Assembly: GCA_947627215.1 (NCBI GenBank)
Contig: CANQVD010000001.1
Span: 62,001 to 126,000, forward strand
Reading direction: 5' to 3'
Source: an uncultured Eisenbergiella sp.
Lineage (GTDB): Bacteria > Bacillota > Clostridia > Lachnospirales > Lachnospiraceae
DNA: 64,000 nucleotides
Positions 1 to 64,000 of the stretch are shown here, piece after piece. The position numbers and the translations under genes are program-made. Position 1 is the first letter of the stretch, and every line of letters begins with the position of its first letter. The notes beneath the pieces were generated by a model that saw nothing but the letters and a program-made list of their open reading frames with translations, ran no database searches and was not told the DNA's origin.

Positions 1-48
1 AACAGTCCCCTTCGGACCGTCACGGCCATGCCCGCCGCATCAGAATGG

Positions 49-75
49 AAAAGCCCCAAACGCGCTGTCTGGGGC
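49..75 (-). terminator. Probable terminator after rpmA
   Basis: On the minus strand a 6-bp stem (GCCCCA paired with TGGGGC, plus positions 70-75 and 53-58) is followed by four T. It lies just after the rpmA stop and would end the rplU-prp-rpmA transcript. The loop is long (11 nt) and the T run short, so it may be a weak terminator. Confidence 0.55.
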
Positions 76-82
76 CCTCATG

Positions 83-367
83 TCACTGTTCTACCGGATA
101 TACGGAAGCCTGTTTCCTGTCTCTGCCTTTTCTTTCAAATCTGAGCACACCGTCCACCTTGGCGAAAAGCGTATCGTCGCCGCCGATGCCGACATTGATG
201 CCGGGATGGATCTTCGTGCCGCGCTGTCTGTAAAGGATATTGCCGGCTTTCACAAACTGTCCGTCCGCCCGCTTCGCCCCGAGCCGCTTGGATTCGGAAT
301 CTCTGCCGTTCTTGGTAGAGCCGACACCCTTCTTGTGGGCGAAAAACTGAAGGTTCAGTTTTAACAT
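83..367 (-). CDS. rpmA: 50S ribosomal protein L27 with cleavable N-terminal extension
   Basis: A 94-residue L27, a large-subunit protein whose N-terminus reaches toward the peptidyl-transferase centre. The N-terminus reads [18 protein letters not shown]. This is the Firmicutes form, in which the LQFF segment is removed before A-H-K-K by the Prp protease encoded next door. The conserved body follows, with [10 protein letters not shown] and a glycine-rich centre. A strong site (GAGGAGG) sits about 8 bases before the ATG. The gene is last in the order rplU-prp-rpmA, three bases after the prp stop. Identity is certain; that cleavage happens in this organism is inferred from the motif and from the neighbouring protease. 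Confidence 0.97.
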
Positions 368-370
368 GGT

Positions 371-697
371 CTACACCTCCTCAAATTTCAGTTTCAGGTA
401 CTTTTTACCGTACGTATTCTGAATGCTGTTCAGACCGAGAAGCATGGTGTCCAGCAGAAGGACCGCCTTCTCATTCGCGGGACGGATAAAGGCGACATCG
501 ATGATGCCCTCCGCCTCGTCTGCCGCGACCTCCATCTGCGCGCCTGCCAGCGATTCCATCGCGTTGATGGTATTGATGACCAGCACCGAAACGGCACTGC
601 ACACGATATCCCGGCCCGCCTGCCCATAGCCGGCATGACCGGAAACCGTAAAGCCCGTATACCTGCCCGCCGTCTTTTTCATCAGAACCGTCGTCAT
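371..697 (-). CDS. prp: Ribosomal-processing cysteine protease Prp (YsxB family)
   Basis: A 108-residue protein of the Prp/YsxB family, the cysteine protease that trims the N-terminal extension from L27 in Firmicutes. The family catalytic pair is visible: His in SGHAGYGQAG (about residue 20) and Cys in RDIVCSAVS (about residue 33). The gene lies between rplU and rpmA, as in most Firmicutes, with gaps of 18 and 3 bases, so it is co-transcribed with its substrate. The start ATG has only a short site (AGGGA) close to it, which suggests low expression compared with the flanking ribosomal genes. Confidence 0.93.
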   Translation of the reverse strand: MTTVLMKKTAGRYTGFTVSGHAGYGQAGRDIVCSAVSVLVINTINAMESLAGAQMEVAADEAEGIIDVAFIRPANEKAVLLLDTMLLGLNSIQNTYGKKYLKLKFEEV

Positions 698-715
698 ATT
701 CCCTGTCCAAAAGCG

Positions 716-1021
716 TCAGGCATTGATCTTTTCGATCTTCACCTGCGTATATGCCTGTCTGTGGCCGGCCTTCTTGTGGTAACCGGTCTTTCTCTTATAC
801 TTGTAAACGATTACCTTCTTGCCTCTGCCTTCGCCGACGACCGTCGCGGTGACGGTAGCGTTCGCCACGTCGGCACCGACCTTCAGGCCTTCATCGCTGA
901 CCGCGATCACCTGATCGAACGTAACAGTCTCACCGGCCGCCGCGCCGAGCTTCTCAACCTTGAGAACGTCTCCTTCGGCCACCTTGTACTGTTTTCCGCC
1001 TGTTGCAATGATTGCGTACAT
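716..1021 (-). CDS. rplU: 50S ribosomal protein L21
   Basis: L21, a 23S rRNA-binding protein of the large subunit, 101 residues, the usual length. It begins [18 protein letters not shown] and ends in the conserved lysine-rich tail [17 protein letters not shown]. The ATG at 1021 is chosen over the in-frame GTG at 1030 because AGGAGG (1030-1035) lies 8 bases before the ATG and overlaps the GTG. First gene of rplU-prp-rpmA, preceded by its own leader RNA and a near-consensus promoter. Confidence 0.97.
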
Positions 1022-1035
1022 TTCGGACACCTCCT

Positions 1036-1140
1036 GTCTCCATCAGTAAAACTGAGGTTACTCGCTAACTGCGGTGGCGCCGCACCGCTGAAGAAAAACT
1101 TCGAAAGATGGGCACACTTATACCTCGTTATGCGGCATAC
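1036..1140 (-). promoter_or_regulatory. 5' leader of rplU (candidate L21 autoregulatory leader)
   Basis: Between the promoter and the rplU ribosome binding site lie about 105 untranslated bases with three hairpins: GAAG/CTTC (1090-1102), GCGGTG/CACCGC (1071-1088) and CAGT/ACTG (1044-1054). Firmicutes rplU genes often carry a structured L21 leader thought to let L21 repress its own operon, and length and position fit. I have not matched it base by base to the family model. Confidence 0.55.
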
Positions 1141-1146
1141 GAATGT

Positions 1147-1176
1147 ATTTTACCATCACCCCTTCCGGTTTGTCAA
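1147..1176 (-). promoter_or_regulatory. Promoter of rplU-prp-rpmA
   Basis: On the minus strand TTGACA (1171-1176) and TAAAAT (1147-1152) are separated by 18 bases. This is a near-consensus housekeeping promoter, expected for a ribosomal operon, and it puts the transcript start near 1140. Confidence 0.8.
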
Positions 1177-1232
1177 CGAAAATTTCAGGGATTTGCTCAT
1201 TTCGGCATTTCAAAAATCAGATAAATGTGTTC

Positions 1233-1261
1233 TTGTCTGCTGACGGATATGGTGCTATACT
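1233..1261 (+). promoter_or_regulatory. Promoter of the purine permease/PRTase operon
   Basis: TTGTCT (1233-1238) and TATACT (1256-1261) are 17 bases apart. It diverges from the rplU promoter about 57 bases away. The leader to the ATG at 1311 is only about 45 bases, too short for a purine riboswitch. Confidence 0.75.
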
Positions 1262-1310
1262 GAGACCGCAGTTTGTTCTGCGAAAACTCTTACGAGAAAG
1301 GAATCACAGC

Positions 1311-2369
1311 ATGAGTACAATCCTAACTGACTTACTCGCAGTCATCGGAGTCGTTTTAAACGGTCTCCCCCAGGGGCTTTTGGCCCTGACCTTCGGCTTT
1401 GCCTCCATTCCGACGGCTATGGCCTTCTTCGTCGGCGCCGTCGGCAATACGGTCACACAGAGCGTGGCCCCCATTTCCTTCCAGGCGGAGACGATCACTT
1501 ATGCCGGAACTGCCGGAAAGAACCGTTCCGAGCGCTGTGCCATGATCTTTATCGGCGGCGTCATCATGGCCCTGATCGGTGCCTTCGGTCTTTTGACCAG
1601 GATCGTTGACTTTGTCGGCGAAGACATCGCATTCGGCATGATGGCCGGCGTCGGTATCATCCTGACAAAAGCGGCGCTTGACATGGTAAAAAAGGATGCC
1701 GTCTCCGGCGGCGTTTCTCTGGCGGCCGCGCTGATCACCTATTATTTCACACGAAACAGCAGCAATACCCTGGTGTATACCATCGTAGTCTCCGTCGTGG
1801 CGTCCTGTATCGCAAGCGCTGTCTTCAAAAAGAACAAAGACAATATCGTCGTGGTGGACGACAAGTTCATCCGGCAGAAGTTTACGATCAATTCCAGCGT
1901 CATTTTGGGCGCGCTGGGCATGGTATGCTTAAACATCGGTTCCAACATTTCCTTCGGATCGATCACTGCCAGCATGGCGACGAGCGGCAACTACAATGTG
2001 GATCATCTGACCGTGATCTCCTCTTTGGCGGATATGGCATCCTCCTTCTTCGGCGGCGCTCCGGTCGAATCCATTATTTCCGCAACGGCAAGCGCTCCTC
2101 ACCCGGTCTGGGCGGGCGTTATCATGATGCTGGTCATCGGCCTGATCCTGATCTTCGGTCTGCTGCCCAAGATCAGCAAATACGTGCCTGCTTCTTCTAT
2201 CGCGGGATTTTTGTTCGTGCTGGGTATCTTTAAGACTGTGGCTCTGGATGCTCCCGGCGCACTGGCGGCCAATCCCGCTGTGGGCGGCACCGCGATGGTC
2301 GTCACCGCCGTGACCAATCCGTTCCTGGGAATGCTGGCGGGCGTGATCGCAAGATTCCTCGGCTTATAA
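1311..2369 (+). CDS. NCS2-like nucleobase permease (short form)
   Basis: A 352-residue membrane protein with about ten hydrophobic helices, resembling the xanthine/uracil/guanine permeases of the NCS2 family. The segment around residue 275 onward (HPVWAGVIMMLVIGLILIFG, then a helix beginning LLPKISKYVP) looks like the late helices of that family. Usual NCS2 members are 420-450 residues, so this is a short relative. The ATG at 1311 follows GAAAGGA; an upstream in-frame extension would run through the promoter and is rejected. It is followed 30 bases later by a phosphoribosyltransferase gene. This supports a purine-base importer whose substrate is trapped by ribosylation. The exact base is not readable from sequence. 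Confidence 0.7.
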   Translation: MSTILTDLLAVIGVVLNGLPQGLLALTFGFASIPTAMAFFVGAVGNTVTQSVAPISFQAETITYAGTAGKNRSERCAMIFIGGVIMALIGAFGLLTRIVDFVGEDIAFGMMAGVGIILTKAALDMVKKDAVSGGVSLAAALITYYFTRNSSNTLVYTIVVSVVASCIASAVFKKNKDNIVVVDDKFIRQKFTINSSVILGALGMVCLNIGSNISFGSITASMATSGNYNVDHLTVISSLADMASSFFGGAPVESIISATASAPHPVWAGVIMMLVIGLILIFGLLPKISKYVPASSIAGFLFVLGIFKTVALDAPGALAANPAVGGTAMVVTAVTNPFLGMLAGVIARFLGL

Positions 2370-2399
2370 AAGCGGACAGGCACAGAAAGGATCAAAAAC

Positions 2400-2969
2400 A
2401 TGAAGCAGTATGAGATCAATCTTTGCGGCGTGACACGCACGCTTCCCTTTATTGCGATCAACGATACCATGGCTTTTGCCAGCTTCGTCATTCTGGGCGA
2501 TACCGAGCTGATCGCCGCCTGCGCGCCCGAACTGGCCAAACAGATCGGCCCGGTCGACGCTTTGGTGACCGCGGAGGCCAAAGGCATTGCGCTGACCTAT
2601 GAGCTTTCCAAATGCCTGGGGCTCAAAGAGTTCATCGTTGCCAGAAAGAGCACCAAATCCTACATGCGGGATGTAGTCAGCGCTTCTGTTCACTCCATCA
2701 CAACGCAGGGCGAACAGCACCTATATCTGGACGGTGTGGATGCGGACAAGATCCGCGGCAAAAATATCTGTCTGATCGACGACGTGATCTCCACGGGCGA
2801 ATCCCTTTCCGCACTGGAAAAGCTGGTCAATAATGCCGGCGCTGATGTGGTGAAAAAGGCGGCCGTTCTGGCGGAGGGCGACGCCGCTTCCCGTGAGGAC
2901 ATCATCTTCCTGCAGAAGCTCCCGCTGTTTCAAAAGACCGCGGAAGGCGAATATGAAGCGATCGGCTGA
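2400..2969 (+). CDS. Purine-type phosphoribosyltransferase
   Basis: A 189-residue type I phosphoribosyltransferase of the adenine/xanthine class, which joins a base to PRPP to make the nucleotide. The PRPP loop is clear: ICLIDDVISTGESLSALEKL (about residues 121-140), with the two acidic residues and T-G of the family. The N-terminal half (SKCLGLKEFIVARKS) fits the APT-like fold. It is second in a two-gene operon after the NCS2-like permease, 30 bases downstream, and a terminator follows. Probably salvages the base imported by the permease. Adenine, xanthine and guanine cannot be told apart here. Confidence 0.85.
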   Translation: MKQYEINLCGVTRTLPFIAINDTMAFASFVILGDTELIAACAPELAKQIGPVDALVTAEAKGIALTYELSKCLGLKEFIVARKSTKSYMRDVVSASVHSITTQGEQHLYLDGVDADKIRGKNICLIDDVISTGESLSALEKLVNNAGADVVKKAAVLAEGDAASREDIIFLQKLPLFQKTAEGEYEAIG

Positions 2970-2984
2970 TCCCTTTAAACCTTA

Positions 2985-3019
2985 AGAGCCGGACGGCTGT
3001 AATGGCCGTCCGGCTCTTT
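2985..3019 (+). terminator. Terminator of the permease/PRTase operon
   Basis: A perfect 13-bp stem (AGAGCCGGACGGC, 2985-2997, with GCCGTCCGGCTCT, 3005-3017) and a 7-base loop end in TTT. It sits between two convergent genes and could slow transcription from both sides. Confidence 0.8.
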
Positions 3020-3036
3020 GCGATGTCATAAAAAGC

Positions 3037-3960
3037 TCACACCCGAAGCATGTGCAGGAGCGCCTCGAAATAATCCGGCAGGGGCGCCGCGGTCTCCACA
3101 TAGAGGCCGGACACAGGATGCACGAAGCCCAGGTCCATGGCGTGGAGCGTCTGACCCTCCAGATGAGGGAACGGACATTTATGAGGTCCATAGACGGCGT
3201 CGCCCAGGACCGGATGGCCGATAGAGGCCATATGGACGCGGATCTGGTGCGTGCGCCCCGTCTCCAGACGGCATTCGATATAGGTATAGCCGGGAAAGCG
3301 TTCCAGGACGCGGTAATGCGTGACGGCGGGCTTGCCGTTCCGGACACCGGCCGCCATTTTTTTGCGGTCATGCAGATCCCGTCCGATGGGCACGTCCACC
3401 CTGCCCTCTTCCTCTTTTATCACGCCGTGGACGATGGCGCGGTAACGGCGCACGATGGTGTGCTCCTTCAGTTGTTCGGCGATCTTCCGGTGGGCGTTGT
3501 CGTTTTTGCAGATCAGCACGGAGCCCGTGGTATCCCGGTCAATGCGGTGGACGATGCCGGGGCGCAGACAGCCGTTGATGCCGGACAGATTTCCCTGACA
3601 GTGAAACAGGACGGCGTTCACCAGCGTATCGCTGTAGTGCCCGGCCGCCGGATGGACCACCATGCCTTTTGGCTTGTTGACCACCAGCACGTCGTCATCC
3701 TCATAGAGAATATCCAGGGGGATGTCCTGCGGCCGGATGTCCGGCTCCACGACTTTGGGAAGATAAAAGGTCACATCATCGTCCATCCTGACCCGATAAT
3801 TCGCCTTCACGGGCACGCCGTTCACCAGCACCTGGCCATCCCGGATCAGCTTCTGGATAAAGGAGCGCGACAAAGAATCGATAAGCGCGGACATACACTT
3901 ATCGATCCGCTCCTCTTCCTGTTCTGCTGTGATCTGAAACCGAAACAGGTCTGTCTCCAT
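3037..3960 (-). CDS. RluD/RluA-family 23S rRNA pseudouridine synthase
   Basis: A 307-residue pseudouridine synthase. An S4 RNA-binding domain covers about residues 15-80 (KLIRDGQVLVNG) and the catalytic domain follows, with the family signature HRIDRDTTGSVLICK (about 135-150) containing the nucleophilic Asp, and later GRTHQIRVHMASIGHPVLGD. The ATG at 3960 (METDLF) is preferred to the one four codons upstream because GGGGAG lies just before it. It is downstream of lspA, a frequent pairing in Firmicutes. The target uridine is not deducible, so no gene symbol is given. Confidence 0.9.
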   Translation of the reverse strand: METDLFRFQITAEQEEERIDKCMSALIDSLSRSFIQKLIRDGQVLVNGVPVKANYRVRMDDDVTFYLPKVVEPDIRPQDIPLDILYEDDDVLVVNKPKGMVVHPAAGHYSDTLVNAVLFHCQGNLSGINGCLRPGIVHRIDRDTTGSVLICKNDNAHRKIAEQLKEHTIVRRYRAIVHGVIKEEEGRVDVPIGRDLHDRKKMAAGVRNGKPAVTHYRVLERFPGYTYIECRLETGRTHQIRVHMASIGHPVLGDAVYGPHKCPFPHLEGQTLHAMDLGFVHPVSGLYVETAAPLPDYFEALLHMLRV

Positions 3961-4052
3961 GCTGCTCCCCATTCAAACATCCGCCGGACGCCGCACAGCG
4001 TTCCGAAAAGGCGCCGCCAGCGGTCCGCATGCTCCGCGTCCGCGGATATATA

Positions 4053-4580
4053 TCATTTCCGGTGCATCCTTCTCCCTGCGGCCTCCTTCAGAAACGAAAA
4101 ATCCTCCTCCCGATAAGGGCCCCAGAACAGGAGGATCAGGATCAGCACACAGATCACGGAAACGAACATATCCGCCACGTTGAAGATCGGGAAATCGATG
4201 AGGCTGATATAGATGAAATCCACAACGTAATCCAGACGGAGCCTGTCCAGAAAATTGCCCAGCGCGCCCGCCGTCAGAAGGGAGCCCAGCACGTGCAGAA
4301 GCCGGAATTTTCCGGTCTTCGGCATATGGTACAGGACGAACGCGGCCGCCGCCAGCACGAGCACCGTGCTGATGAGGAAGAACGTCCGCTGGTTCTGCAG
4401 GACGCCGAAGGCCGCGCCCCGGTTTTCCAGATAGCGAAGCTCCAGCACGCCGGGAATCAGCACGACGGCGGGCTGCCCCTTCAGATGCAGCACCGCCAGA
4501 TGCTTCGTATACTGATCCGCCAGCACGCCGGCGAATGCGATGAACAGATCCAGCAGCAGCCATTTGCTTTTTCGGCCCAT
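4053..4580 (-). CDS. lspA: Lipoprotein signal peptidase (signal peptidase II)
   Basis: A 175-residue membrane aspartyl protease that cuts signal peptides from diacylated prolipoproteins. Four hydrophobic helices are visible. The two catalytic Asp lie in the conserved boxes GALGNFLDRLRLDYVVDF and FPIFNVADMF (about residues 105-140), and the ENRGAAFG box is present. The order rluD-like, lspA is usual. The carboxypeptidase lipoprotein at 9153-10133, with lipobox LTGC, is a likely substrate in this window. Confidence 0.95.
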   Translation of the reverse strand: MGRKSKWLLLDLFIAFAGVLADQYTKHLAVLHLKGQPAVVLIPGVLELRYLENRGAAFGVLQNQRTFFLISTVLVLAAAAFVLYHMPKTGKFRLLHVLGSLLTAGALGNFLDRLRLDYVVDFIYISLIDFPIFNVADMFVSVICVLILILLFWGPYREEDFSFLKEAAGRRMHRK

Positions 4581-4622
4581 AATTTGATCCTCTCCCGTCG
4601 TCTTGTTCTTCTCTCCGCGGCT

Positions 4623-5726
4623 TCAATCCTCTTCCCGAAAGTTCAGTTCTTCCACGGCGGCGCGGATCTCGTCCTCCGTCACGGTATCGTCCAGCACGGC
4701 TTTTCCGATCCGTTCCAGCAGGACGAACCGGATCCGGCCCGCCCGCATTTTCTTGTCGGATTTCGTGAGGGATACGATCTGCTCCACGTCCAGCGCATCC
4801 GCGGAAATGGGCAGATTGAAGGGGACGAACATATCCCGGATCTCATAGTATTCTTCCATGGGGATGAGCTCCCGCTTCCAGGAAATAAAGGCGGCCGCCA
4901 CGCAGCCAAGCGCCACGCATTCCCCGTGGAGCATGGAAAAGCCGCGGGCCTTTTCGATGGCGTGTCCTACCGTATGGCCCAGATTCAGAAGCGCCCGCTC
5001 GCCCTGCTCCGTGGGATCCTTCTCCACCACGCTCCGCTTGATCTCACAGCTTCGCCTTACCATTTCCGGCAGCGTATCCGGATCCCGGTCGCAGATCTCG
5101 TACAGATGGGCGACGAGCCATTCGTAATACCGGCTGTCCCGGATCAGGCCGTGCTTCATCACCTCCGCGAAGCCGGAAAAATACTGCCTCGCGTCCAGCG
5201 TCTGCAGGGTGTCCAGGTTCATATACACGAGCTTCGGCATATGGAAAGCGCCCACCATGTTTTTGTACGCGTCGAAGTCCACACCCGTCTTGCCGCCGAT
5301 GCTGGAATCCACCTGCGCCAGAAGCGTCGTGGGGAGCTGGATGAAATCCACGCCGCGCAGATAGGTGGCCGCCGCGAAGCCGGTCAGATCGCCCGTCACG
5401 CCGCCGCCCAGGGCGGCGAGCAGGTCCCCGCGGTCAAAATGGCGGTCGATGAGGAAGGCGTAGAGCCTGCGGACGGTTTCCAGCGTCTTGTTCTCCTCTC
5501 CCGCCGGGAAGGTGAACACCTCGCAGACGGAAAAAATCCCGCCCAGCGCTTCGCATACCGCCGCCGCATAGAGCGGGCCGACGTTGCTGTCCGTCACGAT
5601 GCAGACCCTGCGCGAGCGGTTCTTTTCCTCTTTTGCCAGTTCATCGGTCAGCTCCGCAAAGCCCCTCGCGAACACGATATCGTAGCAGGGCTTTTTCTGA
5701 TAGGAGACCGTCATTCTTTCCGCCAT
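4623..5726 (-). CDS. aroB: 3-dehydroquinate synthase
   Basis: A 367-residue AroB, the NAD- and metal-dependent enzyme that cyclises DAHP in the second step of the shikimate pathway. Signature segments are GGGVTGDLTGFAAATYLRGV, then LPTTLLAQVDSSIGGKTGVD (about residues 105-145), and the metal His in LNLGHTVGHAIE. Full length. It lies alone among cell-envelope genes rather than in an aro operon, 42 bases upstream of lspA in transcription order. Confidence 0.96.
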   Translation of the reverse strand: MAERMTVSYQKKPCYDIVFARGFAELTDELAKEEKNRSRRVCIVTDSNVGPLYAAAVCEALGGIFSVCEVFTFPAGEENKTLETVRRLYAFLIDRHFDRGDLLAALGGGVTGDLTGFAAATYLRGVDFIQLPTTLLAQVDSSIGGKTGVDFDAYKNMVGAFHMPKLVYMNLDTLQTLDARQYFSGFAEVMKHGLIRDSRYYEWLVAHLYEICDRDPDTLPEMVRRSCEIKRSVVEKDPTEQGERALLNLGHTVGHAIEKARGFSMLHGECVALGCVAAAFISWKRELIPMEEYYEIRDMFVPFNLPISADALDVEQIVSLTKSDKKMRAGRIRFVLLERIGKAVLDDTVTEDEIRAAVEELNFREED

Positions 5727-5795
5727 ATCCTCATCCTTTCCTCCGTTTTCCGGCCCGGGCGGGCAGAAAAGGGATGCCCGAAAAATGGGCCTGAA

Positions 5796-5830
5796 TCAAA
5801 AATTCCTGTCCCGTTACGCACGGGACAGGA
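5796..5830 (-). terminator. Terminator after sepF
   Basis: On the minus strand an 11-bp perfect stem (TCCTGTCCCGT/ACGGGACAGGA, 5804-5814 with 5820-5830) and a 5-base loop are followed by AATTTTTGA. It ends the HlyD-like, yggS, sepF transcript before aroB. Confidence 0.85.
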
Positions 5831-5859
5831 GAATGCGTATCAGTATGCGCCGTTTAAAC

Positions 5860-6363
5860 TCACTTCATCTCCAGGGAGCTGTTCAGGATCTCCTGAAAGT
5901 CGCCGGAGATATCCACGCTGGCGGGCGTGATGATGAAAATGAAGTGGGAAATCTTCTGCAGGTTGCCGTTGATCGCGTAACAGGAACCGGAGGTGAAATC
6001 GATGATCCGCTGAGCGATGTCCACATCCAGCCCTTCCATGTTGAGGACGACGGTGCGGTTCGCCAGCAGCGTCTCCGTGATCTCTCTGGCTTCCTCCACG
6101 CTGGTGGGCTTGATCACGCACACCTCCATGCCGCCGGCTCCGGTTTTGCGGGGAGCGGGACGCATCGGCGTCACCTTGGGTGTGGATTTGCGGGGGCGGT
6201 CCTCCTCGTCTGCGGCGTCTGGCTTGCTGATGCTCCGGATCTTGGACCTGCTGCTCTCGGCGGGAGCGGCATCCTCGTCATCATAGTAATCGTCGTCGTA
6301 ATAACCGTCATCCTCTTCGTCGTTCAGCTTCATGTAATTCAGAAACTTGTCCATTACTCCCAT
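5860..6363 (-). CDS. sepF: Cell division protein SepF
   Basis: A 167-residue SepF, which bundles FtsZ filaments and anchors them to the membrane at the septum. The N-terminus MGVMDKFLNYMKL is the amphipathic membrane-binding helix. A very acidic Asp/Tyr-rich linker follows (about residues 15-32), and the folded core starts near residue 79 (MEVCVIKPTSVEEAREI) and contains the dimer region with FTSGSCYAINGNLQKIS. It is followed by a strong terminator and preceded by yggS, as in many Firmicutes. GAGGAG lies 10 bases before the ATG. Confidence 0.95.
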   Translation of the reverse strand: MGVMDKFLNYMKLNDEEDDGYYDDDYYDDEDAAPAESSRSKIRSISKPDAADEEDRPRKSTPKVTPMRPAPRKTGAGGMEVCVIKPTSVEEAREITETLLANRTVVLNMEGLDVDIAQRIIDFTSGSCYAINGNLQKISHFIFIITPASVDISGDFQEILNSSLEMK

Positions 6364-6397
6364 TTCTCAAACGCTCCTCACATCAGAATCGGTGCGG

Positions 6398-7093
6398 TCA
6401 GATCTCCGCCGCACTCCGCATGCCGAAAATACCGGTTCCCACCCGCACGCAGGTGGAACCCTCCTCCAGAGCGACCTCATAATCGCCCGTCATGCCCATG
6501 GACAAAATGCCCATGGATATATTATCGGCTTTTTTGTTCGCAATGTCAACAGATAATTCACGCAGTGCGCGGAAATATTTTCGGTTTTTTTCCGGGTCGT
6601 CCGTCAGCGGCGCGACGGTCATCAGGCCCTTTACGTGGATCCCCGGAAGCTGTGCGGCGGCCCAAACCAGCTCGGCCGCTTCCCGCAGGCCGGTTCCGAA
6701 TTTGCTCTCCTCGCCGGCCGCGTTCACCTCGATGAGAATGTCCATTTCGGCGCCGCGCTTCACCGCCTCCCTGCTGATTTCCTCCGCGAGGCGCAGAGAA
6801 TCCACGCTGTGAATCAGAGCGGCCCTGCCGATCAGATACTTCACCTTATTGCGCTGCAGATGGCCGATCATGTGCCAGCGGATGTCCTTGGGAAGCTGCT
6901 CGTATTTGTCCACCAGCTCCTGTACCCTGTTCTCGCCGAAATCCCGGACGCCGGCCGCGTAGGCCTCCATCAGAAGCTCCGCCGGCTTCGTCTTGCTCAC
7001 GGCGATCAGCTCTGCCGCGTCCGCGGGCCGTCCCGCCCGCAGCAGGGATGCCGTCATCCTGCTCTTTACCTGTTCCAGATTTTCCCGGATCAT
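6398..7093 (-). CDS. YggS/YlmE-family PLP homeostasis protein
   Basis: A 231-residue single-domain PLP-binding TIM barrel of the YggS/PLPBP family, which helps keep free pyridoxal phosphate in balance. The PLP lysine is in LIAVSKTKP (about residue 35). The phosphate-binding signatures GDYEVALEEGSTCVRVGTGI and FG follow near the C-terminus. It lies 34 bases upstream of sepF in transcription order, the conserved ylmE-ylmF arrangement. The usual S-M-G-M-S motif reads S-M-G-M-T here, a mild variation. Confidence 0.93.
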   Translation of the reverse strand: MIRENLEQVKSRMTASLLRAGRPADAAELIAVSKTKPAELLMEAYAAGVRDFGENRVQELVDKYEQLPKDIRWHMIGHLQRNKVKYLIGRAALIHSVDSLRLAEEISREAVKRGAEMDILIEVNAAGEESKFGTGLREAAELVWAAAQLPGIHVKGLMTVAPLTDDPEKNRKYFRALRELSVDIANKKADNISMGILSMGMTGDYEVALEEGSTCVRVGTGIFGMRSAAEI

Positions 7094-7130
7094 ACCCGTA
7101 TTCCTGTCCTCTCCGCTCTTCCAGGGAGCT

Positions 7131-8528
7131 CTATTCGTAGACCATCTCGTTCAGATTCACCGTCTCCGCGTCCAGGACGATGTTGTCATAGACGCTCAGA
7201 CCGTAGACCGTATTGGAACGGATGATCGCGTATTCGTCGTTCTGCTGCAGAATTTCCACTTCCTTGAAATCCGCGTAGCCCTTGTTGATATTATAGACGC
7301 CGATCAGGCTGGCGCTGCGGGAAATGGTATATTCCTCTTCCGAATCCGGCATGAGCAGGTGGTCGCCCACGCGCAGCGTATAGTTGTCCAGATAATAGTC
7401 GTCTTCCGTTTCCTCATAGATCTGCGTCGGCACGAATTCCGTCGTCAACTGGCCGTTTTCGTCCGCCGTCTGGCGCAGCACGCCGTTCTCCCCGGAATTG
7501 CCGCCCTTTGTCAGGAACGCTTTGGGGACGAGGAAAAATTCCTTGTTCGTGATCGCGGAAACCGGCACCTTCAGCCCGCTTTCCACGTCCGTGATCAGCT
7601 CGATATCGATGAAACGGTCCGCCGCGAAGGTTATCATGGAATTGTTGAGCTTGAGCTGGGCGTAGACCTCCTCGCCGCGGTCGATGATGTTGACCTCGCC
7701 CCAGGATTCGCAGAGATTTTTCAGGAAACGGACCTTCACGTATTCCGCTTCCTCCAGCTCCGCGGCCGTCGCCCGGTCCACCTGAATGAGGATGGACCAG
7801 TTCTCATCCGTGGAAAGCTTGTAGAGCGGATCTCCCGCGGCGATCAGTTCATTGTCCAGAAACCGGGACTGTTCGTACCCTTCCCGGTCGAAATCCGCCG
7901 CCGTGATGTCCTCCGGCGTCTTGGTCTCGTAACCGTCAACGGAATAGACGATGATCCCGGAAACAGGCGTGTAGCAGAGATTGATGGGCTGGCCGCTGGA
8001 CGCCGCGTTCAGGGCGGAAAGGTTGTCCAGCACATTGACGTTGGCGAGCTTTAAGACCGTCCCTTCCATTTCGTATTTGAAGCTGTAAACGTCCTGAAAG
8101 CGGCTTTCGTCGAACCCGGAGCAGAAGCCGGCGATGCTCGCCTGCAACTCGCGCAGATCGCTTTCCGGAATTGCCGTATTGTCCGCGTTCTGTTCGCCGA
8201 GAATGTCCTTGAGCTGCCCGCTCTCATCCACCGTGCAGACGAGCTGACCGCTTCCCAGCCGCTCGCCCTCTCTGGCGTAATAATTCAGATAGCCGGAATA
8301 CGCGCTGTTCACGACGGTCTCGTCCCGCAGAGCGATCCCGGTATACAGGTTGTCCTGGGAAAGCGAACCGAGCTGTACCGTATAGGGCTCGATATGTTTG
8401 GAGTTGAGGAAATACATGGCCACACAGATGATGATGTAGACAAAGATTGCCCCGAAAATGAGCATTCCCAGATTGATATTCAACGGTTTGTGATACTGCC
8501 TGATTTTCCCGCTGCTGTTCTGCTGCAA
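7131..8528 (-). CDS. HlyD-like membrane fusion protein without a transporter partner
   Basis: A 465-residue protein with a short cytoplasmic N-terminus, one membrane helix at about residues 20-42 (GAIFVYIIICVAMYFL), and a long extracytoplasmic part. It has the biotinyl-lipoyl-like segments of HlyD/RND membrane fusion proteins (for example SAYSGYLNYYAREGERLGSG at about 60-80). The start is TTG at 8528, supported by GGAGGG seven bases upstream; no nearby ATG has a site. No ABC or RND partner is adjacent; it precedes yggS and sepF. A role in envelope assembly near the division site is possible but inferred only from position. Confidence 0.7.
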   Translation of the reverse strand: MQQNSSGKIRQYHKPLNINLGMLIFGAIFVYIIICVAMYFLNSKHIEPYTVQLGSLSQDNLYTGIALRDETVVNSAYSGYLNYYAREGERLGSGQLVCTVDESGQLKDILGEQNADNTAIPESDLRELQASIAGFCSGFDESRFQDVYSFKYEMEGTVLKLANVNVLDNLSALNAASSGQPINLCYTPVSGIIVYSVDGYETKTPEDITAADFDREGYEQSRFLDNELIAAGDPLYKLSTDENWSILIQVDRATAAELEEAEYVKVRFLKNLCESWGEVNIIDRGEEVYAQLKLNNSMITFAADRFIDIELITDVESGLKVPVSAITNKEFFLVPKAFLTKGGNSGENGVLRQTADENGQLTTEFVPTQIYEETEDDYYLDNYTLRVGDHLLMPDSEEEYTISRSASLIGVYNINKGYADFKEVEILQQNDEYAIIRSNTVYGLSVYDNIVLDAETVNLNEMVYE

Positions 8529-8576
8529 ATGAAAACCCTCCGCACCATGGAATACGCCCGCAGGATCCCCGCTTCA

Positions 8577-8607
8577 TGAAAACAAGCCCCGGCATCCCCG
8601 GGGCTTT
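8577..8607 (-). terminator. Terminator after the small P-loop gene
   Basis: A 9-bp perfect stem (AAGCCCCGG/CCGGGGCTT, 8584-8592 with 8598-8606) is followed on the minus strand by GTTTTC. It separates the 8656-9075 gene from the HlyD-like gene. Confidence 0.75.
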
Positions 8608-8655
8608 CACAGGCAATTCTGCTGCGCTTCCGATTCATCAGAAACGATCCGTCTC

Positions 8656-9075
8656 TCACAGAGAGACCGAAATCATCGGTTTGAGCTCATCCGAAAGGTC
8701 GGCCTCATCGCAGGATACGCTGAGAATGAAATCCACGCCGAACTTCTCGCTCATTTTGGAAAGGCGCTGCACGACGGGCGTGATATCCTCTCCTTCCAGG
8801 CAGGCGATCTTCAGAAAGCTGTCAAAATACATCTGCTGCAGGTCATGGTCCTGGGAAATGATGCCGCTGACAAAACCGAGGAACGCTTCGCTGGAATTGA
8901 CCATGTAATCGGGAGCGACGATCAGACGCACCCTGTTGTTCAGCTCGTACATATGCTTCGCGCTCTTGTCCAGATACACGATGCTGCCGCGCGCCTGTTT
9001 GATCTCGGCATTGACCTTGTCCAACAGGCTTTTCGTTTTCCCTTTCCCCTTCTCGCCTACGATTAATTGAATCAT
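8656..9075 (-). CDS. Small P-loop protein of unknown role
   Basis: A 139-residue soluble protein starting MIQLIVGEKGKGKTKSLLDK, a Walker A loop (GEKGKGKT) at residues 7-14. A possible Walker B-like strand is GVDFILSVSCDEADL near residue 118. Similar short proteins are often labelled twitching-motility or PilT-like, but nothing else here points to pili, and the protein is far shorter than PilT. It has its own promoter and terminator, so it is a monocistronic unit between the carboxypeptidase and the HlyD-like gene. Function unknown; nucleotide binding is the only supported statement. Confidence 0.8.
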   Translation of the reverse strand: MIQLIVGEKGKGKTKSLLDKVNAEIKQARGSIVYLDKSAKHMYELNNRVRLIVAPDYMVNSSEAFLGFVSGIISQDHDLQQMYFDSFLKIACLEGEDITPVVQRLSKMSEKFGVDFILSVSCDEADLSDELKPMISVSL

Positions 9076-9108
9076 GCTAAGCCCTCCTGCTGTAAATTCG
9101 ATAGAATC

Positions 9109-9137
9109 ATTATAGTGGATATCCGGCGAAAAAACAA
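9109..9137 (-). promoter_or_regulatory. Promoter of the small P-loop gene
   Basis: Minus strand TTGTTT (9132-9137), 17-base spacer and TATAAT (9109-9114). A good AGGAGG-type site follows before the ATG at 9075. Confidence 0.75.
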
Positions 9138-9152
9138 CCTCTATTTTCAGGT

Positions 9153-10133
9153 TTACCCGATTTCATCCAGAAGATCCGTCATTTCCGCATACAGATAATC
9201 GCGCTGGCTGGAGCGAAGGATCACGCTGATATAGGGGTTTCCCGCCGTGTCGCGCACCAGGAGGATCAGACAGTTCCCGGCGGCGCTCGTGGTCCCGGTT
9301 TTCCCGCCGATCACCGTCACATTGTCCGGCACCTTGGCTTCCCCCGAAATATACTGATTGGTGTTCATGTAGGAAAAGGTCTTCTGACTGCCGTCCGCGC
9401 CCGTATAGACCGTATCGTAGCTGCTCATGCTGATGATCTCGTTGATCATGTCATATTTGAGCGCTTCATTGAAGATGAGATACATATCGTAGGCGGTCAC
9501 GTAGTGGTCGTCCGCGGTCAGACCGTTGGGATTGACAAAATGGCTGTTGGTGGCGCCGATGGCCGCGGCCTCCTCGTTCATCAGGCTGCAGAACTGCTCC
9601 ACGCTGCCGGCCACATGCTCCGCGATCGCCAGCGCGGCGTCGTTGGCCGAGTGGATCAGCAGCACATGAAGCGCCTGATTGAGGGTGAGCTGATCGCCCT
9701 CCTGCAGACCGCAGAGCACCGCCCCGCTCTCCGTCACCCGCGCGCCGGCCGTAACCGTGATGATATCGTCCGGGTTGCCGTATTTCAGCGCGACCACCGC
9801 GGTCATCAGCTTCGTCAGACTGGCCGGAGCGAGCCGTTCGTGTATGTTCTTGGCATACAGGACGGTGCGGCGGTTCAGATCGAACAGCCCCGCCGCGGTC
9901 GCCTCGGACATGTCCACCACCGCGTCGTTGACGTTCACGTCCCCGCTGGCCACACAGAGCTGTGCCGCGAAGGGCTCCGCGGTGACGAAATCGTCCTCGC
10001 TCACCGTACGGAAGCCGGACACTTCATAATTGGGATCGTAGGGGAACGGAATGCCTTCCTCGCCGCAGCCCGTCAGAAACAGGACGGCGGCCGCGAAAAG
10101 GCCCCCGATCACCCGCTTACTTGTACATTTCAC
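9153..10133 (-). CDS. D-alanyl-D-alanine carboxypeptidase lipoprotein
   Basis: A 326-residue S11-family penicillin-binding protein that removes the last D-Ala from peptidoglycan stem peptides. The N-terminus has a lipoprotein signal peptide ending LFLTGCGEEG (lipid Cys at about residue 23). All three active-site motifs are present: SLTK (in PASLTKLMTAV), SAN (in LIHSANDAALA) and KTG (in VIGGKTGTTSAAGN). It starts with GTG inside the 3' end of mgsA (17-base overlap), so translation is probably coupled. It lacks the long C-terminal membrane anchor of DacA and appears to use lipid anchoring instead. It closes the shape/division block. Confidence 0.92.
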   Translation of the reverse strand: MKCTSKRVIGGLFAAAVLFLTGCGEEGIPFPYDPNYEVSGFRTVSEDDFVTAEPFAAQLCVASGDVNVNDAVVDMSEATAAGLFDLNRRTVLYAKNIHERLAPASLTKLMTAVVALKYGNPDDIITVTAGARVTESGAVLCGLQEGDQLTLNQALHVLLIHSANDAALAIAEHVAGSVEQFCSLMNEEAAAIGATNSHFVNPNGLTADDHYVTAYDMYLIFNEALKYDMINEIISMSSYDTVYTGADGSQKTFSYMNTNQYISGEAKVPDNVTVIGGKTGTTSAAGNCLILLVRDTAGNPYISVILRSSQRDYLYAEMTDLLDEIG

Positions 10134-10512
10134 GCCACTCTAAATCTCCTCTGTCCAGGGACTTGATCAAAAGCTCCGCCGTCGCCAGGCTGGTGGCCAG
10201 CGGAATATTGTACATATCGCAGAGCCTGCTGATGTTGCTCACATCCGGCTCGTGGTTCTTGGGAGTGAGCGGGTCGCGCAGGAAAATCACCAGATCGATC
10301 TCGTTGTGCTCGATCTGGGCACCGATCTGCTGCATGCCGCCCAGATGGCCCGCCAGATATTTGTGGACCGTCAGGTTGGTGACATCCTCGATCAGACGGC
10401 CGGTGGTCCCGGTGGCGTACAGCGTGTGCTTGCTCAGAATCCCCCTGTAGGCGATACAGAAATTCTGCATCAGTTTTTTCTTCGCATCATGCGAGATCAA
10501 CGCAATATTCAT
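10117..10512 (-). CDS. mgsA: Methylglyoxal synthase
   Basis: A 131-residue MgsA, which converts dihydroxyacetone phosphate to methylglyoxal and phosphate as a bypass when phosphorylated sugars build up. Conserved segments are ALISHDAKKKLM, LYATGTTGRLI, the GPLGGD-like loop SGHLGG variant (here AGHLGGMQQIG), and VIFLRDPL with the catalytic Asp. It sits 13 bases after rodA and overlaps the carboxypeptidase start. It is a metabolic gene inside a wall-synthesis operon, an arrangement that recurs in Lachnospiraceae-type genomes as far as I recall. Confidence 0.95.
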   Translation of the reverse strand: MNIALISHDAKKKLMQNFCIAYRGILSKHTLYATGTTGRLIEDVTNLTVHKYLAGHLGGMQQIGAQIEHNEIDLVIFLRDPLTPKNHEPDVSNISRLCDMYNIPLATSLATAELLIKSLDRGDLEWREMYK

Positions 10513-10525
10513 CGTACCTTCTCTC

Positions 10526-11641
10526 CTATAGATTGTACAGATTCCGTCTCTGCAGCCGTACGTTCAGGACGAGGCCGATGCCGATATACAGGCTCACAAG
10601 AGAGCTCAGGCCGGAGCTGACAAAGGGAAGCGTCTGGCCGGTGGTGGGCATCAGCATGGTGGCGACCGCGATGTTCATGACCCCCTGAACGCCGATCAGC
10701 GCGCCTACACTGCCGGCGATGACCGTGCCCGCCGTATCCTTCGCCATCCTGGCCGTGGACAGGCAGCGCAGCACGATGAAAATGAGGAGAAGAATGACGG
10801 CCACAGAGCCGATAAAGCCGAGCTCTTCCCCGATGACCGCAAAGATGAAATCCGTCTGTGCCTCCGGAAGATAATCTCCGTTCTTCACGGAAGCGATGAC
10901 ATTGTTATTCAGGCCTTTCCCCCAGAGCTGGCCGGAACCGATGGCGATGACGGAATTGAGCTGCTGGTATGCCGTGCTGTCCGCATAGGCCTCCGGATCG
11001 AAGAAGGCCATGATGCGGTTGCGCTGGAAATCCCTCAGCAGCGTCTGATCCTCCTGCATGACGATAGAGAGGAAAATGAGCAGCGTGGGCACGACCACTG
11101 CCAGCACGCCGCCGATGATCTTCCAGCTCAGCCCGCCGATAAAGAGAATGATGCAGAACAGCATGGTGATCAGGATCATCGTGGACAGGTTCGGCTGTCT
11201 GTAAATGAGGACGAGAGGAGGGACTATCAATAAGACCGCAAAAAAGAGGGTGCGGAACGTATTCAATCTCTCTCTGTATTTCATAATAAACTGTGCATAA
11301 AATAAAATCAACAGGATTTTTACAATATCTGACGGCTGGAACTGAATTATTTTCAGATCCAGCCACCGTTTTGCCCCGTTTACCGATTCCCCGAACAGCT
11401 CCACCAGCACCAGCAGGGCGATCATGAGGAAATATTCGGCCCACTGGAGCCTGAGCAGGACGGAATAGTCGAAAAAGGCCAGAAAAAACATGAGGACGAT
11501 GCCGACGGCCATCCCGTAGAGCTGCTTGTCCTGTACGCCCTCCTCCGCGCTCCCGATGGCCAGGATCCCGATCACGTTCAGGGAGACCACCAGAAGGACG
11601 AGGAGAAAGTCAAAATTTTTCAGACGGTACTTTTTGAACAT
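10526..11641 (-). CDS. rodA: Rod-shape SEDS glycosyltransferase RodA
   Basis: A 371-residue polytopic protein of the SEDS family, which polymerises lipid II into glycan strands together with a class B PBP. About ten membrane helices are visible. Family marks are NGAKRWL, QPSDIVKI, and LPEAQTDFIFAVIGEELG near residue 250, followed by the C-terminal PFVSSGLSSL. RodA rather than FtsW is chosen because the gene lies with minCDE, PBP2 and mreBCD. Starts 15 bases after minE with GGAGCG before the ATG. Confidence 0.92.
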   Translation of the reverse strand: MFKKYRLKNFDFLLVLLVVSLNVIGILAIGSAEEGVQDKQLYGMAVGIVLMFFLAFFDYSVLLRLQWAEYFLMIALLVLVELFGESVNGAKRWLDLKIIQFQPSDIVKILLILFYAQFIMKYRERLNTFRTLFFAVLLIVPPLVLIYRQPNLSTMILITMLFCIILFIGGLSWKIIGGVLAVVVPTLLIFLSIVMQEDQTLLRDFQRNRIMAFFDPEAYADSTAYQQLNSVIAIGSGQLWGKGLNNNVIASVKNGDYLPEAQTDFIFAVIGEELGFIGSVAVILLLIFIVLRCLSTARMAKDTAGTVIAGSVGALIGVQGVMNIAVATMLMPTTGQTLPFVSSGLSSLVSLYIGIGLVLNVRLQRRNLYNL

Positions 11642-11656
11642 AAACGCTCCTGTATC

Positions 11657-11929
11657 TCAACTGCTTTTGTGCAGATCCAGGATCGGGATATTGGCCCGCA
11701 GGGACGGATTCCTGTTCCCGATCCCGTATGTGTTGGATTTGCTGATCTGTATTTCCATATTCTGTGTGTCGATCTTCATGTAACGCGAAATGACCTTCGC
11801 AATGTCCTCCTTGATCATATCCAGCATCTCCGGGGAGCAGTTCACCCGGTCCGAAATCAGGAGGATCTTCAGCCTGTCCTTCGCCACTTCGCGGGACGAT
11901 TTGCGTCTGAAAAAATGCGGCAGCTTCAT
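11657..11929 (-). CDS. minE: Cell division topological specificity factor MinE
   Basis: A 90-residue MinE, which stimulates MinD ATPase and drives the Min system to keep division at mid-cell. The N-terminal part has SREVAKDRLKILLISDR, the segment that binds MinD and the membrane; the C-terminal dimer domain includes RYMKIDTQNMEIQISKS. It overlaps the minD stop by four bases (ATGA), showing translational coupling. Having MinE, rather than only DivIVA/MinJ, implies an oscillating Min system. Confidence 0.95.
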   Translation of the reverse strand: MKLPHFFRRKSSREVAKDRLKILLISDRVNCSPEMLDMIKEDIAKVISRYMKIDTQNMEIQISKSNTYGIGNRNPSLRANIPILDLHKSS

Positions 11930-12732
11930 GCTCTCCCCTCCTGACTTTTATGAAAGATACCCGTGACCTTTGTCCAGAAGGAAATGGAACGGTCCAGGTC
12001 CAGATACGGGACATCCTGGCCCAGAATGCGCATGCAGATATTTTTGTAGGCGCGCCCCGCCTGCGTATGGCTCCCCACCAGCGGTTCGCCCTGGTTGGTG
12101 GAGACGACCACGCTTTCGTCGTCGGGAATGACGCCGATCAGGCTCACGGAAAGGATATCCACCACGTCCTCCACGGTCATCATGTCCCCGCGGCGCACCA
12201 TGTCATAGCGCATGCGGTTGATGCACAGGTCGATCCTGTCAAAGGCGTTCGCCTCCAGCAGGCCGATGATGCGGTCCGCGTCCCGGATGGCGGAAACCTC
12301 CGGCGTCGTGACCACCAGCGCCCGGTCCGCTCCGGCGATGGCGTTTTTGAAGCCCTGCTCGATGCCGGCCGGGCAGTCCAGCAGGATGTAGTCGAACTGA
12401 TCCCGAAGCTGCTCGATCAGCTTGCGCATCTGGCTTTCGTTGACGGCCGTCTTGTCTCTGGTCTGCGCCGAGGGAAGCAGATACAGTCCGGGATAACGCT
12501 TGTCCCGGATCAGGGCCTGTTTCACGCGGCAGCTTCCCTCCACCACGTCCACCAGATTATATACGATCCGGTTTTCCAGCCCCATGACCACATCCAGGTT
12601 GCGCAGACCGATGTCCGTATCGATGAGCACAACCTTCCTGCCCGCGGCGGCAAGCCCTGTACCAACGTTTGCGGTGGTGGTGGTTTTCCCGACACCGCCT
12701 TTTCCTGAGGTAACGACGATCACTTCACTCAT
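11926..12732 (-). CDS. minD: Septum site-determining ATPase MinD
   Basis: A 268-residue ParA/MinD ATPase. The deviant Walker A, SGKGGVGKTTTTANVGTGLA, is at residues 9-28, the signature DTDIGLRNLD follows, and the C-terminus carries an amphipathic helix (FWTKVTGIFHKSQEGRA) that would bind the membrane in the ATP state. It recruits MinC to inhibit FtsZ and is displaced by MinE. Order minC-minD-minE with a 47-base gap after minC. Confidence 0.97.
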   Translation of the reverse strand: MSEVIVVTSGKGGVGKTTTTANVGTGLAAAGRKVVLIDTDIGLRNLDVVMGLENRIVYNLVDVVEGSCRVKQALIRDKRYPGLYLLPSAQTRDKTAVNESQMRKLIEQLRDQFDYILLDCPAGIEQGFKNAIAGADRALVVTTPEVSAIRDADRIIGLLEANAFDRIDLCINRMRYDMVRRGDMMTVEDVVDILSVSLIGVIPDDESVVVSTNQGEPLVGSHTQAGRAYKNICMRILGQDVPYLDLDRSISFWTKVTGIFHKSQEGRA

Positions 12733-12779
12733 GTAAAAAACCTCCGGTCATGATTTTTCGTCCCCCAAACGTCCGCCCT

Positions 12780-13463
12780 TCAGAGAGGCAGCTCATTCAG
12801 TAATTCATTGGTAATGGCCTGCATCTGTATCTGTCCGTCCTTCACCCAGGCGATCTGGGCCGTTCCCTTTTTCGCCCGGAAGGGCCAGTGCGTTTTCTCC
12901 TTTGATCTGTATTTGAAATCTCCGATCTTCAATTTCTGCGGAGCCATTTCAAGCGCTGCGATAAAATGACCGTTCACGCCGCTGCCGCCGGCGTAGGCGC
13001 TGCCGTACAGCCCGCCCAGCACGATGATATCCTTGGTGGAGATCACGCTGCACCCGGCCTCCACGTTGCCGATGACGACGATGCTTCCCTCCGTCTCCAG
13101 GATCTGCCCGCCGGTCAGATTCCCCCGGTAGAACTTGCCGTCTCCGCCCGCCGCTCTGGGGAAGTACCGTTCAAAGGCCTCCATCGTCTGCTGTAGCTGC
13201 GTTTCCTTCTCCCGGTCCTTGCCCACCACGCAGACCACGTGCAGACTGCTGCTGCCGGTGATGGCGTCCACCAGCCGGTTTTCCTCCGCCCCGGAAAGGC
13301 TGCGCCCCTCAAAGGAAACGGCCACCTTCGTGTCCCCGAAAAAACGGGCGGATTCCCGGAACTTGTTCTCCACGTCGGATACGAGCTGTTCAAATTCCAG
13401 CGTCTCGTCCAGATAAACGGCGATGCCGTCCCGGTAGCTTTTGATGATGACCGAATTTTTCAT
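12780..13463 (-). CDS. minC: Septum site-determining protein MinC
   Basis: A 227-residue FtsZ-assembly inhibitor. The N-terminal domain (about 1-110) contacts FtsZ. The C-terminal beta-helix begins near FYRGNLTGGQILETEGSIVV and includes VIGNVEAGCSVISTKDIIVL, and GGLYGSAYAG, which bind MinD. Located between PBP2 and minD, 14 bases after PBP2, so Min proteins are made from the same transcript as the elongation machinery. Confidence 0.95.
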   Translation of the reverse strand: MKNSVIIKSYRDGIAVYLDETLEFEQLVSDVENKFRESARFFGDTKVAVSFEGRSLSGAEENRLVDAITGSSSLHVVCVVGKDREKETQLQQTMEAFERYFPRAAGGDGKFYRGNLTGGQILETEGSIVVIGNVEAGCSVISTKDIIVLGGLYGSAYAGGSGVNGHFIAALEMAPQKLKIGDFKYRSKEKTHWPFRAKKGTAQIAWVKDGQIQMQAITNELLNELPL

Positions 13464-13477
13464 GGAACCTCCGTTCT

Positions 13478-16378
13478 TTAATCCCCGCCGCCGTTCACTT
13501 CCTCAACGGTCAGCGCGGTCTGCGATCCTGTCAGTATCCCATCTTCATCCAGATCGTAATAATAGGTGAGGACCTGTTTGGAGATCTGCGCCGCGTAATC
13601 GGAGGAATACCCGTTGGCGATCCGGATCGCCACAGAGATCTCCGGCTCCTCGTAGGGCGCATAACCGACGAACAGGCCATGGTTGGGCCGGTGGACGTTT
13701 TCCTCCGCCGTTCCCGTCTTTCCGGCCACATGGATCGGAAACGTATCGTAATAGCGCTTCGCCTGCACCACGCCGCGCATGCCGGTGTGGATGGCGTCCC
13801 AATATTCCTCCGGAAGGTCCACCGTATTGCGGACCTGCGCCTGATAGTCCTCCAGCAGATGACCGGCATAGTCGGTCACCCGGTCCAGAAGCGTCAGATT
13901 ATAGCAGGTGCCGCTGTTCGCCACCGTGGTGACATAGCGCGCCAGCCCCACCGTGGTGAAGTTGTTGCTGCCCTGCCCGATGGCGGAGGCCACCGACAGG
14001 TCCGAGGAGAGCTGCGGGGCCGATTCCTCGATTTCCACGCCCGATTTTTCGGTCAGGCCGTAAAGATCCGCGTAATGAGCCAGCTTTTCGTCGCCCAGAT
14101 CGGAATTGTAGGTATCCCCGTCCATGCCGAGCTGATAGCCGACCTCGTAAAAGAAGACGTTGCAGGAGTTGGTGATGGCCTGGGAGATCGTCAGGCTCCC
14201 GTGTCCGGAACGGTGCCAGCATCTGGGCTGGTAGTCCGTGAACCGGGTGAAGATCCCCGGGCAGTTGATCCGGTCGGACAGCCCCACCACATGCTCCATC
14301 AGGGCAGCCGTGGCGGAAACCATCTTGAAGGTGGAGCCCGGCGCGGTGGTCATCTGGGTCGCGTAGTTCCACATCGGCTTCGTCTGGTTCTCATCGCTGT
14401 TGACCCAGGCAAAGTATTCGCTGTCGATGCCGTTGGCGAGGCGGTTGTTGTCGTAGCTGGGATAGCTGACCAGCGCCTTTACGTCTCCCGTGTTCACATC
14501 CGTGATCACGCAGGAGGCGGAATAGGGATCCAGCGCCAGTTGGGCAGGCGTGATCTCCAGGCTGCGGATCAGCTCCACCATGAAGGAGAAGGCGGATACC
14601 GTGCCGTTTTGCAGGGCCTCGATGCGCTGCTGGGAGGGGTTGATCAGATCCTGCTCCACCAGGAGCATGCAGATCTGACGCCCCGAGATCCGCTCCTGCT
14701 CCACCAGATACTGATACAGCTTCCGGTCAAAGGTCCGGTTGGTCAGAAGCCTTTCCATGGCGTAGTCCATCAGCGTTTCGTAAACCTCCCCCGCGTCCGC
14801 GTACCGGCCGCTTAAGGAAAGCTGCGTGATATCGATCCAGTTTTGGGAGATGGCGTATTCCAGATATTCCCGGATTCCGATGGAGCGGTCCGAAGCCCAG
14901 CTCTTGTATACCGGATCCTCCGTATCCACGCCGGAGAGCAGACCGTCCGCGGAAAGGATTCCGCTCAGGATATAGCTCTCATATTCCTGCATTTCCTCCG
15001 AAAGCTCCCGGTACGGCGTCGTCTGTTCGCCGAGGAGTTCTTCGGAAAGGGCGGCGAATACCTCCGCCTGCTTTTCCAGAAAGGCCCGATAGACCTCCGC
15101 CTGCACAGTCCCCTCCTCCGCCCGCTCGATCCGGGACAGATCGATGACATTGTTGGAGAAGAGCGCCTTGTATACGTCCACGATGGGAATCTTCAGATCC
15201 TTGCTGGAAACATCGGTGGTATCGTATCGGTAGACGTTGATGATCTTTTCCACCAGAAGTCCCGCCACGAACTTCTCCAGGATATCGTAGACGGCCATCT
15301 GCAGATCGGCGTCTATGGTCAGATGGACGTTTCCGCCGGCCCGGGGCTCTGCCCGTTCCAGCACCTCCAGCTCCCGTCCCAGCCTGTCCACGAACAGTTT
15401 TTCGTATCCCTTCGTTCCCTGCAGGTATTCCTCCATCGTCCGCTCGATGCCGGTCTTGCCGATCACGTCGCTGGAGGTATAGGTGATGCGCTGGGGCGAA
15501 CGCTTTACGCCCTCCAGTCCCTCCGCGCTGTTTAACGCCTCCAGTTCCTCCGTGGAAATGCTGCCGGTATAGCCGATGATCTGGGAAAAATAGGGGCCGT
15601 TTTTATATTTGCGGATCGTGTCGGAGGCGATCTCGATGCCGGGAAGCGAATCGCTGTTCTCCTCCAGCTTCGCCACCGTCCGTTCGGACACCTGCGTCGC
15701 GATGGTGACCGGGATATACTTCTGGAAGGAAACCAGCTTCATCGCGTAACGGATCGCCGTGATCTCCAAAAGCTCTTCTCTGGTGAAGCCCTCCCCGATG
15801 AGAAATTCCTCGTGCTCCTCGTCCGCCCAGACGCCGATGCCGAAATTCTTCGGCCCGGCCAGATATTCCATGACATCCGCCGCCGTTGCGACCTTCTCCT
15901 TTTCCTTCAGGTCGGTGATCCGGGTCCGGCCGTAGACGTCCGCCAGGAAGCGCTGCAGCCGCGTTCCGGAAAGAGAAAAGGCGAACTTCCCGTCCTCATC
16001 CAGATAGATGTTGAAGCTCACGGCAGACTGCTCGCCGTTTTCCTTCAGGATGGAGAGCACGGTCCGCAGCGTCTCGTTGATCCGGGCGTTCTTGTCGCTG
16101 CCGGATTCGTAAACGTCCTCGATGGTGACGGAATTGGACAGCTCATTGTAGGCCAGAAGCACGCCGTTGCAGTCGTAAATGTTGCCGCGGGTGCTGGAGA
16201 TCGGCCGTTCCTTCTGGATCTTCAGCTCGAATTCCCGCTGCATGTCGGCGCCCTCCACGATCTGGAGCTGGAATACCCGGCGGATCAGGATTACGGCGGA
16301 GGCGATGAAAACGAGATACATCAGCGCGAGCCGCAGGTTTGTGAAATTGATCTGCAGTTTTTTCAGACGGTTCAGCAA
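13478..16378 (-). CDS. mrdA: Elongation-specific class B PBP2 with large insertion
   Basis: A 966-residue transpeptidase that cross-links peptidoglycan during elongation with RodA. An N-terminal membrane helix (LALMYLVFIASAVILI) is followed by the dimerisation domain. The catalytic domain has Ser in STFK (about residue 681), the SCN motif in ITNSCNVFFYE, and KTG in HVAGKTGTAEENV (about 885). Ordinary PBP2 is 600-700 residues. Most of the excess is a segment of about 250 residues (roughly 360-615) between the dimerisation region and SxxK. The start is taken at TTG 16378, right after the mreD stop, with GAGGGAG upstream; an earlier in-frame TTG at 16414 has no site. Confidence 0.92.
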   Translation of the reverse strand: MLNRLKKLQINFTNLRLALMYLVFIASAVILIRRVFQLQIVEGADMQREFELKIQKERPISSTRGNIYDCNGVLLAYNELSNSVTIEDVYESGSDKNARINETLRTVLSILKENGEQSAVSFNIYLDEDGKFAFSLSGTRLQRFLADVYGRTRITDLKEKEKVATAADVMEYLAGPKNFGIGVWADEEHEEFLIGEGFTREELLEITAIRYAMKLVSFQKYIPVTIATQVSERTVAKLEENSDSLPGIEIASDTIRKYKNGPYFSQIIGYTGSISTEELEALNSAEGLEGVKRSPQRITYTSSDVIGKTGIERTMEEYLQGTKGYEKLFVDRLGRELEVLERAEPRAGGNVHLTIDADLQMAVYDILEKFVAGLLVEKIINVYRYDTTDVSSKDLKIPIVDVYKALFSNNVIDLSRIERAEEGTVQAEVYRAFLEKQAEVFAALSEELLGEQTTPYRELSEEMQEYESYILSGILSADGLLSGVDTEDPVYKSWASDRSIGIREYLEYAISQNWIDITQLSLSGRYADAGEVYETLMDYAMERLLTNRTFDRKLYQYLVEQERISGRQICMLLVEQDLINPSQQRIEALQNGTVSAFSFMVELIRSLEITPAQLALDPYSASCVITDVNTGDVKALVSYPSYDNNRLANGIDSEYFAWVNSDENQTKPMWNYATQMTTAPGSTFKMVSATAALMEHVVGLSDRINCPGIFTRFTDYQPRCWHRSGHGSLTISQAITNSCNVFFYEVGYQLGMDGDTYNSDLGDEKLAHYADLYGLTEKSGVEIEESAPQLSSDLSVASAIGQGSNNFTTVGLARYVTTVANSGTCYNLTLLDRVTDYAGHLLEDYQAQVRNTVDLPEEYWDAIHTGMRGVVQAKRYYDTFPIHVAGKTGTAEENVHRPNHGLFVGYAPYEEPEISVAIRIANGYSSDYAAQISKQVLTYYYDLDEDGILTGSQTALTVEEVNGGGD

Positions 16379-16379
16379 T

Positions 16380-16913
16380 TTATTCCGTACTCCCTCTCCC
16401 TTTGCGTTCCGCAAGCTTCACACACAGCAGCAGGAACGGATAAACAGCCAGAGACACGAGCAGCGTATAGACGGCCTCCGGCAAAATGACGTGGAGAAAA
16501 TAATACCCGATGTTCAGTCTGGCGCGCAGCAGAAACTGAAAGACGTAACGGACAAAATTCAGGGCCAGATCGGACAAAGCGATCAAAAGCAGCGGGAACT
16601 TGATCTCCTCCGGAAAAAAGATCCCGTTGAACTGGCCGCCCGCGTAGCCGGTCAGCAGATAAAGGAGCGCGTAAAAGCCCAGCAGATCCCCCTGCACCAT
16701 TCCGCCGCCGTAGACCGCATACAGATCCGTCAGCAGCCCGCAGGCGAAGCCGACAAGCATCCCGGTCTTTTCCCCGCACAAAAACCCCAGGGAAACCGTC
16801 AGGATCACGAGGAGGTCGGGCGTGATGCCGCCGACCGCGGCCCAGCGCAGGACGCCTGTCTGCAGGAGGAAAAACAGAAATACCAGAAAGGCGGCCATAA
16901 TTCCTTTTTTCAT
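16380..16913 (-). CDS. mreD: Rod shape-determining protein MreD
   Basis: A 177-residue membrane protein with five to six helices, matching MreD in size, hydropathy and position between mreC and PBP2. Typical elements are the first helix (MAAFLVFLFFLLQTGVL), GITPDLLVILTVSLGF and a glycine-rich LLTDLYAVYGGG. It links MreB/MreC to the RodA/PBP2 synthase in the membrane. MreD is poorly conserved, so the call rests on context as well as the motifs. Confidence 0.9.
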   Translation of the reverse strand: MKKGIMAAFLVFLFFLLQTGVLRWAAVGGITPDLLVILTVSLGFLCGEKTGMLVGFACGLLTDLYAVYGGGMVQGDLLGFYALLYLLTGYAGGQFNGIFFPEEIKFPLLLIALSDLALNFVRYVFQFLLRARLNIGYYFLHVILPEAVYTLLVSLAVYPFLLLCVKLAERKGRGSTE

Positions 16914-16929
16914 GACGACTCCTTTCCGG

Positions 16930-17796
16930 TCAGCCCTGCCGTTTCAGCTCCGTCACCACCAGAACCTCCTCCAGGTGGGAAAAATCCACCGCGGGCGTGA
17001 CATAGCCGGATTTGGTCAGGTTATCGGCCGCGGTGCTGACGGAGGAAATATAGCCGATGAGGATGCCGGGCAGATATTTGTCGCTGATGTCGCTGGTGAC
17101 CACCTTGTCCCCCGGGGCCACCCTGTCTTCGGGGTCGGAAAGCTGTCCGAACCGGATGAGCCCTTCTGTCCGGACGGACTGCAGATCCCCGGAAACGATC
17201 ATATTTTCGGCCGTGGCCAGCACCGTCGCGCTCACGTTGTGATTGTCCGAGATGATCGCCTGTACCTTGGCGTAATTGGGACCGACGGAGACCACCCGGC
17301 CCACGAGCCCGCTGCCCGCCAGCACGTTGCAGTCCACCTGCACGCCGTCCGCTTCCCCTTTGTCGATGGTGAAGGAATAGAACCAGTTCCCCGATTCGCT
17401 GGCGATGATCCGCGCGCCGATTTTGTCATAGTCGCTGTAGGTCTGATCCAGCTCGAACAGGGTCCTCAGGCTGTCCAGCTCATACCGGTCCTGAAGGAGC
17501 TGGCTGTTCTCCATGGTCAGCGCGTCAATACGCTCCTTTAACTGTTCATTTTCCGCCAGCACGTCCCGAAGACGCGCCAGCTCCCGGGAGCGGTCGGACA
17601 GATAACCGCCCACCCCGGCGATCCCCTTCTGAAAGGGAACGACCGTTTTCGCCACCACAGCGCGCAGAGGACCTTCAAAGAGGTCCGTGCGGAAGGTAAA
17701 GGCCATCAGAGCGGCACACAGAACGGAAAGCGCAATCAGCAGCGTCCTGCCGGAGATCTGTATTTTTTTGCGTTTCCTTCTGATAACAGGACTCAT
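16930..17796 (-). CDS. mreC: Rod shape-determining protein MreC
   Basis: A 288-residue bitopic protein. A basic cytoplasmic tail (RRKRKKIQISGR) leads into one membrane helix (residues about 18-37), then a coiled coil (ELARLRDVLAENEQLKERID) and the beta-barrel domain with GLVGRVVSVGPNYAKVQAII and DKVVTSDISDKYLPGILIG. It activates PBP2 in the elongasome. The start overlaps the mreB stop by four bases (ATGA). Confidence 0.95.
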   Translation of the reverse strand: MSPVIRRKRKKIQISGRTLLIALSVLCAALMAFTFRTDLFEGPLRAVVAKTVVPFQKGIAGVGGYLSDRSRELARLRDVLAENEQLKERIDALTMENSQLLQDRYELDSLRTLFELDQTYSDYDKIGARIIASESGNWFYSFTIDKGEADGVQVDCNVLAGSGLVGRVVSVGPNYAKVQAIISDNHNVSATVLATAENMIVSGDLQSVRTEGLIRFGQLSDPEDRVAPGDKVVTSDISDKYLPGILIGYISSVSTAADNLTKSGYVTPAVDFSHLEEVLVVTELKRQG

Positions 17797-18806
17797 TTGC
17801 TCATTCCTTCGATCACGTAGGCGACGGTCTTATAGTGTTCCTCCTTCAGCACCCTGGACAGGCCCAGAACCACGCTTTCCACCGGGCGCTGTGCCTGGTT
17901 GACCTTCAGGCCGGTGGCCGTGCCGATCTGCTCCGCCAGATGGGAGACCTGGGATGCGCCGCCGGTCAGATAGATGCCGTGCCGGTAAATGTCCGCGCCC
18001 AGCTCCGGAGGCGTGCGCTCCAGAATCACCTTGACGCTGTCAACGATCGTATCGAAATGCTCCTGCAGGGAGCTGTTGATCAGAGCCGTGGGGATCTCCC
18101 GCTCCACGGGCAGGCCGATGACGATATCCCGTCCGTAGACCAGGGCGCCCTTCCCTTCCTTTTCCAGGCTGCCCAGGGATTTCTTGATGCCCTCCGCCGT
18201 CTTCTGGCCGATGAGAAGATTGAATTCCCGGCGCACGGCCTGACGGATGGCGTCGTCGAACTTAAGGCCGCCGGTCTTGATCAGGCGGCTTAAGACGATG
18301 CCGCCCAGGGAAAGCAGGGAAATTTCCGTGGTGTCGTAGCCCACGTTCACCACCAGGACACCCTGCGAGTTCTTCACATCGATGTCCATTCCCAGCCCGT
18401 CCGCGATGGCCTTCTCCACCACCATGATCTTGCGGGCCTTCACGTTCGCATCGCGGATCAGGTCATAAAACGCCCGCTTTTCCACCTCCGTGATGTCTGT
18501 GGGCACGGCGATGTAAAAATCCGCCGGTCTGGGGTTGCCTTTGGAAATATAGGTGATGAACAGCTTGATGAGCTGCTCCATGTTGTTGATGTCCGCGATG
18601 ACGCCGTTGGACAGCGGATGGCTGATCTGAATATTGGACGGCGCCTTTTCAAACATTTCATAGGCGGAATTGCCGTATGCGAAAATGTTTTTCTTGTTCT
18701 CAATCGCGATCATGTTCTTTTCGATCAGGATCGAGTCGTCAGACAGGCTGTATATCTTGATCTCGCTCGTTCCCAGATCGATTCCAAATGCATTCCCCTG
18801 CACCAT
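17793..18806 (-). CDS. mreB: Actin-like rod-shape protein MreB
   Basis: A 337-residue actin-like ATPase that guides elongasome movement. The phosphate-1 loop FGIDLGTSEIKIYS is near residue 8, phosphate-2 is VNVGYDTTEISLLS, and the adenosine motif is IYLTGGASQVSHLAEQIG. Glycines of the family's DLGT and LTGG motifs are intact. AAGGAG lies 7 bases before the ATG. First of mreB-mreC-mreD-PBP2, 14 bases after radC. Sequence is somewhat divergent from B. subtilis MreB; Mbl or MreBH type cannot be excluded. Confidence 0.93.
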   Translation of the reverse strand: MVQGNAFGIDLGTSEIKIYSLSDDSILIEKNMIAIENKKNIFAYGNSAYEMFEKAPSNIQISHPLSNGVIADINNMEQLIKLFITYISKGNPRPADFYIAVPTDITEVEKRAFYDLIRDANVKARKIMVVEKAIADGLGMDIDVKNSQGVLVVNVGYDTTEISLLSLGGIVLSRLIKTGGLKFDDAIRQAVRREFNLLIGQKTAEGIKKSLGSLEKEGKGALVYGRDIVIGLPVEREIPTALINSSLQEHFDTIVDSVKVILERTPPELGADIYRHGIYLTGGASQVSHLAEQIGTATGLKVNQAQRPVESVVLGLSRVLKEEHYKTVAYVIEGMSK

Positions 18807-18820
18807 TTTGTTCTCCTTCC

Positions 18821-19537
18821 TTATAAAAGCCCAGCTTCCCGGAAGCTGTAATAGCTGTCCTGTCCGAGAATGATGTGATCCAGCAGCCCGATCTGCATCA
18901 TCTCTCCCAGTCCGGCAAGCTTTTTCGTAATTTCTGCATCTTCCCTGCTGGGCGTCTCATCCCCGCTGGGATGGTTGTGCAAAAGCAGGAAGTGCACCGC
19001 GCGGTATTTCAGCGCATGCAGGAATATCTCTCTTGGAGATACCAGTGAAAGATTGACCGTGCCCACCGAGAGCACTTTTTCGCGGATCAGCCTTCCTTTT
19101 CCGTCCAGAAGTAAAAGGACAGCCTGCTCCACATCCCGGTTTTCCCCGCCGAACAGAGGCCTGCAGTAGGCGGCCGCGGCGGACGGCGACGGAAACGCGG
19201 GCATGTCCGTCCGCCGTTCCAGCGCAATGCGCCTTCCCAGCTCGAAAATGCACAGGATCCGCACCGCTTTTACCTCACCGATCCCCTTCACGGCCATGAG
19301 ATCCGCGGCCGAGAGCCGGGAAAGCCCCGCCAGGCCGGGATATGCGCCTGACGGCAGCGCAAGAAGGGCTTCCGCCAGCGCCAGGGCGGGACACTGCCTG
19401 TGCCGCAGGGGCGCATCCGGCGCCGGTGGCGGCCCGGTGCGCAGCAGGATCGCCAGAAGCTCCGCATCGCTCAGAGCCTCCGCGCCCTTCTGCAGAAACT
19501 TTTCGTAGGGCAGCTCGATCGTCGTTCTCTCTTCCAT
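18821..19537 (-). CDS. radC: RadC family JAB-domain protein
   Basis: A 238-residue RadC. The N-terminal helix-hairpin-helix part contains LMAVKGIGEVKAVRI (about residue 85). The C-terminal JAB/MPN domain has the metal motif LLLHNHPSGDETPSRED (about 185-202), with both His and the Asp. Despite the name, a DNA-repair role is unproven for the family. It leads the mre operon, as it does in Bacillus (radC-mreB). GGAGGAA precedes the ATG. Confidence 0.94.
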   Translation of the reverse strand: MEERTTIELPYEKFLQKGAEALSDAELLAILLRTGPPPAPDAPLRHRQCPALALAEALLALPSGAYPGLAGLSRLSAADLMAVKGIGEVKAVRILCIFELGRRIALERRTDMPAFPSPSAAAAYCRPLFGGENRDVEQAVLLLLDGKGRLIREKVLSVGTVNLSLVSPREIFLHALKYRAVHFLLLHNHPSGDETPSREDAEITKKLAGLGEMMQIGLLDHIILGQDSYYSFREAGLL

Positions 19538-19703
19538 TCATTTCCTCCGCATGAATACAGAATGCCCATGCGGACCGCAATGCGCGCGTATGAAAACGCT
19601 GTTCGTTTTCCTCCGTTCTTTTTCTCCGTCTTTTCCCCGTTTCACCGTCCGCGGCGCGCAAACGGCGGGACATACGTGCCGTCCGCCGCCCGGAACTTCT
19701 CTC

Positions 19704-19732
19704 ATCTTACCATAATTCCCCCCTCATGTATA
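19704..19732 (-). promoter_or_regulatory. Candidate promoter of the radC-mre-min operon
   Basis: Minus strand TATACA (19727-19732), 17-base spacer and TAAGAT (19704-19709) with a TG extension just before the -10. It leaves an untranslated leader of about 160 bases before radC. The rest of the 19538-19772 gap shows no ORF or strong hairpin. Confidence 0.5.
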
Positions 19733-19772
19733 GGAAGAAACGGGAATTTTTTTCGCGGCCTGCGACATCTTT

Positions 19773-21095
19773 TTACAAAAGCCCGGCGGGAATGTCGGAA
19801 ATCACGCCCCGCTCCAGACATCGCTGCAGCGATTTCAGGATGCCGAATTTGGCGTGCGGCCAGGTCAGTCCTCCCTGGAAATAGGCCGCATAGGGCGGCT
19901 TCAAAGGGCCGTCCGCCGACAGCTCGATGGACGCGCCGGAGACGAAAGCGCCCGCCGCCATGATGACCTGGCTGTCATAACCAGGCATGTCCCAGGGCTC
20001 CGGCGTGACGAAGCTGTCCACCGGCGCGGCGGCCTGGATCCCCTCGCAAAAGGCGATGAGCCCCTGCGGCGTTCCGAATTCCACGGCCTGAATGATGTCG
20101 AAGCGTTCCTCCGCGCCGCCCGGCACCACGGGAAAGCCCAGCCCTTCGTAAAGATTGGCCGCGAATATCGCGCCCTTCATGGCCGCGGCGGTTACCGTGG
20201 GGGCCAGGAACAGGCCCTGGTAAAAGGAAGGCAGCGCGTGGAGCGTGGCGCCCACCTCCCGGCCGAGCCCCGGCGAGGTCAGGCGGCAGGCGGCGTTCTC
20301 CACACATTCCTGCTTCCCCACGATATAGCCGCCGATGGGGGCCAGGCCGCCGCCGGGATTTTTGATCAGGGAACCGACGCAAAGATCTGCGCCCACATCG
20401 GTGGGCTCCGTGATCTGCGTGAATTCTCCGTAACAGTTATCCACCATGCAGAGGATATCGGGCCGGATCCCCTTCAGAAAGGAAATCAGCTCCCCGATGC
20501 GCTCCACGCTCAACGTGGGACGGGTCTGATACCCTTTGGAGCGCTGGATCGTGACCAGACGCGTGCGTTCGCTGACCGCGGCCCGGATTCCTTCGTAATC
20601 GAAGCCGCCGTCCGCCAGCAGGTCCACCTGCCGGTAGGTGATCCCGTACTCCTTCAGGGAGCCCCGGGAGGGGCGGATACCGATAACCTCTTCCAGCGTA
20701 TCGTAGGGCTTCCCCACGGGGGAAAGCAGCTCGTCGCCGGGGCGCAGATTGCTCATCAGCGCCAGCGCCAGCGCATGGGTGCCGCAGGTGATCTGGGGCC
20801 GCACCAGCCCCGCCTGCGCATGAAAAAGGGAGGCATACACCCGTTCCAGCGTATCCCTTCCCAGATCGTTGTAGCCGTATCCGGTCGTTCCGAGGAGACA
20901 GGCCTCCGACACCCGGCAGTCCTGCATGGCGCCGATCACCTTCATCTGATTGTATTCCGCCACCCGGTCGATCGATTCAAAACGCTCCCGGAGAGAGGAA
21001 AGCACCCTCTCCCCGTACCGATATACCTTTGTGGAAATGCCCATGGACGCATAGAGGTCATAAAGCCGCTCCTGCGAAAATGCGTTCTCCGTCAT
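19773..21095 (-). CDS. Methionine gamma-lyase/aluminium-resistance family PLP protein
   Basis: A 440-residue fold-type I PLP enzyme of the family labelled methionine gamma-lyase-like or aluminium resistance. The PLP lysine is in CVGSLIKNPGGGLAPIGGYI (about residue 237). Other marks are GYGYNDLGRDTLERVYA and VRPQITCGTHALALAL. Its true substrate is not established. The ATG at 21095 follows GGAGG and overlaps the miaA stop by four bases; an upstream extension would lie inside miaA. It sits at the end of miaB-mutS-mutL-miaA, a common Firmicutes order (often with hfq, absent here). Confidence 0.88.
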   Translation of the reverse strand: MTENAFSQERLYDLYASMGISTKVYRYGERVLSSLRERFESIDRVAEYNQMKVIGAMQDCRVSEACLLGTTGYGYNDLGRDTLERVYASLFHAQAGLVRPQITCGTHALALALMSNLRPGDELLSPVGKPYDTLEEVIGIRPSRGSLKEYGITYRQVDLLADGGFDYEGIRAAVSERTRLVTIQRSKGYQTRPTLSVERIGELISFLKGIRPDILCMVDNCYGEFTQITEPTDVGADLCVGSLIKNPGGGLAPIGGYIVGKQECVENAACRLTSPGLGREVGATLHALPSFYQGLFLAPTVTAAAMKGAIFAANLYEGLGFPVVPGGAEERFDIIQAVEFGTPQGLIAFCEGIQAAAPVDSFVTPEPWDMPGYDSQVIMAAGAFVSGASIELSADGPLKPPYAAYFQGGLTWPHAKFGILKSLQRCLERGVISDIPAGLL

Positions 21096-22195
21096 CCGTT
21101 TTCCTCCCTCCGCCCGGCGGTCTGGCCGGACGCCTCCTGCTGTGATTCCTCCGGCAGCCCGTCCGCACGGCCGGGCGCTTTCTGCCATGCTCCCTCCGGC
21201 ACCTCATCTATCCGCCGCAGCAGCTCCTCCGACCGGCCGATCAGGAACCGCAGAATTTCCTCTTCATCCGCGAAGCGGCTCCGGTCCACCCAGATCACGT
21301 CCTTTTCCCGTTTGAACCAGGTGAGCTGGCGCTTGGCGAAATGTCTGGTGTTCCGCTTGATCAAATAAACCGCCCGCTCCAGATCATATGCCCCGTCCAG
21401 AAAGGCCAGAAGCTCCTTGTAGCCCAGCCCCTGCATGGAGACGGCATCGGCCCGCAGCCCCCGCTTTTGCAGGGCGCGCACCTCCTCCAGAAGCCCGTCC
21501 TCCATCATTTCGTCCACCCTGCGGTCGATGCGGGCATAGAGCCGCGCCCGGTCGTCTGTCAGCACGAAATACCGGAACCGGTAGGCGGCCGGATTCCGCC
21601 GCTGCGTCTCGTTGTGCTCCGATATTTTTTCTCCGGTCCGCTCGTGGTACTCCAGCGCGCGGACGACGCGTTTTACATTGTTCGCGTGGATCCGGGCGGC
21701 CGCCTCCGGATCTGCGGCGCGCAGCCGTTCGTGCAGCGCCTCCGGCCCTTCCCGGCGCGCCAGCTCCTCCATGGCGGTCCGGAATCCGGCGTCCTCCCGT
21801 GTTTCGGTAAAATCCACGTCATAAAGCACCGACTGAATATAGAAGCCCGTTCCGCCCACCAGAATCGGCAGCCTGCGGCGGGACAGAATATCCGAAACGG
21901 CTTCCTTCGCCAGCTTCTGAAAGCGGACCACGTTGAATGCTTCCTCCGGCTCCAGGATATCGATCAGGTGATGGGGAACGCCGTCCTGTCCGGCAGGAGA
22001 AATTTTGGCGGAGCCGATGTCCATATGCCGGTAAACCTGCATGGAATCCGCCGATATGATTTCCCCGCCCAGCGCCTTCGCCAGACGGACGGACAGCGCC
22101 GTCTTTCCGGCGGCCGTGGGGCCTGTCAGCACGATCAGCGGCGGTTTTGCTTTCCCCGCATCCGCGGGAAAGCCCGCATTTTCTTCCGGCACCAT
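21092..22195 (-). CDS. miaA: tRNA dimethylallyltransferase
   Basis: A 367-residue MiaA, which prenylates A37 in tRNAs reading UNN codons. The P-loop LTGPTAAGKTALSVRLA is at about residues 18-34, then ISADSMQVYRHMDIGSAK, LVGGTGFYIQSVL and the zinc-finger-like middle. The family usually ends near residue 315. Here a 45-residue Gln/Glu/Gly-rich tail (EGAWQKAPGRADGLPEESQQ onward) follows, looking unstructured. Its product is the substrate of MiaB in the same operon. Confidence 0.95.
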   Translation of the reverse strand: MVPEENAGFPADAGKAKPPLIVLTGPTAAGKTALSVRLAKALGGEIISADSMQVYRHMDIGSAKISPAGQDGVPHHLIDILEPEEAFNVVRFQKLAKEAVSDILSRRRLPILVGGTGFYIQSVLYDVDFTETREDAGFRTAMEELARREGPEALHERLRAADPEAAARIHANNVKRVVRALEYHERTGEKISEHNETQRRNPAAYRFRYFVLTDDRARLYARIDRRVDEMMEDGLLEEVRALQKRGLRADAVSMQGLGYKELLAFLDGAYDLERAVYLIKRNTRHFAKRQLTWFKREKDVIWVDRSRFADEEEILRFLIGRSEELLRRIDEVPEGAWQKAPGRADGLPEESQQEASGQTAGRREENG

Positions 22196-22237
22196 CGTCC
22201 CGATCCTCCCTTTCCGCGTTTTTCGTCCGCGCTTTCT

Positions 22238-24106
22238 TCATACGATCCGTTTGAATTTCCGCTCCAGCTCCTGCCGGGACATGGTGATCATGGTGGGACG
22301 CCCGTGCGGACACTGATAGGGATTGTCCAGCGACAGAAGCTGGTCCAGAAGCGCTTCCATTTCGACCCGTTCCATCCGGTGATTTCCCTTCACCGCCGCC
22401 TTACAGGCCATGGTGGCGATCCGCTCCGTCACCGCGGCCGGCGTGCCGGGCCGCTGCCCCGTCTCCAGCCCGTTCAGGATATCCCGCAAAAGCGTCTCCC
22501 CCGGACTGCCGTACAGATCGCAGGGGACGGCGCGAACCGCGCAGGAATTGCCGCCGAAGGGCTCGATCTCAAATCCCGCCCGGGCGAAATGCTCCCGATA
22601 CCGCTCCAGGAGGGCCAGCTCTGCGCCGGTCAGCGTCACCACGGCGGGCGGCATCAGGTTCTGACTGTCCGGCTTTCCTTCCCGGATCTTTTTCATCAGC
22701 GCCTCATATTTCACCTTTTCGTGGGCCGCGTGCTGGTCGATGAGAATCATTTTATCCTGATAAGAGGCGATCCAGTAGGTGCCGAAGATCTGTCCGATGA
22801 GCTCATACTGCTTCACCGCTCCGGGAGAAAGCAGCTTTTCCGAAAACAGGTTCAACTGTTCCGCGCCCTCCGTCCGGTCCGGCTCATCCGCCCTTTTTAC
22901 CGCTTCGTATTCCAGCCGTTCCCGTACCTCCATCTCCGTCAGGCGCCTGCGTTCAAAGGGCTGGGGCGGCCGCGCGGGGCCGGCGGGAATCTGACCGGAG
23001 AGCAGCTTTCCCGCGAGCTCTCTGGCGGAGCCGCTTTCCGGGCTGTCCTGCGAAGGCGCGGCAGGTGCGGCAGCCGCGGGGCCGGCAGGAGGGGACAGCG
23101 TGACGGAAGGGATCATTTCCCGGTCATGCAGCGCCTGGCGAATCTGCTCCTCCAGAAATGCGGACAACTGCCGCCCTTCCGAAAACCGCACCTCCATTTT
23201 GGACGGATGCACGTTCACGTCCACGCGGGTTGGATCGACCGTCAGGTGCAGCCAGCCCACGGGAAATTTATGCTGCATCAGCCGGGACGCATACCCGCCC
23301 TCCAGCGCCGCGGAAAGGAGCTGACTGCGGATGTAGCGCCGGTTCACAAAGAAAAACTCGAAATTTCGGTTGGGCCTCACAAGCTGCGGCGTCCCCAGAA
23401 AACCGTCCGCCCGAAGCCCTTCCCTTTCCGCGGAGAACGGAAAAAGCTCCTTCGCGATCTCCCGCCCGTAAATGCGGTATACCACCTCTTTCAGGTCGCC
23501 GCTGCCGGAGGTGGAAAACCGGGGCTGGCGGTTCTGCACGAAGGAAAAGGAAATATCCGGTCTGGCCAGCGCCAGATGCTCCATCAGATCCGCCACGTGG
23601 CTTCCTTCCGTGGCAGGCGTCTTCAGAAATTTCCGGCGGGCCGGGGTGTTGAAAAACAGATCCCGGATGATGACGGTGGTGCCCTCCGGCGCGCCCACTT
23701 CGGAGAACTCCCGCTCCCGTCCGCCCTCGATGCAGTAGCGCACGCCCGTCAGCGCGTCCTTCGTTTTGGTGATCATTTCCACCAGAGATACCGCCGCGAT
23801 GCTGGAAAGCGCCTCCCCCCGAAACCCCAAGCTGCGGATATGGAACAGATCGTCCACATCCTGTATTTTGCTGGTGGCATGCCGGTAAAACGCACGCTGT
23901 ACCTGGTCGCTTTCGATGCCGGACCCGTTGTCCGTCACCCGGATGAAGGTGGTCCCGCCGTCCCGAATTTCCACCGTGACCGCGTCCGCCCCGGCGTCAC
24001 AGGCGTTCTCCACCAGCTCCTTGACCACGCTGGCGGGCCGTTCCACCACTTCCCCCGCCGCGATCTGATCGATCACCCTTTCATCCAGCATGCGAATCTG
24101 TGCCAT
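22238..24106 (-). CDS. mutL: DNA mismatch repair protein MutL
   Basis: A 622-residue MutL. The N-terminal GHKL ATPase has IAAGEVVERPASVVKELVEN, DNGSGI and GFRGEALSSIAAV. A proline/alanine linker spans about residues 335-420. The C-terminal domain has the endonuclease motif DQHAAHEKVKYE (about 452-463), so this MutL is probably a nicking enzyme, as expected where MutH is missing. Ninety bases after mutS. AGGAAAG precedes the ATG. Confidence 0.96.
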   Translation of the reverse strand: MAQIRMLDERVIDQIAAGEVVERPASVVKELVENACDAGADAVTVEIRDGGTTFIRVTDNGSGIESDQVQRAFYRHATSKIQDVDDLFHIRSLGFRGEALSSIAAVSLVEMITKTKDALTGVRYCIEGGREREFSEVGAPEGTTVIIRDLFFNTPARRKFLKTPATEGSHVADLMEHLALARPDISFSFVQNRQPRFSTSGSGDLKEVVYRIYGREIAKELFPFSAEREGLRADGFLGTPQLVRPNRNFEFFFVNRRYIRSQLLSAALEGGYASRLMQHKFPVGWLHLTVDPTRVDVNVHPSKMEVRFSEGRQLSAFLEEQIRQALHDREMIPSVTLSPPAGPAAAAPAAPSQDSPESGSARELAGKLLSGQIPAGPARPPQPFERRRLTEMEVRERLEYEAVKRADEPDRTEGAEQLNLFSEKLLSPGAVKQYELIGQIFGTYWIASYQDKMILIDQHAAHEKVKYEALMKKIREGKPDSQNLMPPAVVTLTGAELALLERYREHFARAGFEIEPFGGNSCAVRAVPCDLYGSPGETLLRDILNGLETGQRPGTPAAVTERIATMACKAAVKGNHRMERVEMEALLDQLLSLDNPYQCPHGRPTMITMSRQELERKFKRIV

Positions 24107-24196
24107 GGTTTTCTTCCTTTCCTGACATTGCTGACGGTCCGGCGGTCATCCCTTCCGCCGATGCCCCGGCGCCGCGGAGCATATTTTGCGGCGTCT

Positions 24197-26848
24197 TCAC
24201 CCCTGCCAGCGGTTTTTCAGCCTGTTCTGCAGCCGGTACAGCGTGTTCAGCGCGTCCAGCGGCGTCATCGTGCTGATCTCCACATTTTTCAGCTCTTCCA
24301 GCACATCCTCGTCCTTCACGGTATCGAACAGCGACATCTGCTCCAGATCCACCTCGTCGTAGTGTTTCTGTTTTTTGGCCGCACCGTCCTGGCTCACGGC
24401 GATGCTCTGCACCTTTTCCGTGATGTCGTTGTCGGAAAGCTGTTCCACGATCTCCCTGGCCCGGTCGATGACCATATCCGGCACGCCGGCCAGCTTCGCC
24501 ACCTGGATGCCGTAGCTCTTATCCGCGCCGCCCCTGATGATTTTGCGCAGGAAAACAATATCGTCTCCCTTTTCTTTGACGGCGATACAGTAGTTGTGCA
24601 CGTTGCCGATTTTGCCCTCCAGCTCGGTCAGCTCATGATAATGGGTGGCGAACAGCGTTTTGGCGCCCAGGAGCTTCCGGTTGCTGATATGCTCGATCAC
24701 GGCCCAGGCGATGGAAAGCCCGTCGAAGGTGGAGGTTCCCCGCCCGATCTCGTCCAGCACCAGCAGGCTTTTGGAGGTCGCGTTTCGGAGAATGTTGGCC
24801 ACCTCATTCATCTCCACCATAAAGGTGGACTGCCCGCTGGCCAGATCGTCGGAAGCGCCCACCCGGGTGAAGATCCGGTCCACCACGCCGATATTCGCCC
24901 TGGAGGCCGGCACGAAGCTGCCGATCTGGGCCATCAGGACGATCAGCGCGGTCTGGCGCATGTAAGTGGATTTTCCGGCCATGTTGGGGCCTGTGATGAC
25001 GGCCACCGCATGCTTCTGGTTGTCCAGAAACGTATCGTTGGCGATGAACATATCGTGCTCGATCATCCGCTCCACCACCGGATGCCGGCCGTCCTTGATA
25101 TCGATGACGCCCTTCTCGTTCAGCGCGGGCCGCACGTAATGATAGCGCTCCGCCACCAGCGACAGGGAACAGAGCACATCCAGCCTGGCCACCGCCTTGG
25201 CCGTGCGCTGGATCCGTTCGGTCTGCGCCGCCACCGCATCCCGCACCTCGCAGAAGCGGTCATATTCCAGCGCCGTCAGCTTTTCCTCCGCGTTCAGGAT
25301 CATGTCCTCCAGCTCCTTCAGGCGCGGTGTGGAATAGCGCTCGGCGTTGGCCAGCGTCTGCTTCCTCACATAATCCTGAGGCACCAGATCCCGGTAGGAA
25401 TTGGTGACCTCCAGATAATAACCGAAAACCTTGTTATAACGGATGCGCAGGTTTTTGATCCCCGTGCGCTCCCGTTCCGCGCTTTCCAGCTCCGCCAGCC
25501 AGGTCTTGCCCTCCGTTTTGGCGTGACGGAGCTGATCGATGGTCTCGTCAAAGCCCTCCCGGATGATGCCTCCCTCCCGGACGGATACCGGCGGCTCGTC
25601 GCAGACGGCGCGGCCGATCAGGCCGCAGAGATCCTCCAGCCCGTCCAGTTCCTCGCCGATCTGCACGAGCTGTCCGGCCTGAAACTCCTTCAGCACGGTC
25701 TTGATGGGCGGCAGCATGGACATGGACGCGCCGAAGGCGAGCATATCCCTGGGGTTGGCCGTCTTATAGCTGACCTTGCCCAGAAGCCGTTCCATATCGT
25801 AGATCGGATTCAGATATTCCCGCAGCTCCTCCCGGGACATGGGCGCCTGACAGAGCGCGTCCACCGCGTCCAGCCGCGTTTCCATCTCCGCCACATCGAT
25901 GAGCGGCTGCTCGATCCAGCTTCGCAGCATCCGCGCGCCCATGGCCGTTTTCGTTTTGTCCAGCACCCAGAGCAGGGAACCCCGCTTCTGCTTTTCCCGC
26001 AGCGTCTCCGTCAGCTCCAGATTGCGTCTGGTAGAGGCGTCCAGCAGCATGAACCGGCTGGTCAGATAGGGATACAGATGGGTGAAATGGGACAGGTCGG
26101 TTTTCTGGGTGTCATACAGATATTGCAGGAGCGCTCCCGCCGCGGCCAGGCCGCTGGGGAATCCCTCCACGCCCAGCCCGGCCAGACCGTTTACGCGGAA
26201 ATGCTTCTGCAGGCATTTCCGGCAGAGATCTTCGTCAAAATAGTGAGCCTCCAGCGGCGAAATCTGGATGCCCAGCCGCTGGCGCAGATCCGCCGTATCC
26301 ACGCCGCTCACCAGAAACGCGTCGTTGCAGATGATCTCGGAGGGACTGTATTTGTTGATCTCGTCCAGAAGCCTGCGGACGTCCTCCACCTCCGTCATAT
26401 AGTAATCGCCGGTGGTCACATCCGCCACGGAGAGTCCGGTTTTCCCCGGAAGAAAGAAGACGCACATCAGGAAATTGTTTTTTCCCTCTTCCATGGCCGA
26501 AACGTTCAGATTCGTGCCGGCGGTGACGATCCGGGTCACCTCCCGCTTCACCAGCCCCTTGGCCAGCTTCGGATCCTCCACCTGCTCGCAGATCGCCACC
26601 TTATAGCCTTTTGCGATCAGCCTGGACAGATATACCTCCACCGCATGGTAAGGGACGCCGCACATGGGCGCCCGCTCCTCCAGGCCGCAGCTCTTCCCGG
26701 TCAGCGTCAGATCCAGCTCCTTCGTCACCGTGAGCGCATCATCAAAAAACATCTCATAAAAATCACCCAGCCTGTAAAACAGGATGCAGTCCGGATACTG
26801 TTTTTTTGTTTCCAGATACTGCTGCATCATGGGCGTTACTTCGGCCAT
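24197..26848 (-). CDS. mutS: DNA mismatch repair protein MutS
   Basis: An 883-residue MutS1 that detects mismatches. The N-terminal mismatch-binding domain begins with TPMMQQYLETKKQYPDCILF and GDFYEMF, containing the Phe-x-Glu-type wedge region. The ATPase has Walker A GPNMAGKSTYMRQTALI (about residue 620), Walker B SLLVLDEIGRGTSTFDG, and a helix-turn-helix end. Full length. It belongs to miaB-mutS-mutL-miaA. Confidence 0.97.
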   Translation of the reverse strand: MAEVTPMMQQYLETKKQYPDCILFYRLGDFYEMFFDDALTVTKELDLTLTGKSCGLEERAPMCGVPYHAVEVYLSRLIAKGYKVAICEQVEDPKLAKGLVKREVTRIVTAGTNLNVSAMEEGKNNFLMCVFFLPGKTGLSVADVTTGDYYMTEVEDVRRLLDEINKYSPSEIICNDAFLVSGVDTADLRQRLGIQISPLEAHYFDEDLCRKCLQKHFRVNGLAGLGVEGFPSGLAAAGALLQYLYDTQKTDLSHFTHLYPYLTSRFMLLDASTRRNLELTETLREKQKRGSLLWVLDKTKTAMGARMLRSWIEQPLIDVAEMETRLDAVDALCQAPMSREELREYLNPIYDMERLLGKVSYKTANPRDMLAFGASMSMLPPIKTVLKEFQAGQLVQIGEELDGLEDLCGLIGRAVCDEPPVSVREGGIIREGFDETIDQLRHAKTEGKTWLAELESAERERTGIKNLRIRYNKVFGYYLEVTNSYRDLVPQDYVRKQTLANAERYSTPRLKELEDMILNAEEKLTALEYDRFCEVRDAVAAQTERIQRTAKAVARLDVLCSLSLVAERYHYVRPALNEKGVIDIKDGRHPVVERMIEHDMFIANDTFLDNQKHAVAVITGPNMAGKSTYMRQTALIVLMAQIGSFVPASRANIGVVDRIFTRVGASDDLASGQSTFMVEMNEVANILRNATSKSLLVLDEIGRGTSTFDGLSIAWAVIEHISNRKLLGAKTLFATHYHELTELEGKIGNVHNYCIAVKEKGDDIVFLRKIIRGGADKSYGIQVAKLAGVPDMVIDRAREIVEQLSDNDITEKVQSIAVSQDGAAKKQKHYDEVDLEQMSLFDTVKDEDVLEELKNVEISTMTPLDALNTLYRLQNRLKNRWQG

Positions 26849-26916
26849 TCTTCCTTCCTCTCATTCGCAGATTCAGGCGGCATTTCTTCCGCCTGTCAGA
26901 ACTACGGCCGCCGCGG

Positions 26917-28407
26917 TCAGGGCGTCATGCGGCCGATAAAATAAAAACCGTGATTTTCCAGAAGCTCCACCGGCACGATCCGGCCGATCAAAGAGGCCGC
27001 TCCCGGAAAATGGACGATGATGTTGTTGGAAAGCCGCCCGGTGAGAAGCGACGGATCGTGCGGGTTCACCTCCTCCACCAGCGCGGCCCGCGTCTGCCCG
27101 GACAGCCTGGCCACCTGTTCTCTGGCCGTTTCCTGCACGCAGGCGAGCAGACGGTCAAAGCCCGCCTGGGCCGCTTCCCTGGGCACCTGGTTTTCCATGG
27201 CCGCCGCGGGCGTTCCGGTCCGGCGGCTGTATAAAAAGGTAAAGGCGTTGTCGAATTTCACTCTTCTGACCACATCGATGGTCTCCTCCACATCCGCCAT
27301 GGTCTCGCCGGGAAAGCCGACGATAATGTCCGTGGTCAGGGAAATGTCCGGGATCCGGCTCCGGATCTTCTCCGCCAGCGCCAGATACTGCTCCTTCGTG
27401 TAGCGCCGGTTCATGGCCTGCAGGATCCGGGTGGAGCCGGACTGCAGCGGCAGATGCAGGTGGCGGCATATCTTATCGGAGCTGCCCATCACCTCGATGA
27501 GCTCGTCCGACAGGTCCTTGGGATGGGATGTCATGAAACGGATCCGTTCAATGCCGTCGATCTGCTCCGCCTCCCGCAAAAGCTGCGCAAAGGAGATGGG
27601 ATGCTCCAGATTTTTGCCGTAGGAGTTCACGTTCTGGCCCAGCAGCATGACCTCCACCACGCCCTGTGCCGCCAGCGCGCGGATCTCCCCGAGGATGTCC
27701 CCGGGACGGCGGCTCCGCTCCCGCCCCCGCACATAGGGCACGATGCAGTAGCTGCAGAAATTGTCGCAGCCGAACATGATGTTGATTCCTGATTTGAAGG
27801 GATATTTGCGGGTCACGGGCAGCTCCTCCACGATCCGGTCCGCATCCCTCCAGATATCGATGACCATACGGTCACTCTCGTACATGGTGCAGAGCAGCTC
27901 CGCGAATTTGAAAAGATTGTGGGTCCCGAAGATCAGATCCACAAAGCGGTAGCTGGTCCTGATCCTCTCGATGACGGAGGGCTCCTGCATCATACAGCCG
28001 CAGAGGGCGACACGCTTATGCGGGTTCTTCTTTTTCATGCTGTTCACGAACCCCAGGCGGCCGTAAACGCGCTGATTGGCGTTATCGCGCACCGTACAGG
28101 TATTGTAAATGACGAAATCCGCTTCCTCGCTGTCCGTCAGCACATAGCCCGCCCGCTCCAGGATGCCGGAAAGCTTCTCCGAATCGCGGGCGTTCATCTG
28201 GCAGCCAAAGGTAATGACCGCAGCGGTCAACGGATGACCCAGCCGACGGCCCTCCTCCGAAACATGCTGTCTGCATTTTTCTATGAAATAGTACTGGCGC
28301 GCCGGTTCCTCCTGCGGCGGCTCCCTGTCCGGATTCAGCGCTCCGGCCGCGGCTTCCGCTCCGTCAAATTCCATCGGAAGGCCGTCCCTTCTTTTGAAGT
28401 TATCCAT
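26917..28407 (-). CDS. miaB: tRNA-2-methylthio-N6-dimethylallyladenosine synthase
   Basis: A 496-residue radical-SAM methylthiotransferase acting on i6A37 made by MiaA. The UPF0004 domain starts at ITFGCQMNARDSEKLSGIL, with further Cys in YNTCTVRDNANQ and VALCGCM. The radical-SAM cluster motif is CDNFCSYC (in FGCDNFCSYCIVPYVRGRER), and a TRAM domain closes the protein. The ATG at 28407 is chosen because GGAGGAG lies about 11 bases before it; it overlaps the stop of the sialidase-like gene by eight bases, so the two are coupled. An N-terminal extension of about 55 residues precedes the core domain. Confidence 0.96.
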   Translation of the reverse strand: MDNFKRRDGLPMEFDGAEAAAGALNPDREPPQEEPARQYYFIEKCRQHVSEEGRRLGHPLTAAVITFGCQMNARDSEKLSGILERAGYVLTDSEEADFVIYNTCTVRDNANQRVYGRLGFVNSMKKKNPHKRVALCGCMMQEPSVIERIRTSYRFVDLIFGTHNLFKFAELLCTMYESDRMVIDIWRDADRIVEELPVTRKYPFKSGINIMFGCDNFCSYCIVPYVRGRERSRRPGDILGEIRALAAQGVVEVMLLGQNVNSYGKNLEHPISFAQLLREAEQIDGIERIRFMTSHPKDLSDELIEVMGSSDKICRHLHLPLQSGSTRILQAMNRRYTKEQYLALAEKIRSRIPDISLTTDIIVGFPGETMADVEETIDVVRRVKFDNAFTFLYSRRTGTPAAAMENQVPREAAQAGFDRLLACVQETAREQVARLSGQTRAALVEEVNPHDPSLLTGRLSNNIIVHFPGAASLIGRIVPVELLENHGFYFIGRMTP

Positions 28408-29509
28408 TCGCCGCGATCTCCTCCAGTTCATGCCGTTCCACACGCCGGATGCGTGTCCGGACAAGACAGCTTCCGTCCGCCTCGCTCCCCGCGCAATACC
28501 CCAGCAGCAGCGCATCCTTTGTGAAGCAGACCGCACAGTAACAATACCCGCTGGTCTCGTCGGCTTCAAAGGCCATCGGCACGGAAAAGGTCTTCCCGTT
28601 ATCCGCGCTGGAAGCGATGACCATCGGCGTACGGCCGCCGGTAAAGGCGCTCGTCCGCTTCCGCCCGTTGTACTCCGGAATCGGATTCCAGACCACATAG
28701 AGCCTTCCGCCGATGTCCCGCTTCATGCTCAAAGAGCTGCACGGAGAGGTGAACCGAGAAGGCTGACAGGCCGTCCAGGTTTCCCCGTTGTCCACGGAGA
28801 ACATCTCGTACTGCATGCAGAGATCCGTCCGGGCCCAGGCCCAGAGCACGCCGGGGGCCAGCTCCACCAGTCCGGGCTCCTGCAGACCCGATCCGCTGCC
28901 CGGCCAGGGAAGCGAACATCTGGAACGCGAACAGCTCCAGGTGCGTCCGTCGTCATCCGAATAGAAAAACATCGTTCTCGCGTTGCCGTCCATGCGGCCG
29001 TCTCCGCCCCAGGAACGGTGGCTCGCCACAGGCACCATGATCCGGCCGTCCGAAAGCCGCACGATCCGGTCGTTGTTGATCACGAAAAAATCCTCCTGGT
29101 CCGTACACACGACCCGCTCGCCCCAGGTGCGTCCGCCGTCTCCGGAACGGCGCAGAAAGATCTTTGTCCTGGCGTAGGTGAGCCGCACCAGATAAAACAG
29201 GCCCGCCTCACCGTTCTCCATCCGAAGGAGCCCCGGAGACATCATATTCACGCCGCCTTCTCCCTCACAGGTCAGGATCACACCCTCATCCGTCCAGGTG
29301 CGCCCGCCGTCTCCGGAGCGCAGCAGCGCCAGATCCGCAAACGCGTGATCGTCGGGCGAAGCCCCCTTGAACCGGCTGTATACGAAGATCAGCTCCCCGT
29401 CCGAAAGCTCCAGGAAGCTCCCCTCGCTGTTGCGCGGATTGCCCGGCTTCGGCACAAGCTCCGCGGTCACAGCGCCCAGGTTCCGATACCGCATTCCGTT
29501 TTTCATCAT
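28400..29509 (-). CDS. Sialidase-family (BNR/Asp-box) protein, cytoplasmic
   Basis: A 369-residue beta-propeller protein with five Asp boxes: SGDGGRTWTDEG, SGDGGRTWGERV, SDDDGRTWSCS, SVDNGETWTAC and SADNGKTFSVP. The segment LQEPGLVELAPGVLWAWART is typical of the BNR_2 glycoside hydrolase/sialidase group. There is no signal peptide or membrane segment, so it is probably cytoplasmic and would act on imported sugars or glycosides. The full catalytic set of true sialidases (Arg triad, FRIP motif) cannot be confirmed, so substrate is open. It lies between proA and miaB, unrelated genes, with AAGGTG before its ATG. Confidence 0.82.
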   Translation of the reverse strand: MMKNGMRYRNLGAVTAELVPKPGNPRNSEGSFLELSDGELIFVYSRFKGASPDDHAFADLALLRSGDGGRTWTDEGVILTCEGEGGVNMMSPGLLRMENGEAGLFYLVRLTYARTKIFLRRSGDGGRTWGERVVCTDQEDFFVINNDRIVRLSDGRIMVPVASHRSWGGDGRMDGNARTMFFYSDDDGRTWSCSRSRCSLPWPGSGSGLQEPGLVELAPGVLWAWARTDLCMQYEMFSVDNGETWTACQPSRFTSPCSSLSMKRDIGGRLYVVWNPIPEYNGRKRTSAFTGGRTPMVIASSADNGKTFSVPMAFEADETSGYCYCAVCFTKDALLLGYCAGSEADGSCLVRTRIRRVERHELEEIAANG

Positions 29510-29518
29510 ATTTTCACC

Positions 29519-31495
29519 TTATCCGCGCACCTGGCCGTTTCCGCGGATCGCATATTTGTAAGTGGTCAGCTCCTTCAGCCCCATGGGCCCTCTGGCGTGC
29601 AGTTTCTGGGTGCTGATGCCGATTTCCGCGCCAAATCCGAACTCAAACCCGTCCGTGAAGCGGGTGGAGGCGTTGACATAGACGCATGCCGCATCCACGC
29701 CGGCCAGAAATTTCTCCGCGTTCTCCGGATTCTGCGTCAGGATCGCATCGGAATGCTTCGTGTTGTACCGGTTGATGTGGGCGATGGCTTCCTCCACGCT
29801 GTCCACGGTCTTCATGGAAATGATGTAATCCAGATATTCCATGCCGTAATCCTCCTCCGTGACGGGCACACAGCCGTCAATCACCTCTCTCACCCGCTCG
29901 TCGGCCCGGATCTCCACATGCTTTTCCCGCAGGGCAGCCGCCAGAGCCGGAAGCAGACGCTGCCGGATTTTCTCATGGACCACCAGGGATTCGCAGGCGT
30001 TGCAGACGCCGATCCGCTGGGTCTTTGCGTTCAGGATGATCTTCACGGCCATATCGATGTCGGCGCTCTCATCCACGAAGATATGGCAGTTGCCCGTACC
30101 GGTCTCGATGACCGGGACCGTGGCGTTCTCCACCACGGCGCGGATCAGCCCCGCACCGCCCCGGGGAATGAGCACGTCCACATATGTCTTCATGCGCATG
30201 AACTGCTCCGTCACCGCCCGATCCGTATCCCGGATCAACTGGATCGCGTCAGGCGTGATCCCCTCGGCCTCCAGCGCATCCCGCAGGACCGCTTCGATGG
30301 CCGCGTTGGAACGGATGGCATCGCTGCCGCCCTTCAGGATAACCGCGTTCCCCGTTTTAAAGCACAGGCCGAAGGCGTCCGCCGTCACATTGGGGCGGGA
30401 CTCATAGATGATGCCGATGACGCCCAGCGGAACGCGCCGCTTTTCGATTTCAAGCCCATTGGGCCGGGTGAAGGTTTCCAGCACCTCTCCCACCGGATCG
30501 GGCAGCGCCGCGATCTGGCGAAGCCCTTCGGCCATGGCCCCGATCCGCTCCTTTGTCAGCGCCAGCCTGTCCAGCATCCCGGGCCGCATCCCGGCCGCCT
30601 TCCCCGCTTCCAGATCCAGCGCGTTGGCCGAAAGCAGTTCTTCTCCGCGGTCGATGAGCGCCCCGGCTGCCGCTAGCAGCGCCCTGTCCTTGCGCGCGGG
30701 AGACAGGGCTGCCAGCGCATATTTGGCCGCGACGGCCCGTTCCCCCATTTCCGTCAGCCTGTTCACACGGTCTTTCGTATGTACCGGCGCGTTCATGCAG
30801 TCCTCTTCCATCTGTATCGATTCGCTCATATGATTCTTCTCCTGTTCTTCCGTGAGCACCAGATCCATCACGATATCATGGGGTCGGAACGGAATATCCT
30901 CCTCCATCTGGCAGGCATAACACAGTCCGATCAGATACGGGCGCTGACCGCCCTGCAGGCCCGCCTGTTTCATGCCAAAATACCGGTCATAGTAGCCGCC
31001 GCCGTATCCGATCCGGTGACCGGAGCGGTCAAAAGCGGTCCCGGGCACCAGGGCCAGCGCGTTTTGCAGGCTGTCCGTTTTGAGGCGCTCCGCACACGCC
31101 GGAGGCTCCAAAATACCCCGAAACCCGGGCGCCAGCTCCTCCGGCGCCCCGATCCGGTAAAAATCCATATCTCTGCCGCACACCCGCGGACAGAAAACGG
31201 CTTTTCCGTCCGCCAGCGCCCGGCGGATGACGGCGCGGGTATCGGCCTCCGGACCGTAGGAGACGTAGCTCAGCAGAACGCCGCACTGTCTGTAGGCGGG
31301 CAGCCGGAAAAGCTTTTCGGCGATAACGCGCCCGGCCTCTCTGCGCTGCGCATCGGAGAGCAGACCGCGCCTGCGAATGCCTTCCCTTCGCAGAAGCCGG
31401 ATCGTCCCGTCCGGCCCGGCTGCGGCATGCGCCGCGTCCGCCGTTCCGTCCCCCGCAGTCGGAACTGCCTCAGTGGGTATACCGTTTTTTGCCAT
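29519..31495 (-). CDS. Fusion: 5-formyl-THF cyclo-ligase + glutamate-5-semialdehyde dehydrogenase
   Basis: One open frame of 658 residues joins two enzymes. Residues about 31-221 are 5-formyltetrahydrofolate cyclo-ligase, which makes methenyl-THF ([14 protein letters not shown] and [14 protein letters not shown]). From about residue 223 it is ProA, which reduces gamma-glutamyl phosphate in proline synthesis ([20 protein letters not shown]; catalytic Cys in [15 protein letters not shown]). No stop separates them. An internal site, AGGAG at 30839-30843, lies nine bases before an in-frame ATG at 30829, so ProA alone (436 residues) could also be made. The start ATG overlaps the ynzC gene by 26 bases; proB is upstream in the same direction. 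A sequencing error removing the stop is the main alternative. Confidence 0.85.
30827..30843 (-). promoter_or_regulatory. Internal ribosome binding site for ProA
   Basis: Within the fused gene, AGGAG (minus strand, 30839-30843) precedes ATG (30827-30829) by nine bases, at the junction of the two domains. It could start ProA separately. A second ATG at 30796 has GAGGA only four bases upstream. Confidence 0.5.
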
Positions 31496-31703
31496 ATTTT
31501 TCTCCCAGGTTCTCCAGCGTGCCGTCCTCATTCTCGATGGTGATCTGATCGAGCTGGCTTCTGACGTTGGCCCGCACATTGGCGATGAATTCCTTCCGGA
31601 GCGACTGCTGCTCCGCCTTTTCCGCCGGTGTCAGGCCCTCCGGCGTCTTCGATTTGTGGTACAGCTCGTTGATCCGTTTCAGTTTTTCGTCCGTCGCCGC
31701 CAT
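31470..31703 (-). CDS. DUF896/YnzC family protein
   Basis: A 77-residue soluble helical protein of the DUF896/YnzC family. The helical hairpin is visible in [20 protein letters not shown], then [20 protein letters not shown]. The family's function is unknown; in Bacillus ynzC is near SOS genes. GAAGGAG lies 8 bases before the ATG. It is the first gene after a good promoter, and its 3' end overlaps the start of the cyclo-ligase/ProA fusion by 26 bases. Confidence 0.92.
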
Positions 31704-31755
31704 GCGCTCTCTCCTTCTGCCGCGAACCGTTTCACGGGCGTTTTCGGTTTTTCTA

Positions 31756-31761
31756 ATTATA
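31756..31761 (-). promoter_or_regulatory. Extended -10 promoter of ynzC and the fusion gene
   Basis: Minus strand TATAAT at 31756-31761 preceded by TGG (extended -10). No good -35 is found at 17 bases (TAGATT). It would let ynzC and the proA fusion be transcribed apart from proB. Confidence 0.6.
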
Positions 31762-31847
31762 CCATGCGTCCGAAAAGAAATCTACTTCCGGATTGAAAAC
31801 AGGATCTGCCCCCGTTCAGCCGTTCCCCGGGGAGAATCCCTGCCCGG

Positions 31848-32732
31848 TCACATGCCGCCGTTTTCATGCCTGTCATGAACCATGGCCAGAAACGCCGGCA
31901 GATCGAATCCTTCCTCCCGATTGGCCGCGAACAGCGTTCCGTAGTTCCGCCCGTCCATGATGCGGTGAATGATCCGGATATCGCTGCTGTTGGCGATGAT
32001 CATATCCGCGCCGCTTTTTGTGGCGATCCGGGCCGCGATCAGTTTGGTGGACATGCCTCCCGTTCCCACGCCGCTTCCGGTGGAGGACTTTCCCATTTCC
32101 AGCAGCTTCTCATCCAGCTCTTCCACCAGCTCCACGAACCGGGCGTCCGGATTGCGGCGGGGATCGTCCGTATAAAGCCCGTCGATATCGGACAGCAGGA
32201 TCAGGAGATCCGCGCCGATCATGGAGGCCACCACGGCGGACAGCGTATCGTTGTCGCCGATCTCAATTTCGTGGGTGGCGACCGTATCGTTCTCGTTCAC
32301 GATGGGAATGACGCCCATGGCGAACAGCGCTTCAAAGGTATTCTGCGCATTGGTGCGGTTCATCTCGTTGTCCACCGTCTGACGGGTCATCAGGATCTGC
32401 GCCGCCACCTGATTGTATTCCGCAAAGATCTTCTGATAGGTCATCATCAGGCGGGCCTGTCCGATGGCCGCGCAGGCCTGTTTGACGGCGATGGGATTGT
32501 CCTGCGGCGCGGCCCCGGAGAGGTTCACCGCCTTTCGCCCCTGGGCGATGGCGCCGGAGGTCACCAGCGTCACGTCTTTTCCCTGATTTTTCAGATTGCA
32601 CAGCTCCCGCACCAGCACTTCCAGCCGGATATAGTCCAGATCTCCCGTCTGTTGATGCTGCAGCGAGGAGGATCCGATCTTCACCACGATGCGTTTCTTA
32701 TCCCGCAGTCTTTCCCTGATATGCTGCTCCAT
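31848..32732 (-). CDS. proB: Glutamate 5-kinase (no PUA domain)
   Basis: A 294-residue amino-acid kinase making gamma-glutamyl phosphate, the first step to proline. Visible motifs are VVKIGSSSLQ, VTSGAIAQGRKAV, IPIVNENDTVA, GDNDTLSAVVASMIGADLLI and SGVGTGGMSTKL. Many bacterial ProB proteins are about 370 residues with a C-terminal PUA domain; this one ends soon after the kinase. Its product is passed to ProA, encoded about 350 bases downstream as part of a fusion. AGGAG precedes the ATG. Confidence 0.95.
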   Translation of the reverse strand: MEQHIRERLRDKKRIVVKIGSSSLQHQQTGDLDYIRLEVLVRELCNLKNQGKDVTLVTSGAIAQGRKAVNLSGAAPQDNPIAVKQACAAIGQARLMMTYQKIFAEYNQVAAQILMTRQTVDNEMNRTNAQNTFEALFAMGVIPIVNENDTVATHEIEIGDNDTLSAVVASMIGADLLILLSDIDGLYTDDPRRNPDARFVELVEELDEKLLEMGKSSTGSGVGTGGMSTKLIAARIATKSGADMIIANSSDIRIIHRIMDGRNYGTLFAANREEGFDLPAFLAMVHDRHENGGM

Positions 32733-32763
32733 TTGTATTCTCCTGTGTAAATTTTGCCCCGTC

Positions 32764-32835
32764 CCGCCGGCCGGCTATCGCCGGCGGCCTCCTGCGGCGG
32801 TCTGCCTCCCGACGGCCGCCTGCTACGCCGCCGTC
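32764..32835 (-). other. Two GC-rich hairpins upstream of proB
   Basis: Two hairpins lie between the flavoprotein stop and proB: CCGCCGG/CCGGCGG (32764-32787) and GACGGC/GCCGTC (32811-32835), the second touching the flavoprotein stop codon. No T run follows, so a simple terminator is doubtful; they may be an attenuator, an mRNA-stability element or chance in GC-rich DNA. Confidence 0.4.
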
Positions 32836-34445
32836 TATCGCGGCAGTTCTGTCGGCGCGTATTTCGCGATGATGGCCTCCGCCACCCGCATGCCGTCCAT
32901 GGCCGCGGAGGTGATGCCGCCCGCATAGCCGGCGCCCTCCCCGCAGGGATACAGACCTCTCAGATTGGACTGCAGCGTTTCGTCCCGGCAGATGCGCACC
33001 GGAGAAGATGTCCTGCTCTCTATGCCGCAGACCAGCGCATTCGCGTCGTCGAAGCCCGGGATGATCTGTCCGAACCGTTCCATGCCCTCGCAGAACGCCT
33101 CATACACCGACCCCGGCAGAAGGGAGGCCACATCCGCGAACCGCCAGCTTCCCCGGATGCAGGGCATGAAATCCGCTCCGATCCGGCCGGCCGTGGACCG
33201 GGCGGAAAAATCTCCGTAGCGCTCCACCGGGACGCTGCCCGCGCCCGCCTGAAAGGCCAGTTCCTCCAGCCGCCGCTGAAAGGCGACGCCCGCCAGAGGG
33301 CCCTGCACGCCGTAATCCTGCGGCGTGACGGAGACGATGACGGCGCTGTTGGCGTTGACGCCGTCCCGGGCGTGATCGCTCATGCCGTTGGTCACGAGCC
33401 TTCCCGCTTCGCTGCTGGCGTTGATCACCCAGCCGCCCGGGCACATGCAGAAGGAATAGACGCCTCTGCCGTTTCCGGCCCTGGCGGTGAGCTTGTAAAC
33501 CGCCGGCGGGAGGTGCGCCGGATTTCTGACGGCATACTGCGCCTCATTGATCAGCGTCTGGGGATGCTCCACGCGCAGGCCCACGGCAAATTCCTTCGCC
33601 TGCATTTCGGCCCCCAGTCCGCAGAGCCAGTCAAACGTATCCCTGGCACTGTGTCCCGTGGCCAGCACCGCCGCCTCTGCGGGCAGCGTCGACCCGTCGG
33701 AAAGCAAAACGCCCGTCACCCGCCCTTCCGAAAGCCGGAGGCCGTCGGCGCGACAGCAAAACCACACCTGACCGCCGCGTTCCCGGATCCGGCCGCGCAT
33801 CCGTTCGATCACCTCCGAAAGCACGTCCGTGCCGATGTGGGGCTTTGCGTCATATAAAATATCCTCCGGCGCGCCGTTCTCCACGAGGACGGACAGCACC
33901 TTCTCGCCCCGCCCTTCCCGATCCCGGATCAGGGTGTTCAGCTTGCCGTCCGAAAAGGTCCCCGCGCCGCCTTCCCCGAAGGAAACGTTGGATTCCGGGT
34001 TCAGTACGCCCGTCTCCCAGAAGCGTTCCACATCCTTCCGCCTTGTGCGCACGTCCGCGCCGCGCTCCAGCACGATGGGCCGATAACCGCGCTCCGCCAG
34101 AAGCCAGGCGCAGAACAGACCGGCCGGACCGCTTCCGATGATCACCGGCGGCGAGGACAGCGGGCGCGTCCCGCAGGCCGGACAGCGGTATTCCGTTCGC
34201 TCCGCGAGCAATACGTTGGGATCATGGCAGCGCGCCACGCATTTCTTTTCGGAGATCCCGGCCGTTTCCACATCCACCGCATAGGAATAAAAGATCTCCG
34301 GCTTTTTTCTGGCATCGATGGAACGCCTGCGGACGATGAGGCGCACGATCTGTCCGGGCTCAAGCCGCAGCGTCCTTTCCGCCTTTTCCCTGAGCGCCTC
34401 CGCTCCGTGACCGCATGGCAGCTTCAACTGCTGAATCCTGATCAT
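32835..34445 (-). CDS. FAD-dependent oxidoreductase (COG2509-like)
   Basis: A 536-residue flavoprotein. The N-terminal 90 residues form a small domain (IRIQQLKLPCGHGAEALREK) typical of this uncharacterised group. The FAD-binding motif is VIIGSGPAGLFCAWLLAERG (about residue 97-116), followed by VSFGEGGAGTFSDGKLNT, and a C-terminal LRGLYPCGEGAGYAGGITSA that closes the FAD site. Substrate unknown. The ATG at 34445 overlaps the stop of the next flavoprotein by four bases; the longer frame has no ribosome site. Confidence 0.85.
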   Translation of the reverse strand: MIRIQQLKLPCGHGAEALREKAERTLRLEPGQIVRLIVRRRSIDARKKPEIFYSYAVDVETAGISEKKCVARCHDPNVLLAERTEYRCPACGTRPLSSPPVIIGSGPAGLFCAWLLAERGYRPIVLERGADVRTRRKDVERFWETGVLNPESNVSFGEGGAGTFSDGKLNTLIRDREGRGEKVLSVLVENGAPEDILYDAKPHIGTDVLSEVIERMRGRIRERGGQVWFCCRADGLRLSEGRVTGVLLSDGSTLPAEAAVLATGHSARDTFDWLCGLGAEMQAKEFAVGLRVEHPQTLINEAQYAVRNPAHLPPAVYKLTARAGNGRGVYSFCMCPGGWVINASSEAGRLVTNGMSDHARDGVNANSAVIVSVTPQDYGVQGPLAGVAFQRRLEELAFQAGAGSVPVERYGDFSARSTAGRIGADFMPCIRGSWRFADVASLLPGSVYEAFCEGMERFGQIIPGFDDANALVCGIESRTSSPVRICRDETLQSNLRGLYPCGEGAGYAGGITSAAMDGMRVAEAIIAKYAPTELPR

Positions 34446-35689
34446 GCTCCGCCCTCCTCCGCCGCGTGACGTCCTGCGATGACGCCGCTGGTCCAGGCCC
34501 ACTGCAGGTTATATCCGCCGCAGCGTCCGTCCACATCCAGCATCTCTCCGCACAGAAAAAGTCCCGGAATTCTCTTCGCCTCCAGCCGGTCCGTCACCTC
34601 GTCCAGGACGATGCCCCCCGCGCACACCTGTGCCTTTGAAACGGGATTGACCGAGACGACGGTCACGGGAAGATGCCGCATCAGGGCGAACAGGGAAAAA
34701 ATTCGCTCCCGGGTTCCCTCTCCCACGGTATCCTCCGGGGAAAGCCCGCTAAGCCGCAGCAGCACCAGCGCCAGCTTCCGGGCCACCAGGCCGCAGGCCA
34801 GGGTCTCTGCCCGTTTCCCCAGACAGACCCGGTACTGCCTTCTGCAAAGCGCTTCCCAGGGCCCGGCCTCGTATTCCGGCAGAAAATCCAGGGACGCCGT
34901 CACGCGGGCGCCGTCGTGCAGTCCGGCGGCCGCATAGCGGCTGCACTGAAAAACGGGGATGCCGGAAATGCCGTAATCCGTCAACTGCAGCTCTCCGCTC
35001 TCCCGCCGGGTCTCCAGCCGGTCTCCCCTGCGAATCGCAAGCTCCACCTGCGCCGTACAGCGCACCCCCGCCAGCGGCCGGAAAAAGGTCTCTTCACAGC
35101 GCAGCGCGCCCAGGGCGGGCAGCAGAGGGGCCGTCCGCAGACCGACAGAACGCGCCAGCTCAAAACCGTCTGCCGCGTTTTTCTCCGGAAGTCCCGCCCT
35201 CGTGCCGCAGGCCAGGATCAGACGGTCAAAGCAGAATGCCTCCTTTTCCGCCAGCACCCGAAAGCCGGGCGCGGTTTCGATCCGCCGGATCCCGCAGCCG
35301 CAGACGATACGTACCTGCAGGCGCTCCAGCTCCGCCCCGAGCGCCTCCCGCACGGAGACCGCCTGCATGCTGCGGGGATAAAGATAGCCGTTCCTTTCCG
35401 TCAGGACAAGGCCGCAGCTTTCAAAAAAACGCACCGTATCCCGGACGCCGAAGGCATCGAAAAACGCCTCCAGACGGGAAACGGCGCCGCCTCTGTAGTC
35501 CCTTTTGACATCGAAATCCAGATTGGACAGGTTGCATCTGCCGTTACCCGTGCCCAACAGCTTTTTCCCGATTTCCTCCTGCCGCTCCAGCAGGGTGACA
35601 GCGCAGCCCGCCCGCGCGGCCGCAATGGCCGCCGCCATGCCGGATGCGCCGCCGCCGATGATTCCGATCCGTCTGGCCGCTTCGCCCAT
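34442..35689 (-). CDS. HI0933/BaiN-like flavoprotein
   Basis: A 415-residue NAD(P)/FAD-dependent oxidoreductase of the HI0933/YhiN/BaiN type. FAD motif IGIIGGGASGMAAAIAAARA is at residues 8-27, then GNGRCNLSNLD, a family hallmark, and the C-terminal LFLCGEMLDVDGRCGGYNLQ. The reaction is not known with confidence; bile-acid activity was proposed for some members. It overlaps the next gene by four bases, so the two flavoproteins are translationally coupled and may work together. Confidence 0.88.
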   Translation of the reverse strand: MGEAARRIGIIGGGASGMAAAIAAARAGCAVTLLERQEEIGKKLLGTGNGRCNLSNLDFDVKRDYRGGAVSRLEAFFDAFGVRDTVRFFESCGLVLTERNGYLYPRSMQAVSVREALGAELERLQVRIVCGCGIRRIETAPGFRVLAEKEAFCFDRLILACGTRAGLPEKNAADGFELARSVGLRTAPLLPALGALRCEETFFRPLAGVRCTAQVELAIRRGDRLETRRESGELQLTDYGISGIPVFQCSRYAAAGLHDGARVTASLDFLPEYEAGPWEALCRRQYRVCLGKRAETLACGLVARKLALVLLRLSGLSPEDTVGEGTRERIFSLFALMRHLPVTVVSVNPVSKAQVCAGGIVLDEVTDRLEAKRIPGLFLCGEMLDVDGRCGGYNLQWAWTSGVIAGRHAAEEGGA

Positions 35690-35758
35690 TCCGCGTATCT
35701 CCCTTTTTCTTTCGTTTCCGCGCGGGAATTTTCCTCCGCGTCCGCATTTTATAGGATA

Positions 35759-36475
35759 CTACGAAGCGGCGTATGTGACAAGAAAAATTTCCAGTTCCTT
35801 TCGGGAAACCTTCTTATCCCCGTTCAGGATTTCGCTTCTGACCTCCCACGGAAGCGTTCGTCCGTCGATGTCCGTGCGCTGCAGAACGCTTCCGTCCTCT
35901 CCGCAGATGACGACCCGGTTGCCGATCAGCAGCAGACGGTAGGACTCCTGCGCGGACGCCGTCTCCTGCCGGTATCCTTTCGTCACCACGACCCGGTCCG
36001 CCGAAAAGGACTCCACCTCCCGGAACGACAGGCCCGCCTCCCGTTCCCGCAGCGTCATGTCCTCCTGCCCGTCCTGCATGTAATGAAGAAACTGCTCCCG
36101 GTCCATTCCGATGTATTTTTCCGGCATCCGCATCTCCTCTACCCGCTCCGTTCCCAGATCCAGATCCCGGATCCGCAGGACCAGAACGGTATTCGCCGTG
36201 ATTTTCTGCTCCCCGCCGGAAACCGGCAGCAGCGCTTCGGCCTCTGTTCCCTGCGCGGTTACGTCAGGCAAAGAGCCATCGGCCGGGACGCTTCCCGCCA
36301 AAGCGCCGCCGGACGCAGCCTCCCAGCGGGCATCCCTGCCGCCGGCAAACACCTCCGGCGCGGCGTACCAGAGCCCCGGATAAAAAAAATCCAGATATTT
36401 GCCGTAGCCGTACGCGCCCGCCGCCAGCAGGGCGCAGGAATAAAAAAACAGGCCGATCCTTTTGATATGGCGCAA
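35759..36475 (-). CDS. BofC-like membrane-anchored protein
   Basis: A 238-residue protein with one N-terminal membrane helix (RIGLFFYSCALLAAGAYGYG) and an extracytoplasmic region. After a low-complexity stretch come two repeated-looking sections: MPEKYIGMDREQFLHYMQDG with a strand FSADRVVVTKGYR, then YRLLLIGNRVVICGEDGSVL and a final helix pair (GDKKVSRKELEIFL). The last part resembles the C-terminal domain of BofC, which tunes SpoIVB in Bacillus spores; this is my own similarity judgement. TTG at 36475 with AGGTGAGG is taken as start, since upstream ATGs have no site. Lies after a sporulation-type flippase. Confidence 0.6.
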   Translation of the reverse strand: MRHIKRIGLFFYSCALLAAGAYGYGKYLDFFYPGLWYAAPEVFAGGRDARWEAASGGALAGSVPADGSLPDVTAQGTEAEALLPVSGGEQKITANTVLVLRIRDLDLGTERVEEMRMPEKYIGMDREQFLHYMQDGQEDMTLREREAGLSFREVESFSADRVVVTKGYRQETASAQESYRLLLIGNRVVICGEDGSVLQRTDIDGRTLPWEVRSEILNGDKKVSRKELEIFLVTYAAS

Positions 36476-36599
36476 TTTCCTCACCTCAAAAAAAGTATCA
36501 GCCTTTTTTTCTTTTCTTATTCGGAAGCGGGCACATTTTCCGACAGGGTACGGCATCCCGAAAAACACGCCGCACGCGCGCGGCCGCCGGCAGGGCTTC

Positions 36600-38270
36600 T
36601 CACAGAAGCTTCAGCGCCTGGGCGAGCGCGATCAGCGTTTCTCCTCCCGGAAAGGCATTCAGCTCCCTGGGCGTCGCTCCCTTCAGGAGAAGGACCACCG
36701 CACAGTAGGCCGCAAAGCCCAGGACGGCGCTGACGCACGCGCAGAGAACGGCAGGCGCTTTCTGCAAAAGCACAAGGCCGAACAGCGCGCAGATTCCGGC
36801 CATGACCAGGCCGCCCACCAGCGGCGCCAGCAGGATGCGGAACCAGTTGATGCGCATTTTCGCCTGTCTGGAAACGCAGAACCAGCTTGCGGCGCTGAAC
36901 AAAAGCAACAGGATGAGATCGGCGCAGACGACGCCGTACACGCCCATGTTCAGAAGCGAAAGCAGCACATAGAGGGCCGCCGCATAAACGGCCAGCGAAG
37001 CGGCCATGCAGACGGAAAGCATGCCCGCCATATCGATGCTCAGCATGAACGCGCCCAGCACTGCGGCCAGCCCGAAAACGATCAGCCCCAGGCTCTCCAG
37101 CCGCATCAGGCTCTGCGCCAGCGCGTTGTCGCTGTCGGAAAAAAAGATCTCCAGCACCGGCCTCGCCAGCACACAGAGGGCCACCGCGAAGGGCACCGTC
37201 AGAAGCAGCATGCTGCGCAGGGAGATCATGCAGCGCTCCCGCATCCGCCGGGGATTGCGCTGCAGATAGCTGACCTTCATCCCCGGCTGCATATACCGGG
37301 CGAACAGAAGCGAAAGCAGCGCAGGCCCGAGGACCAGGACACGGCTTTTCCCCGCAAAGGAGCCCCACTCCTGAACCGCTTCAGGGGGAATCGTTCCCTC
37401 GCCCCCGGCAAAGGCACAGTACAGAAACGTCTGCAAAAGGCCCATAAGACCCAGAAACGCCAGCGGCAGAAAAACGGGAAACGCGGCGGCCAGTACGCCG
37501 GTCATCTGCTCCCGAAGCGGCTCCTTCTGAGAAACGGCGGATATCTGTATGCGCTCCCGGATCACGGGACGCCTTGCGGCCCAGAGGACCATGGAGGCTG
37601 CCATGCCCAGGAAGGAGGAAACCGCCAGGGAAACCGCGCCGCCCACGGCGCCGTAAGCAGGACCGTAAAGCGTATTCTGCAAAAGAGCGGCCACCTTCTG
37701 CCCGTATTCCGCAAAGGGCCGGGCGGACAGCGAGGCGGAGAAAAACAGGGTCAGGCAAAACAGGATCTTCACGAGTCCGGCGGAGGAAAGACAGCCGAAG
37801 CCGTCCATGCCTCCCGCCAGCACCGCCATGACTGTCAGGCAGAACAGCGACGGCGCCAGCACGCGCAGCGTCATCGCGGAAAGCGGCAGGCCGAACATGC
37901 TTCCGGTCAGCAGTCCGCCTGCCAGGTACAGGACAGCGATGAAAAGCAGGGCGAGCAGGATCCCGGCGAAAAGGGAGAAACGCACCACGCGCCGCGCATC
38001 CCTGCCCCTTCCCCGCTCCAGACGGTTGATCACCATGGAGGAAACCGCCTCGTACAGTCCGGCGGTCAGCAGCGCCGCGGGCAGGAAAAACCAGCAGAAA
38101 GCGGCGGCGAAACAGCCGCCTCCCCACGCTCCGTATACGGAGGTGAGCCTGGCCTGCCACAGACAGGCCAGAAACGCGGCCGCCGCGGAAAGACCCGTAA
38201 CGAGATTTTCCGGGATCTCGATCCTTCTCCTGTTTCTCTTTTTGCCTTTTCCCTTTTTTCTTATGTTCAT
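36600..38270 (-). CDS. MOP-family lipid/polysaccharide flippase (SpoVB/YtgP-like)
   Basis: A 556-residue protein with about 14 hydrophobic helices and a strongly basic N-terminus (RKKGKGKKRNRRR). Shape and the C-terminal ATPRELNAFPGGETLIAL resemble the SpoVB/YtgP branch of the MOP superfamily, which flips lipid-linked wall or capsule precursors. In B. subtilis YtgP is a lipid II flippase and SpoVB its sporulation relative. Which of the two is not decidable from sequence alone. Overlaps ybeY by four bases. Confidence 0.8.
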   Translation of the reverse strand: MNIRKKGKGKKRNRRRIEIPENLVTGLSAAAAFLACLWQARLTSVYGAWGGGCFAAAFCWFFLPAALLTAGLYEAVSSMVINRLERGRGRDARRVVRFSLFAGILLALLFIAVLYLAGGLLTGSMFGLPLSAMTLRVLAPSLFCLTVMAVLAGGMDGFGCLSSAGLVKILFCLTLFFSASLSARPFAEYGQKVAALLQNTLYGPAYGAVGGAVSLAVSSFLGMAASMVLWAARRPVIRERIQISAVSQKEPLREQMTGVLAAAFPVFLPLAFLGLMGLLQTFLYCAFAGGEGTIPPEAVQEWGSFAGKSRVLVLGPALLSLLFARYMQPGMKVSYLQRNPRRMRERCMISLRSMLLLTVPFAVALCVLARPVLEIFFSDSDNALAQSLMRLESLGLIVFGLAAVLGAFMLSIDMAGMLSVCMAASLAVYAAALYVLLSLLNMGVYGVVCADLILLLLFSAASWFCVSRQAKMRINWFRILLAPLVGGLVMAGICALFGLVLLQKAPAVLCACVSAVLGFAAYCAVVLLLKGATPRELNAFPGGETLIALAQALKLL

Positions 38271-38809
38271 CCGATCTTCTCCGTTCCCTTTTCCCTGACG
38301 GCATCCGCCTTTTCCCTGGTGATGCCCAGATGCTCCAGGATCTTCTCCTGCTTTTCCTCCATCACGGCGGCCTCCCCGGGCGTCTCATGATCGTAGCCGC
38401 ACAGATGCAGCGCGCTGTGGGCCACCAGAAAAGCGAACTCCCGCATGACCGAGTGCCCGTATTCCCGCGCCTGCGAAAAGATCCGGTCCGCGGACAGGAT
38501 GATGTCGCCCAGGATCAGTTCCCCGCTGTCCGGATGAAAATGATCCGCCGCGCTTTCCTCCGCGGGAGAAAAGTCCGCCGGACGCACAAAGGAAATGTTG
38601 GGAAAGCTGAGCACGTCCGTCCCGGCATCGATCCCCCTGTATTCCCTGTTGAAGCTCCTTATGCCCGCCTCATCCGTGATGAGAACGTTCACCTCCGCCT
38701 CATAGGGGCAGCGCTCCCCGTCCAGCACGGCGCCGATCACCTGCGCGGCCAGCGCCCGGGGATCAAAGGGAAACTGTGCATCCGTTTCATTTTCCACATT
38801 GAAGGTCAT
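38267..38809 (-). CDS. ybeY: Endoribonuclease YbeY
   Basis: A 180-residue zinc-dependent endoribonuclease for 16S rRNA 3' maturation and ribosome quality control. The metal motif H-x3-H-x5-H is in AHSALHLCGYDHETPGE (about residues 126-142). Also NREYRGIDAGTDVLSFP. It is downstream of phoH, the standard pairing, and overlaps the flippase start by four bases. The site before its ATG is weak. Confidence 0.96.
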   Translation of the reverse strand: MTFNVENETDAQFPFDPRALAAQVIGAVLDGERCPYEAEVNVLITDEAGIRSFNREYRGIDAGTDVLSFPNISFVRPADFSPAEESAADHFHPDSGELILGDIILSADRIFSQAREYGHSVMREFAFLVAHSALHLCGYDHETPGEAAVMEEKQEKILEHLGITREKADAVREKGTEKIG

Positions 38810-38869
38810 CTTCCGTTTCTCCGATCTGTACGCCGTCTTCCCGGCATCGCTTATCCGGCCGGCGCTCCC

Positions 38870-39907
38870 TTATCGCGGCCCGCGCCGCTCGCCCTGCGTC
38901 CGTTCCCTGCCCTGGGTGCGGCCGCGGGACCTGCGCTCCTGGGCCCTCGCTTCCTTCGCTTCGTAGTCCTCGTAGGCCTGGACGATCTTCTGGACCAGCG
39001 GATGTCTGACCACATCGCGGCTCGTCAGCCTGCAGAACGCGATATCCCCGATCCCGGACAGCACCCGTACGGCCACGTCCAGCCCGGACACCGCGCCCGG
39101 CGCCAGATCCTTCTGGGTGGCGTCGCCCGTGACCACCACCTTGGAACCGAACCCGATCCGGGTCAGGAACATCTTCATCTGAGCGGGCGTGGTATTCTGC
39201 GCCTCGTCCAGAATGATGTAGGCATTGTCCAGCGTGCGTCCCCGCATATAGGCCAGCGGGGCCACCTCGATTAGCCCCTTTTCCATATTCTTCAGAAAGC
39301 TCTCCGCGCCCATGATCTGATAGAGCGCGTCATACAGCGGCCGCAGATAGGGATCTACCTTGCTTTGCAGATCTCCCGGCAGAAAACCCAGCCGTTCCCC
39401 CGCTTCGATGGCGGGCCGGGTCAGGATGATGCGCTCCACCTCGCTGTTCCGGAACGCCGTGATCGCCATCGCCATCGCCAGATAGGTTTTGCCGGTGCCG
39501 GCCGGCCCCAGCCCGAACACGATCATCTTCTCCCGGATCGCGTCCACATATTGCTTCTGTCCCAGCGTCTTGGGCTTGACAGGCTTTCCGCCGACCGTGT
39601 GGCAGATCAGATCCCCGTCGATCTCCAGCAGCGCGTTTTCCTGATTTTCCATGCTCATCGCGATCGCATAATCCACATTCTGTTCCTGAATCTGGTTTCC
39701 CCTTCTGGATATTTCATACAGCTCCCGGATCACGGCGCTGGCCCTCTCCACCTGACGGGCCTGTCCGCTGATCCGCACCGCGCCGTCCCGGTCCACAATG
39801 CCGACCGAAAACGCGCGCTCCAGCTTCTTCAGAAAAAAATCGAACTGACCGAACACATTGCGGATATGCCCGGCTTCCATATTCAGCAGTTCTTCCTGAT
39901 ACGCCAT
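38870..39907 (-). CDS. phoH: PhoH family ATPase
   Basis: A 345-residue PhoH-like protein, a predicted RNA-linked ATPase or helicase-like factor. Walker A is FGLGPAGTGKTYLAMAMAI (about residue 133), Walker B YIILDEAQNTTPAQMKMFL. The N-terminal 100 residues resemble a KH-like domain (RISGQARQVERASAVIRELY). The C-terminus is a basic Arg/Gly/Gln tail (RRSRGRTQGRERTQGERRG) that could bind RNA. yqfD-phoH-ybeY is a conserved order in Firmicutes. The start has only a weak site. Confidence 0.94.
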   Translation of the reverse strand: MAYQEELLNMEAGHIRNVFGQFDFFLKKLERAFSVGIVDRDGAVRISGQARQVERASAVIRELYEISRRGNQIQEQNVDYAIAMSMENQENALLEIDGDLICHTVGGKPVKPKTLGQKQYVDAIREKMIVFGLGPAGTGKTYLAMAMAITAFRNSEVERIILTRPAIEAGERLGFLPGDLQSKVDPYLRPLYDALYQIMGAESFLKNMEKGLIEVAPLAYMRGRTLDNAYIILDEAQNTTPAQMKMFLTRIGFGSKVVVTGDATQKDLAPGAVSGLDVAVRVLSGIGDIAFCRLTSRDVVRHPLVQKIVQAYEDYEAKEARAQERRSRGRTQGRERTQGERRGPR

Positions 39908-40020
39908 CTTTTAACCGAATACCGAGGATCTTCCCGGTATCGCTCTCCCGAATCGTAATGTTGCTGACCCGCCGGTCCGACGCGTTCACGCCGTCCGCGT
40001 GTCCGCCTGTCCCGGTACGC

Positions 40021-41259
40021 TCACGGCCCCGCCTGCGTCTCCGTTTCCGGCACGGGCGCGCACGGACGCAGCGCCGTCGCCTCCTGATGCGCGGTCAACT
40101 GCCCCTGTAAAACAAGAGCATCTTCTTTTCCTATTATTTTAACATCTTTTTGTATAATGTGTACCCCTTTTTCTTCCAAACCTGCAAGAAATTTTTGAAA
40201 ATCGTCCTCCAGAAGCGCCTTTGCGCTGTCCGCATCGTAAACGGCGTCCACCGGAAGATATTCCCTGCACACGATGGAGCCGGTGAACAGCGGCAGGTCG
40301 ATCTGTCCCAGCAGCCGTACCCGTTCCTGCTGGATCACCTCGTCATACCGGACGTAGCCGCAGCGGGAAAAGGGAAAGGCATAGCGCCTGTCGAACAGGG
40401 TGAAAAAGCGGTAACGCTTTTCCCGCCCGGTATAGTTTTTATAGGTATAGGATAATTTCTGCTGCAGGGAAACGTTTTCCTGATATTCCAGCACCACGTC
40501 GCCGTCCGCCACCGTCCGCTGCCATTCCCGGACCGTACCGTCGTCATCGGTCACGGGGATCAGTCCGCTGATCAGGACATCCCCGCTCTCCACACTGTCG
40601 CCCTGCTTTACCTGCGGAACGCCCGCCCTGGTCAGAATGCTGTCCACGATGCCGGCGCGGACGGCGATCATGTCCGCTCCCTGGGTGAAGCGCTGCGCAT
40701 ATGCCTGCCGTTCCTCCTGTGTCGGCAGCTCGTTTTCCCTGATCTGTACCGTGATCCGGCATCCGTCGATCCGCAGAGAGGTCCACGTGACCTGGGAAAA
40801 GGTTTCCCGCAGGGCGGCCTCCAGCGCCTCCGTGTTCAGGGCCGATTTTCTCGTGCCGTAGTCCACGCCCCGGCTGTTGAGAAAATCCGTCAGCTCGTCA
40901 TCCGTGATCCGCTCGTTTCCCACGAAATCGATGGCCCAGATAAAACGGGACATGACGGTCAAAAAGGCCAGACAGCACAGGATCCCCGCCAGAAACATCT
41001 TCCGCCTCCCGGCGTCCCGCATAAAAAAAGGCAGCCCGTGTCTCTCCAGAACGGCCACCCTGGTCTTCGTCTTCTTCACAATATCCCGGATCGAAAAAAA
41101 ATCAGAAAGGCACAGGAACATGGTATAGCAGCCGCCGGATCCGGACAGTCCCCACAGGACGATCCCCCTGTTGGTACAAAGATTCATGAAGCGCTCCGGC
41201 GCATAGCCCCAGACCCGGAGCTTCACATAGCCCCTCAGATATCGGATGATCCCTATCAT
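40021..41259 (-). CDS. yqfD: Sporulation protein YqfD
   Basis: A 412-residue YqfD-family membrane protein. It begins IRYLRGYVKLRVWGYAPERF and has a membrane helix near residues 88-110 (MFLAGILCCLAFLTVMSRFI), followed by a large extracytoplasmic part with LNSRGVDYGTRKSALNTEAL. In Bacillus, YqfD is made in the mother cell under sigma-E and is needed for normal sporulation; its molecular role is unclear. It lies 8 bases after yqfC with AGGAGG before the ATG, so both are likely sporulation-expressed. Confidence 0.92.
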   Translation of the reverse strand: MIGIIRYLRGYVKLRVWGYAPERFMNLCTNRGIVLWGLSGSGGCYTMFLCLSDFFSIRDIVKKTKTRVAVLERHGLPFFMRDAGRRKMFLAGILCCLAFLTVMSRFIWAIDFVGNERITDDELTDFLNSRGVDYGTRKSALNTEALEAALRETFSQVTWTSLRIDGCRITVQIRENELPTQEERQAYAQRFTQGADMIAVRAGIVDSILTRAGVPQVKQGDSVESGDVLISGLIPVTDDDGTVREWQRTVADGDVVLEYQENVSLQQKLSYTYKNYTGREKRYRFFTLFDRRYAFPFSRCGYVRYDEVIQQERVRLLGQIDLPLFTGSIVCREYLPVDAVYDADSAKALLEDDFQKFLAGLEEKGVHIIQKDVKIIGKEDALVLQGQLTAHQEATALRPCAPVPETETQAGP

Positions 41260-41267
41260 ACTGCCTC

Positions 41268-41573
41268 CTACAGATAACGGATTTCGCTGATCCTTCCTTC
41301 GATCTTCATATCCTCGCTGGTATAATAGGAAATTTTCAGGCAGCGGCCCGTCACGGCGATCCGGCAGTTCTTCCCCTGCAGCGTGATGCAGCAGTCCGTA
41401 TACTCCAGAATGCCCCTGTAGTTTTCCACCAGCACCTGATCGTTTCCGATCACGGTGACGATGGATGCGCCCATCATCATGTCCCGGGGCAGCCGAAGGG
41501 ACTCCACCAGCAGCTCCTTCGCGCTCTTTTCCCGTTCGTTTTCATCCTCTTTTTTTGCCGCTCTCTTCCTCAT
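41268..41573 (-). CDS. yqfC: Sporulation protein YqfC
   Basis: A YqfC-family protein, up to 101 residues. The conserved part begins ESLRLPRDMMMGASIVTVIG and includes VLVENYRGILEYTDCCITLQ. The first 24 residues are very charged. The predicted sigma-E promoter just upstream would begin the transcript at or next to the ATG at 41573. Translation may therefore be leaderless, or begin at an in-frame GTG about 23 codons in, which has AAGGAG six bases before it. Partner of yqfD. Confidence 0.88.
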   Translation of the reverse strand: MRKRAAKKEDENEREKSAKELLVESLRLPRDMMMGASIVTVIGNDQVLVENYRGILEYTDCCITLQGKNCRIAVTGRCLKISYYTSEDMKIEGRISEIRYL

Positions 41574-41579
41574 GCTCCC

Positions 41580-41609
41580 ATTCTATGACGCCGCGGCGCG
41601 CAATATGCC
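41580..41609 (-). promoter_or_regulatory. Candidate sigma-E (mother-cell) promoter of yqfC-yqfD
   Basis: Minus strand GGCATATT (41602-41609), 14-base spacer and CATAGAAT (41580-41587). The Bacillus sigma-E consensus is about GKCATATT, 13-15 bases, CATACAMT. The match is all 8 positions in the -35 and 7 of 8 in the -10. It stands directly before genes known to be sigma-E controlled. Confidence 0.72.
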
Positions 41610-41624
41610 TCCCCGAAGGGATAG

Positions 41625-42104
41625 CTATTTGTGGTAGGGCTCGTTGCGGGAAATGCGGAAAGCGCGATAGATCTGCTCCAGAAGAATGACGCGCATGAGC
41701 TGATGCGGAAAGGTCATATCGGAAAAGCTCAAAAGCGCGTCCGCGCGCGCGAGCACATCCGGATGCAGCCCCAGGGACCCGCCGATCACGAAGCAGATAT
41801 CGCTTTTGCCGGAAAGCGCCAGCCGGTCCAGTTGTCTGGAAAAGGCGACGCTGTCCATTCTGGTCCCTTCGATGGCCAGCGCGATGCAGTAGCAGTCCGG
41901 CCGGATGCGCGGCAAAAGCCGGGCCGCTTCCCGTGCCAGGACCTGCTCCGCCATCAGATCGGACAGATCCTCCTCCGCCCTTTCATCGACGACCTCCAGC
42001 AGCTCCAGCCTGCAGTAACGGCCCAGTCTCTTTGCATATTCGGATACCGCCTCCCGGAAGAAGCGCTCCTTCAGCTTTCCAACGGCCAAAACGGTGATCT
42101 TCAT
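41625..42104 (-). CDS. rlmH: 23S rRNA pseudouridine-1915 N3-methyltransferase
   Basis: A 159-residue SPOUT methyltransferase acting on the ribosome near the decoding/peptide site. The SAM knot includes CFVIGGSLGLHPDVLARADA, and the C-terminus LLEQIYRAFRISRNEPYHK is the family ending. It overlaps the upstream zinc-ribbon gene by four bases (ATGA). Full length, standard form. Confidence 0.97.
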   Translation of the reverse strand: MKITVLAVGKLKERFFREAVSEYAKRLGRYCRLELLEVVDERAEEDLSDLMAEQVLAREAARLLPRIRPDCYCIALAIEGTRMDSVAFSRQLDRLALSGKSDICFVIGGSLGLHPDVLARADALLSFSDMTFPHQLMRVILLEQIYRAFRISRNEPYHK

Positions 42105-42871
42105 TCTTCCTCGAATATCTGCGCGTAAATCTCGTCGGCGAAGTGATCCAGAAAGCCTTCCTCCAGATCCCCGAACTGCTCCTTCAGCAACGCCTTCACC
42201 AGATCCATGCGCCTGAAATACAGCGCCTCCTCCGGCAGGTCCCCGGCACCGCAGCGCCGGTCCAGCTCTGCCGCGTCAAGCTGCTCCTCGCAGAACGCGA
42301 GCATCTCCTTTTTCAGACGCTGCTCCCGCCGCCCTTTGATTGCCAGCCTGTTCGCGGCGCGCAGAGAGGCGATGCCCATCGTCAGGAAAACGGCGAACAG
42401 AACGCCCATCACCAGCAGTGCGATATACTGCGTGGACGGGTTGAGACGGACCGGAAGCAGCCCGGAAACCAGCGCCGCCAGCGCCAGCAGGCCGACGATG
42501 CCCACGGCGATCAGGGTATAAGCGCCGGATCTGTACTCCGACGCCTTCTGGGACGAATCCTCATAGACGGCATCCGGCTCCTCCCGCCGTTCTGCCGTCT
42601 CGCCGTCTTCGGCCCCTTCGCCGGGATCGGACCGTGTTCCGTCTTCCGCGCCGGCATCCTCTCCGAAGGACGGGGAAGCATCCCCGCCCTCCGGGTCCGG
42701 CTCCGCCGGAAAGCCGTCCCGCATTTCCTCCGGAAAAGCGGCCTCAAAGGCATTCCGGTCTCTTTCCGCCTCTGCCGCATCCTCCAGCGAATCCACCAGC
42801 CTGCTCCCGCAGTCGGCACAGACCTCGATGCCCTCCACATATTCCACTTTACATTTCGGACACCAGGGCAT
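42101..42871 (-). CDS. Zinc-ribbon membrane protein, unknown function
   Basis: A 256-residue protein. The N-terminus is a zinc ribbon, MPWCPKCKVEYVEG with a second pair VCADCG (four Cys at about 4, 7, 18, 21). A long acidic stretch follows (about 30-110), then two membrane helices (YTLIAVGIVGLLALAALVSG and QYIALLVMGVLFAVFLTMGI), and a helical C-terminal tail with FGDLEEGFLDHFADEIYAQI. It begins three bases after nfnB and overlaps rlmH. No function can be assigned; similar small proteins appear near rlmH in related genomes by my recollection. Confidence 0.8.
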   Translation of the reverse strand: MPWCPKCKVEYVEGIEVCADCGSRLVDSLEDAAEAERDRNAFEAAFPEEMRDGFPAEPDPEGGDASPSFGEDAGAEDGTRSDPGEGAEDGETAERREEPDAVYEDSSQKASEYRSGAYTLIAVGIVGLLALAALVSGLLPVRLNPSTQYIALLVMGVLFAVFLTMGIASLRAANRLAIKGRREQRLKKEMLAFCEEQLDAAELDRRCGAGDLPEEALYFRRMDLVKALLKEQFGDLEEGFLDHFADEIYAQIFEEE

Positions 42872-42873
42872 GT

Positions 42874-44271
42874 TCAGTTTCCTCCTTTGCCGGAAAGATA
42901 TTCATCGATGCCCCTGGCACCCGCACGGCCCGCGCCCATGGCGAGGATCACGGTCGCCGCGCCCGTGACGGCGTCTCCGCCCGCGTAGACGCCCTCCTTG
43001 CTGGTCTGACCGTTCTGTTCATCCGCCACAATGCACTTCCATTTATTGACATCCAGGCCCTTCGTCGTGGAGGAAATCAGCGGATTGGGCGATGTCCCCA
43101 GCGCCATGATCACGGTATCCAGCTCCAGCGTGAATTCCGAACCGGGTACCGCGACCGGACGTCTCCTGCCGGAGCTGTCAGGCTCTCCCAGCTCCATGCG
43201 GATGCAGGTCATTCCCTTCACCCAGCCCTTTTCATCCACCAGGATTTCCACCGGGTTGGTCAGCAGATCGAAGATAATGCCCTCCTCCTTCGCGTGATGC
43301 ACCTCTTCCACACGGGCGGGCAGCTCTTCCTCGCTTCTTCTGTAAACGATATGCACCTCGGCTCCCAGGCGCAGCGCGGTTCTGGCCGCGTCCATGGCGA
43401 CGTTGCCGCCGCCCACGACGGCCACCTTCCTGCTGCGCATGATGGGGGTCGGCGCGTCTTCCCGAAACGCCTTCATCAGATTGCTTCTGGTCAGATATTC
43501 ATTGGCGGAAAAGACGCCGTTGGCATTTTCGCCGGGAATCCCCATGAATTTGGGAAGTCCCGCGCCGGAGCCGATGAACACGGCGGAAAAGCCCTCTTCC
43601 GTCAGAAGCTGGTCGATGGTGACGGATTTGCCGATGATGACGTTGGTCTCGATCTTGACGCCCAGCGCCTCCACGTTCTCGATCTCCTTTTTCACGACGG
43701 CCTCCTTGGGCAGACGGAACTCCGGAATGCCGTAGACCAGCACGCCGCCGGGCTCATGGAGCGCTTCGAAAATGGTCACGTCATAGCCCAGCTTTGCCAG
43801 GTCGCCGGCGCAGGTCAGGCCGGCAGGGCCGGAGCCGATGACGGCCACCTTCTTTCCATTCTTCTCCTTCGCGCCCTCCGGACGGATCCCGGCCTCTCTG
43901 GCCCAGTCCGCCACATAGCGCTCCAGCTTGCCGATGGAGATCGGCTCACCCTTGATGCCGCGGATACACTTGCCCTCACACTGGCTCTCCTGCGGGCAGA
44001 CGCGTCCGCAGACCGCAGGCAGCGCGCTGGACGCGCTGATGATCTGATAGGCGCCTTCCACATCCCCTTCCTTCACCCGGCCGATAAAGGCGGGAATATC
44101 GATGGCGACGGGGCAGCCCTTTACGCACTGGGCATTGCGGCAGCCGATACAGCGCTTCGCTTCCTCCAGCGCTTCTTCCGCGTTATAACCGTAACATACC
44201 TCTTCAAAATTGGCCGCACGCACCTTCGCGTCCTGTTCGCGCACGGGCACCTTCTTCAAAACGTCTCCCAT
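42874..44271 (-). CDS. nfnB: NfnB-like large subunit (glutamate synthase small-subunit family)
   Basis: A 465-residue flavin oxidoreductase, often annotated gltA or glutamate synthase. Two N-terminal Fe-S motifs are visible (CIGCRNAQCVKGCPV and CGRVCPQESQCEGKC), then an FAD site VIGSGPAGLTCAGDLAKLG and a pyridine-nucleotide site VAVVGGGNVAMDAARTALRL. Directly downstream of an NfnA-like gene, this is best read as NfnB. The complex couples NADH and reduced ferredoxin to NADP reduction by electron bifurcation. No large glutamate synthase subunit is nearby, which argues against true GltD. Confidence 0.85.
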   Translation of the reverse strand: MGDVLKKVPVREQDAKVRAANFEEVCYGYNAEEALEEAKRCIGCRNAQCVKGCPVAIDIPAFIGRVKEGDVEGAYQIISASSALPAVCGRVCPQESQCEGKCIRGIKGEPISIGKLERYVADWAREAGIRPEGAKEKNGKKVAVIGSGPAGLTCAGDLAKLGYDVTIFEALHEPGGVLVYGIPEFRLPKEAVVKKEIENVEALGVKIETNVIIGKSVTIDQLLTEEGFSAVFIGSGAGLPKFMGIPGENANGVFSANEYLTRSNLMKAFREDAPTPIMRSRKVAVVGGGNVAMDAARTALRLGAEVHIVYRRSEEELPARVEEVHHAKEEGIIFDLLTNPVEILVDEKGWVKGMTCIRMELGEPDSSGRRRPVAVPGSEFTLELDTVIMALGTSPNPLISSTTKGLDVNKWKCIVADEQNGQTSKEGVYAGGDAVTGAATVILAMGAGRAGARGIDEYLSGKGGN

Positions 44272-44287
44272 TCTGAACCTTCCTTTC

Positions 44288-45172
44288 TCATCCTTCGCAC
44301 ATGCCGCAGCCGCCGTGATGGGTATCCCCCTCCTGCGCCGCGAGATATGCTCTGCCTTCCTGTGTTTTGTACAGAAGCTGCCGCTGCATGGCCTCGTCGA
44401 AATTCACCAGATGTCCGTCAAATTCCGGACCGTCCACACAGGCGAACTTCACCTTCCCGTCCACGGTGACGCGGCAGGCGCCGCACATTCCCGTCCCGTC
44501 CACCATGATGGGGTTCAGGCTGACCACGGTGGGAATATTCAGTTCCTTCGTCATTTTGCAGACAAACTTCATCATGATCATCGGGCCGATGGCGATGCAG
44601 AGATCGTACTGCTTCCCTTCCGCGCACACCAGATCCTGAATGGTTTTGGTCACCATGCCGCTCCTGCCGTAGGAACCGTCGTCCGTGGTCACGTAGAGAT
44701 TGCCGGCCACGGCCTCCATCTCCTTTTCCAGGATGAGCAGATCCTTCGTTTTGGCGCCCACGATGACGTCCGCCATGACGCCCTGTTTTTTCAGCCACTT
44801 CACCTGCGGATAGACCGGCGCGGTGCCCACGCCGCCCGCGACGAACAGGATCCTCTTTTTCCGGAGCTCCTCCGGCGTTTCCTTCGTCAGGTCAGAAGCG
44901 CATCCCAGGGGGCCCACCACATCGTGGAAGCTGTCGCCGGCCTTCAGGCTCTTCATGAAGTATGTACTCGCGCCAACCACCTGAAAGACGATGGTGATGC
45001 TGCCCGCTTCGGCGTCGTAATCGCAGATCGTCAGCGGAATGCGCTCTCCGTCCTCTCCGGCGCGCACGATGACGAACTGGCCCGGCAGACAGGACGACGC
45101 GACGCGCGGCGCATGCACATCCATCAGCCAGATGTTGTTTGTCAGTTCTCTTGCCTGTAAAATCTGATACAT
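44288..45172 (-). CDS. nfnA: NfnA-like small subunit (ferredoxin-NADP reductase family)
   Basis: A 294-residue protein related to dihydroorotate dehydrogenase electron-transfer subunit and sulfide dehydrogenase subunit B. It has an FAD domain (VVGASTYFMKSLKAGDSFHD), an NAD(P) segment (RILFVAGGVGTAPVYPQ), and a [2Fe-2S] site with Cys in GTGMCGACRVTVDGKVKFAC. ATG at 45172 is preferred over GTG at 45184 because AAGGAAG lies just before it. Followed by nfnB after 16 bases; together they form a transhydrogenase rather than a glutamate synthase. Confidence 0.85.
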   Translation of the reverse strand: MYQILQARELTNNIWLMDVHAPRVASSCLPGQFVIVRAGEDGERIPLTICDYDAEAGSITIVFQVVGASTYFMKSLKAGDSFHDVVGPLGCASDLTKETPEELRKKRILFVAGGVGTAPVYPQVKWLKKQGVMADVIVGAKTKDLLILEKEMEAVAGNLYVTTDDGSYGRSGMVTKTIQDLVCAEGKQYDLCIAIGPMIMMKFVCKMTKELNIPTVVSLNPIMVDGTGMCGACRVTVDGKVKFACVDGPEFDGHLVNFDEAMQRQLLYKTQEGRAYLAAQEGDTHHGGCGMCEG

Positions 45173-45197
45173 TTCTTCCTTCACCTTTCCGCCCCTC

Positions 45198-46703
45198 TCA
45201 GGGCTCGTTTTCCTCCGTTTCGGAAGCTCCGTCCTCCTGCGGCGCCTCCCTGATTTCCAGCAGCCTGTAGCCCCCGTCTTCCAACTCTACCGCCTGATAG
45301 CATTCCCCGGAAATGTAATTCACCACGAAATCGTTTCCGGTGGCGTTGCTCACGCCGTCAGATTCCTCATAATATTCCCGGTAGAGATAATACCGGTTGT
45401 CATTGACCGTAAGGGCATATTTGTAAGTATAAATGTTGCGGCCCTTTTTCCCCTCCAGATTTCCCTGCAGGTCCTTCAGCAGGCCGGCGGCGCGCAGCGT
45501 CAGCAAAAGCCTGTTCAGGGCTGCCTCCGTGCCCAGCACCGGGTGCAGGTTCAGGGTATAGCTGACCTGCGTTTCCCCGCTTTTGACGCCGCCCGGCGAA
45601 ACGGCTACGAACCGGAACTCGGAATATCCGGCCGGCATCCAGACCGGCGCCTCATAGGGCGTGCTGTCCGGCCCCGGCTCGGAGGTGTCCGTCGTGTAGA
45701 ACACCCGGCAGTCCGGCGGCGCTTCCACCGTAATCCGGACCGGAACGTCATACGAGCCCGAAACGGGCAGAACAACGGGGGCGTCCGGCACGCTGACATC
45801 CACATAATAGGTCTGCTCCGTGACGTCGCTCCGTATGCCGTAGCTGTTGACAAAAAAGGCCCGGACCGTATAGGCGCCCGCTTCCATGGGAATGGGCGTG
45901 GTATAAACCTCGCTGTTTTCGTCCGGTTCACTGCCGTCCAGCGTGTAATAGATGGTTCCCGCGGCGTTGCTGATGAGCTTTACGCTCAGCTTCTTGTAAT
46001 AGGTGCCCCCCGGCATGTCAAATTCCGGCGGAGCGGCCAGATAATCCGTATACAAATTCCGGATTTCCCTGTCCTGACACGCCTGAAGCAGTTCGCTGAT
46101 CCCCTGATAATCCTCTTCCTTTTCCAGAATCAGAATGAGCCTTCGGTACGCCTCCTCGTTGGAGCCCTCCAGCCCGATGACCTCCCGGCAGACCTCCTCG
46201 GCAGCCGCATACTCCTCCAGCCCGTAATAGCAGGACGCCAGGGCGTTCAGATAGGAAACGTTGTTGGGCGAAAGCCGGCCGGCCCGTTTCAGACGGGACA
46301 GCGCCTGATGGTATCTGCCCTCCTGAAGCGCCGAGGCGCCCAGCGCGTACTGATAACCCGGCACGAACTGGAGCGCGATATAGATGCCTCCGGAAACAAG
46401 ACCGATCAGGACAAACAGAAGGATGAGACGGATCTGTTTTTTCCCCGGAGGCCAGAAAAACTCGGCGGATTCCGGCTCCTCCCCTTCTTTTTGCGCGCCC
46501 TGTCCGTTTTCTGTCTGATGTGACTGTTTTTCTTCTGCCGATTCCCCCGATGCCGTGATTTCAGTCGCTACATTCGACAAAGTCGTATGAATACTGTTTT
46601 CGATCTCGGGCTCAAATTCAGGAACCATCTGGATTTCCCTGCCGCACTTTTCGCAGTAGAGCTTTCCCTCCTGGATCTGAGCCCCGCAGTCCGGACATTT
46701 CAT
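45198..46703 (-). CDS. Zinc-ribbon, membrane, TPR and chitobiase-C-like multidomain protein
   Basis: A 501-residue protein of mixed design. It starts with a zinc ribbon (MKCPDCGAQIQEGKLYCEKC), an acidic linker, and one membrane helix (about residues 94-116, IRLILLFVLIGLVSGGIYIA). Then come TPR repeats (QEGRYHQALSRLKRAGRLSP onward). Two beta domains follow: one with AGTIYYTLDGSEPDENS, one with DCRVFYTTDTSEPGPDS. This TLDGSEP-type motif marks the chitobiase C-terminal-like domain. A final alpha/beta part ends it. The outside part may bind glycans or proteins. ATG 46703 places the zinc ribbon at the N-terminus; the longer frame has none. Confidence 0.78.
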   Translation of the reverse strand: MKCPDCGAQIQEGKLYCEKCGREIQMVPEFEPEIENSIHTTLSNVATEITASGESAEEKQSHQTENGQGAQKEGEEPESAEFFWPPGKKQIRLILLFVLIGLVSGGIYIALQFVPGYQYALGASALQEGRYHQALSRLKRAGRLSPNNVSYLNALASCYYGLEEYAAAEEVCREVIGLEGSNEEAYRRLILILEKEEDYQGISELLQACQDREIRNLYTDYLAAPPEFDMPGGTYYKKLSVKLISNAAGTIYYTLDGSEPDENSEVYTTPIPMEAGAYTVRAFFVNSYGIRSDVTEQTYYVDVSVPDAPVVLPVSGSYDVPVRITVEAPPDCRVFYTTDTSEPGPDSTPYEAPVWMPAGYSEFRFVAVSPGGVKSGETQVSYTLNLHPVLGTEAALNRLLLTLRAAGLLKDLQGNLEGKKGRNIYTYKYALTVNDNRYYLYREYYEESDGVSNATGNDFVVNYISGECYQAVELEDGGYRLLEIREAPQEDGASETEENEP

Positions 46704-46760
46704 GGAGAATTCATTCCTTTCCTGCGGCGCGGACAACCGCCGCATCCTTTCTGCGGACGT

Positions 46761-48431
46761 TCAGAACAGGCCGGTGATCTTTCCGTCGCCGTCCACGTCG
46801 ATCCCGTAGGCGGCGGGATTTTTCGACAGTCCCGGCATGGTCATCACCGTGCCGGTCAGCGCCACCACAAAACCGGCGCCCGCGGAAACATAGACCTCCC
46901 GGACATGAATCGTAAAGCCGGACGGCCTTCCCAGAAGACCCGGATCGTCGGAGAGCGAATACTGGGTCTTCGCCATGCACACCGGCAGCTCTCCGAAGCC
47001 CAGCTCCTCCAGCTTCCGAAGCTGCTTTTCGGCCGCCGCCGAGTAATCCACGCCGTCCGCCCCGTATATCTGCCGTGCGATGACCCCGATCTTTTCCCGA
47101 AGCGGAAGCTGCTCCTCATAGAGCGGCCTGTAGCCGGAGGGCTTTTCCGCCAGCGTCTTCAAAACCGTTTCCGCCAGCGCGATGCCGCCCTCGCCGCCCT
47201 TCTCCCAGACCCGGGAGAGCGCGAACGCGCAGCCCCGTTCCTCGCAGAAGGAACGGACGAATTCCGTCTCCGCCTCCGTATCCGTGACGAAAGCGTTCAG
47301 CGTAACGACCACCGGAACGCCGAACCGCTGAAGGTTTTCCATGTGCTTCTCCAGATTGGCGATGCCGCGCTTCAGCGCGGGCAGGTTCTCCTGCCCCAGA
47401 TCCGCCTTCGCGACACCCCCGTTGTACTTGAGGGCCCGAACCGTCGCCACCAGCACCGCCGCGTCCGGCTTCAGGCCTGCCATCCGGCATTTGATATCAA
47501 AAAACTTTTCCGCGCCCAGATCCGCGCCGAAGCCGGCCTCCGTGATCACATAATCCGCCATTTTCAGCGCGGCCTTCGTGGCGCGCACGGAGTTGCAGCC
47601 GTGGGCGATGTTGGCGAAGGGACCGCCGTGAACGATGGCGGGCGTGTGCTCCAGCGTCTGGATCAGATTCGGCTTCATGGCGTCCTTCAGAAGAGCGGCC
47701 ATGGCGCCCACCGCCTTCAGATCTCCCGCCGTCACCGGCTTTCCGTCATAATCGTAGGCGGCCACGATCCGGGACAGACGGCGTTTCAGATCCTCCATAT
47801 CGTCCGCCAGACAGAGGATCGCCATGATCTCGGAGGCCACCGTGATGACGAAATGATCCTCCCGCACCACCCCGTCCGCTTTTCCGCCCAGGCCGACCAC
47901 GATGTTGCGCAGCGCCCGGTCGTTCATATCCATACAGCGCTTCCATACGATCTGTCTGGGATCGATCCGCAGCGCGTTCCCCTGCTGGATGTGGTTGTCC
48001 AGAAGGGCGGCCAGCAGGTTGTTGGCAGAGGTGACGGCGTGAAAATCCCCGGTGAAATGCAGGTTCAGCTCCTCCATGGGGACCACCTGCGCATATCCGC
48101 CGCCGGACGCGCCGCCCTTGATCCCGAAGCACGGGCCAAGAGAGGGCTCCCGCAGCGCGATGACGGCCTTTTTGCCAAGCCGTCCGAACGCCTGACCCAG
48201 CCCCACCGTGGTGGTGGTTTTCCCTTCCCCTGCGGGTGTGGGATTGATGGCCGTCACCAGGATCAGCTTCCCCTGCGGGTTGTTCCGGATGGAGCCAAGA
48301 TACGCCTCCGAAAGCTTCGCCTTATAGCGGCCGTAAAGCTCCAGCTCCTCCTCCGGGATGCCGAGCCCGGCGGCCACCTTTCCGATCGGCTCCAGCACAG
48401 CCTCCTGGGCGATTTCGATATCCGTTTTCAT
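46761..48431 (-). CDS. fhs: Formate-tetrahydrofolate ligase
   Basis: A 556-residue enzyme that ATP-dependently joins formate to THF, feeding one-carbon pools and, in acetogens, the Wood-Ljungdahl methyl branch. The P-loop is [18 protein letters not shown] (about residue 62), with [20 protein letters not shown] and [18 protein letters not shown]. Full length. It lies alone between ftsK and the zinc-ribbon gene, and no other Wood-Ljungdahl genes are in the window, so a biosynthetic role is as likely. Confidence 0.97.
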
Positions 48432-48448
48432 CCGTTCGTCCTCCCGAC

Positions 48449-51436
48449 CTAAACGGTCTCCTCCACAAACTGTTCAAATTCTTCCATCGACATCAGCACC
48501 TTGCGGGGCTTGGTTCCTTCCTCGTCCCCCACGACGCCTGCCTCCGCCAGTTGATCCATGATCCTGGCGGCCCGGTTGAACCCGATCTTGAACACGCGCT
48601 GCAGCATGCCGATGGACGCCTTATCCTTATCGATGATGAACTTTCCGGCCTCCACAAAATACTCGTCGTACTGTGTCCCGCCGCCGGAGGACGCGCCGCC
48701 CGCCGCAGAACCCATGGCCTTCAGCTTCTCCTCCACATCTTCATTATAGATGTTTCCGAGATTCTGATTTTTCAGGAAATCCACCACGCCGGAGACCTCT
48801 TCATCCGAAACGAAGGCCCCCTGCACGCGCACCGGCTTGGAATACCCCTGGGGATAAAAGAGCATATCTCCCTTGCCCAGCAGCTTCTCCGCGCCGTTCA
48901 TATCCAGGATCGTCCTGGAATCCACGCCGCTGGAAACCGCGAACGCCACGCGGCTGGGCATATTGGCCTTGATCAGGCCCGTGATGACGTCCACGGAAGG
49001 GCGCTGGGTGGCGATGATCAGATGGATCCCGGCCGCCCGGGCCAACTGTGCCAGACGGCAGATGGATTCCTCCACCTCGCCGGGGGAAACCATCATCAGA
49101 TCCGCCAGCTCATCCACGATGATGACGATCTGCGGCAGCTTCGCGGGCGCGTCCGCCTCTCCCTTCTGCTGCAGCTCCTCCGCCTTTTTGTTGAAGCCCT
49201 TCAGATCGCGGACATTATAATCGGCGAATTTGCGGTAGCGGTCCGTCATTTCCGCGACTCCCCACTGCAGGGCCGCGGAGGCCTTCTTGGGATCCGTCAC
49301 CACCGGGATCAGAAGATGCGGAATGCCGTTGTAGACGCTCAGCTCCACCACCTTCGGATCGACCAGGATCAGCTTGACCTCGGAGGGCTGCGCCTTATAC
49401 AGAATGCTCATGATCAGCGTATTGATGCAGACCGATTTGCCGGAACCGGTGGAGCCGGCGATGAGCATATGGGGCATTCTCGCGATATCGGACACGATGA
49501 TCTTTCCGGCGATATCCTTTCCCACCGCGAAGGCGATCCTGGAAGGGAAATCCCGGAATTCCTTTGATTCCACCAGCTCCCGGAAGCCCACGGCCATCGT
49601 ATGCCTGTTCGGCACCTCGATGCCGACGGCGGATTTGCCCAGGATAGGCGCTTCGATGCGGATATCCGTGGCCGCCAGATTCAGCTTGATGTCATCGGAC
49701 AGGCTCAGGATCTTGCTGACCCTGACCCCCTGCTCCGGCTGGAGCTCATACCGGGTAACCGTGGGGCCCTGGCTGATATCCGTTATGGTGACGCGCACGC
49801 CGAAGGTCTGCAGCGTCTCCTGCAGATGTCTGGCGGTCTCCCGCAAATGCTCCGCGCTGTCGCCGCCGTTCGCGTTATCCGCCCTGCGCAGCAGCGACAG
49901 CGGCGGGAACTGATACGGCCGCGGCGCCGGCTGCGGCTTCGCGGGAGCCGGTGCCGGCTTCACGGGGGCCTGAGGGGCCGGCGCTGTCTGCGCCTTTGCC
50001 CAGTTCTGCGGCTCCGTCCGTTCCTGCGGCTTCTCCGTCCGTTCCCGCGGTCCCTGCGCTGCTCTGCCCTGTGAAGTCTGTGCCGCTTCGCTCCGCGCTT
50101 CCCGCTTCGGATCCCGCGGCTCCGCCTCCGCCCGGTCCTGCGCGCTCTCAGGCCGTTCCGTCCCGGGCAGATAGGCCCGGGGTCTTTCATCCCTCTGCCC
50201 GCGTCCCTCCTGCGCCGACTCCTGCCGGCTTTGGAGACGCAGCTCCTTCATATCGGAATAGACATCCGACCGGCGCAGCACCAGGTCCTCCGTGCGGTCC
50301 GGCTCCCGCTCCGGATATGCCTCGATATCCGCCGGCGTCTCTTCTGCCGTCACCCCGCGGTACGGCTGTTCTTCTCTGCCGGGAAACACCACGATGTTGG
50401 AATTTTCCTGCGCATCGCTCTCTGCCGTTTCCGACGTATGTATCCGGATATTGTCATAGGAGAAGGCTTCCGATTCCCCCAACGGCACCGCATTGCGGGT
50501 CTCCACGCGGCCCTCCGTCTCCTCCGCCAGCGTGATCCCATGGCCGCCGTCCTCCGGCTTTCCGGCGGCGGCGCCGCTTTTCAGGCTGGTATCCATCATC
50601 ACGCCGGACACCTTGCGGTCCATGCGCAGAAGCTGTTCCTCTTCCCGGCGCTGTCTGTCCTCCTGCTTGAGCCGTTCCTTTTCCAGCCGTCTGGCCCGCA
50701 TTTCGTCCCGCAGCTCCTGCCGTCTGGCCAGCGATTCCTCCCGCTTCGCCTGATTCTCTTCGCGCCGGATCTCGCTGCGCTCCCGTCTCACCTGGGCGTC
50801 TGTCCTGGCCGATTCGTAAACATACCGGCCGGAGTTCTTCACCCGGTTCACAAAGGAACGTTCCGTGATGATGACCGCGCAGATGATCGTGAGGACGAAA
50901 AGCAGAAGGATCGTGCCCACCATGCCGAGGAAATGATACATCAGCCAGGCCAGCGAGCCGGACAGGATGCCGCCTCCGGCCTTTTCGCCGGAGCCGAACT
51001 CATACAGCTCCTTTGCGGAATACGCTTCCGGAAGCGTGCCGCCCCGTGCGATCAGCTCCAGCACCACTCCGATCAGGAAAAACAGCGCGATCCCCGCCGC
51101 CAGCTTCATGACGGCGGTCCGGTTCCCCTGATTGGAAACGCCGAACGCCACCGCGACGAAGGCCAGAACAGGGGCGGCGTACGCCGCCTGTCCGAATATG
51201 CCGAACATGACGCGGCTCACCGCGTCCCCTACCACGCCGATCAGCCCGAAATTGCATAAAAACAGCAGCACGGTGAGCGCAAAAACGCCGATCAGCACGA
51301 TTTCATTCGCAATGGCGCTTTCCTCCGGCGTCCTCACCGGTTCCTGCTTCGCTTTCGTATTGGTCCTTCCCCTGCTTCCCTTTGCGTTCTGCGGCCGGGA
51401 AGCGCTGCCTCTGCTTCTCTGAGCAGACGGTGCCAT
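48449..51436 (-). CDS. ftsK: DNA translocase FtsK/SpoIIIE
   Basis: A 995-residue double-strand DNA pump for chromosome segregation at the septum (and, in spore formers, into the forespore). About four to five N-terminal membrane helices end near residue 170. A long charged coiled coil rich in Arg/Glu ([20 protein letters not shown]) and a Pro/Ala/Gln linker reach to about 510. The motor has Walker [16 protein letters not shown] (about 660) and DELADLMM. The C-terminal gamma domain includes [19 protein letters not shown], which reads KOPS/SRS polarity sites. Begins after its own promoter. Confidence 0.95.
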
Positions 51437-51486
51437 AAGCCTCTCCTCCTGTGCCCCGGCCGGATCCTCCGGGCCGAATCTCTATC

Positions 51487-51515
51487 AGTATATCACTGAT
51501 TTTCCTTCTTGTCAC
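51487..51515 (-). promoter_or_regulatory. Promoter of ftsK inside the end of tepA
   Basis: Minus strand GTGACA (51510-51515), 17-base spacer and TATACT (51487-51492). The -35 lies in the last codons of tepA, giving ftsK independent transcription. An AGGAGGAG site follows before the ATG at 51436. Confidence 0.65.
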
Positions 51516-52233
51516 TATCGCGATTTCCTTTTTCCCGCGCTCCGTCCTCCCGCTTCCGGTTCCCTGCCGCCATCGCGTGAAGCCTGGCGAGCGCGTCCCG
51601 GATGCCGCCAACCTCCGATATGATCCCCTCCCTGACGGCGTCCTCTCCCACCAGAATGGTGCCGAGATCCTTGGTCAGCATTCCCTGATTCATCATCAGC
51701 TCCTCCATCCGTTTCTGGGAAATGCTGCAGTGCGCGCATACAAAACCGGTGATCCGATCCTGGATCTGCCGGAAATAGTCAAAGGTCTGCGGCGCGCCGA
51801 TCACCGTACCGCTCATCCGGACCGGATGGATCACCATCGTCCCGGTCGGTACGATGTAGGAATAGTCTGTGCTCACCGCGATGGGGACGCCGATGGAATG
51901 ACTGCCTCCCAGGACCAGGGAGACCGTCGGTTTGCTCAGGGAAGCGATCATTTCCGCGATGGCGAGCCCCGCCTCCACATCTCCGCCCATGGTATTGATC
52001 AGCACCAGAAGCCCCGCGATATGCCGGCTGTCCTCTATGGCGGCGAGCTGGGGCAGGATATGCTCATACTTCGTCGTCTTCGAGGAGCTTCCCAGATTAT
52101 CGTGCCCTTCGATCTCGCCGATGATCGTCAGAAGGTGAATGGCCCCTTCTCCGTCCTGCGTCGGAAACGTCATCTGTCCCGTCTGTTCGATCCGTTCGTC
52201 CCGGTGCTCTTCCTGTTCCTCTTTTCTGCCCAT
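51493..52233 (-). CDS. ClpP-class serine protease TepA-like
   Basis: A 246-residue ClpP-like protein of the TepA (YmfB) type. After an acidic, Glu/Gln/Arg-rich N-terminus, the fold includes LLVLINTMGGDVEAGLAIAE, the Ser nucleophile region VLGGSHSIGVPIAVSTDY and the His region MVIHPVRMSG. In Bacillus TepA was linked to protein secretion; other data point to a small-protein protease, so function is open. Upstream of ftsK, as ymfB is upstream of spoIIIE in Bacillus. Confidence 0.85.
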   Translation of the reverse strand: MGRKEEQEEHRDERIEQTGQMTFPTQDGEGAIHLLTIIGEIEGHDNLGSSSKTTKYEHILPQLAAIEDSRHIAGLLVLINTMGGDVEAGLAIAEMIASLSKPTVSLVLGGSHSIGVPIAVSTDYSYIVPTGTMVIHPVRMSGTVIGAPQTFDYFRQIQDRITGFVCAHCSISQKRMEELMMNQGMLTKDLGTILVGEDAVREGIISEVGGIRDALARLHAMAAGNRKREDGAREKGNRDSDKKENQ

Positions 52234-52301
52234 AAAATCACTCCTGCCGCATCACGTTTTTCATGGACAAGTATGCGCAGGAGCGCGGGGGCTTATTCGG
52301 T

Positions 52302-53249
52302 TCAGATATCGAAATCGTCGTCCTCCGGCGGAAGGATATCGTAATGCATCCGCTCCGGCGACGGCTCGAACGCATACCCCATCTCCCGGCGGACATGCCG
52401 TTTCGGCACGGGAAGCGGATTGCGAAGCGGCGCTCCGGGAAGCGGGGCCTGCCCTGAGCCCGCACCGGATGCGGCTTCTCTCCCTTCTGTTTCCGCTTTT
52501 TTTGCACCGACATTCAGCCGTCCGGTCTCCGTTTCTGTCACAGCCTCTGTCCAGGCAGGTCTCATCTGTCCTTCCTCCGATTTCGTGACGGCGGGATGCT
52601 CCGCGCCGTCCTCCGCCGCTTCCTTCTGGGTACACAGGATCTGCAGGGCGCCGTGCCCGGCCAGCACGCCCAGAAACACCAGAGAAAGCCCCCGTACGGC
52701 AGGGCCCGCACGGCAGCAGACAAAGGCATTGGCATATAAAAGCAGAGCGCTTCCGAAAAGGAGAACGCTCTGCGTCCCATCCCGGCAGACACCGGATATG
52801 AAGCAGGGCATCACGGCGATGACGAACACGGCCAAAAAGGCACATATCGCGTTGGACAGCATCCGGAGCCCGCCAAAGAACAAAAGCGCGGCCGCCGCCT
52901 GCAGGAGCAGATCCGGCCAGAAGGCCGCGCCGCCTTCCGCCGTCCCTGAAAAGAGTGCGAAAAAGCGGACCGCGAAAAAAGCCGCAAAACCGACGGCCGG
53001 AAGGAACAGGCCGCCCTTTTTCCCTTCCTCCTCCGTCCGGGTCCAGAAATTCCAGCCGTATCGCGCGGCAAGCAGAGCGCAGGGCAGATAGATCCCTGCC
53101 AGCGCGAAAACCGCCAGCGCGACCGTCAGCACATAGTAAGCGCCCACAGGCCAGTCATGCATCGCGCTGATCGCCGCGGTCGTGCGGGAATACCCCAGGC
53201 AGACGGCACAGGCGAAAAAAAACCAGATGAATTGACTTCTCTTTTCCAT
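52302..53249 (-). CDS. Polytopic membrane protein of unknown function
   Basis: A 315-residue protein with about six to seven hydrophobic helices in residues 5-205 (for example YYVLTVALAVFALAGIYLPC and LLLQAAAALLFFGGL). A hydrophilic Pro/Glu-rich cytoplasmic tail follows, ending MHYDILPPEDDDFDI. GAGG lies before the ATG. I recognise no family. It stands between yebC and tepA, in a run of division and wall genes. The acidic tail resembles membrane proteins that recruit a cytosolic partner, which is speculation. Confidence 0.75.
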   Translation of the reverse strand: MEKRSQFIWFFFACAVCLGYSRTTAAISAMHDWPVGAYYVLTVALAVFALAGIYLPCALLAARYGWNFWTRTEEEGKKGGLFLPAVGFAAFFAVRFFALFSGTAEGGAAFWPDLLLQAAAALLFFGGLRMLSNAICAFLAVFVIAVMPCFISGVCRDGTQSVLLFGSALLLYANAFVCCRAGPAVRGLSLVFLGVLAGHGALQILCTQKEAAEDGAEHPAVTKSEEGQMRPAWTEAVTETETGRLNVGAKKAETEGREAASGAGSGQAPLPGAPLRNPLPVPKRHVRREMGYAFEPSPERMHYDILPPEDDDFDI

Positions 53250-53328
53250 ATCGGCAGCCTCAGAACCTAAGGAACGCCGAAACGCGTTCCGGCGGTTTTC
53301 CCGTCATGAACGGATCCCGGCAGAAGGA

Positions 53329-54060
53329 TCATTCCTCATCCCAGTTGTGGTAAACGGCCTGAACGTCGTCATCCTCCTCCAGAAGATCCAGCGTCCGGCG
53401 CAGCCCCTTCAGCGCGCTCTCATCCGTGAGAGTCACATAATTCTGAGGGATCATGGTCACCTCCGCTTCCGCCATGGGGATCCCTTCCTTTTCCAGCGCG
53501 CTGCGCACTTCCTCAAAGCCGTCGGGATCGGTGAGGATCTCAAAGCCGTCCTCTTCCTCGGAAAAATCCTCCGCTCCGGCGTCCAGCGCCAGCATCATCA
53601 GATCGTCGGCCTCCAGCTCGCATTCTTCCCTGTCGATGATGATCTGCCCCTTTTTATCGAACATGAAGGAAACGCAGCCGGGGGTGCCGACATTGCCGTT
53701 GCCCTTGGAAAAGGCGCTGCGCACGTTGGCCGCCGTACGGTTCTTGTTATCCGTCAGCGCGTCCACGATGATGGCGATCCCGCCGGGGCCATAACCCTCG
53801 TATGTAACATATTCGTAATTGACATTGCCCACATCTCCGGCCGCCTTGCGGATGCCGCGCTCGATGGTATCGTTCGGCATGTTGTTGGCCTTTGCCTTGG
53901 CGACCACCTGTGCCAGCTTGAAATTATTGGAAACGTCCGGTCCGCCTTCCTTGACCGCGACCGCGATCTCTCTGCCGATGATCGTGAAAATCTTTCCCTT
54001 GGCGGCATCGTTCTTCTCTTTTTTGTGTTTGATGTTCGCAAATTTTGAATGTCCTGACAT
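53329..54060 (-). CDS. YebC/PmpR family protein
   Basis: A 243-residue YebC-family protein. It begins GHSKFANIKHKKEKNDAAKG and has GPGGIAIIVDALTDNKNRTA and RSAFSKGNGNVGTPGCVSFM, all family hallmarks. Members were long called transcription regulators. Recent work assigns some to relief of ribosome stalling at proline stretches, as an EF-P-like factor. Preceded by its own promoter and GAGGAGG. It does not overlap neighbours. Confidence 0.95.
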   Translation of the reverse strand: MSGHSKFANIKHKKEKNDAAKGKIFTIIGREIAVAVKEGGPDVSNNFKLAQVVAKAKANNMPNDTIERGIRKAAGDVGNVNYEYVTYEGYGPGGIAIIVDALTDNKNRTAANVRSAFSKGNGNVGTPGCVSFMFDKKGQIIIDREECELEADDLMMLALDAGAEDFSEEEDGFEILTDPDGFEEVRSALEKEGIPMAEAEVTMIPQNYVTLTDESALKGLRRTLDLLEEDDDVQAVYHNWDEE

Positions 54061-54119
54061 ATTCTCCTCCTCAGCTTTTCCGCCGGTTCCTACAGGCGCC
54101 TGCGCTCATACGTTCTATT

Positions 54120-54148
54120 ATAATAGCATTTCATGCCGGATACGTCAA
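54120..54148 (-). promoter_or_regulatory. Promoter of yebC
   Basis: Minus strand TTGACG (54143-54148), 17-base spacer and TATTAT (54120-54125); an overlapping TATAAT lies three bases further on. The leader before the ATG at 54060 is about 50 bases. Confidence 0.75.
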
Positions 54149-54214
54149 GAATGAGAAAATCGCGGGCGCCGTCTGCATCGGGCCGCCCCGGGTGAGGTCT
54201 GCCGCCGGGAGCTT

Positions 54215-54556
54215 TTATGTATTCAGCTCCAGACTTACCCGCAGCGCGCGATTGATCTTCTCCATCATGACCCGGTCCAGATGGCAGACCTTGTCCTTGA
54301 GTCTTTTCTTATCGATGGTGCGAAGCTGCTCCAGAAGGACGACGCTGTCCCGCTCGATTTCGTATTCCCGCGCCAGGATCTCGATATGCGTGGGCAGCTT
54401 CGCCTTGTTCATCTTCGATGTGATGGCCGCGCAGATCACCGTCGGACTGTGGCGGTTCCCCACATCGTTCTGGATGATCAGCACCGGGCGGACGCCTCCC
54501 TGCTCCGATCCCACCACAGGCCGCAGATCCGCATAATAAATGTCTCCCCGTCTCAT
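54215..54556 (-). CDS. MazF/PemK-family endoribonuclease toxin
   Basis: A 113-residue MazF-fold RNase, [20 protein letters not shown] at the N-terminus and [19 protein letters not shown] following, very like Bacillus NdoA/EndoA that cuts UACAU. The catalytic Arg and Thr regions are present. The ATG at 54556 starts the fold exactly and has AGGAAG upstream. In Bacillus an antitoxin gene lies between alr and the toxin. Here alr is followed directly (85 bases) by the toxin, with no antitoxin ORF between them. Confidence 0.92.
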
Positions 54557-54641
54557 ATCGGACACTTCCTTTCCCGGTTCCGAATGCGTTCTGCATCGGA
54601 AGGATAAGGAAAGTATGCCCGCGAATCCAAAAACTATACGG

Positions 54642-55811
54642 TCATTCTTCAAAATCCCGCACGAGGACGGCGCACCCTCCTTTATAATAAATGCGCGGGA
54701 TCCGCCGTCCCAGACAGCAGGCCAGTTCATAATTGAATCTGCCGGACAGGCTGCCCAGCTCCTCCATGGTGATCCTTTCGTCCCCGTCCCGTCCGATCAG
54801 CGTCACCGGCGTTCCGGTATCGACGCCTGGGATTCCCGTCACATCCACCATGAACTGATCCATGCAGACGCGCCCCAGGATCGGCGCGCGCATGCCGCCG
54901 ATCAGCACGCATCCCCTGCCGGAGAGCTGCCTGGGATAACCGTCCCCGTAGCCCACCGGGATGGTGGCGACCCGGGTAGGGCCCGCCGTCCGGAACGTCC
55001 CGCCATAGCTGATTTCCCGTCCGGCCTCCAGCTCCTTGACAAAAACCACATGGCTGTGCAGGGACAGGATCGGCTCCAGCGGCATGCTGACGTGATCGAC
55101 TTCGTCGGAGGGCCAGAGCCCGTAGAGGATGATCCCGGCCCGCACGGCATCCAGATGCGTCCCGGGAAGATCCAGGATCGCCGCGCTGTTGGCACAGTGA
55201 AAACAGATCCCGCTTCCGCCCTTCTCCTGCCGGATCCGTTCGGCAAAGGCGAGAAACAGGGAGAACTGCGCCTCCGTCCGGGTCTTGTCCGCTTCGTCCG
55301 CCGCCGCGAAATGTGTGAAAACGCCTGCGGTTTCCAGATTGGGACAGGAAAGGGCCCTGCGGACCAGCGCCATCCCCGTATCGTCCGGGCGTACGCCGAT
55401 GCGGGACATCCCGGTATCCACCGCGATATGGACCCGCATTTTTCCGCCTTCCCGTCCCGCCGCCCGATCCATATCGGAAAGCATCTGCTCCGTAAACGCC
55501 GCGGCGCCGATCCGGCTGCGCACCATCTCCGGATATGCGGAGGGAAAGGTATAGCCCAGCACGAAGATTTCCTTGCGGATGCCGGCTCTTCGCAGGGCGA
55601 AGCCCTCCTGGGCCGTAGCGACCGCATAGCCGGAAACGAAATCCATCCGCTCCATCTCCCTGGCCAGCGGTACCGCCCCATGCCCGTATCCGTCCGCCTT
55701 GATCACGCCGATGACACGGGTATCCGGCCCGACCGCGTCCCTGATGGCAGAAAGATTCCGGTCAAACGCATCCAGATCCACCGCGGTCCAAACTCTCTCG
55801 AAGCCCTCCAT
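54642..55811 (-). CDS. alr: Alanine racemase
   Basis: A 389-residue fold-type III PLP enzyme that makes D-Ala for peptidoglycan. The PLP lysine is in [18 protein letters not shown] (about residue 38) and the second catalytic base, Tyr, is in [11 protein letters not shown]. The ATG at 55811 has GGAG eight bases upstream; an earlier in-frame ATG lacks a site. Upstream of mazF as in Bacillus, and downstream of the NAD(P)HX repair gene. Confidence 0.95.
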
Positions 55812-55926
55812 GGCGTCTTCTCCTCTCCTTTTCTCCGCTTCCATCATACGCCGGCGGCGTGAATTTTGTTCTCCGTCCGGCTTTCCGGCTCAGTGCGGCG
55901 CATTGTGCCGTTTCGCGGCGATATGC

Positions 55927-57573
55927 TCACAGCACGCCGCAGCGCGGCGACCCTTCTTCCCGTCCGGAAGCGTCCCGCGTCCTCGTTTGCGGGTTCAGGA
56001 CCCCGGGGACCGCGCGCGCGATATCTCCCGCCGTCATGCTGGCCTCGCCCTTTTCGTGGGCCGCCAGGTCTCCCGCCAGACCGTGCAGATAAACGCCCGC
56101 GCAGACACAGGAAAACACCGCGCTGTCTGCCTGCGGCCGCGCCCGGCCGTCAGGGAACTGCAGGGAACTGCCCTGCGTCTGACCGCCCTGCGCCAGAAGC
56201 GCGGCCAGAATGCCGGTGAGCACATCGCCGCTTCCCGCTGCGGCCATCCCGCTGTTCCCGCTCCCGTTCAGATACACCGGGCCCTCCTCTGCGGCGACTG
56301 CGGTGCGCGCGCCCTTGCAGAGCACGACCGCGTGGAACACGGCGGCGGCCCGGCGCGCGCTCCCCGCCGGATCCTCCAGCACCGCTTCCGTCCGGCAGGC
56401 CAGAAGCCGCGCCAGCTCGCCGGGATGCGGCGTCATCACCAGTTCTCTTCTGCTTTCCTCATCCTCCTGACGGTCCTTCAGGAGCGCATACAGGCCCGCA
56501 TCCTTCGCCAGGAGATTGATGGCGTCCGCGTCCAGCACCAGCGGCTGTCCCGTATGTCCGATCACATACCCCAGCTTTCGCGCCGCCTCCGGAGAGGCGG
56601 ACAGCCCGGGCCCCGCCGCGATCACGTCCGCCCAGGCCAGCGCGTCCTCCAGCGCATCCGTCACCATGGCCTCCGGCTGCTCCTTCATGCACGCCAAAAG
56701 CAGCCCGCTGTCTCCCACCAGCTTCACCATGCCGCATCCGGCGGCGAAAGCGCCCTGCGCGCACAACAGACCCGCGCCCTCCATGCCGGGGCTGCCCGCC
56801 AGAAGCGCCGCTTTTCCGAAGGTGCCTTTGTTTCCGTCCGCAGGCCTTTCGGGAAGGAGCGCGCTCACCGGCTCCGAATAGGTAAACCTCTCGGGAGGCT
56901 GTCCCAGAAAGCTGTCGTATGTGATGCCGATGGGCGCACAGATCACCTTTCCCGCACACCGCGCGCCGGGATACAGAAAGGTCCCCAGCTTCCGGAACCC
57001 GAAGGTCACCGTCACATCCGCGCTTACCGCGCATCCCAGGATCTGTCCCGTGTCTGCGTGTACGCCGGAGGGAATATCCACCGAGAGCGTCCATGCGTCC
57101 TGACGGTTCATATACGCCACCGCTTCCCGGTAATCGCCCTCCAACGGCCGGGAAAGCCCCATGCCGAAGAGCGCGTCGATCACCACGTCATATTGCTGGC
57201 CGGGCAGACGGTTCTGTATGACGCCGCCGTAGGCGAGAACGCTTTTCATCTGCCGGGCGGTCAGCTCGCCGGCCTTTTCCGGATTCCCGACGAGCGCGAA
57301 ATCCACCTGCCAGCCCTCCTGCATCAAAAGCCGCCCCAGCGCGAAGCCGTCCCCGCCGTTATTGCCCGTCCCTGCCACCACGAGGACCCGTTCCCGGCGG
57401 ATTCGCTCCCCGCACGCGGCCAACGCGCGCGACATCCGCTCCCGCCGCTCTCTGATCACATCCAGACAGGCCAGCGCCGCCCGCTCCATCAGCACGGCGG
57501 AGGGCACGTGAAAAGCCTCGCTCGTATTTTGATCGTACCGGCGCATCTGCGCCGCGTTCACCAGATATTCCAT
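55927..57573 (-). CDS. nnr: Bifunctional NAD(P)HX epimerase/dehydratase
   Basis: A 548-residue repair enzyme. The N-terminal YjeF domain epimerises damaged hydrated NAD(P)H, with VVAGTGNNGGDGFALGRLLM (about 52-71). The C-terminal ribokinase-like domain (from about 230) dehydrates it using ADP or ATP, with GPGLSASPEAARKLGYVIG and AAAGSGDVLTGILAALLAQG. The fused form is usual for bacteria. ATG 57573 follows GGGAGG closely. It is 25 bases downstream of rex in the same direction, so repair of NADH may be made alongside the NADH sensor. Confidence 0.94.
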   Translation of the reverse strand: MEYLVNAAQMRRYDQNTSEAFHVPSAVLMERAALACLDVIRERRERMSRALAACGERIRRERVLVVAGTGNNGGDGFALGRLLMQEGWQVDFALVGNPEKAGELTARQMKSVLAYGGVIQNRLPGQQYDVVIDALFGMGLSRPLEGDYREAVAYMNRQDAWTLSVDIPSGVHADTGQILGCAVSADVTVTFGFRKLGTFLYPGARCAGKVICAPIGITYDSFLGQPPERFTYSEPVSALLPERPADGNKGTFGKAALLAGSPGMEGAGLLCAQGAFAAGCGMVKLVGDSGLLLACMKEQPEAMVTDALEDALAWADVIAAGPGLSASPEAARKLGYVIGHTGQPLVLDADAINLLAKDAGLYALLKDRQEDEESRRELVMTPHPGELARLLACRTEAVLEDPAGSARRAAAVFHAVVLCKGARTAVAAEEGPVYLNGSGNSGMAAAGSGDVLTGILAALLAQGGQTQGSSLQFPDGRARPQADSAVFSCVCAGVYLHGLAGDLAAHEKGEASMTAGDIARAVPGVLNPQTRTRDASGREEGSPRCGVL

Positions 57574-57597
57574 GCCGCCTCCCACCTGCAAACACGG

Positions 57598-58245
57598 TCA
57601 GGGCTCGTTTTTCTGCGTTTCATAGCGCTCCAGCATATAGGAAAGGCGCATCAGACTGTCGGAAAGGTGCACATTCTCCACCTGCACGCCCTCCGGCACG
57701 TCCAGATCCACGTGGGCGAAATTCCAGATCGCCTTGATTCCCACGCCCGTAAGCTTCCCTGCCACGGCCACGGCCTCGGACTTTGGGATCGTCAGCACGG
57801 CGATGTCCACGTTGTTCTGCTGGATGAACTGCGCCATTTCCTCCATGGGACGCACCTCGATCCCCCGGATCCGTTTTCCGTAAAGCGCGGGGTTGATGTC
57901 GAAGATGCCTGTGAAAATAAAACCGCGCCGCGCAAAATTCATGTAATTGGCGAGCGCCTGTCCCAGATTGCCCGCGCCCACGATGATCAGATTGTGCGTC
58001 TTGTTCAGCCCCAGGATCTTCCCGATCTCCGTATATAAATATTCTACATTATATCCGTAGCCCTGCTGTCCGAATCCGCCGAAATGGTTGAAATCCTGCC
58101 GGATCTGGGATGCCGTCACGCGCATGAGCTCCGAAAGCTCCTGTGAGGAGATGCGTTCCACGCCCTGATCCCTCAATTCCCCGAGATATCTGAAATATCT
58201 CGGCAGCCGGCCGATCACGGCCTGCGATATTTCCTTTTCCGCCAT
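57598..58245 (-). CDS. rex: Redox-sensing transcriptional repressor Rex
   Basis: A 215-residue Rex. The winged-helix DNA-binding part (about 1-85) includes VIGRLPRYFRYLGELRDQGV and SQIRQDFNHFGGFGQQGYGY. The Rossmann domain has LIIVGAGNLGQALANYMNFA, which senses the NADH/NAD ratio. Rex represses fermentative and NADH-use genes until NADH rises. The ATG at 58245 follows AGGAGG; the upstream frame is not used. A candidate operator overlaps its own promoter (58270-58298), so it is probably autoregulated. Confidence 0.96.
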   Translation of the reverse strand: MAEKEISQAVIGRLPRYFRYLGELRDQGVERISSQELSELMRVTASQIRQDFNHFGGFGQQGYGYNVEYLYTEIGKILGLNKTHNLIIVGAGNLGQALANYMNFARRGFIFTGIFDINPALYGKRIRGIEVRPMEEMAQFIQQNNVDIAVLTIPKSEAVAVAGKLTGVGIKAIWNFAHVDLDVPEGVQVENVHLSDSLMRLSYMLERYETQKNEP

Positions 58246-58269
58246 GCCCAACACCTCCTCATCCCTCAC

Positions 58270-58298
58270 ATTATACAACTCTGTTAAAAATCTGTCAA
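58270..58298 (-). promoter_or_regulatory. Consensus promoter of rex with a candidate Rex operator
   Basis: Minus strand TTGACA (58293-58298), 17 bases, TATAAT (58270-58275): a perfect consensus. From 58298 down to 58281 the strand reads TTGACAGATTTTTAACAG, 14 of 18 positions like the Rex site TTGTTAAATTTTTAACAA. The operator would cover the -35 and spacer. Confidence 0.75.
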
Positions 58299-58304
58299 TG
58301 CGTT

Positions 58305-58509
58305 CGCCCCCCGGAGACCAACGTTCCCCGCCGCCGCGCCCGGCCCGCGCAGATTCCTTTTCCGGACACGCTTGCGCTCGGAAGAAAAGCGTAGCGGTAC
58401 ATAACGCCGCAGAAGACGCGGCGTAAGTACCGGCGCTTTTCTACGGTCCGGGAAAATGGAATATGCGCGGGCCGGGCGCGGCGGCGGGGGACGTTGGTCT
58501 CCGGGGGCG
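58305..58509. repeat. 205-base nested inverted repeat between rex and the ABC-F gene
   Basis: Arms 58305-58367 and 58446-58509 are inverted copies: by hand alignment 60 of 65 columns match, with two mismatches and three single-base gaps. Inside lies a second stem: AGAAAAGCG (58383-58391) with CGCTTTTCT (58434-58442), GGTAC (58396-58400) with GTACC (58427-58431), and CGCCGC (58405-58410) with GCGGCG (58418-58423), around loop 58411-58417. It fills the gap between two divergent promoters. The whole 58246-58609 stretch carries no credible gene: the frames inside are artefacts of the palindrome. Confidence 0.9.
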
Positions 58510-58519
58510 TTTTCCCGCC

Positions 58520-58548
58520 TTGACACCGCGGCCGTTCCCGGATAAACT
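58520..58548 (+). promoter_or_regulatory. Promoter of the ABC-F gene
   Basis: TTGACA (58520-58525), 17-base spacer and TAAACT (58543-58548). A short hairpin GGAAC/GTTCC (58565-58578) lies in the 55-base leader, then GGGGGA before the ATG at 58610. Confidence 0.6.
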
Positions 58549-58609
58549 ATAACAGGACGGTCCGGGAACAGCCGTTCCTGCTGTCATACCCGAAACGGGG
58601 GATTTCGTT

Positions 58610-60574
58610 ATGATACTTTCCTGTCAGAATATTGAAAAAGCATTCCTGGAGCAGCCGGTTCTGAAGAACTGCTCCTTTCATCTGGAGGACCATGAAAAGG
58701 CGGCCATCGTGGGCATCAACGGCGCCGGCAAAACCACGCTCCTGCGCATTCTCGTTGGGGAGCTGGAGCCGGACGGGGGCGTCGTCGCCCTCTCCCGGGG
58801 CAAAACCTTCGGCTATCTTCCGCAGGACGCGGCGGTCAATACCGACCGCACCATATACGAGGAGCTTCTGTCCGTCAAGCAGCATCTGGTGGACATGGAA
58901 CGCCTGATCCGGGAAACGGAGCTTTCCATGAAGCAGGCGCAGGGGGAAGCTCTGGAGCTTCTGATGCGCAAATATGCGGATCTGAACCACGCCTTTGAGC
59001 AGGAAAACGGATACGCCTTTCAGAGCGAGCTGACCGGCGTGCTCAAGGGACTGGGATTTGCCGCGGAGGATTTTTCCAGACAGGTCTCCACGCTTTCCGG
59101 CGGCCAGAAGACCCGGGTGGCACTGGGCAAGCTGCTGCTGAAGGCCCCGGACCTGATCATTCTGGACGAGCCAACCAACCATCTGGACATGTCCTCCATC
59201 GCCTGGCTGGAAACCTGGCTGATGAACTACCGCGGCGCCGTCCTCATCGTGTCTCACGACCGGTATTTTCTGGACCGGGTGGCGGAAAAGATCATCGAAA
59301 TCGACAACACCCGCGTAACTGTTTTTTCCGGAAATTACACCGCCTATGCGTCCAAAAAGGAACAGCTTCGCCGGGCGGCCTGGAACGCTTATGTCAACCA
59401 GCAGGCGGAAATCCGCCATCAGGAGGAGGTCATCGCAAAGCTGCGCTCCTTCAACCGTGAGAAATCCATCCGGCGGGCGGAGAGCCGGGAGAAAATGCTC
59501 TCAAAGCTCGACGTCATCGACAGACCCGCAGAGGTCGACGCGGATATGAGGATCACCCTGACGCCCCGCATCGTCAGCGGCAGCGATGTGCTCACCGTGG
59601 AGCATCTGTCCAAGGCTTTCGGCGGAAACCGCCTGTTTGACGACCTCTCCTTTTCCGTCAGGCGTGGCGAGCATGTGGCCGTCATCGGGGACAACGGAAC
59701 GGGCAAGACCACCATTCTGAAGATCATCAACGGGCTGGAGACGGCGGATGGCGGCAGGATCGCCACCGGAAGCCGGGTACAGATCGGCTATTACGACCAG
59801 GAGCATCACGTGCTGCATCCGGACAAGACGCTGTTCGAGGAAATTTCCGACGCTTATCCGGGCCTTGGCAATACCGAGATCCGCAATACGCTGGCCGCCT
59901 TCCTTTTCACCGGAGAGGACGTGTTCAAACGGATCCGGGACCTTTCCGGCGGGGAACGGGGCCGGGTTTCCCTGGCGAAGCTGATGCTGTCCGAATCCAA
60001 TTTTCTGATCCTGGACGAGCCTACCAACCATCTGGACATCGCCTCCAAGGAAATCCTGGAGGACGCGCTGAACGGATATGTCGGGACTGTCCTCTATGTA
60101 TCCCATGACCGGTATTTCATCAACCGCACCGCCCACCGGATCCTGGAGCTGTCCGGCCGTACGCTGACCCAGTATCTGGGGAATTACGACTATTATCTGG
60201 AAAAAAAGAACGTCTCCGCCGATCCGGCCGGCCAGACCGGCCTGTACGGCAGGACCGACGCGCACGGCTGGGAAAGCGCGCCCTTCCGGGACGGGACGTC
60301 GCCCCGGCCGGCGGAAAGAGTTTCCGCGGCCAAGCTCTCCTGGCAGGAAAAGAAGGAACAGGAAGCCGCCCGCCGCAGGAAGGAGAACGCCCTGAAGAAA
60401 TGTGAGGACCGCATCGCCCTGCTGGAGGCCAGAGACCGGGAAATCGACGGACAGATGAGCGAACCGGACACGGCCTGCGACGTGGCCGCCCTGCAGTCCT
60501 TAAGCAGGGAAAAAGCGGATATCGCCGCCAGGCTGGAAGCGCTGATGGAGGAATGGGAAACGCTGAGCGAATAA
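58610..60574 (+). CDS. ABC-F family ATPase
   Basis: A 654-residue soluble protein with two ABC domains and no membrane part: the ABC-F group, which acts on ribosomes (translation factors such as EttA/Uup, or antibiotic protection). Walker A loops are GINGAGKTTLLRILVG (about 37-52) and GDNGTGKTTILKIINGLE (about 362-379). The signatures are TLSGGQKTRVALGKLL and LSGGERGRVSLAKLML. The inter-domain linker is about 80 residues. The C-terminal 100 residues form a charged coiled coil (ENALKKCEDRIALLEARDRE), as in Uup/YdiF. No drug-leader peptide is seen, so a housekeeping YdiF-type factor is likelier than resistance. Confidence 0.92.
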   Translation: MILSCQNIEKAFLEQPVLKNCSFHLEDHEKAAIVGINGAGKTTLLRILVGELEPDGGVVALSRGKTFGYLPQDAAVNTDRTIYEELLSVKQHLVDMERLIRETELSMKQAQGEALELLMRKYADLNHAFEQENGYAFQSELTGVLKGLGFAAEDFSRQVSTLSGGQKTRVALGKLLLKAPDLIILDEPTNHLDMSSIAWLETWLMNYRGAVLIVSHDRYFLDRVAEKIIEIDNTRVTVFSGNYTAYASKKEQLRRAAWNAYVNQQAEIRHQEEVIAKLRSFNREKSIRRAESREKMLSKLDVIDRPAEVDADMRITLTPRIVSGSDVLTVEHLSKAFGGNRLFDDLSFSVRRGEHVAVIGDNGTGKTTILKIINGLETADGGRIATGSRVQIGYYDQEHHVLHPDKTLFEEISDAYPGLGNTEIRNTLAAFLFTGEDVFKRIRDLSGGERGRVSLAKLMLSESNFLILDEPTNHLDIASKEILEDALNGYVGTVLYVSHDRYFINRTAHRILELSGRTLTQYLGNYDYYLEKKNVSADPAGQTGLYGRTDAHGWESAPFRDGTSPRPAERVSAAKLSWQEKKEQEAARRRKENALKKCEDRIALLEARDREIDGQMSEPDTACDVAALQSLSREKADIAARLEALMEEWETLSE

Positions 60575-60575
60575 A

Positions 60576-60605
60576 AGGGGGACTTTTTCAGTCCCCCTCT
60601 TTTTT
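60576..60605 (+). terminator. Bidirectional terminator between the ABC-F gene and gtrA
   Basis: Stem AGGGGGACT (60576-60584) with AGTCCCCCT (60590-60598) and a 5-base loop, followed by CTTTTTT on plus and by TTTTATT on minus. The gtrA stop codon lies in the loop. Confidence 0.88.
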
Positions 60606-61022
60606 GCCCCGCTTTTCGATGAAAAGCTTTCGGGTAATGAAGTTGTAAACCATCACAATGCCCGTGGCGAAGGGCTTGACGATGATGTACGAACGGCTCC
60701 AGAACGGATCCAGCACCGTCGTCCCGAGCTTCATGATGATGTTGTTGAGAATCAGACCTCCCACCGCCAGCAGGAAAAACACCGCGAACTGGACGCCCTT
60801 GTTCGCTTTTTTGTCTGCGTCGAACACAAAGGCGATGCTCAGAACATAGTTCACCACCGCCGAAATGGTGAACGCCATCGTGTTGGCCGCGAGCACCGGC
60901 CAGCCCAGAAGCTCCCGGAAAAGGATCAGCGAAACATATTCGATGAAAAAGCACAGAAATCCGACAGCGCCGAACTTCATGATCTGCTGTCCGAGTTTGC
61001 TTTTCAGAAATTTATCGATCAA
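60588..61022 (-). CDS. GtrA-family membrane protein
   Basis: A 144-residue protein with four membrane helices, GtrA-like (for example LIDKFLKSKLGQQIMKFGAV near the start, NYVLSIAFVFD and TGIVMVYNFITRKLFI at the end). GtrA proteins are thought to help flip undecaprenyl-phosphate-linked sugars for cell-surface glycosylation. Start is TTG at 61022 with GGGAG before it. It follows icd by 19 bases, an unrelated partner, and shares a terminator with the ABC-F gene. Confidence 0.85.
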   Translation of the reverse strand: MIDKFLKSKLGQQIMKFGAVGFLCFFIEYVSLILFRELLGWPVLAANTMAFTISAVVNYVLSIAFVFDADKKANKGVQFAVFFLLAVGGLILNNIIMKLGTTVLDPFWSRSYIIVKPFATGIVMVYNFITRKLFIEKRGKKEGD

Positions 61023-61041
61023 GGCTTCTCTCCCTTTCTTC

Positions 61042-62253
61042 TCAACTGCAGGCCCCGTCCATCGCGTCCCTGACCGCCCGGATGAAATCCCGGCTGTTCA
61101 GAACGGTTACGTTCTCCAGGGAAGTGATCAGCGCCAGATCCTTCGTCATCTTCCCGCTCTCGATGGTATCGGTCACGGCCTTCTCCAGGCGGTCCGCAAA
61201 CGCCGTCAGCTCCGCAATGCCGTCCAGCTCCCCTCTCTTGCGCAGCGCGCCCGTCCAGGCGAAGATCGTCGCCACGGAATTGGTGGAGGTCTCCTCTCCC
61301 TTCAAATACTTATAATAATGGCGCTGCACCGTGCCGTGGGCCGCTTCGTACTCATAGACGCCGGTGGGAGAAACCAGCACGGAGGTCATCATGGCGAGAG
61401 AACCGAAGGCGGAGCTGACCATATCGCTCATCACGTCACCGTCATAGTTCTTGCAGGCCCAGATGAAACCGCCCTTCGCCTTCATCACCCGCGCCACCGC
61501 GTCATCGATCAGGGTATAAAAATACGTGATCCCCAGGGCTTCGAACTTTTCCCGGTATTCCGCTTCATAGATTTCCTGAAAGATGTCCTTGAAGGTATGG
61601 TCGTATTTTTTGGAGATCGTGTCCTTGGTGGCAAACCAGAGATCCTGCTTCGTATCCACCGCATAATTGAAGCATGCCCGCGCAAAGCTGGAAATGGATT
61701 TTTCCGTATTGTGCATGCCCTGCAGGATGCCGGCGCCCTGAAACTCGTGGATCAGCTCGCGGATCTGCGCGCCGTCCTCGCCCGTGAATACCAGCTCCGC
61801 CCTGCCGGGGCCCGGCACCCTGATTTCGGCATTCTTATAGACATCCCCGTAAGCATGGCGCGCCAGCGTGATGGGCTTTTCCCAGTTGCGCACACAGGGC
61901 TCGATTCCTTTCACCAAAATCGGGGCCCGGAATACCGTGCCGTCCAGCATGGCCCGGATCGTCCCGTTGGGGCTCTTCCACATCTCCTTCAGGCCGTATT
62001 CCTTCACCCTGGCGGCGTTGGGCGTGATGGTGGCGCATTTCACCGCCACCCCGTATTTCATGGCGGCGTTGGCGGAATCCACCGTCACCTGATCGTCCGT
62101 TTCGTTGCGGTGCATCAGTCCCAGATCATAATATTCCGTTTTCAGATCGATATAGGGAAGCAAAAGCTCTTCCTTGATCATCTGCCACAGAATGCGCGTC
62201 ATCTCATCGCCGTCCATTTCCACCAACGGCGTTTTCATCTGAATCCTGTCCAT
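61042..62253 (-). CDS. icd: NADP-type isocitrate dehydrogenase
   Basis: A 403-residue isocitrate dehydrogenase of the eukaryote-like dimeric class, with [20 protein letters not shown] (residues about 12-31), [20 protein letters not shown] and [20 protein letters not shown]. It oxidises isocitrate to 2-oxoglutarate, almost certainly with NADP, supplying glutamate and NADPH. GGAGGAA precedes the ATG. Downstream of a GntR regulator and a citrate synthase, so the operon gives the citrate-to-2-oxoglutarate branch; no aconitase gene is seen here. Confidence 0.95.
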
Positions 62254-62277
62254 TACAGTTCCTCCGTTCCGCCGTTC

Positions 62278-62961
62278 TCACGGCATTTTTTCCAGTAAAC
62301 CGGCCGATACCATCGTATCATATGCGTTGTGAATATGCAAGGCGGTAAGCGACTCCGCCCGGTCCGCATCCCGGTCGCGGATCGCCTCCATGATCTGTCT
62401 GTGTTCCTTTACCGCCTCTCTGCCCCGCTCGTGGTCGGACAGCGTGCGCTTTCGCATCCGTTTCACATATTCGTGAAAGTCCCGCAGCACACGGCAGAGC
62501 TGCTTGCTGCCGCAGGCCTCGTAAAGGATTTCATGAAACTGATGATCCAGCTCGGTGAGCTGCTCCGCATTGCCTTTTTCCGCGTGATAGCCGGAAAGAT
62601 AGATCGTTTCCTCCAGCCGCTCCAACTGCTCCTTCGTGATATGGGCCGTCGCCCAGCGGGCGCACAGGCCCTCCAGCAGCGCCCGGATGGCATAAATATC
62701 CGCCACATCCTTGCCGGAAATTCCCGTCACATAGGCGCCCCGGTTGGGCATGATGGACACCAGCCCTTCCAGCTCCAGTTGCCGCAGCGCCTCCCGCACG
62801 GGGGTCCGGGATACGCCCAGCTCCTCACAGATGGCCATTTCCCGCAGCTCCTCCCGCTCCGGATAGACGCCGTTGAGAATATCCTCCCGCAGCCTGGCAA
62901 ACACCCGGCTGCGCAGCAGGGAACGGTCCGATTTTCCTTCGTTCAGCTCATACTGGTTCAT
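62278..62961 (-). CDS. GntR-family (FadR/FCD type) transcriptional regulator
   Basis: A 227-residue regulator. The N-terminal winged helix has VYPEREELREMAICEELGVS and RTPVREALRQLELEGLVSI. The C-terminal FCD all-helical ligand domain has LDHQFHEILYEACGSKQL with metal-type Asp/His. It lies between the citrate synthase gene (ATGA overlap) and icd, so it probably controls this operon, its ligand being perhaps citrate or a related acid. That ligand is inferred from position only. Confidence 0.92.
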   Translation of the reverse strand: MNQYELNEGKSDRSLLRSRVFARLREDILNGVYPEREELREMAICEELGVSRTPVREALRQLELEGLVSIMPNRGAYVTGISGKDVADIYAIRALLEGLCARWATAHITKEQLERLEETIYLSGYHAEKGNAEQLTELDHQFHEILYEACGSKQLCRVLRDFHEYVKRMRKRTLSDHERGREAVKEHRQIMEAIRDRDADRAESLTALHIHNAYDTMVSAGLLEKMP

Positions 62962-64000
62962 CCGATCAGCTCCACTCCAAGTTTCCGGCAGGCGTCGTCG
63001 ATCACCCGCACCAGCTCGTCATCCGTCAGCACGGTCATGCGGCCGTCCGCATATTCCGCGTCCACCCATTTCTTCACCTCATGCACCAGCTCGCAGTTCT
63101 TGTCCAGTCTGCGCCCCTCCGGCAGCTTGTAATAGGTATTGATCCAGTGGGCGATGCCCGCCAGCCCGGAGGTGTTGGACACCGCGCAGAGCACGGGCCG
63201 GTTCAGAAATTTCTCCGTGTCGAAAATATTGTAGATTTCCTCGTTCTTCAGCAGGCCGTCCGCGTGGATGCCGGCCCTGGTGACGTTGAAATTTTTCCCG
63301 ACGAAGGGCGTCCGGGGCGGGATCTGATAGCCGATCTCCTTCTCGTAATATTCCGCCAGCTCCGTGATCACCCGGGTATCCATGCCGTTCAGATCTCCCC
63401 GAAGCTGGGCGTATTCAAACACCATGGCCTCCAGCGGCGTGTTGCCGGTGCGCTCCCCGATGCCGAACAGGGACGTATTGACGCCGGAACAGCCGTAGAG
63501 CCATGCGGTGGTGGAATTGACCACCGCCTTGTAGAAATCGTTGTGTCCGTGCCATTCCATCATCTCGTGCGGCACGCCAGCGTGGGTGTGCAGCGCATAA
63601 ATGATGCCGGGCACGCTGCGGGGGATAACGGCGCCCGGGTAGTTGACTCCGTAGCCCATGGTATCGCAGGCCCGCACCTTGATGGGAATCTGGTATTCCT
63701 TCATCAGCTTCATCAGCTCCAGGCAGAACGGCACCACATAGCCGTATATATCGGCCCGCGTGATGTCCTCCAGATGGCACCGGGGGCTGATGCCCTCCTC
63801 CAGACATTCTCTTACGACGCTCAGGTAGTGCTCCATGGCCTGCCGCCGGGTCATCTTCAGCTTCATGAAGATATGGTAATCGGAGCAGCTCACCAGAATG
63901 CCGGTTTCCTTCATGCCGATCTCCTTCACCAGCTTGAAATCCTCCTTGCTGGCGCGGATCCAACTGGTGACCTCCGGAAACTTGTATCCCCGTTCCATAC
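62958..64000 (-). CDS. Re-type citrate synthase (HMGL/isopropylmalate synthase family), cut by window end
   Basis: The last 347 or so codons of a TIM-barrel enzyme of the isopropylmalate/homocitrate synthase family; the frame stays open through 64000, so the true start is outside. Metal motif EWHGHNDFYKAV and RACDTMGYGVNYPG are visible. The sequence is like the Re-citrate synthases of anaerobic Clostridia, which replace the normal Si enzyme. Homocitrate or isopropylmalate synthase is the alternative, but linkage to icd favours citrate. Stop overlaps the regulator's ATG. Confidence 0.85.
   Translation of the reverse strand, partial: MERGYKFPEVTSWIRASKEDFKLVKEIGMKETGILVSCSDYHIFMKLKMTRRQAMEHYLSVVRECLEEGISPRCHLEDITRADIYGYVVPFCLELMKLMKEYQIPIKVRACDTMGYGVNYPGAVIPRSVPGIIYALHTHAGVPHEMMEWHGHNDFYKAVVNSTTAWLYGCSGVNTSLFGIGERTGNTPLEAMVFEYAQLRGDLNGMDTRVITELAEYYEKEIGYQIPPRTPFVGKNFNVTRAGIHADGLLKNEEIYNIFDTEKFLNRPVLCAVSNTSGLAGIAHWINTYYKLPEGRRLDKNCELVHEVKKWVDAEYADGRMTVLTDDELVRVIDDACRKLGVELIG

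Follow-up and report, generated by a model that had tools for sequence, protein, structure and literature searches.

A large family of long palindromic hairpins with one conserved apex, probably mobile and with arms that appear to change in concert, in Lachnospiraceae

What is a near-perfect palindrome of 200 bp doing between two divergent genes of an uncultured Eisenbergiella? The window, the whole stretch of 64,000 nucleotides that was analysed, comes from a genome of 4.0 Mb in 108 contigs (G000) and carries this palindrome between the gene for the redox-sensing repressor Rex (57598..58278, minus strand; NCBIfam NF003990, E = 3e-99; its start codon may be further in) and the gene for a ribosomal protection-like ABC-F protein (58610..60574, plus strand; NCBIfam NF000355, E = 7.4e-140, with Pfam ABC_tran and ABC_tran_Xtn). 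The initial annotation described a long nested inverted repeat with a second inner stem, and both are present. A repeat search placed the arms at 58308-58361 and 58454-58507, with 54 nt each, 94% complementarity and 92 nt between them. The claimed length of 205 bases was close, as the hairpin proper, delimited by repeat search, folding and arm extension and assigned to no strand, has 200 bp (58308..58507). Folding of 58293-58525 gave −184.4 and −179.7 kcal/mol on the two strands (z about −16), and none of 200 shuffles folded as well on either strand. The other inverted repeats in the window (at least 24 nt, arms no more than 400 nt apart) come to four pairs of 25-30 nt with 70-79% complementarity. 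The palindrome is real and lies far beyond chance.

Within it, folding and the covariation of related copies described below define a conserved core of 108 bp that runs from TTCC to GGAA and forms the hairpin apex (58354..58461, plus strand). The left arm outside this core (58308..58353, plus strand) has 46 nt, 44 of which match the right arm (58462..58507, plus strand) in the arm alignment. The core contains an inner stem, P2 (58383..58442, plus strand), with a conserved two-base bulge and an apical hairpin on top (58404-58424, plus strand), and a mini-hairpin, P3 (58370..58377, minus strand), whose minus-strand loop, 58375-58372, reads GCAA and is a GNRA loop. The pairs of the inner stem are formed by AGAAAAGCG at 58383-58391 with 58434-58442, then by CGGTAC/GTACCG and ACGCCGC/GCGGCGT. 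The longest mechanical open reading frame across the hairpin has 80 amino acids and extends past both ends of the element.

The palindrome is bounded by two outward-facing promoters. On the left, TGTCAA (58293-58298) lies 17 nt from a good −10 box, ATTATA (58270-58275), which gives the minus-strand rex promoter TTGACA/17 nt/TATAAT (58270..58298). On the right, TTGACA (58520-58525) lies 17 nt from another good −10 box, TAAACT (58543-58548), in the plus-strand promoter of the ABC-F gene (58520..58548). The two −35 boxes do extend the symmetry of the palindrome, as had been noted, and neither flanking promoter reads into it; no promoter of the element's own was identified at the site. The suggestion that the boxes are part of the element failed: in the orthologous region of all eight relatives printed (G001, G002, G003, G006, G007, G009, G010 and G012) the element is absent and both boxes are present. 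Because the boxes are kept where the palindrome is absent, in G003, G002 and the other relatives, they are parts of host promoters and lie outside the element. These comparisons indicate that the divergent rex and ABC-F promoters are the older feature and that the element was inserted between them, as would be expected of a non-autonomous mobile element. The element-free site of G003 reads TGTCAATGCGCGTTCCCCGCCTTGACA, and that of G002 sits at the end of a contig, its left flank aligning over about 50 bp. Both genomes lack the element here yet carry copies of its family elsewhere. The initial annotation saw no clear target duplication, and comparison with the empty G003 site agrees, CGTT being the sole and unconvincing candidate.

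Two side observations concern this intergenic region. A second, small inverted repeat at 58529-58574 (14-nt arms, 93%, 18 nt apart) overlaps the ABC-F −10 box and leader and might be part of leader control of that gene. In G006, the region between rex and the ABC-F gene (L169, G006:C35:167000-169300) holds two other long hairpins with a different apex, one of them bounded by GTAACAGTTCAGCC, an end sequence found at 55 G006 sites.

The search for further copies in the same genome left no room for a single-copy element. A blastn search with 58293-58525 gave 42 matches in G000: the query site, that site inverted, and 40 other places, each of these 40 covering query positions 71-157. When at most three mismatches were allowed, a core pattern found 59 places in G000, 56 in G003, 23 in G002 and 22 in G011; in G000 at least one, C60, is not a real copy, and a reversed control pattern had no match in these four genomes. 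The G003 assembly is 95% complete and that of G002 68%. After exclusion of 31 of 160 pattern matches as half copies, copies with weak arms or chance hits, and removal of one duplicate, the set comprised 128 distinct full copies: 56 from G000, 53 from sister-species loci, 17 from G011 and 2 from G034. The window's own genome contains at least 56 distinct full copies.

The fetched copies are built alike, with an arm on each side of a core of about 105-120 bp that lies between TTCC and GGAA; one sister-species copy has a core of 139 bp. Where they could be anchored, the arms were 32-104 bp long. Four entries of the anchoring set were without usable arms: L020 and L029 (misplaced anchors or unpaired inner arm bases), the half copy in L021, and L017, which was unanchored. 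Arms match near-perfectly within a copy and differ between copies. Over the 56 G000 copies, 3132 arm positions were paired, 197 mismatched and 41 gapped; the corresponding numbers were 2815, 168 and 24 in the sister-species loci, 880, 130 and 14 in G011, and 44, 3 and 7 in G034. Arms of different copies in one genome show at best a distant similarity, which in the best pair reaches 73 nt from the core; as this similarity extends to about 73-75 nt, the arms seem to belong to the element. A few half copies (L104, L116 and L119 in G011, and L128 at 2457 in G000) consist of a left arm and left half-core joined to unrelated sequence.

The apex is the shared part. RNAalifold, run on 48 chosen cores (from 74 listed, with 118 distinct), predicted an arm stem (P1), the inner stem P2 with its two-base bulge and apical hairpin, and the mini-stem P3. 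Of the 24 pairs in the apex, 18 have changes on both sides, and the cells changed on both sides number 204, against a shuffle mean of 52.7 and with none of 500 shuffles as high. When the pair partners were slid along the alignment, the paired fraction fell from 97.6% to 38-47%; further pair types were no more numerous than chance allows (56 of 500 shuffles). The P3 loop on the minus strand is a GNRA loop in 127 of the 128 copies. Among 44 loci from model searches, two of them from G000, 35 have the strict P3 and P2 motif and nine fall outside the strict pattern; all 35 have the GNRA loop and arms that reach at least 20 nt (median 31). On this model the apex is a conserved, strongly covarying three-way junction that includes a GNRA loop. 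A known RNA family was ruled out, as Rfam 15 gave no match at gathering score in the window or in eight copy-bearing loci, and its long-hairpin miRNA models matched the element weakly, far under their cut-off.

A covariance model search at E ≤ 1e-4 showed how far the family extends. The model matched 108 of 299 Lachnospiraceae genomes (one per genus, G000 included) and 7 of 291 genomes drawn from the class, all seven being Lachnospiraceae, so that this second sample doubles as a specificity control. To date the hairpin family is known from Lachnospiraceae alone, where about a third of the genera sampled have it. Matches per genome range from one (G138, and G268, a single contig) through 3, 5, 12 and 15 to at least 131 (G146) and at least 132 (G304), the last two being lower bounds with 150 candidates scored. 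Of 12 other species of the genus, three (G002, G003 and G011) had copies by blastn of the core and nine had none, a result of blastn alone, which diverged copies could escape. In a public genome set the core pattern gave 57 stretches, only in metagenome-assembled genomes (MAGs) titled uncultured Eisenbergiella, isolates 'Lapin'. Viral or plasmid cargo was ruled out by blastn, which found no match in plasmid and phage collections (distant mode, E ≤ 1e-5). A 17-base pattern did match 105 viral stretches, and among the 80 listed as loci one scored below E = 1e-4 (L326, 29.9 bits) and folded without the long hairpin; these pattern matches were treated as chance. No paper in the open-licence literature searched describes the hairpin family by title or abstract. 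The family is large, has no match in Rfam 15 and is apparently undescribed in that literature. In the single-contig genome G268, two opposite apex motifs lie about 500 bp apart in L242 (at ~4003 and ~4511), one of them above the model threshold.

That the element belongs to a mobile palindromic repeat family is well supported by comparison of sites between genomes. The possibility of a small non-autonomous mobile element, raised in the initial annotation, gained from both of the things looked for, further copies in the genome and sites without the element in relatives. Besides the window site, the site of a G000 copy on C13 is element-free in G003 and G002, with a candidate six-base duplication, GGATGA/GGTTGA, that matches in five of six positions; at the other compared sites target duplications were ambiguous. 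Some sites are unclean. L052 (~1000) and L186 (G003:C1:49900-50600) are without the apex and keep sequence resembling one arm, as either deletion remnants or arms that predate the insertion. L073 keeps the left arm and half the core, and other orthologous sites hold unrelated sequence.

The ends of the element vary among genomes. G000 has no common end, its enriched 8-mers being GC-rich only, and shows neither a shared terminal repeat nor a clear target duplication. In G304, five close pairs of GTAACAGTTCAG stand in inverted orientation 220-234 bp apart, and four of the five enclose a listed model match (C4:263864, C11:94629, C37:27396 and C39:14580). This end sequence was not found in G000. 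G006 has no core match by blastn, yet it has 55 sites of the GTAACAGTTCAG end sequence and many short pairs, which implies that the same ends carry other interiors. The 36 copies viewed in G146 are alike, with common ends by eye, and lie partly in tandem arrays with periods of about 164-189 bp. As the ends of G304, G146 and G000 differ, one conserved apex appears to sit on palindromes with different ends. Two features were seen in G146 alongside this. The arrays in L229 (~11640-12132), L231 (~16463-16997) and L232 (~4441-4815), whose periods are 164-187 bp, look as though whole hairpins had been amplified locally. In L214, L233 and L234, copies are cut at the P2 end and continue with a recurrent hairpin, TTCATATCATAGG..CCTATGATATGAA, and then AAAACCCTYCGGGGG; it looks as if the P2 end had been the insertion point of another mobile element or had been captured by it.

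What might move the element was sought among Y1 transposases (PF01797), the only transposase family searched for, and no mobiliser was found. PF01797 is present in G000, G007, G009 and G011 and was not detected in the carriers G002 (68% complete), G003 (95%) and G034; G007 and G009 have the Y1 transposase and lack the hairpin family by blastn. As the presence of Y1 does not track the family, we rejected a REP/RAYT reading. We also rejected an autonomous version that carries a gene in its apical loop, as the half cores examined (L021/L128, L104, L116, L118, L119, L130 and some G146 copies) look like copies that were truncated or interrupted; by eye, none of the open reading frames at two G146 loci was transposase-like.

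The arms of a copy pair with each other and, between species, change together, which goes against the refuting condition set in the initial annotation, arms that neither covary nor persist. Comparison of G000 with sister-species loci, most of the compared sequences being MAGs, gave 34 ortholog rows, of which two were dropped for a wrongly paired neighbouring copy, leaving 32. Mirrored changes were counted in 27 rows, the arms of the other five being too diverged to align. In 1322 arm columns we found 63 mirrored changes, 138 one-sided changes and 49 others; under independence of the arms 6.6 mirrored changes are expected, about one-tenth of the number observed. Of the 27 rows, 17 contain mirrored changes and 10 have none. 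Relative to its flanks, the apex has the opposite orientation in 12 of 32 rows (11 of 29 distinct G000 copies). At some sites the arms persist with an exchanged apex type, as in L042/L084, where 49 nt of arm are 100% identical and the cores 82%. Divergence between the species is 11% in the arms, on either side, and 7.4% in the flanks, which are largely coding. As the arms diverge no less than the flanks, selection that acts only on pairing would explain the pattern poorly.

These patterns support a concerted change of the two arms, and its mechanism can be proposed from the alignments. Complementarity would be kept by DNA events inside the palindrome, namely template switching during replication and recombination between the arms. 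Correction of one arm by the other, with occasional crossing over, could produce both the mirrored changes and the flips of the apex, and apex swaps may have arisen by exchange or gene conversion between copies. Template switching in Escherichia coli is described as making imperfect palindromes more perfect (PMC7202029), and template switching or conversion is discussed, in a passage on nematomorph mitochondrial inverted repeats, as their possible cause (PMC6649704). The excess of one-sided over mirrored changes, 138 to 63, counts against homogenisation. With this included, we favour a mobile, MITE-like hairpin in which template switching or recombination between the arms homogenises the two arms, and give this reading a probability of roughly 0.65.

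The alternative that survives best, an unlikely one in our view, is a structured RNA that serves the host. Its apex would be a three-way junction of RNA that a protein binds or that acts in cis in 3' regions, and selection on the transcript would keep the arms paired. The GNRA loop of the minus strand, the covariation of the apex and the recurrence of the motif in the 35 loci from model searches are what such an RNA would show. The gene context of the copies, which counts towards the favoured mobile hairpin, was assigned with a home-made hexamer-scoring gene caller, in which negative distances reflect misplaced gene starts. By this measure, tandem genes flank 28 of the 56 G000 copies, convergent genes 19 and divergent genes four; four were scored inside an open reading frame and one was unplaceable. 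The ratio of convergent to divergent settings, 19:4, has P = 0.003 if both are taken as equally likely, a calculation that ignores the genome frequency of such gene pairs. Between tandem genes the median distance is 15 nt to the upstream stop and 97.5 nt to the next start. The window copy, lying between divergent genes, is atypical for its family.

As most copies stand close behind stop codons, a transcribed hairpin may act as a two-sided transcript-end structure, either a terminator or a 3' shield, a weaker part of the favoured reading as a mobile hairpin. T-runs of at least four after the hairpin were found at 7 of 28 tandem copies in sense, 0 of 28 in antisense and 5 of 38 convergent ends; the A-run control gave 6 of 28, 2 of 28 and 3 of 38. 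Among arm mismatches of the tandem copies, read on the gene-sense strand, G-U exceeds A-C by 42 to 20 (P = 0.007), a bias in favour of the structured RNA that fits transcript pairing and also strand-biased mutation. Sorted by apex strand, the G000 mismatches number 76 G-U and 54 A-C (P = 0.065), and copies with more G-U than A-C outnumber the opposite by 22 to 14 (P = 0.24). Pooled over G000, the sister loci and G011, the excess of 205 to 135 falls on the strand opposite the GNRA strand, against the expectation for a structured RNA. With T-runs uncommon and the mismatch bias ambiguous, a transcript-end role remains a proposal rather than a result, and a terminator role in particular is weak. 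Also against a host-serving RNA are the inverted apices, which an RNA bound to one orientation would not tolerate, the arms that differ between species by no less than the flanks do, and the absence of copies at some sister-species sites.

An improbable alternative is that the apex itself makes palindromes, the end of a folded strand priming the copying of adjacent DNA so that arms are captured and re-made, not inherited. The same apex on unrelated arms and different ends across genera would fit this, as would the two apex-free orthologous sites that resemble one arm only (L011/L052; L182 compared with G003), but the latter may be deletion remnants. At the window site and at that of the C13 copy, moreover, the sister species have neither apex nor arm, the arms within a genome are similar to about 75 nt, as if inherited, and the G146 copies viewed share nearly identical arms. 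A broader claim, which we consider rather unlikely and state tentatively, is that the apex is a new genetic module organising palindromes, a folded tip of RNA or single-stranded DNA that keeps or re-makes its flanks as a perfect inverted copy. If so, each copy would own a private, continually self-corrected stem, and the family would represent a class of self-templating mobile elements, found in roughly one in three of the Lachnospiraceae genera sampled and put to use again within MITEs whose ends are unrelated.

Very improbable is a fixed DNA-level device between divergent promoters, such as a cruciform, supercoil buffer, insulator or protein-binding site, as the initial annotation had considered: the position between two −35 boxes and the extreme folding energy would suit it, but none of the eight relatives printed has the element in this intergenic region, and a divergent setting, far from being usual, is shared by only four of the 56 copies. 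We give almost no credence to an artefact of metagenome binning, in which collapsed repeats would create the palindromes, the arm identity or the apex orientation, although collapse during assembly is a genuine risk with MAGs. Long inverted repeats are hard to assemble, the related assemblies (L046-L102) are MAGs with NODE-style contig names, and two of the 12 inverted rows have, in one or both assemblies, a perfect arm run that reaches 55 nt, the final k that metaSPAdes normally uses. In the other 10, however, the longest run is shorter than 55 nt in both assemblies, arms differ between copies and keep mismatches and bulges, and many separate genomes carry the family, including the single-contig genomes G227 and G268 (L203 and L242 in G268).

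The hairpin adds a large repeat family to a bacterial family that is among the main ones of the gut; two scored genomes have at least 131 and at least 132 copies. It also offers a natural test bed for the perfection of palindromes, as matched sites in the sister species, dozens in number, show mirrored, one-sided and inverted states. Should transcripts end at the hairpins, these would be mobile gene-end elements that reshape 3' regions between close species.

Several known systems resemble parts of this picture. Like intrinsic, and in particular bidirectional, terminators, the element is a GC-rich hairpin behind stop codons, with A-rich and T-rich flanks of P2 in the Eisenbergiella copies; the usual intrinsic terminator is far smaller, however, T-runs follow the outer stem in a minority of copies, and P2 has no T-run in some other genera (e.g., L204, L206 and L216). 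REP and REPIN elements, which are associated with RAYT (Y1) transposases, are likewise extragenic palindromes present in many copies and often near gene ends, but the hairpin described here is much longer and its carriers G002, G003 and G034 had no detectable Y1 transposase. Rickettsia palindromic elements are also dispersed palindromes, of about 100-200 bp. As far as they are treated in a study of Nematomorpha, they lose the identity of their repeats over time (PMC6649704), whereas the arms of our hairpins keep their identity while their sequence changes. The mitochondrial genes of Nematomorpha themselves contain long near-perfect inverted repeats that seem to be actively maintained, which the corresponding part of that study places in coding genes, with no common apex or spread as a repeat family (PMC6649704). 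Bacterial MITEs are likewise short, intergenic, patchy in distribution and present in many copies with long inverted repeats, and have transcripts that would fold into stable hairpins; a review describes them as typically AT-rich (PMC10969869). Our element, at 200 bp unable to encode its own transposase, shares with them its many copies and element-free sites, and the paired GTAACAGTTCAG ends around model matches in G304 add to the likeness. The window copy, in contrast, is GC-rich, and the family differs from MITEs in its lack of a shared terminal repeat or clear target duplication in G000, in having one apex across different ends, and in arms that are private to each copy and change together.
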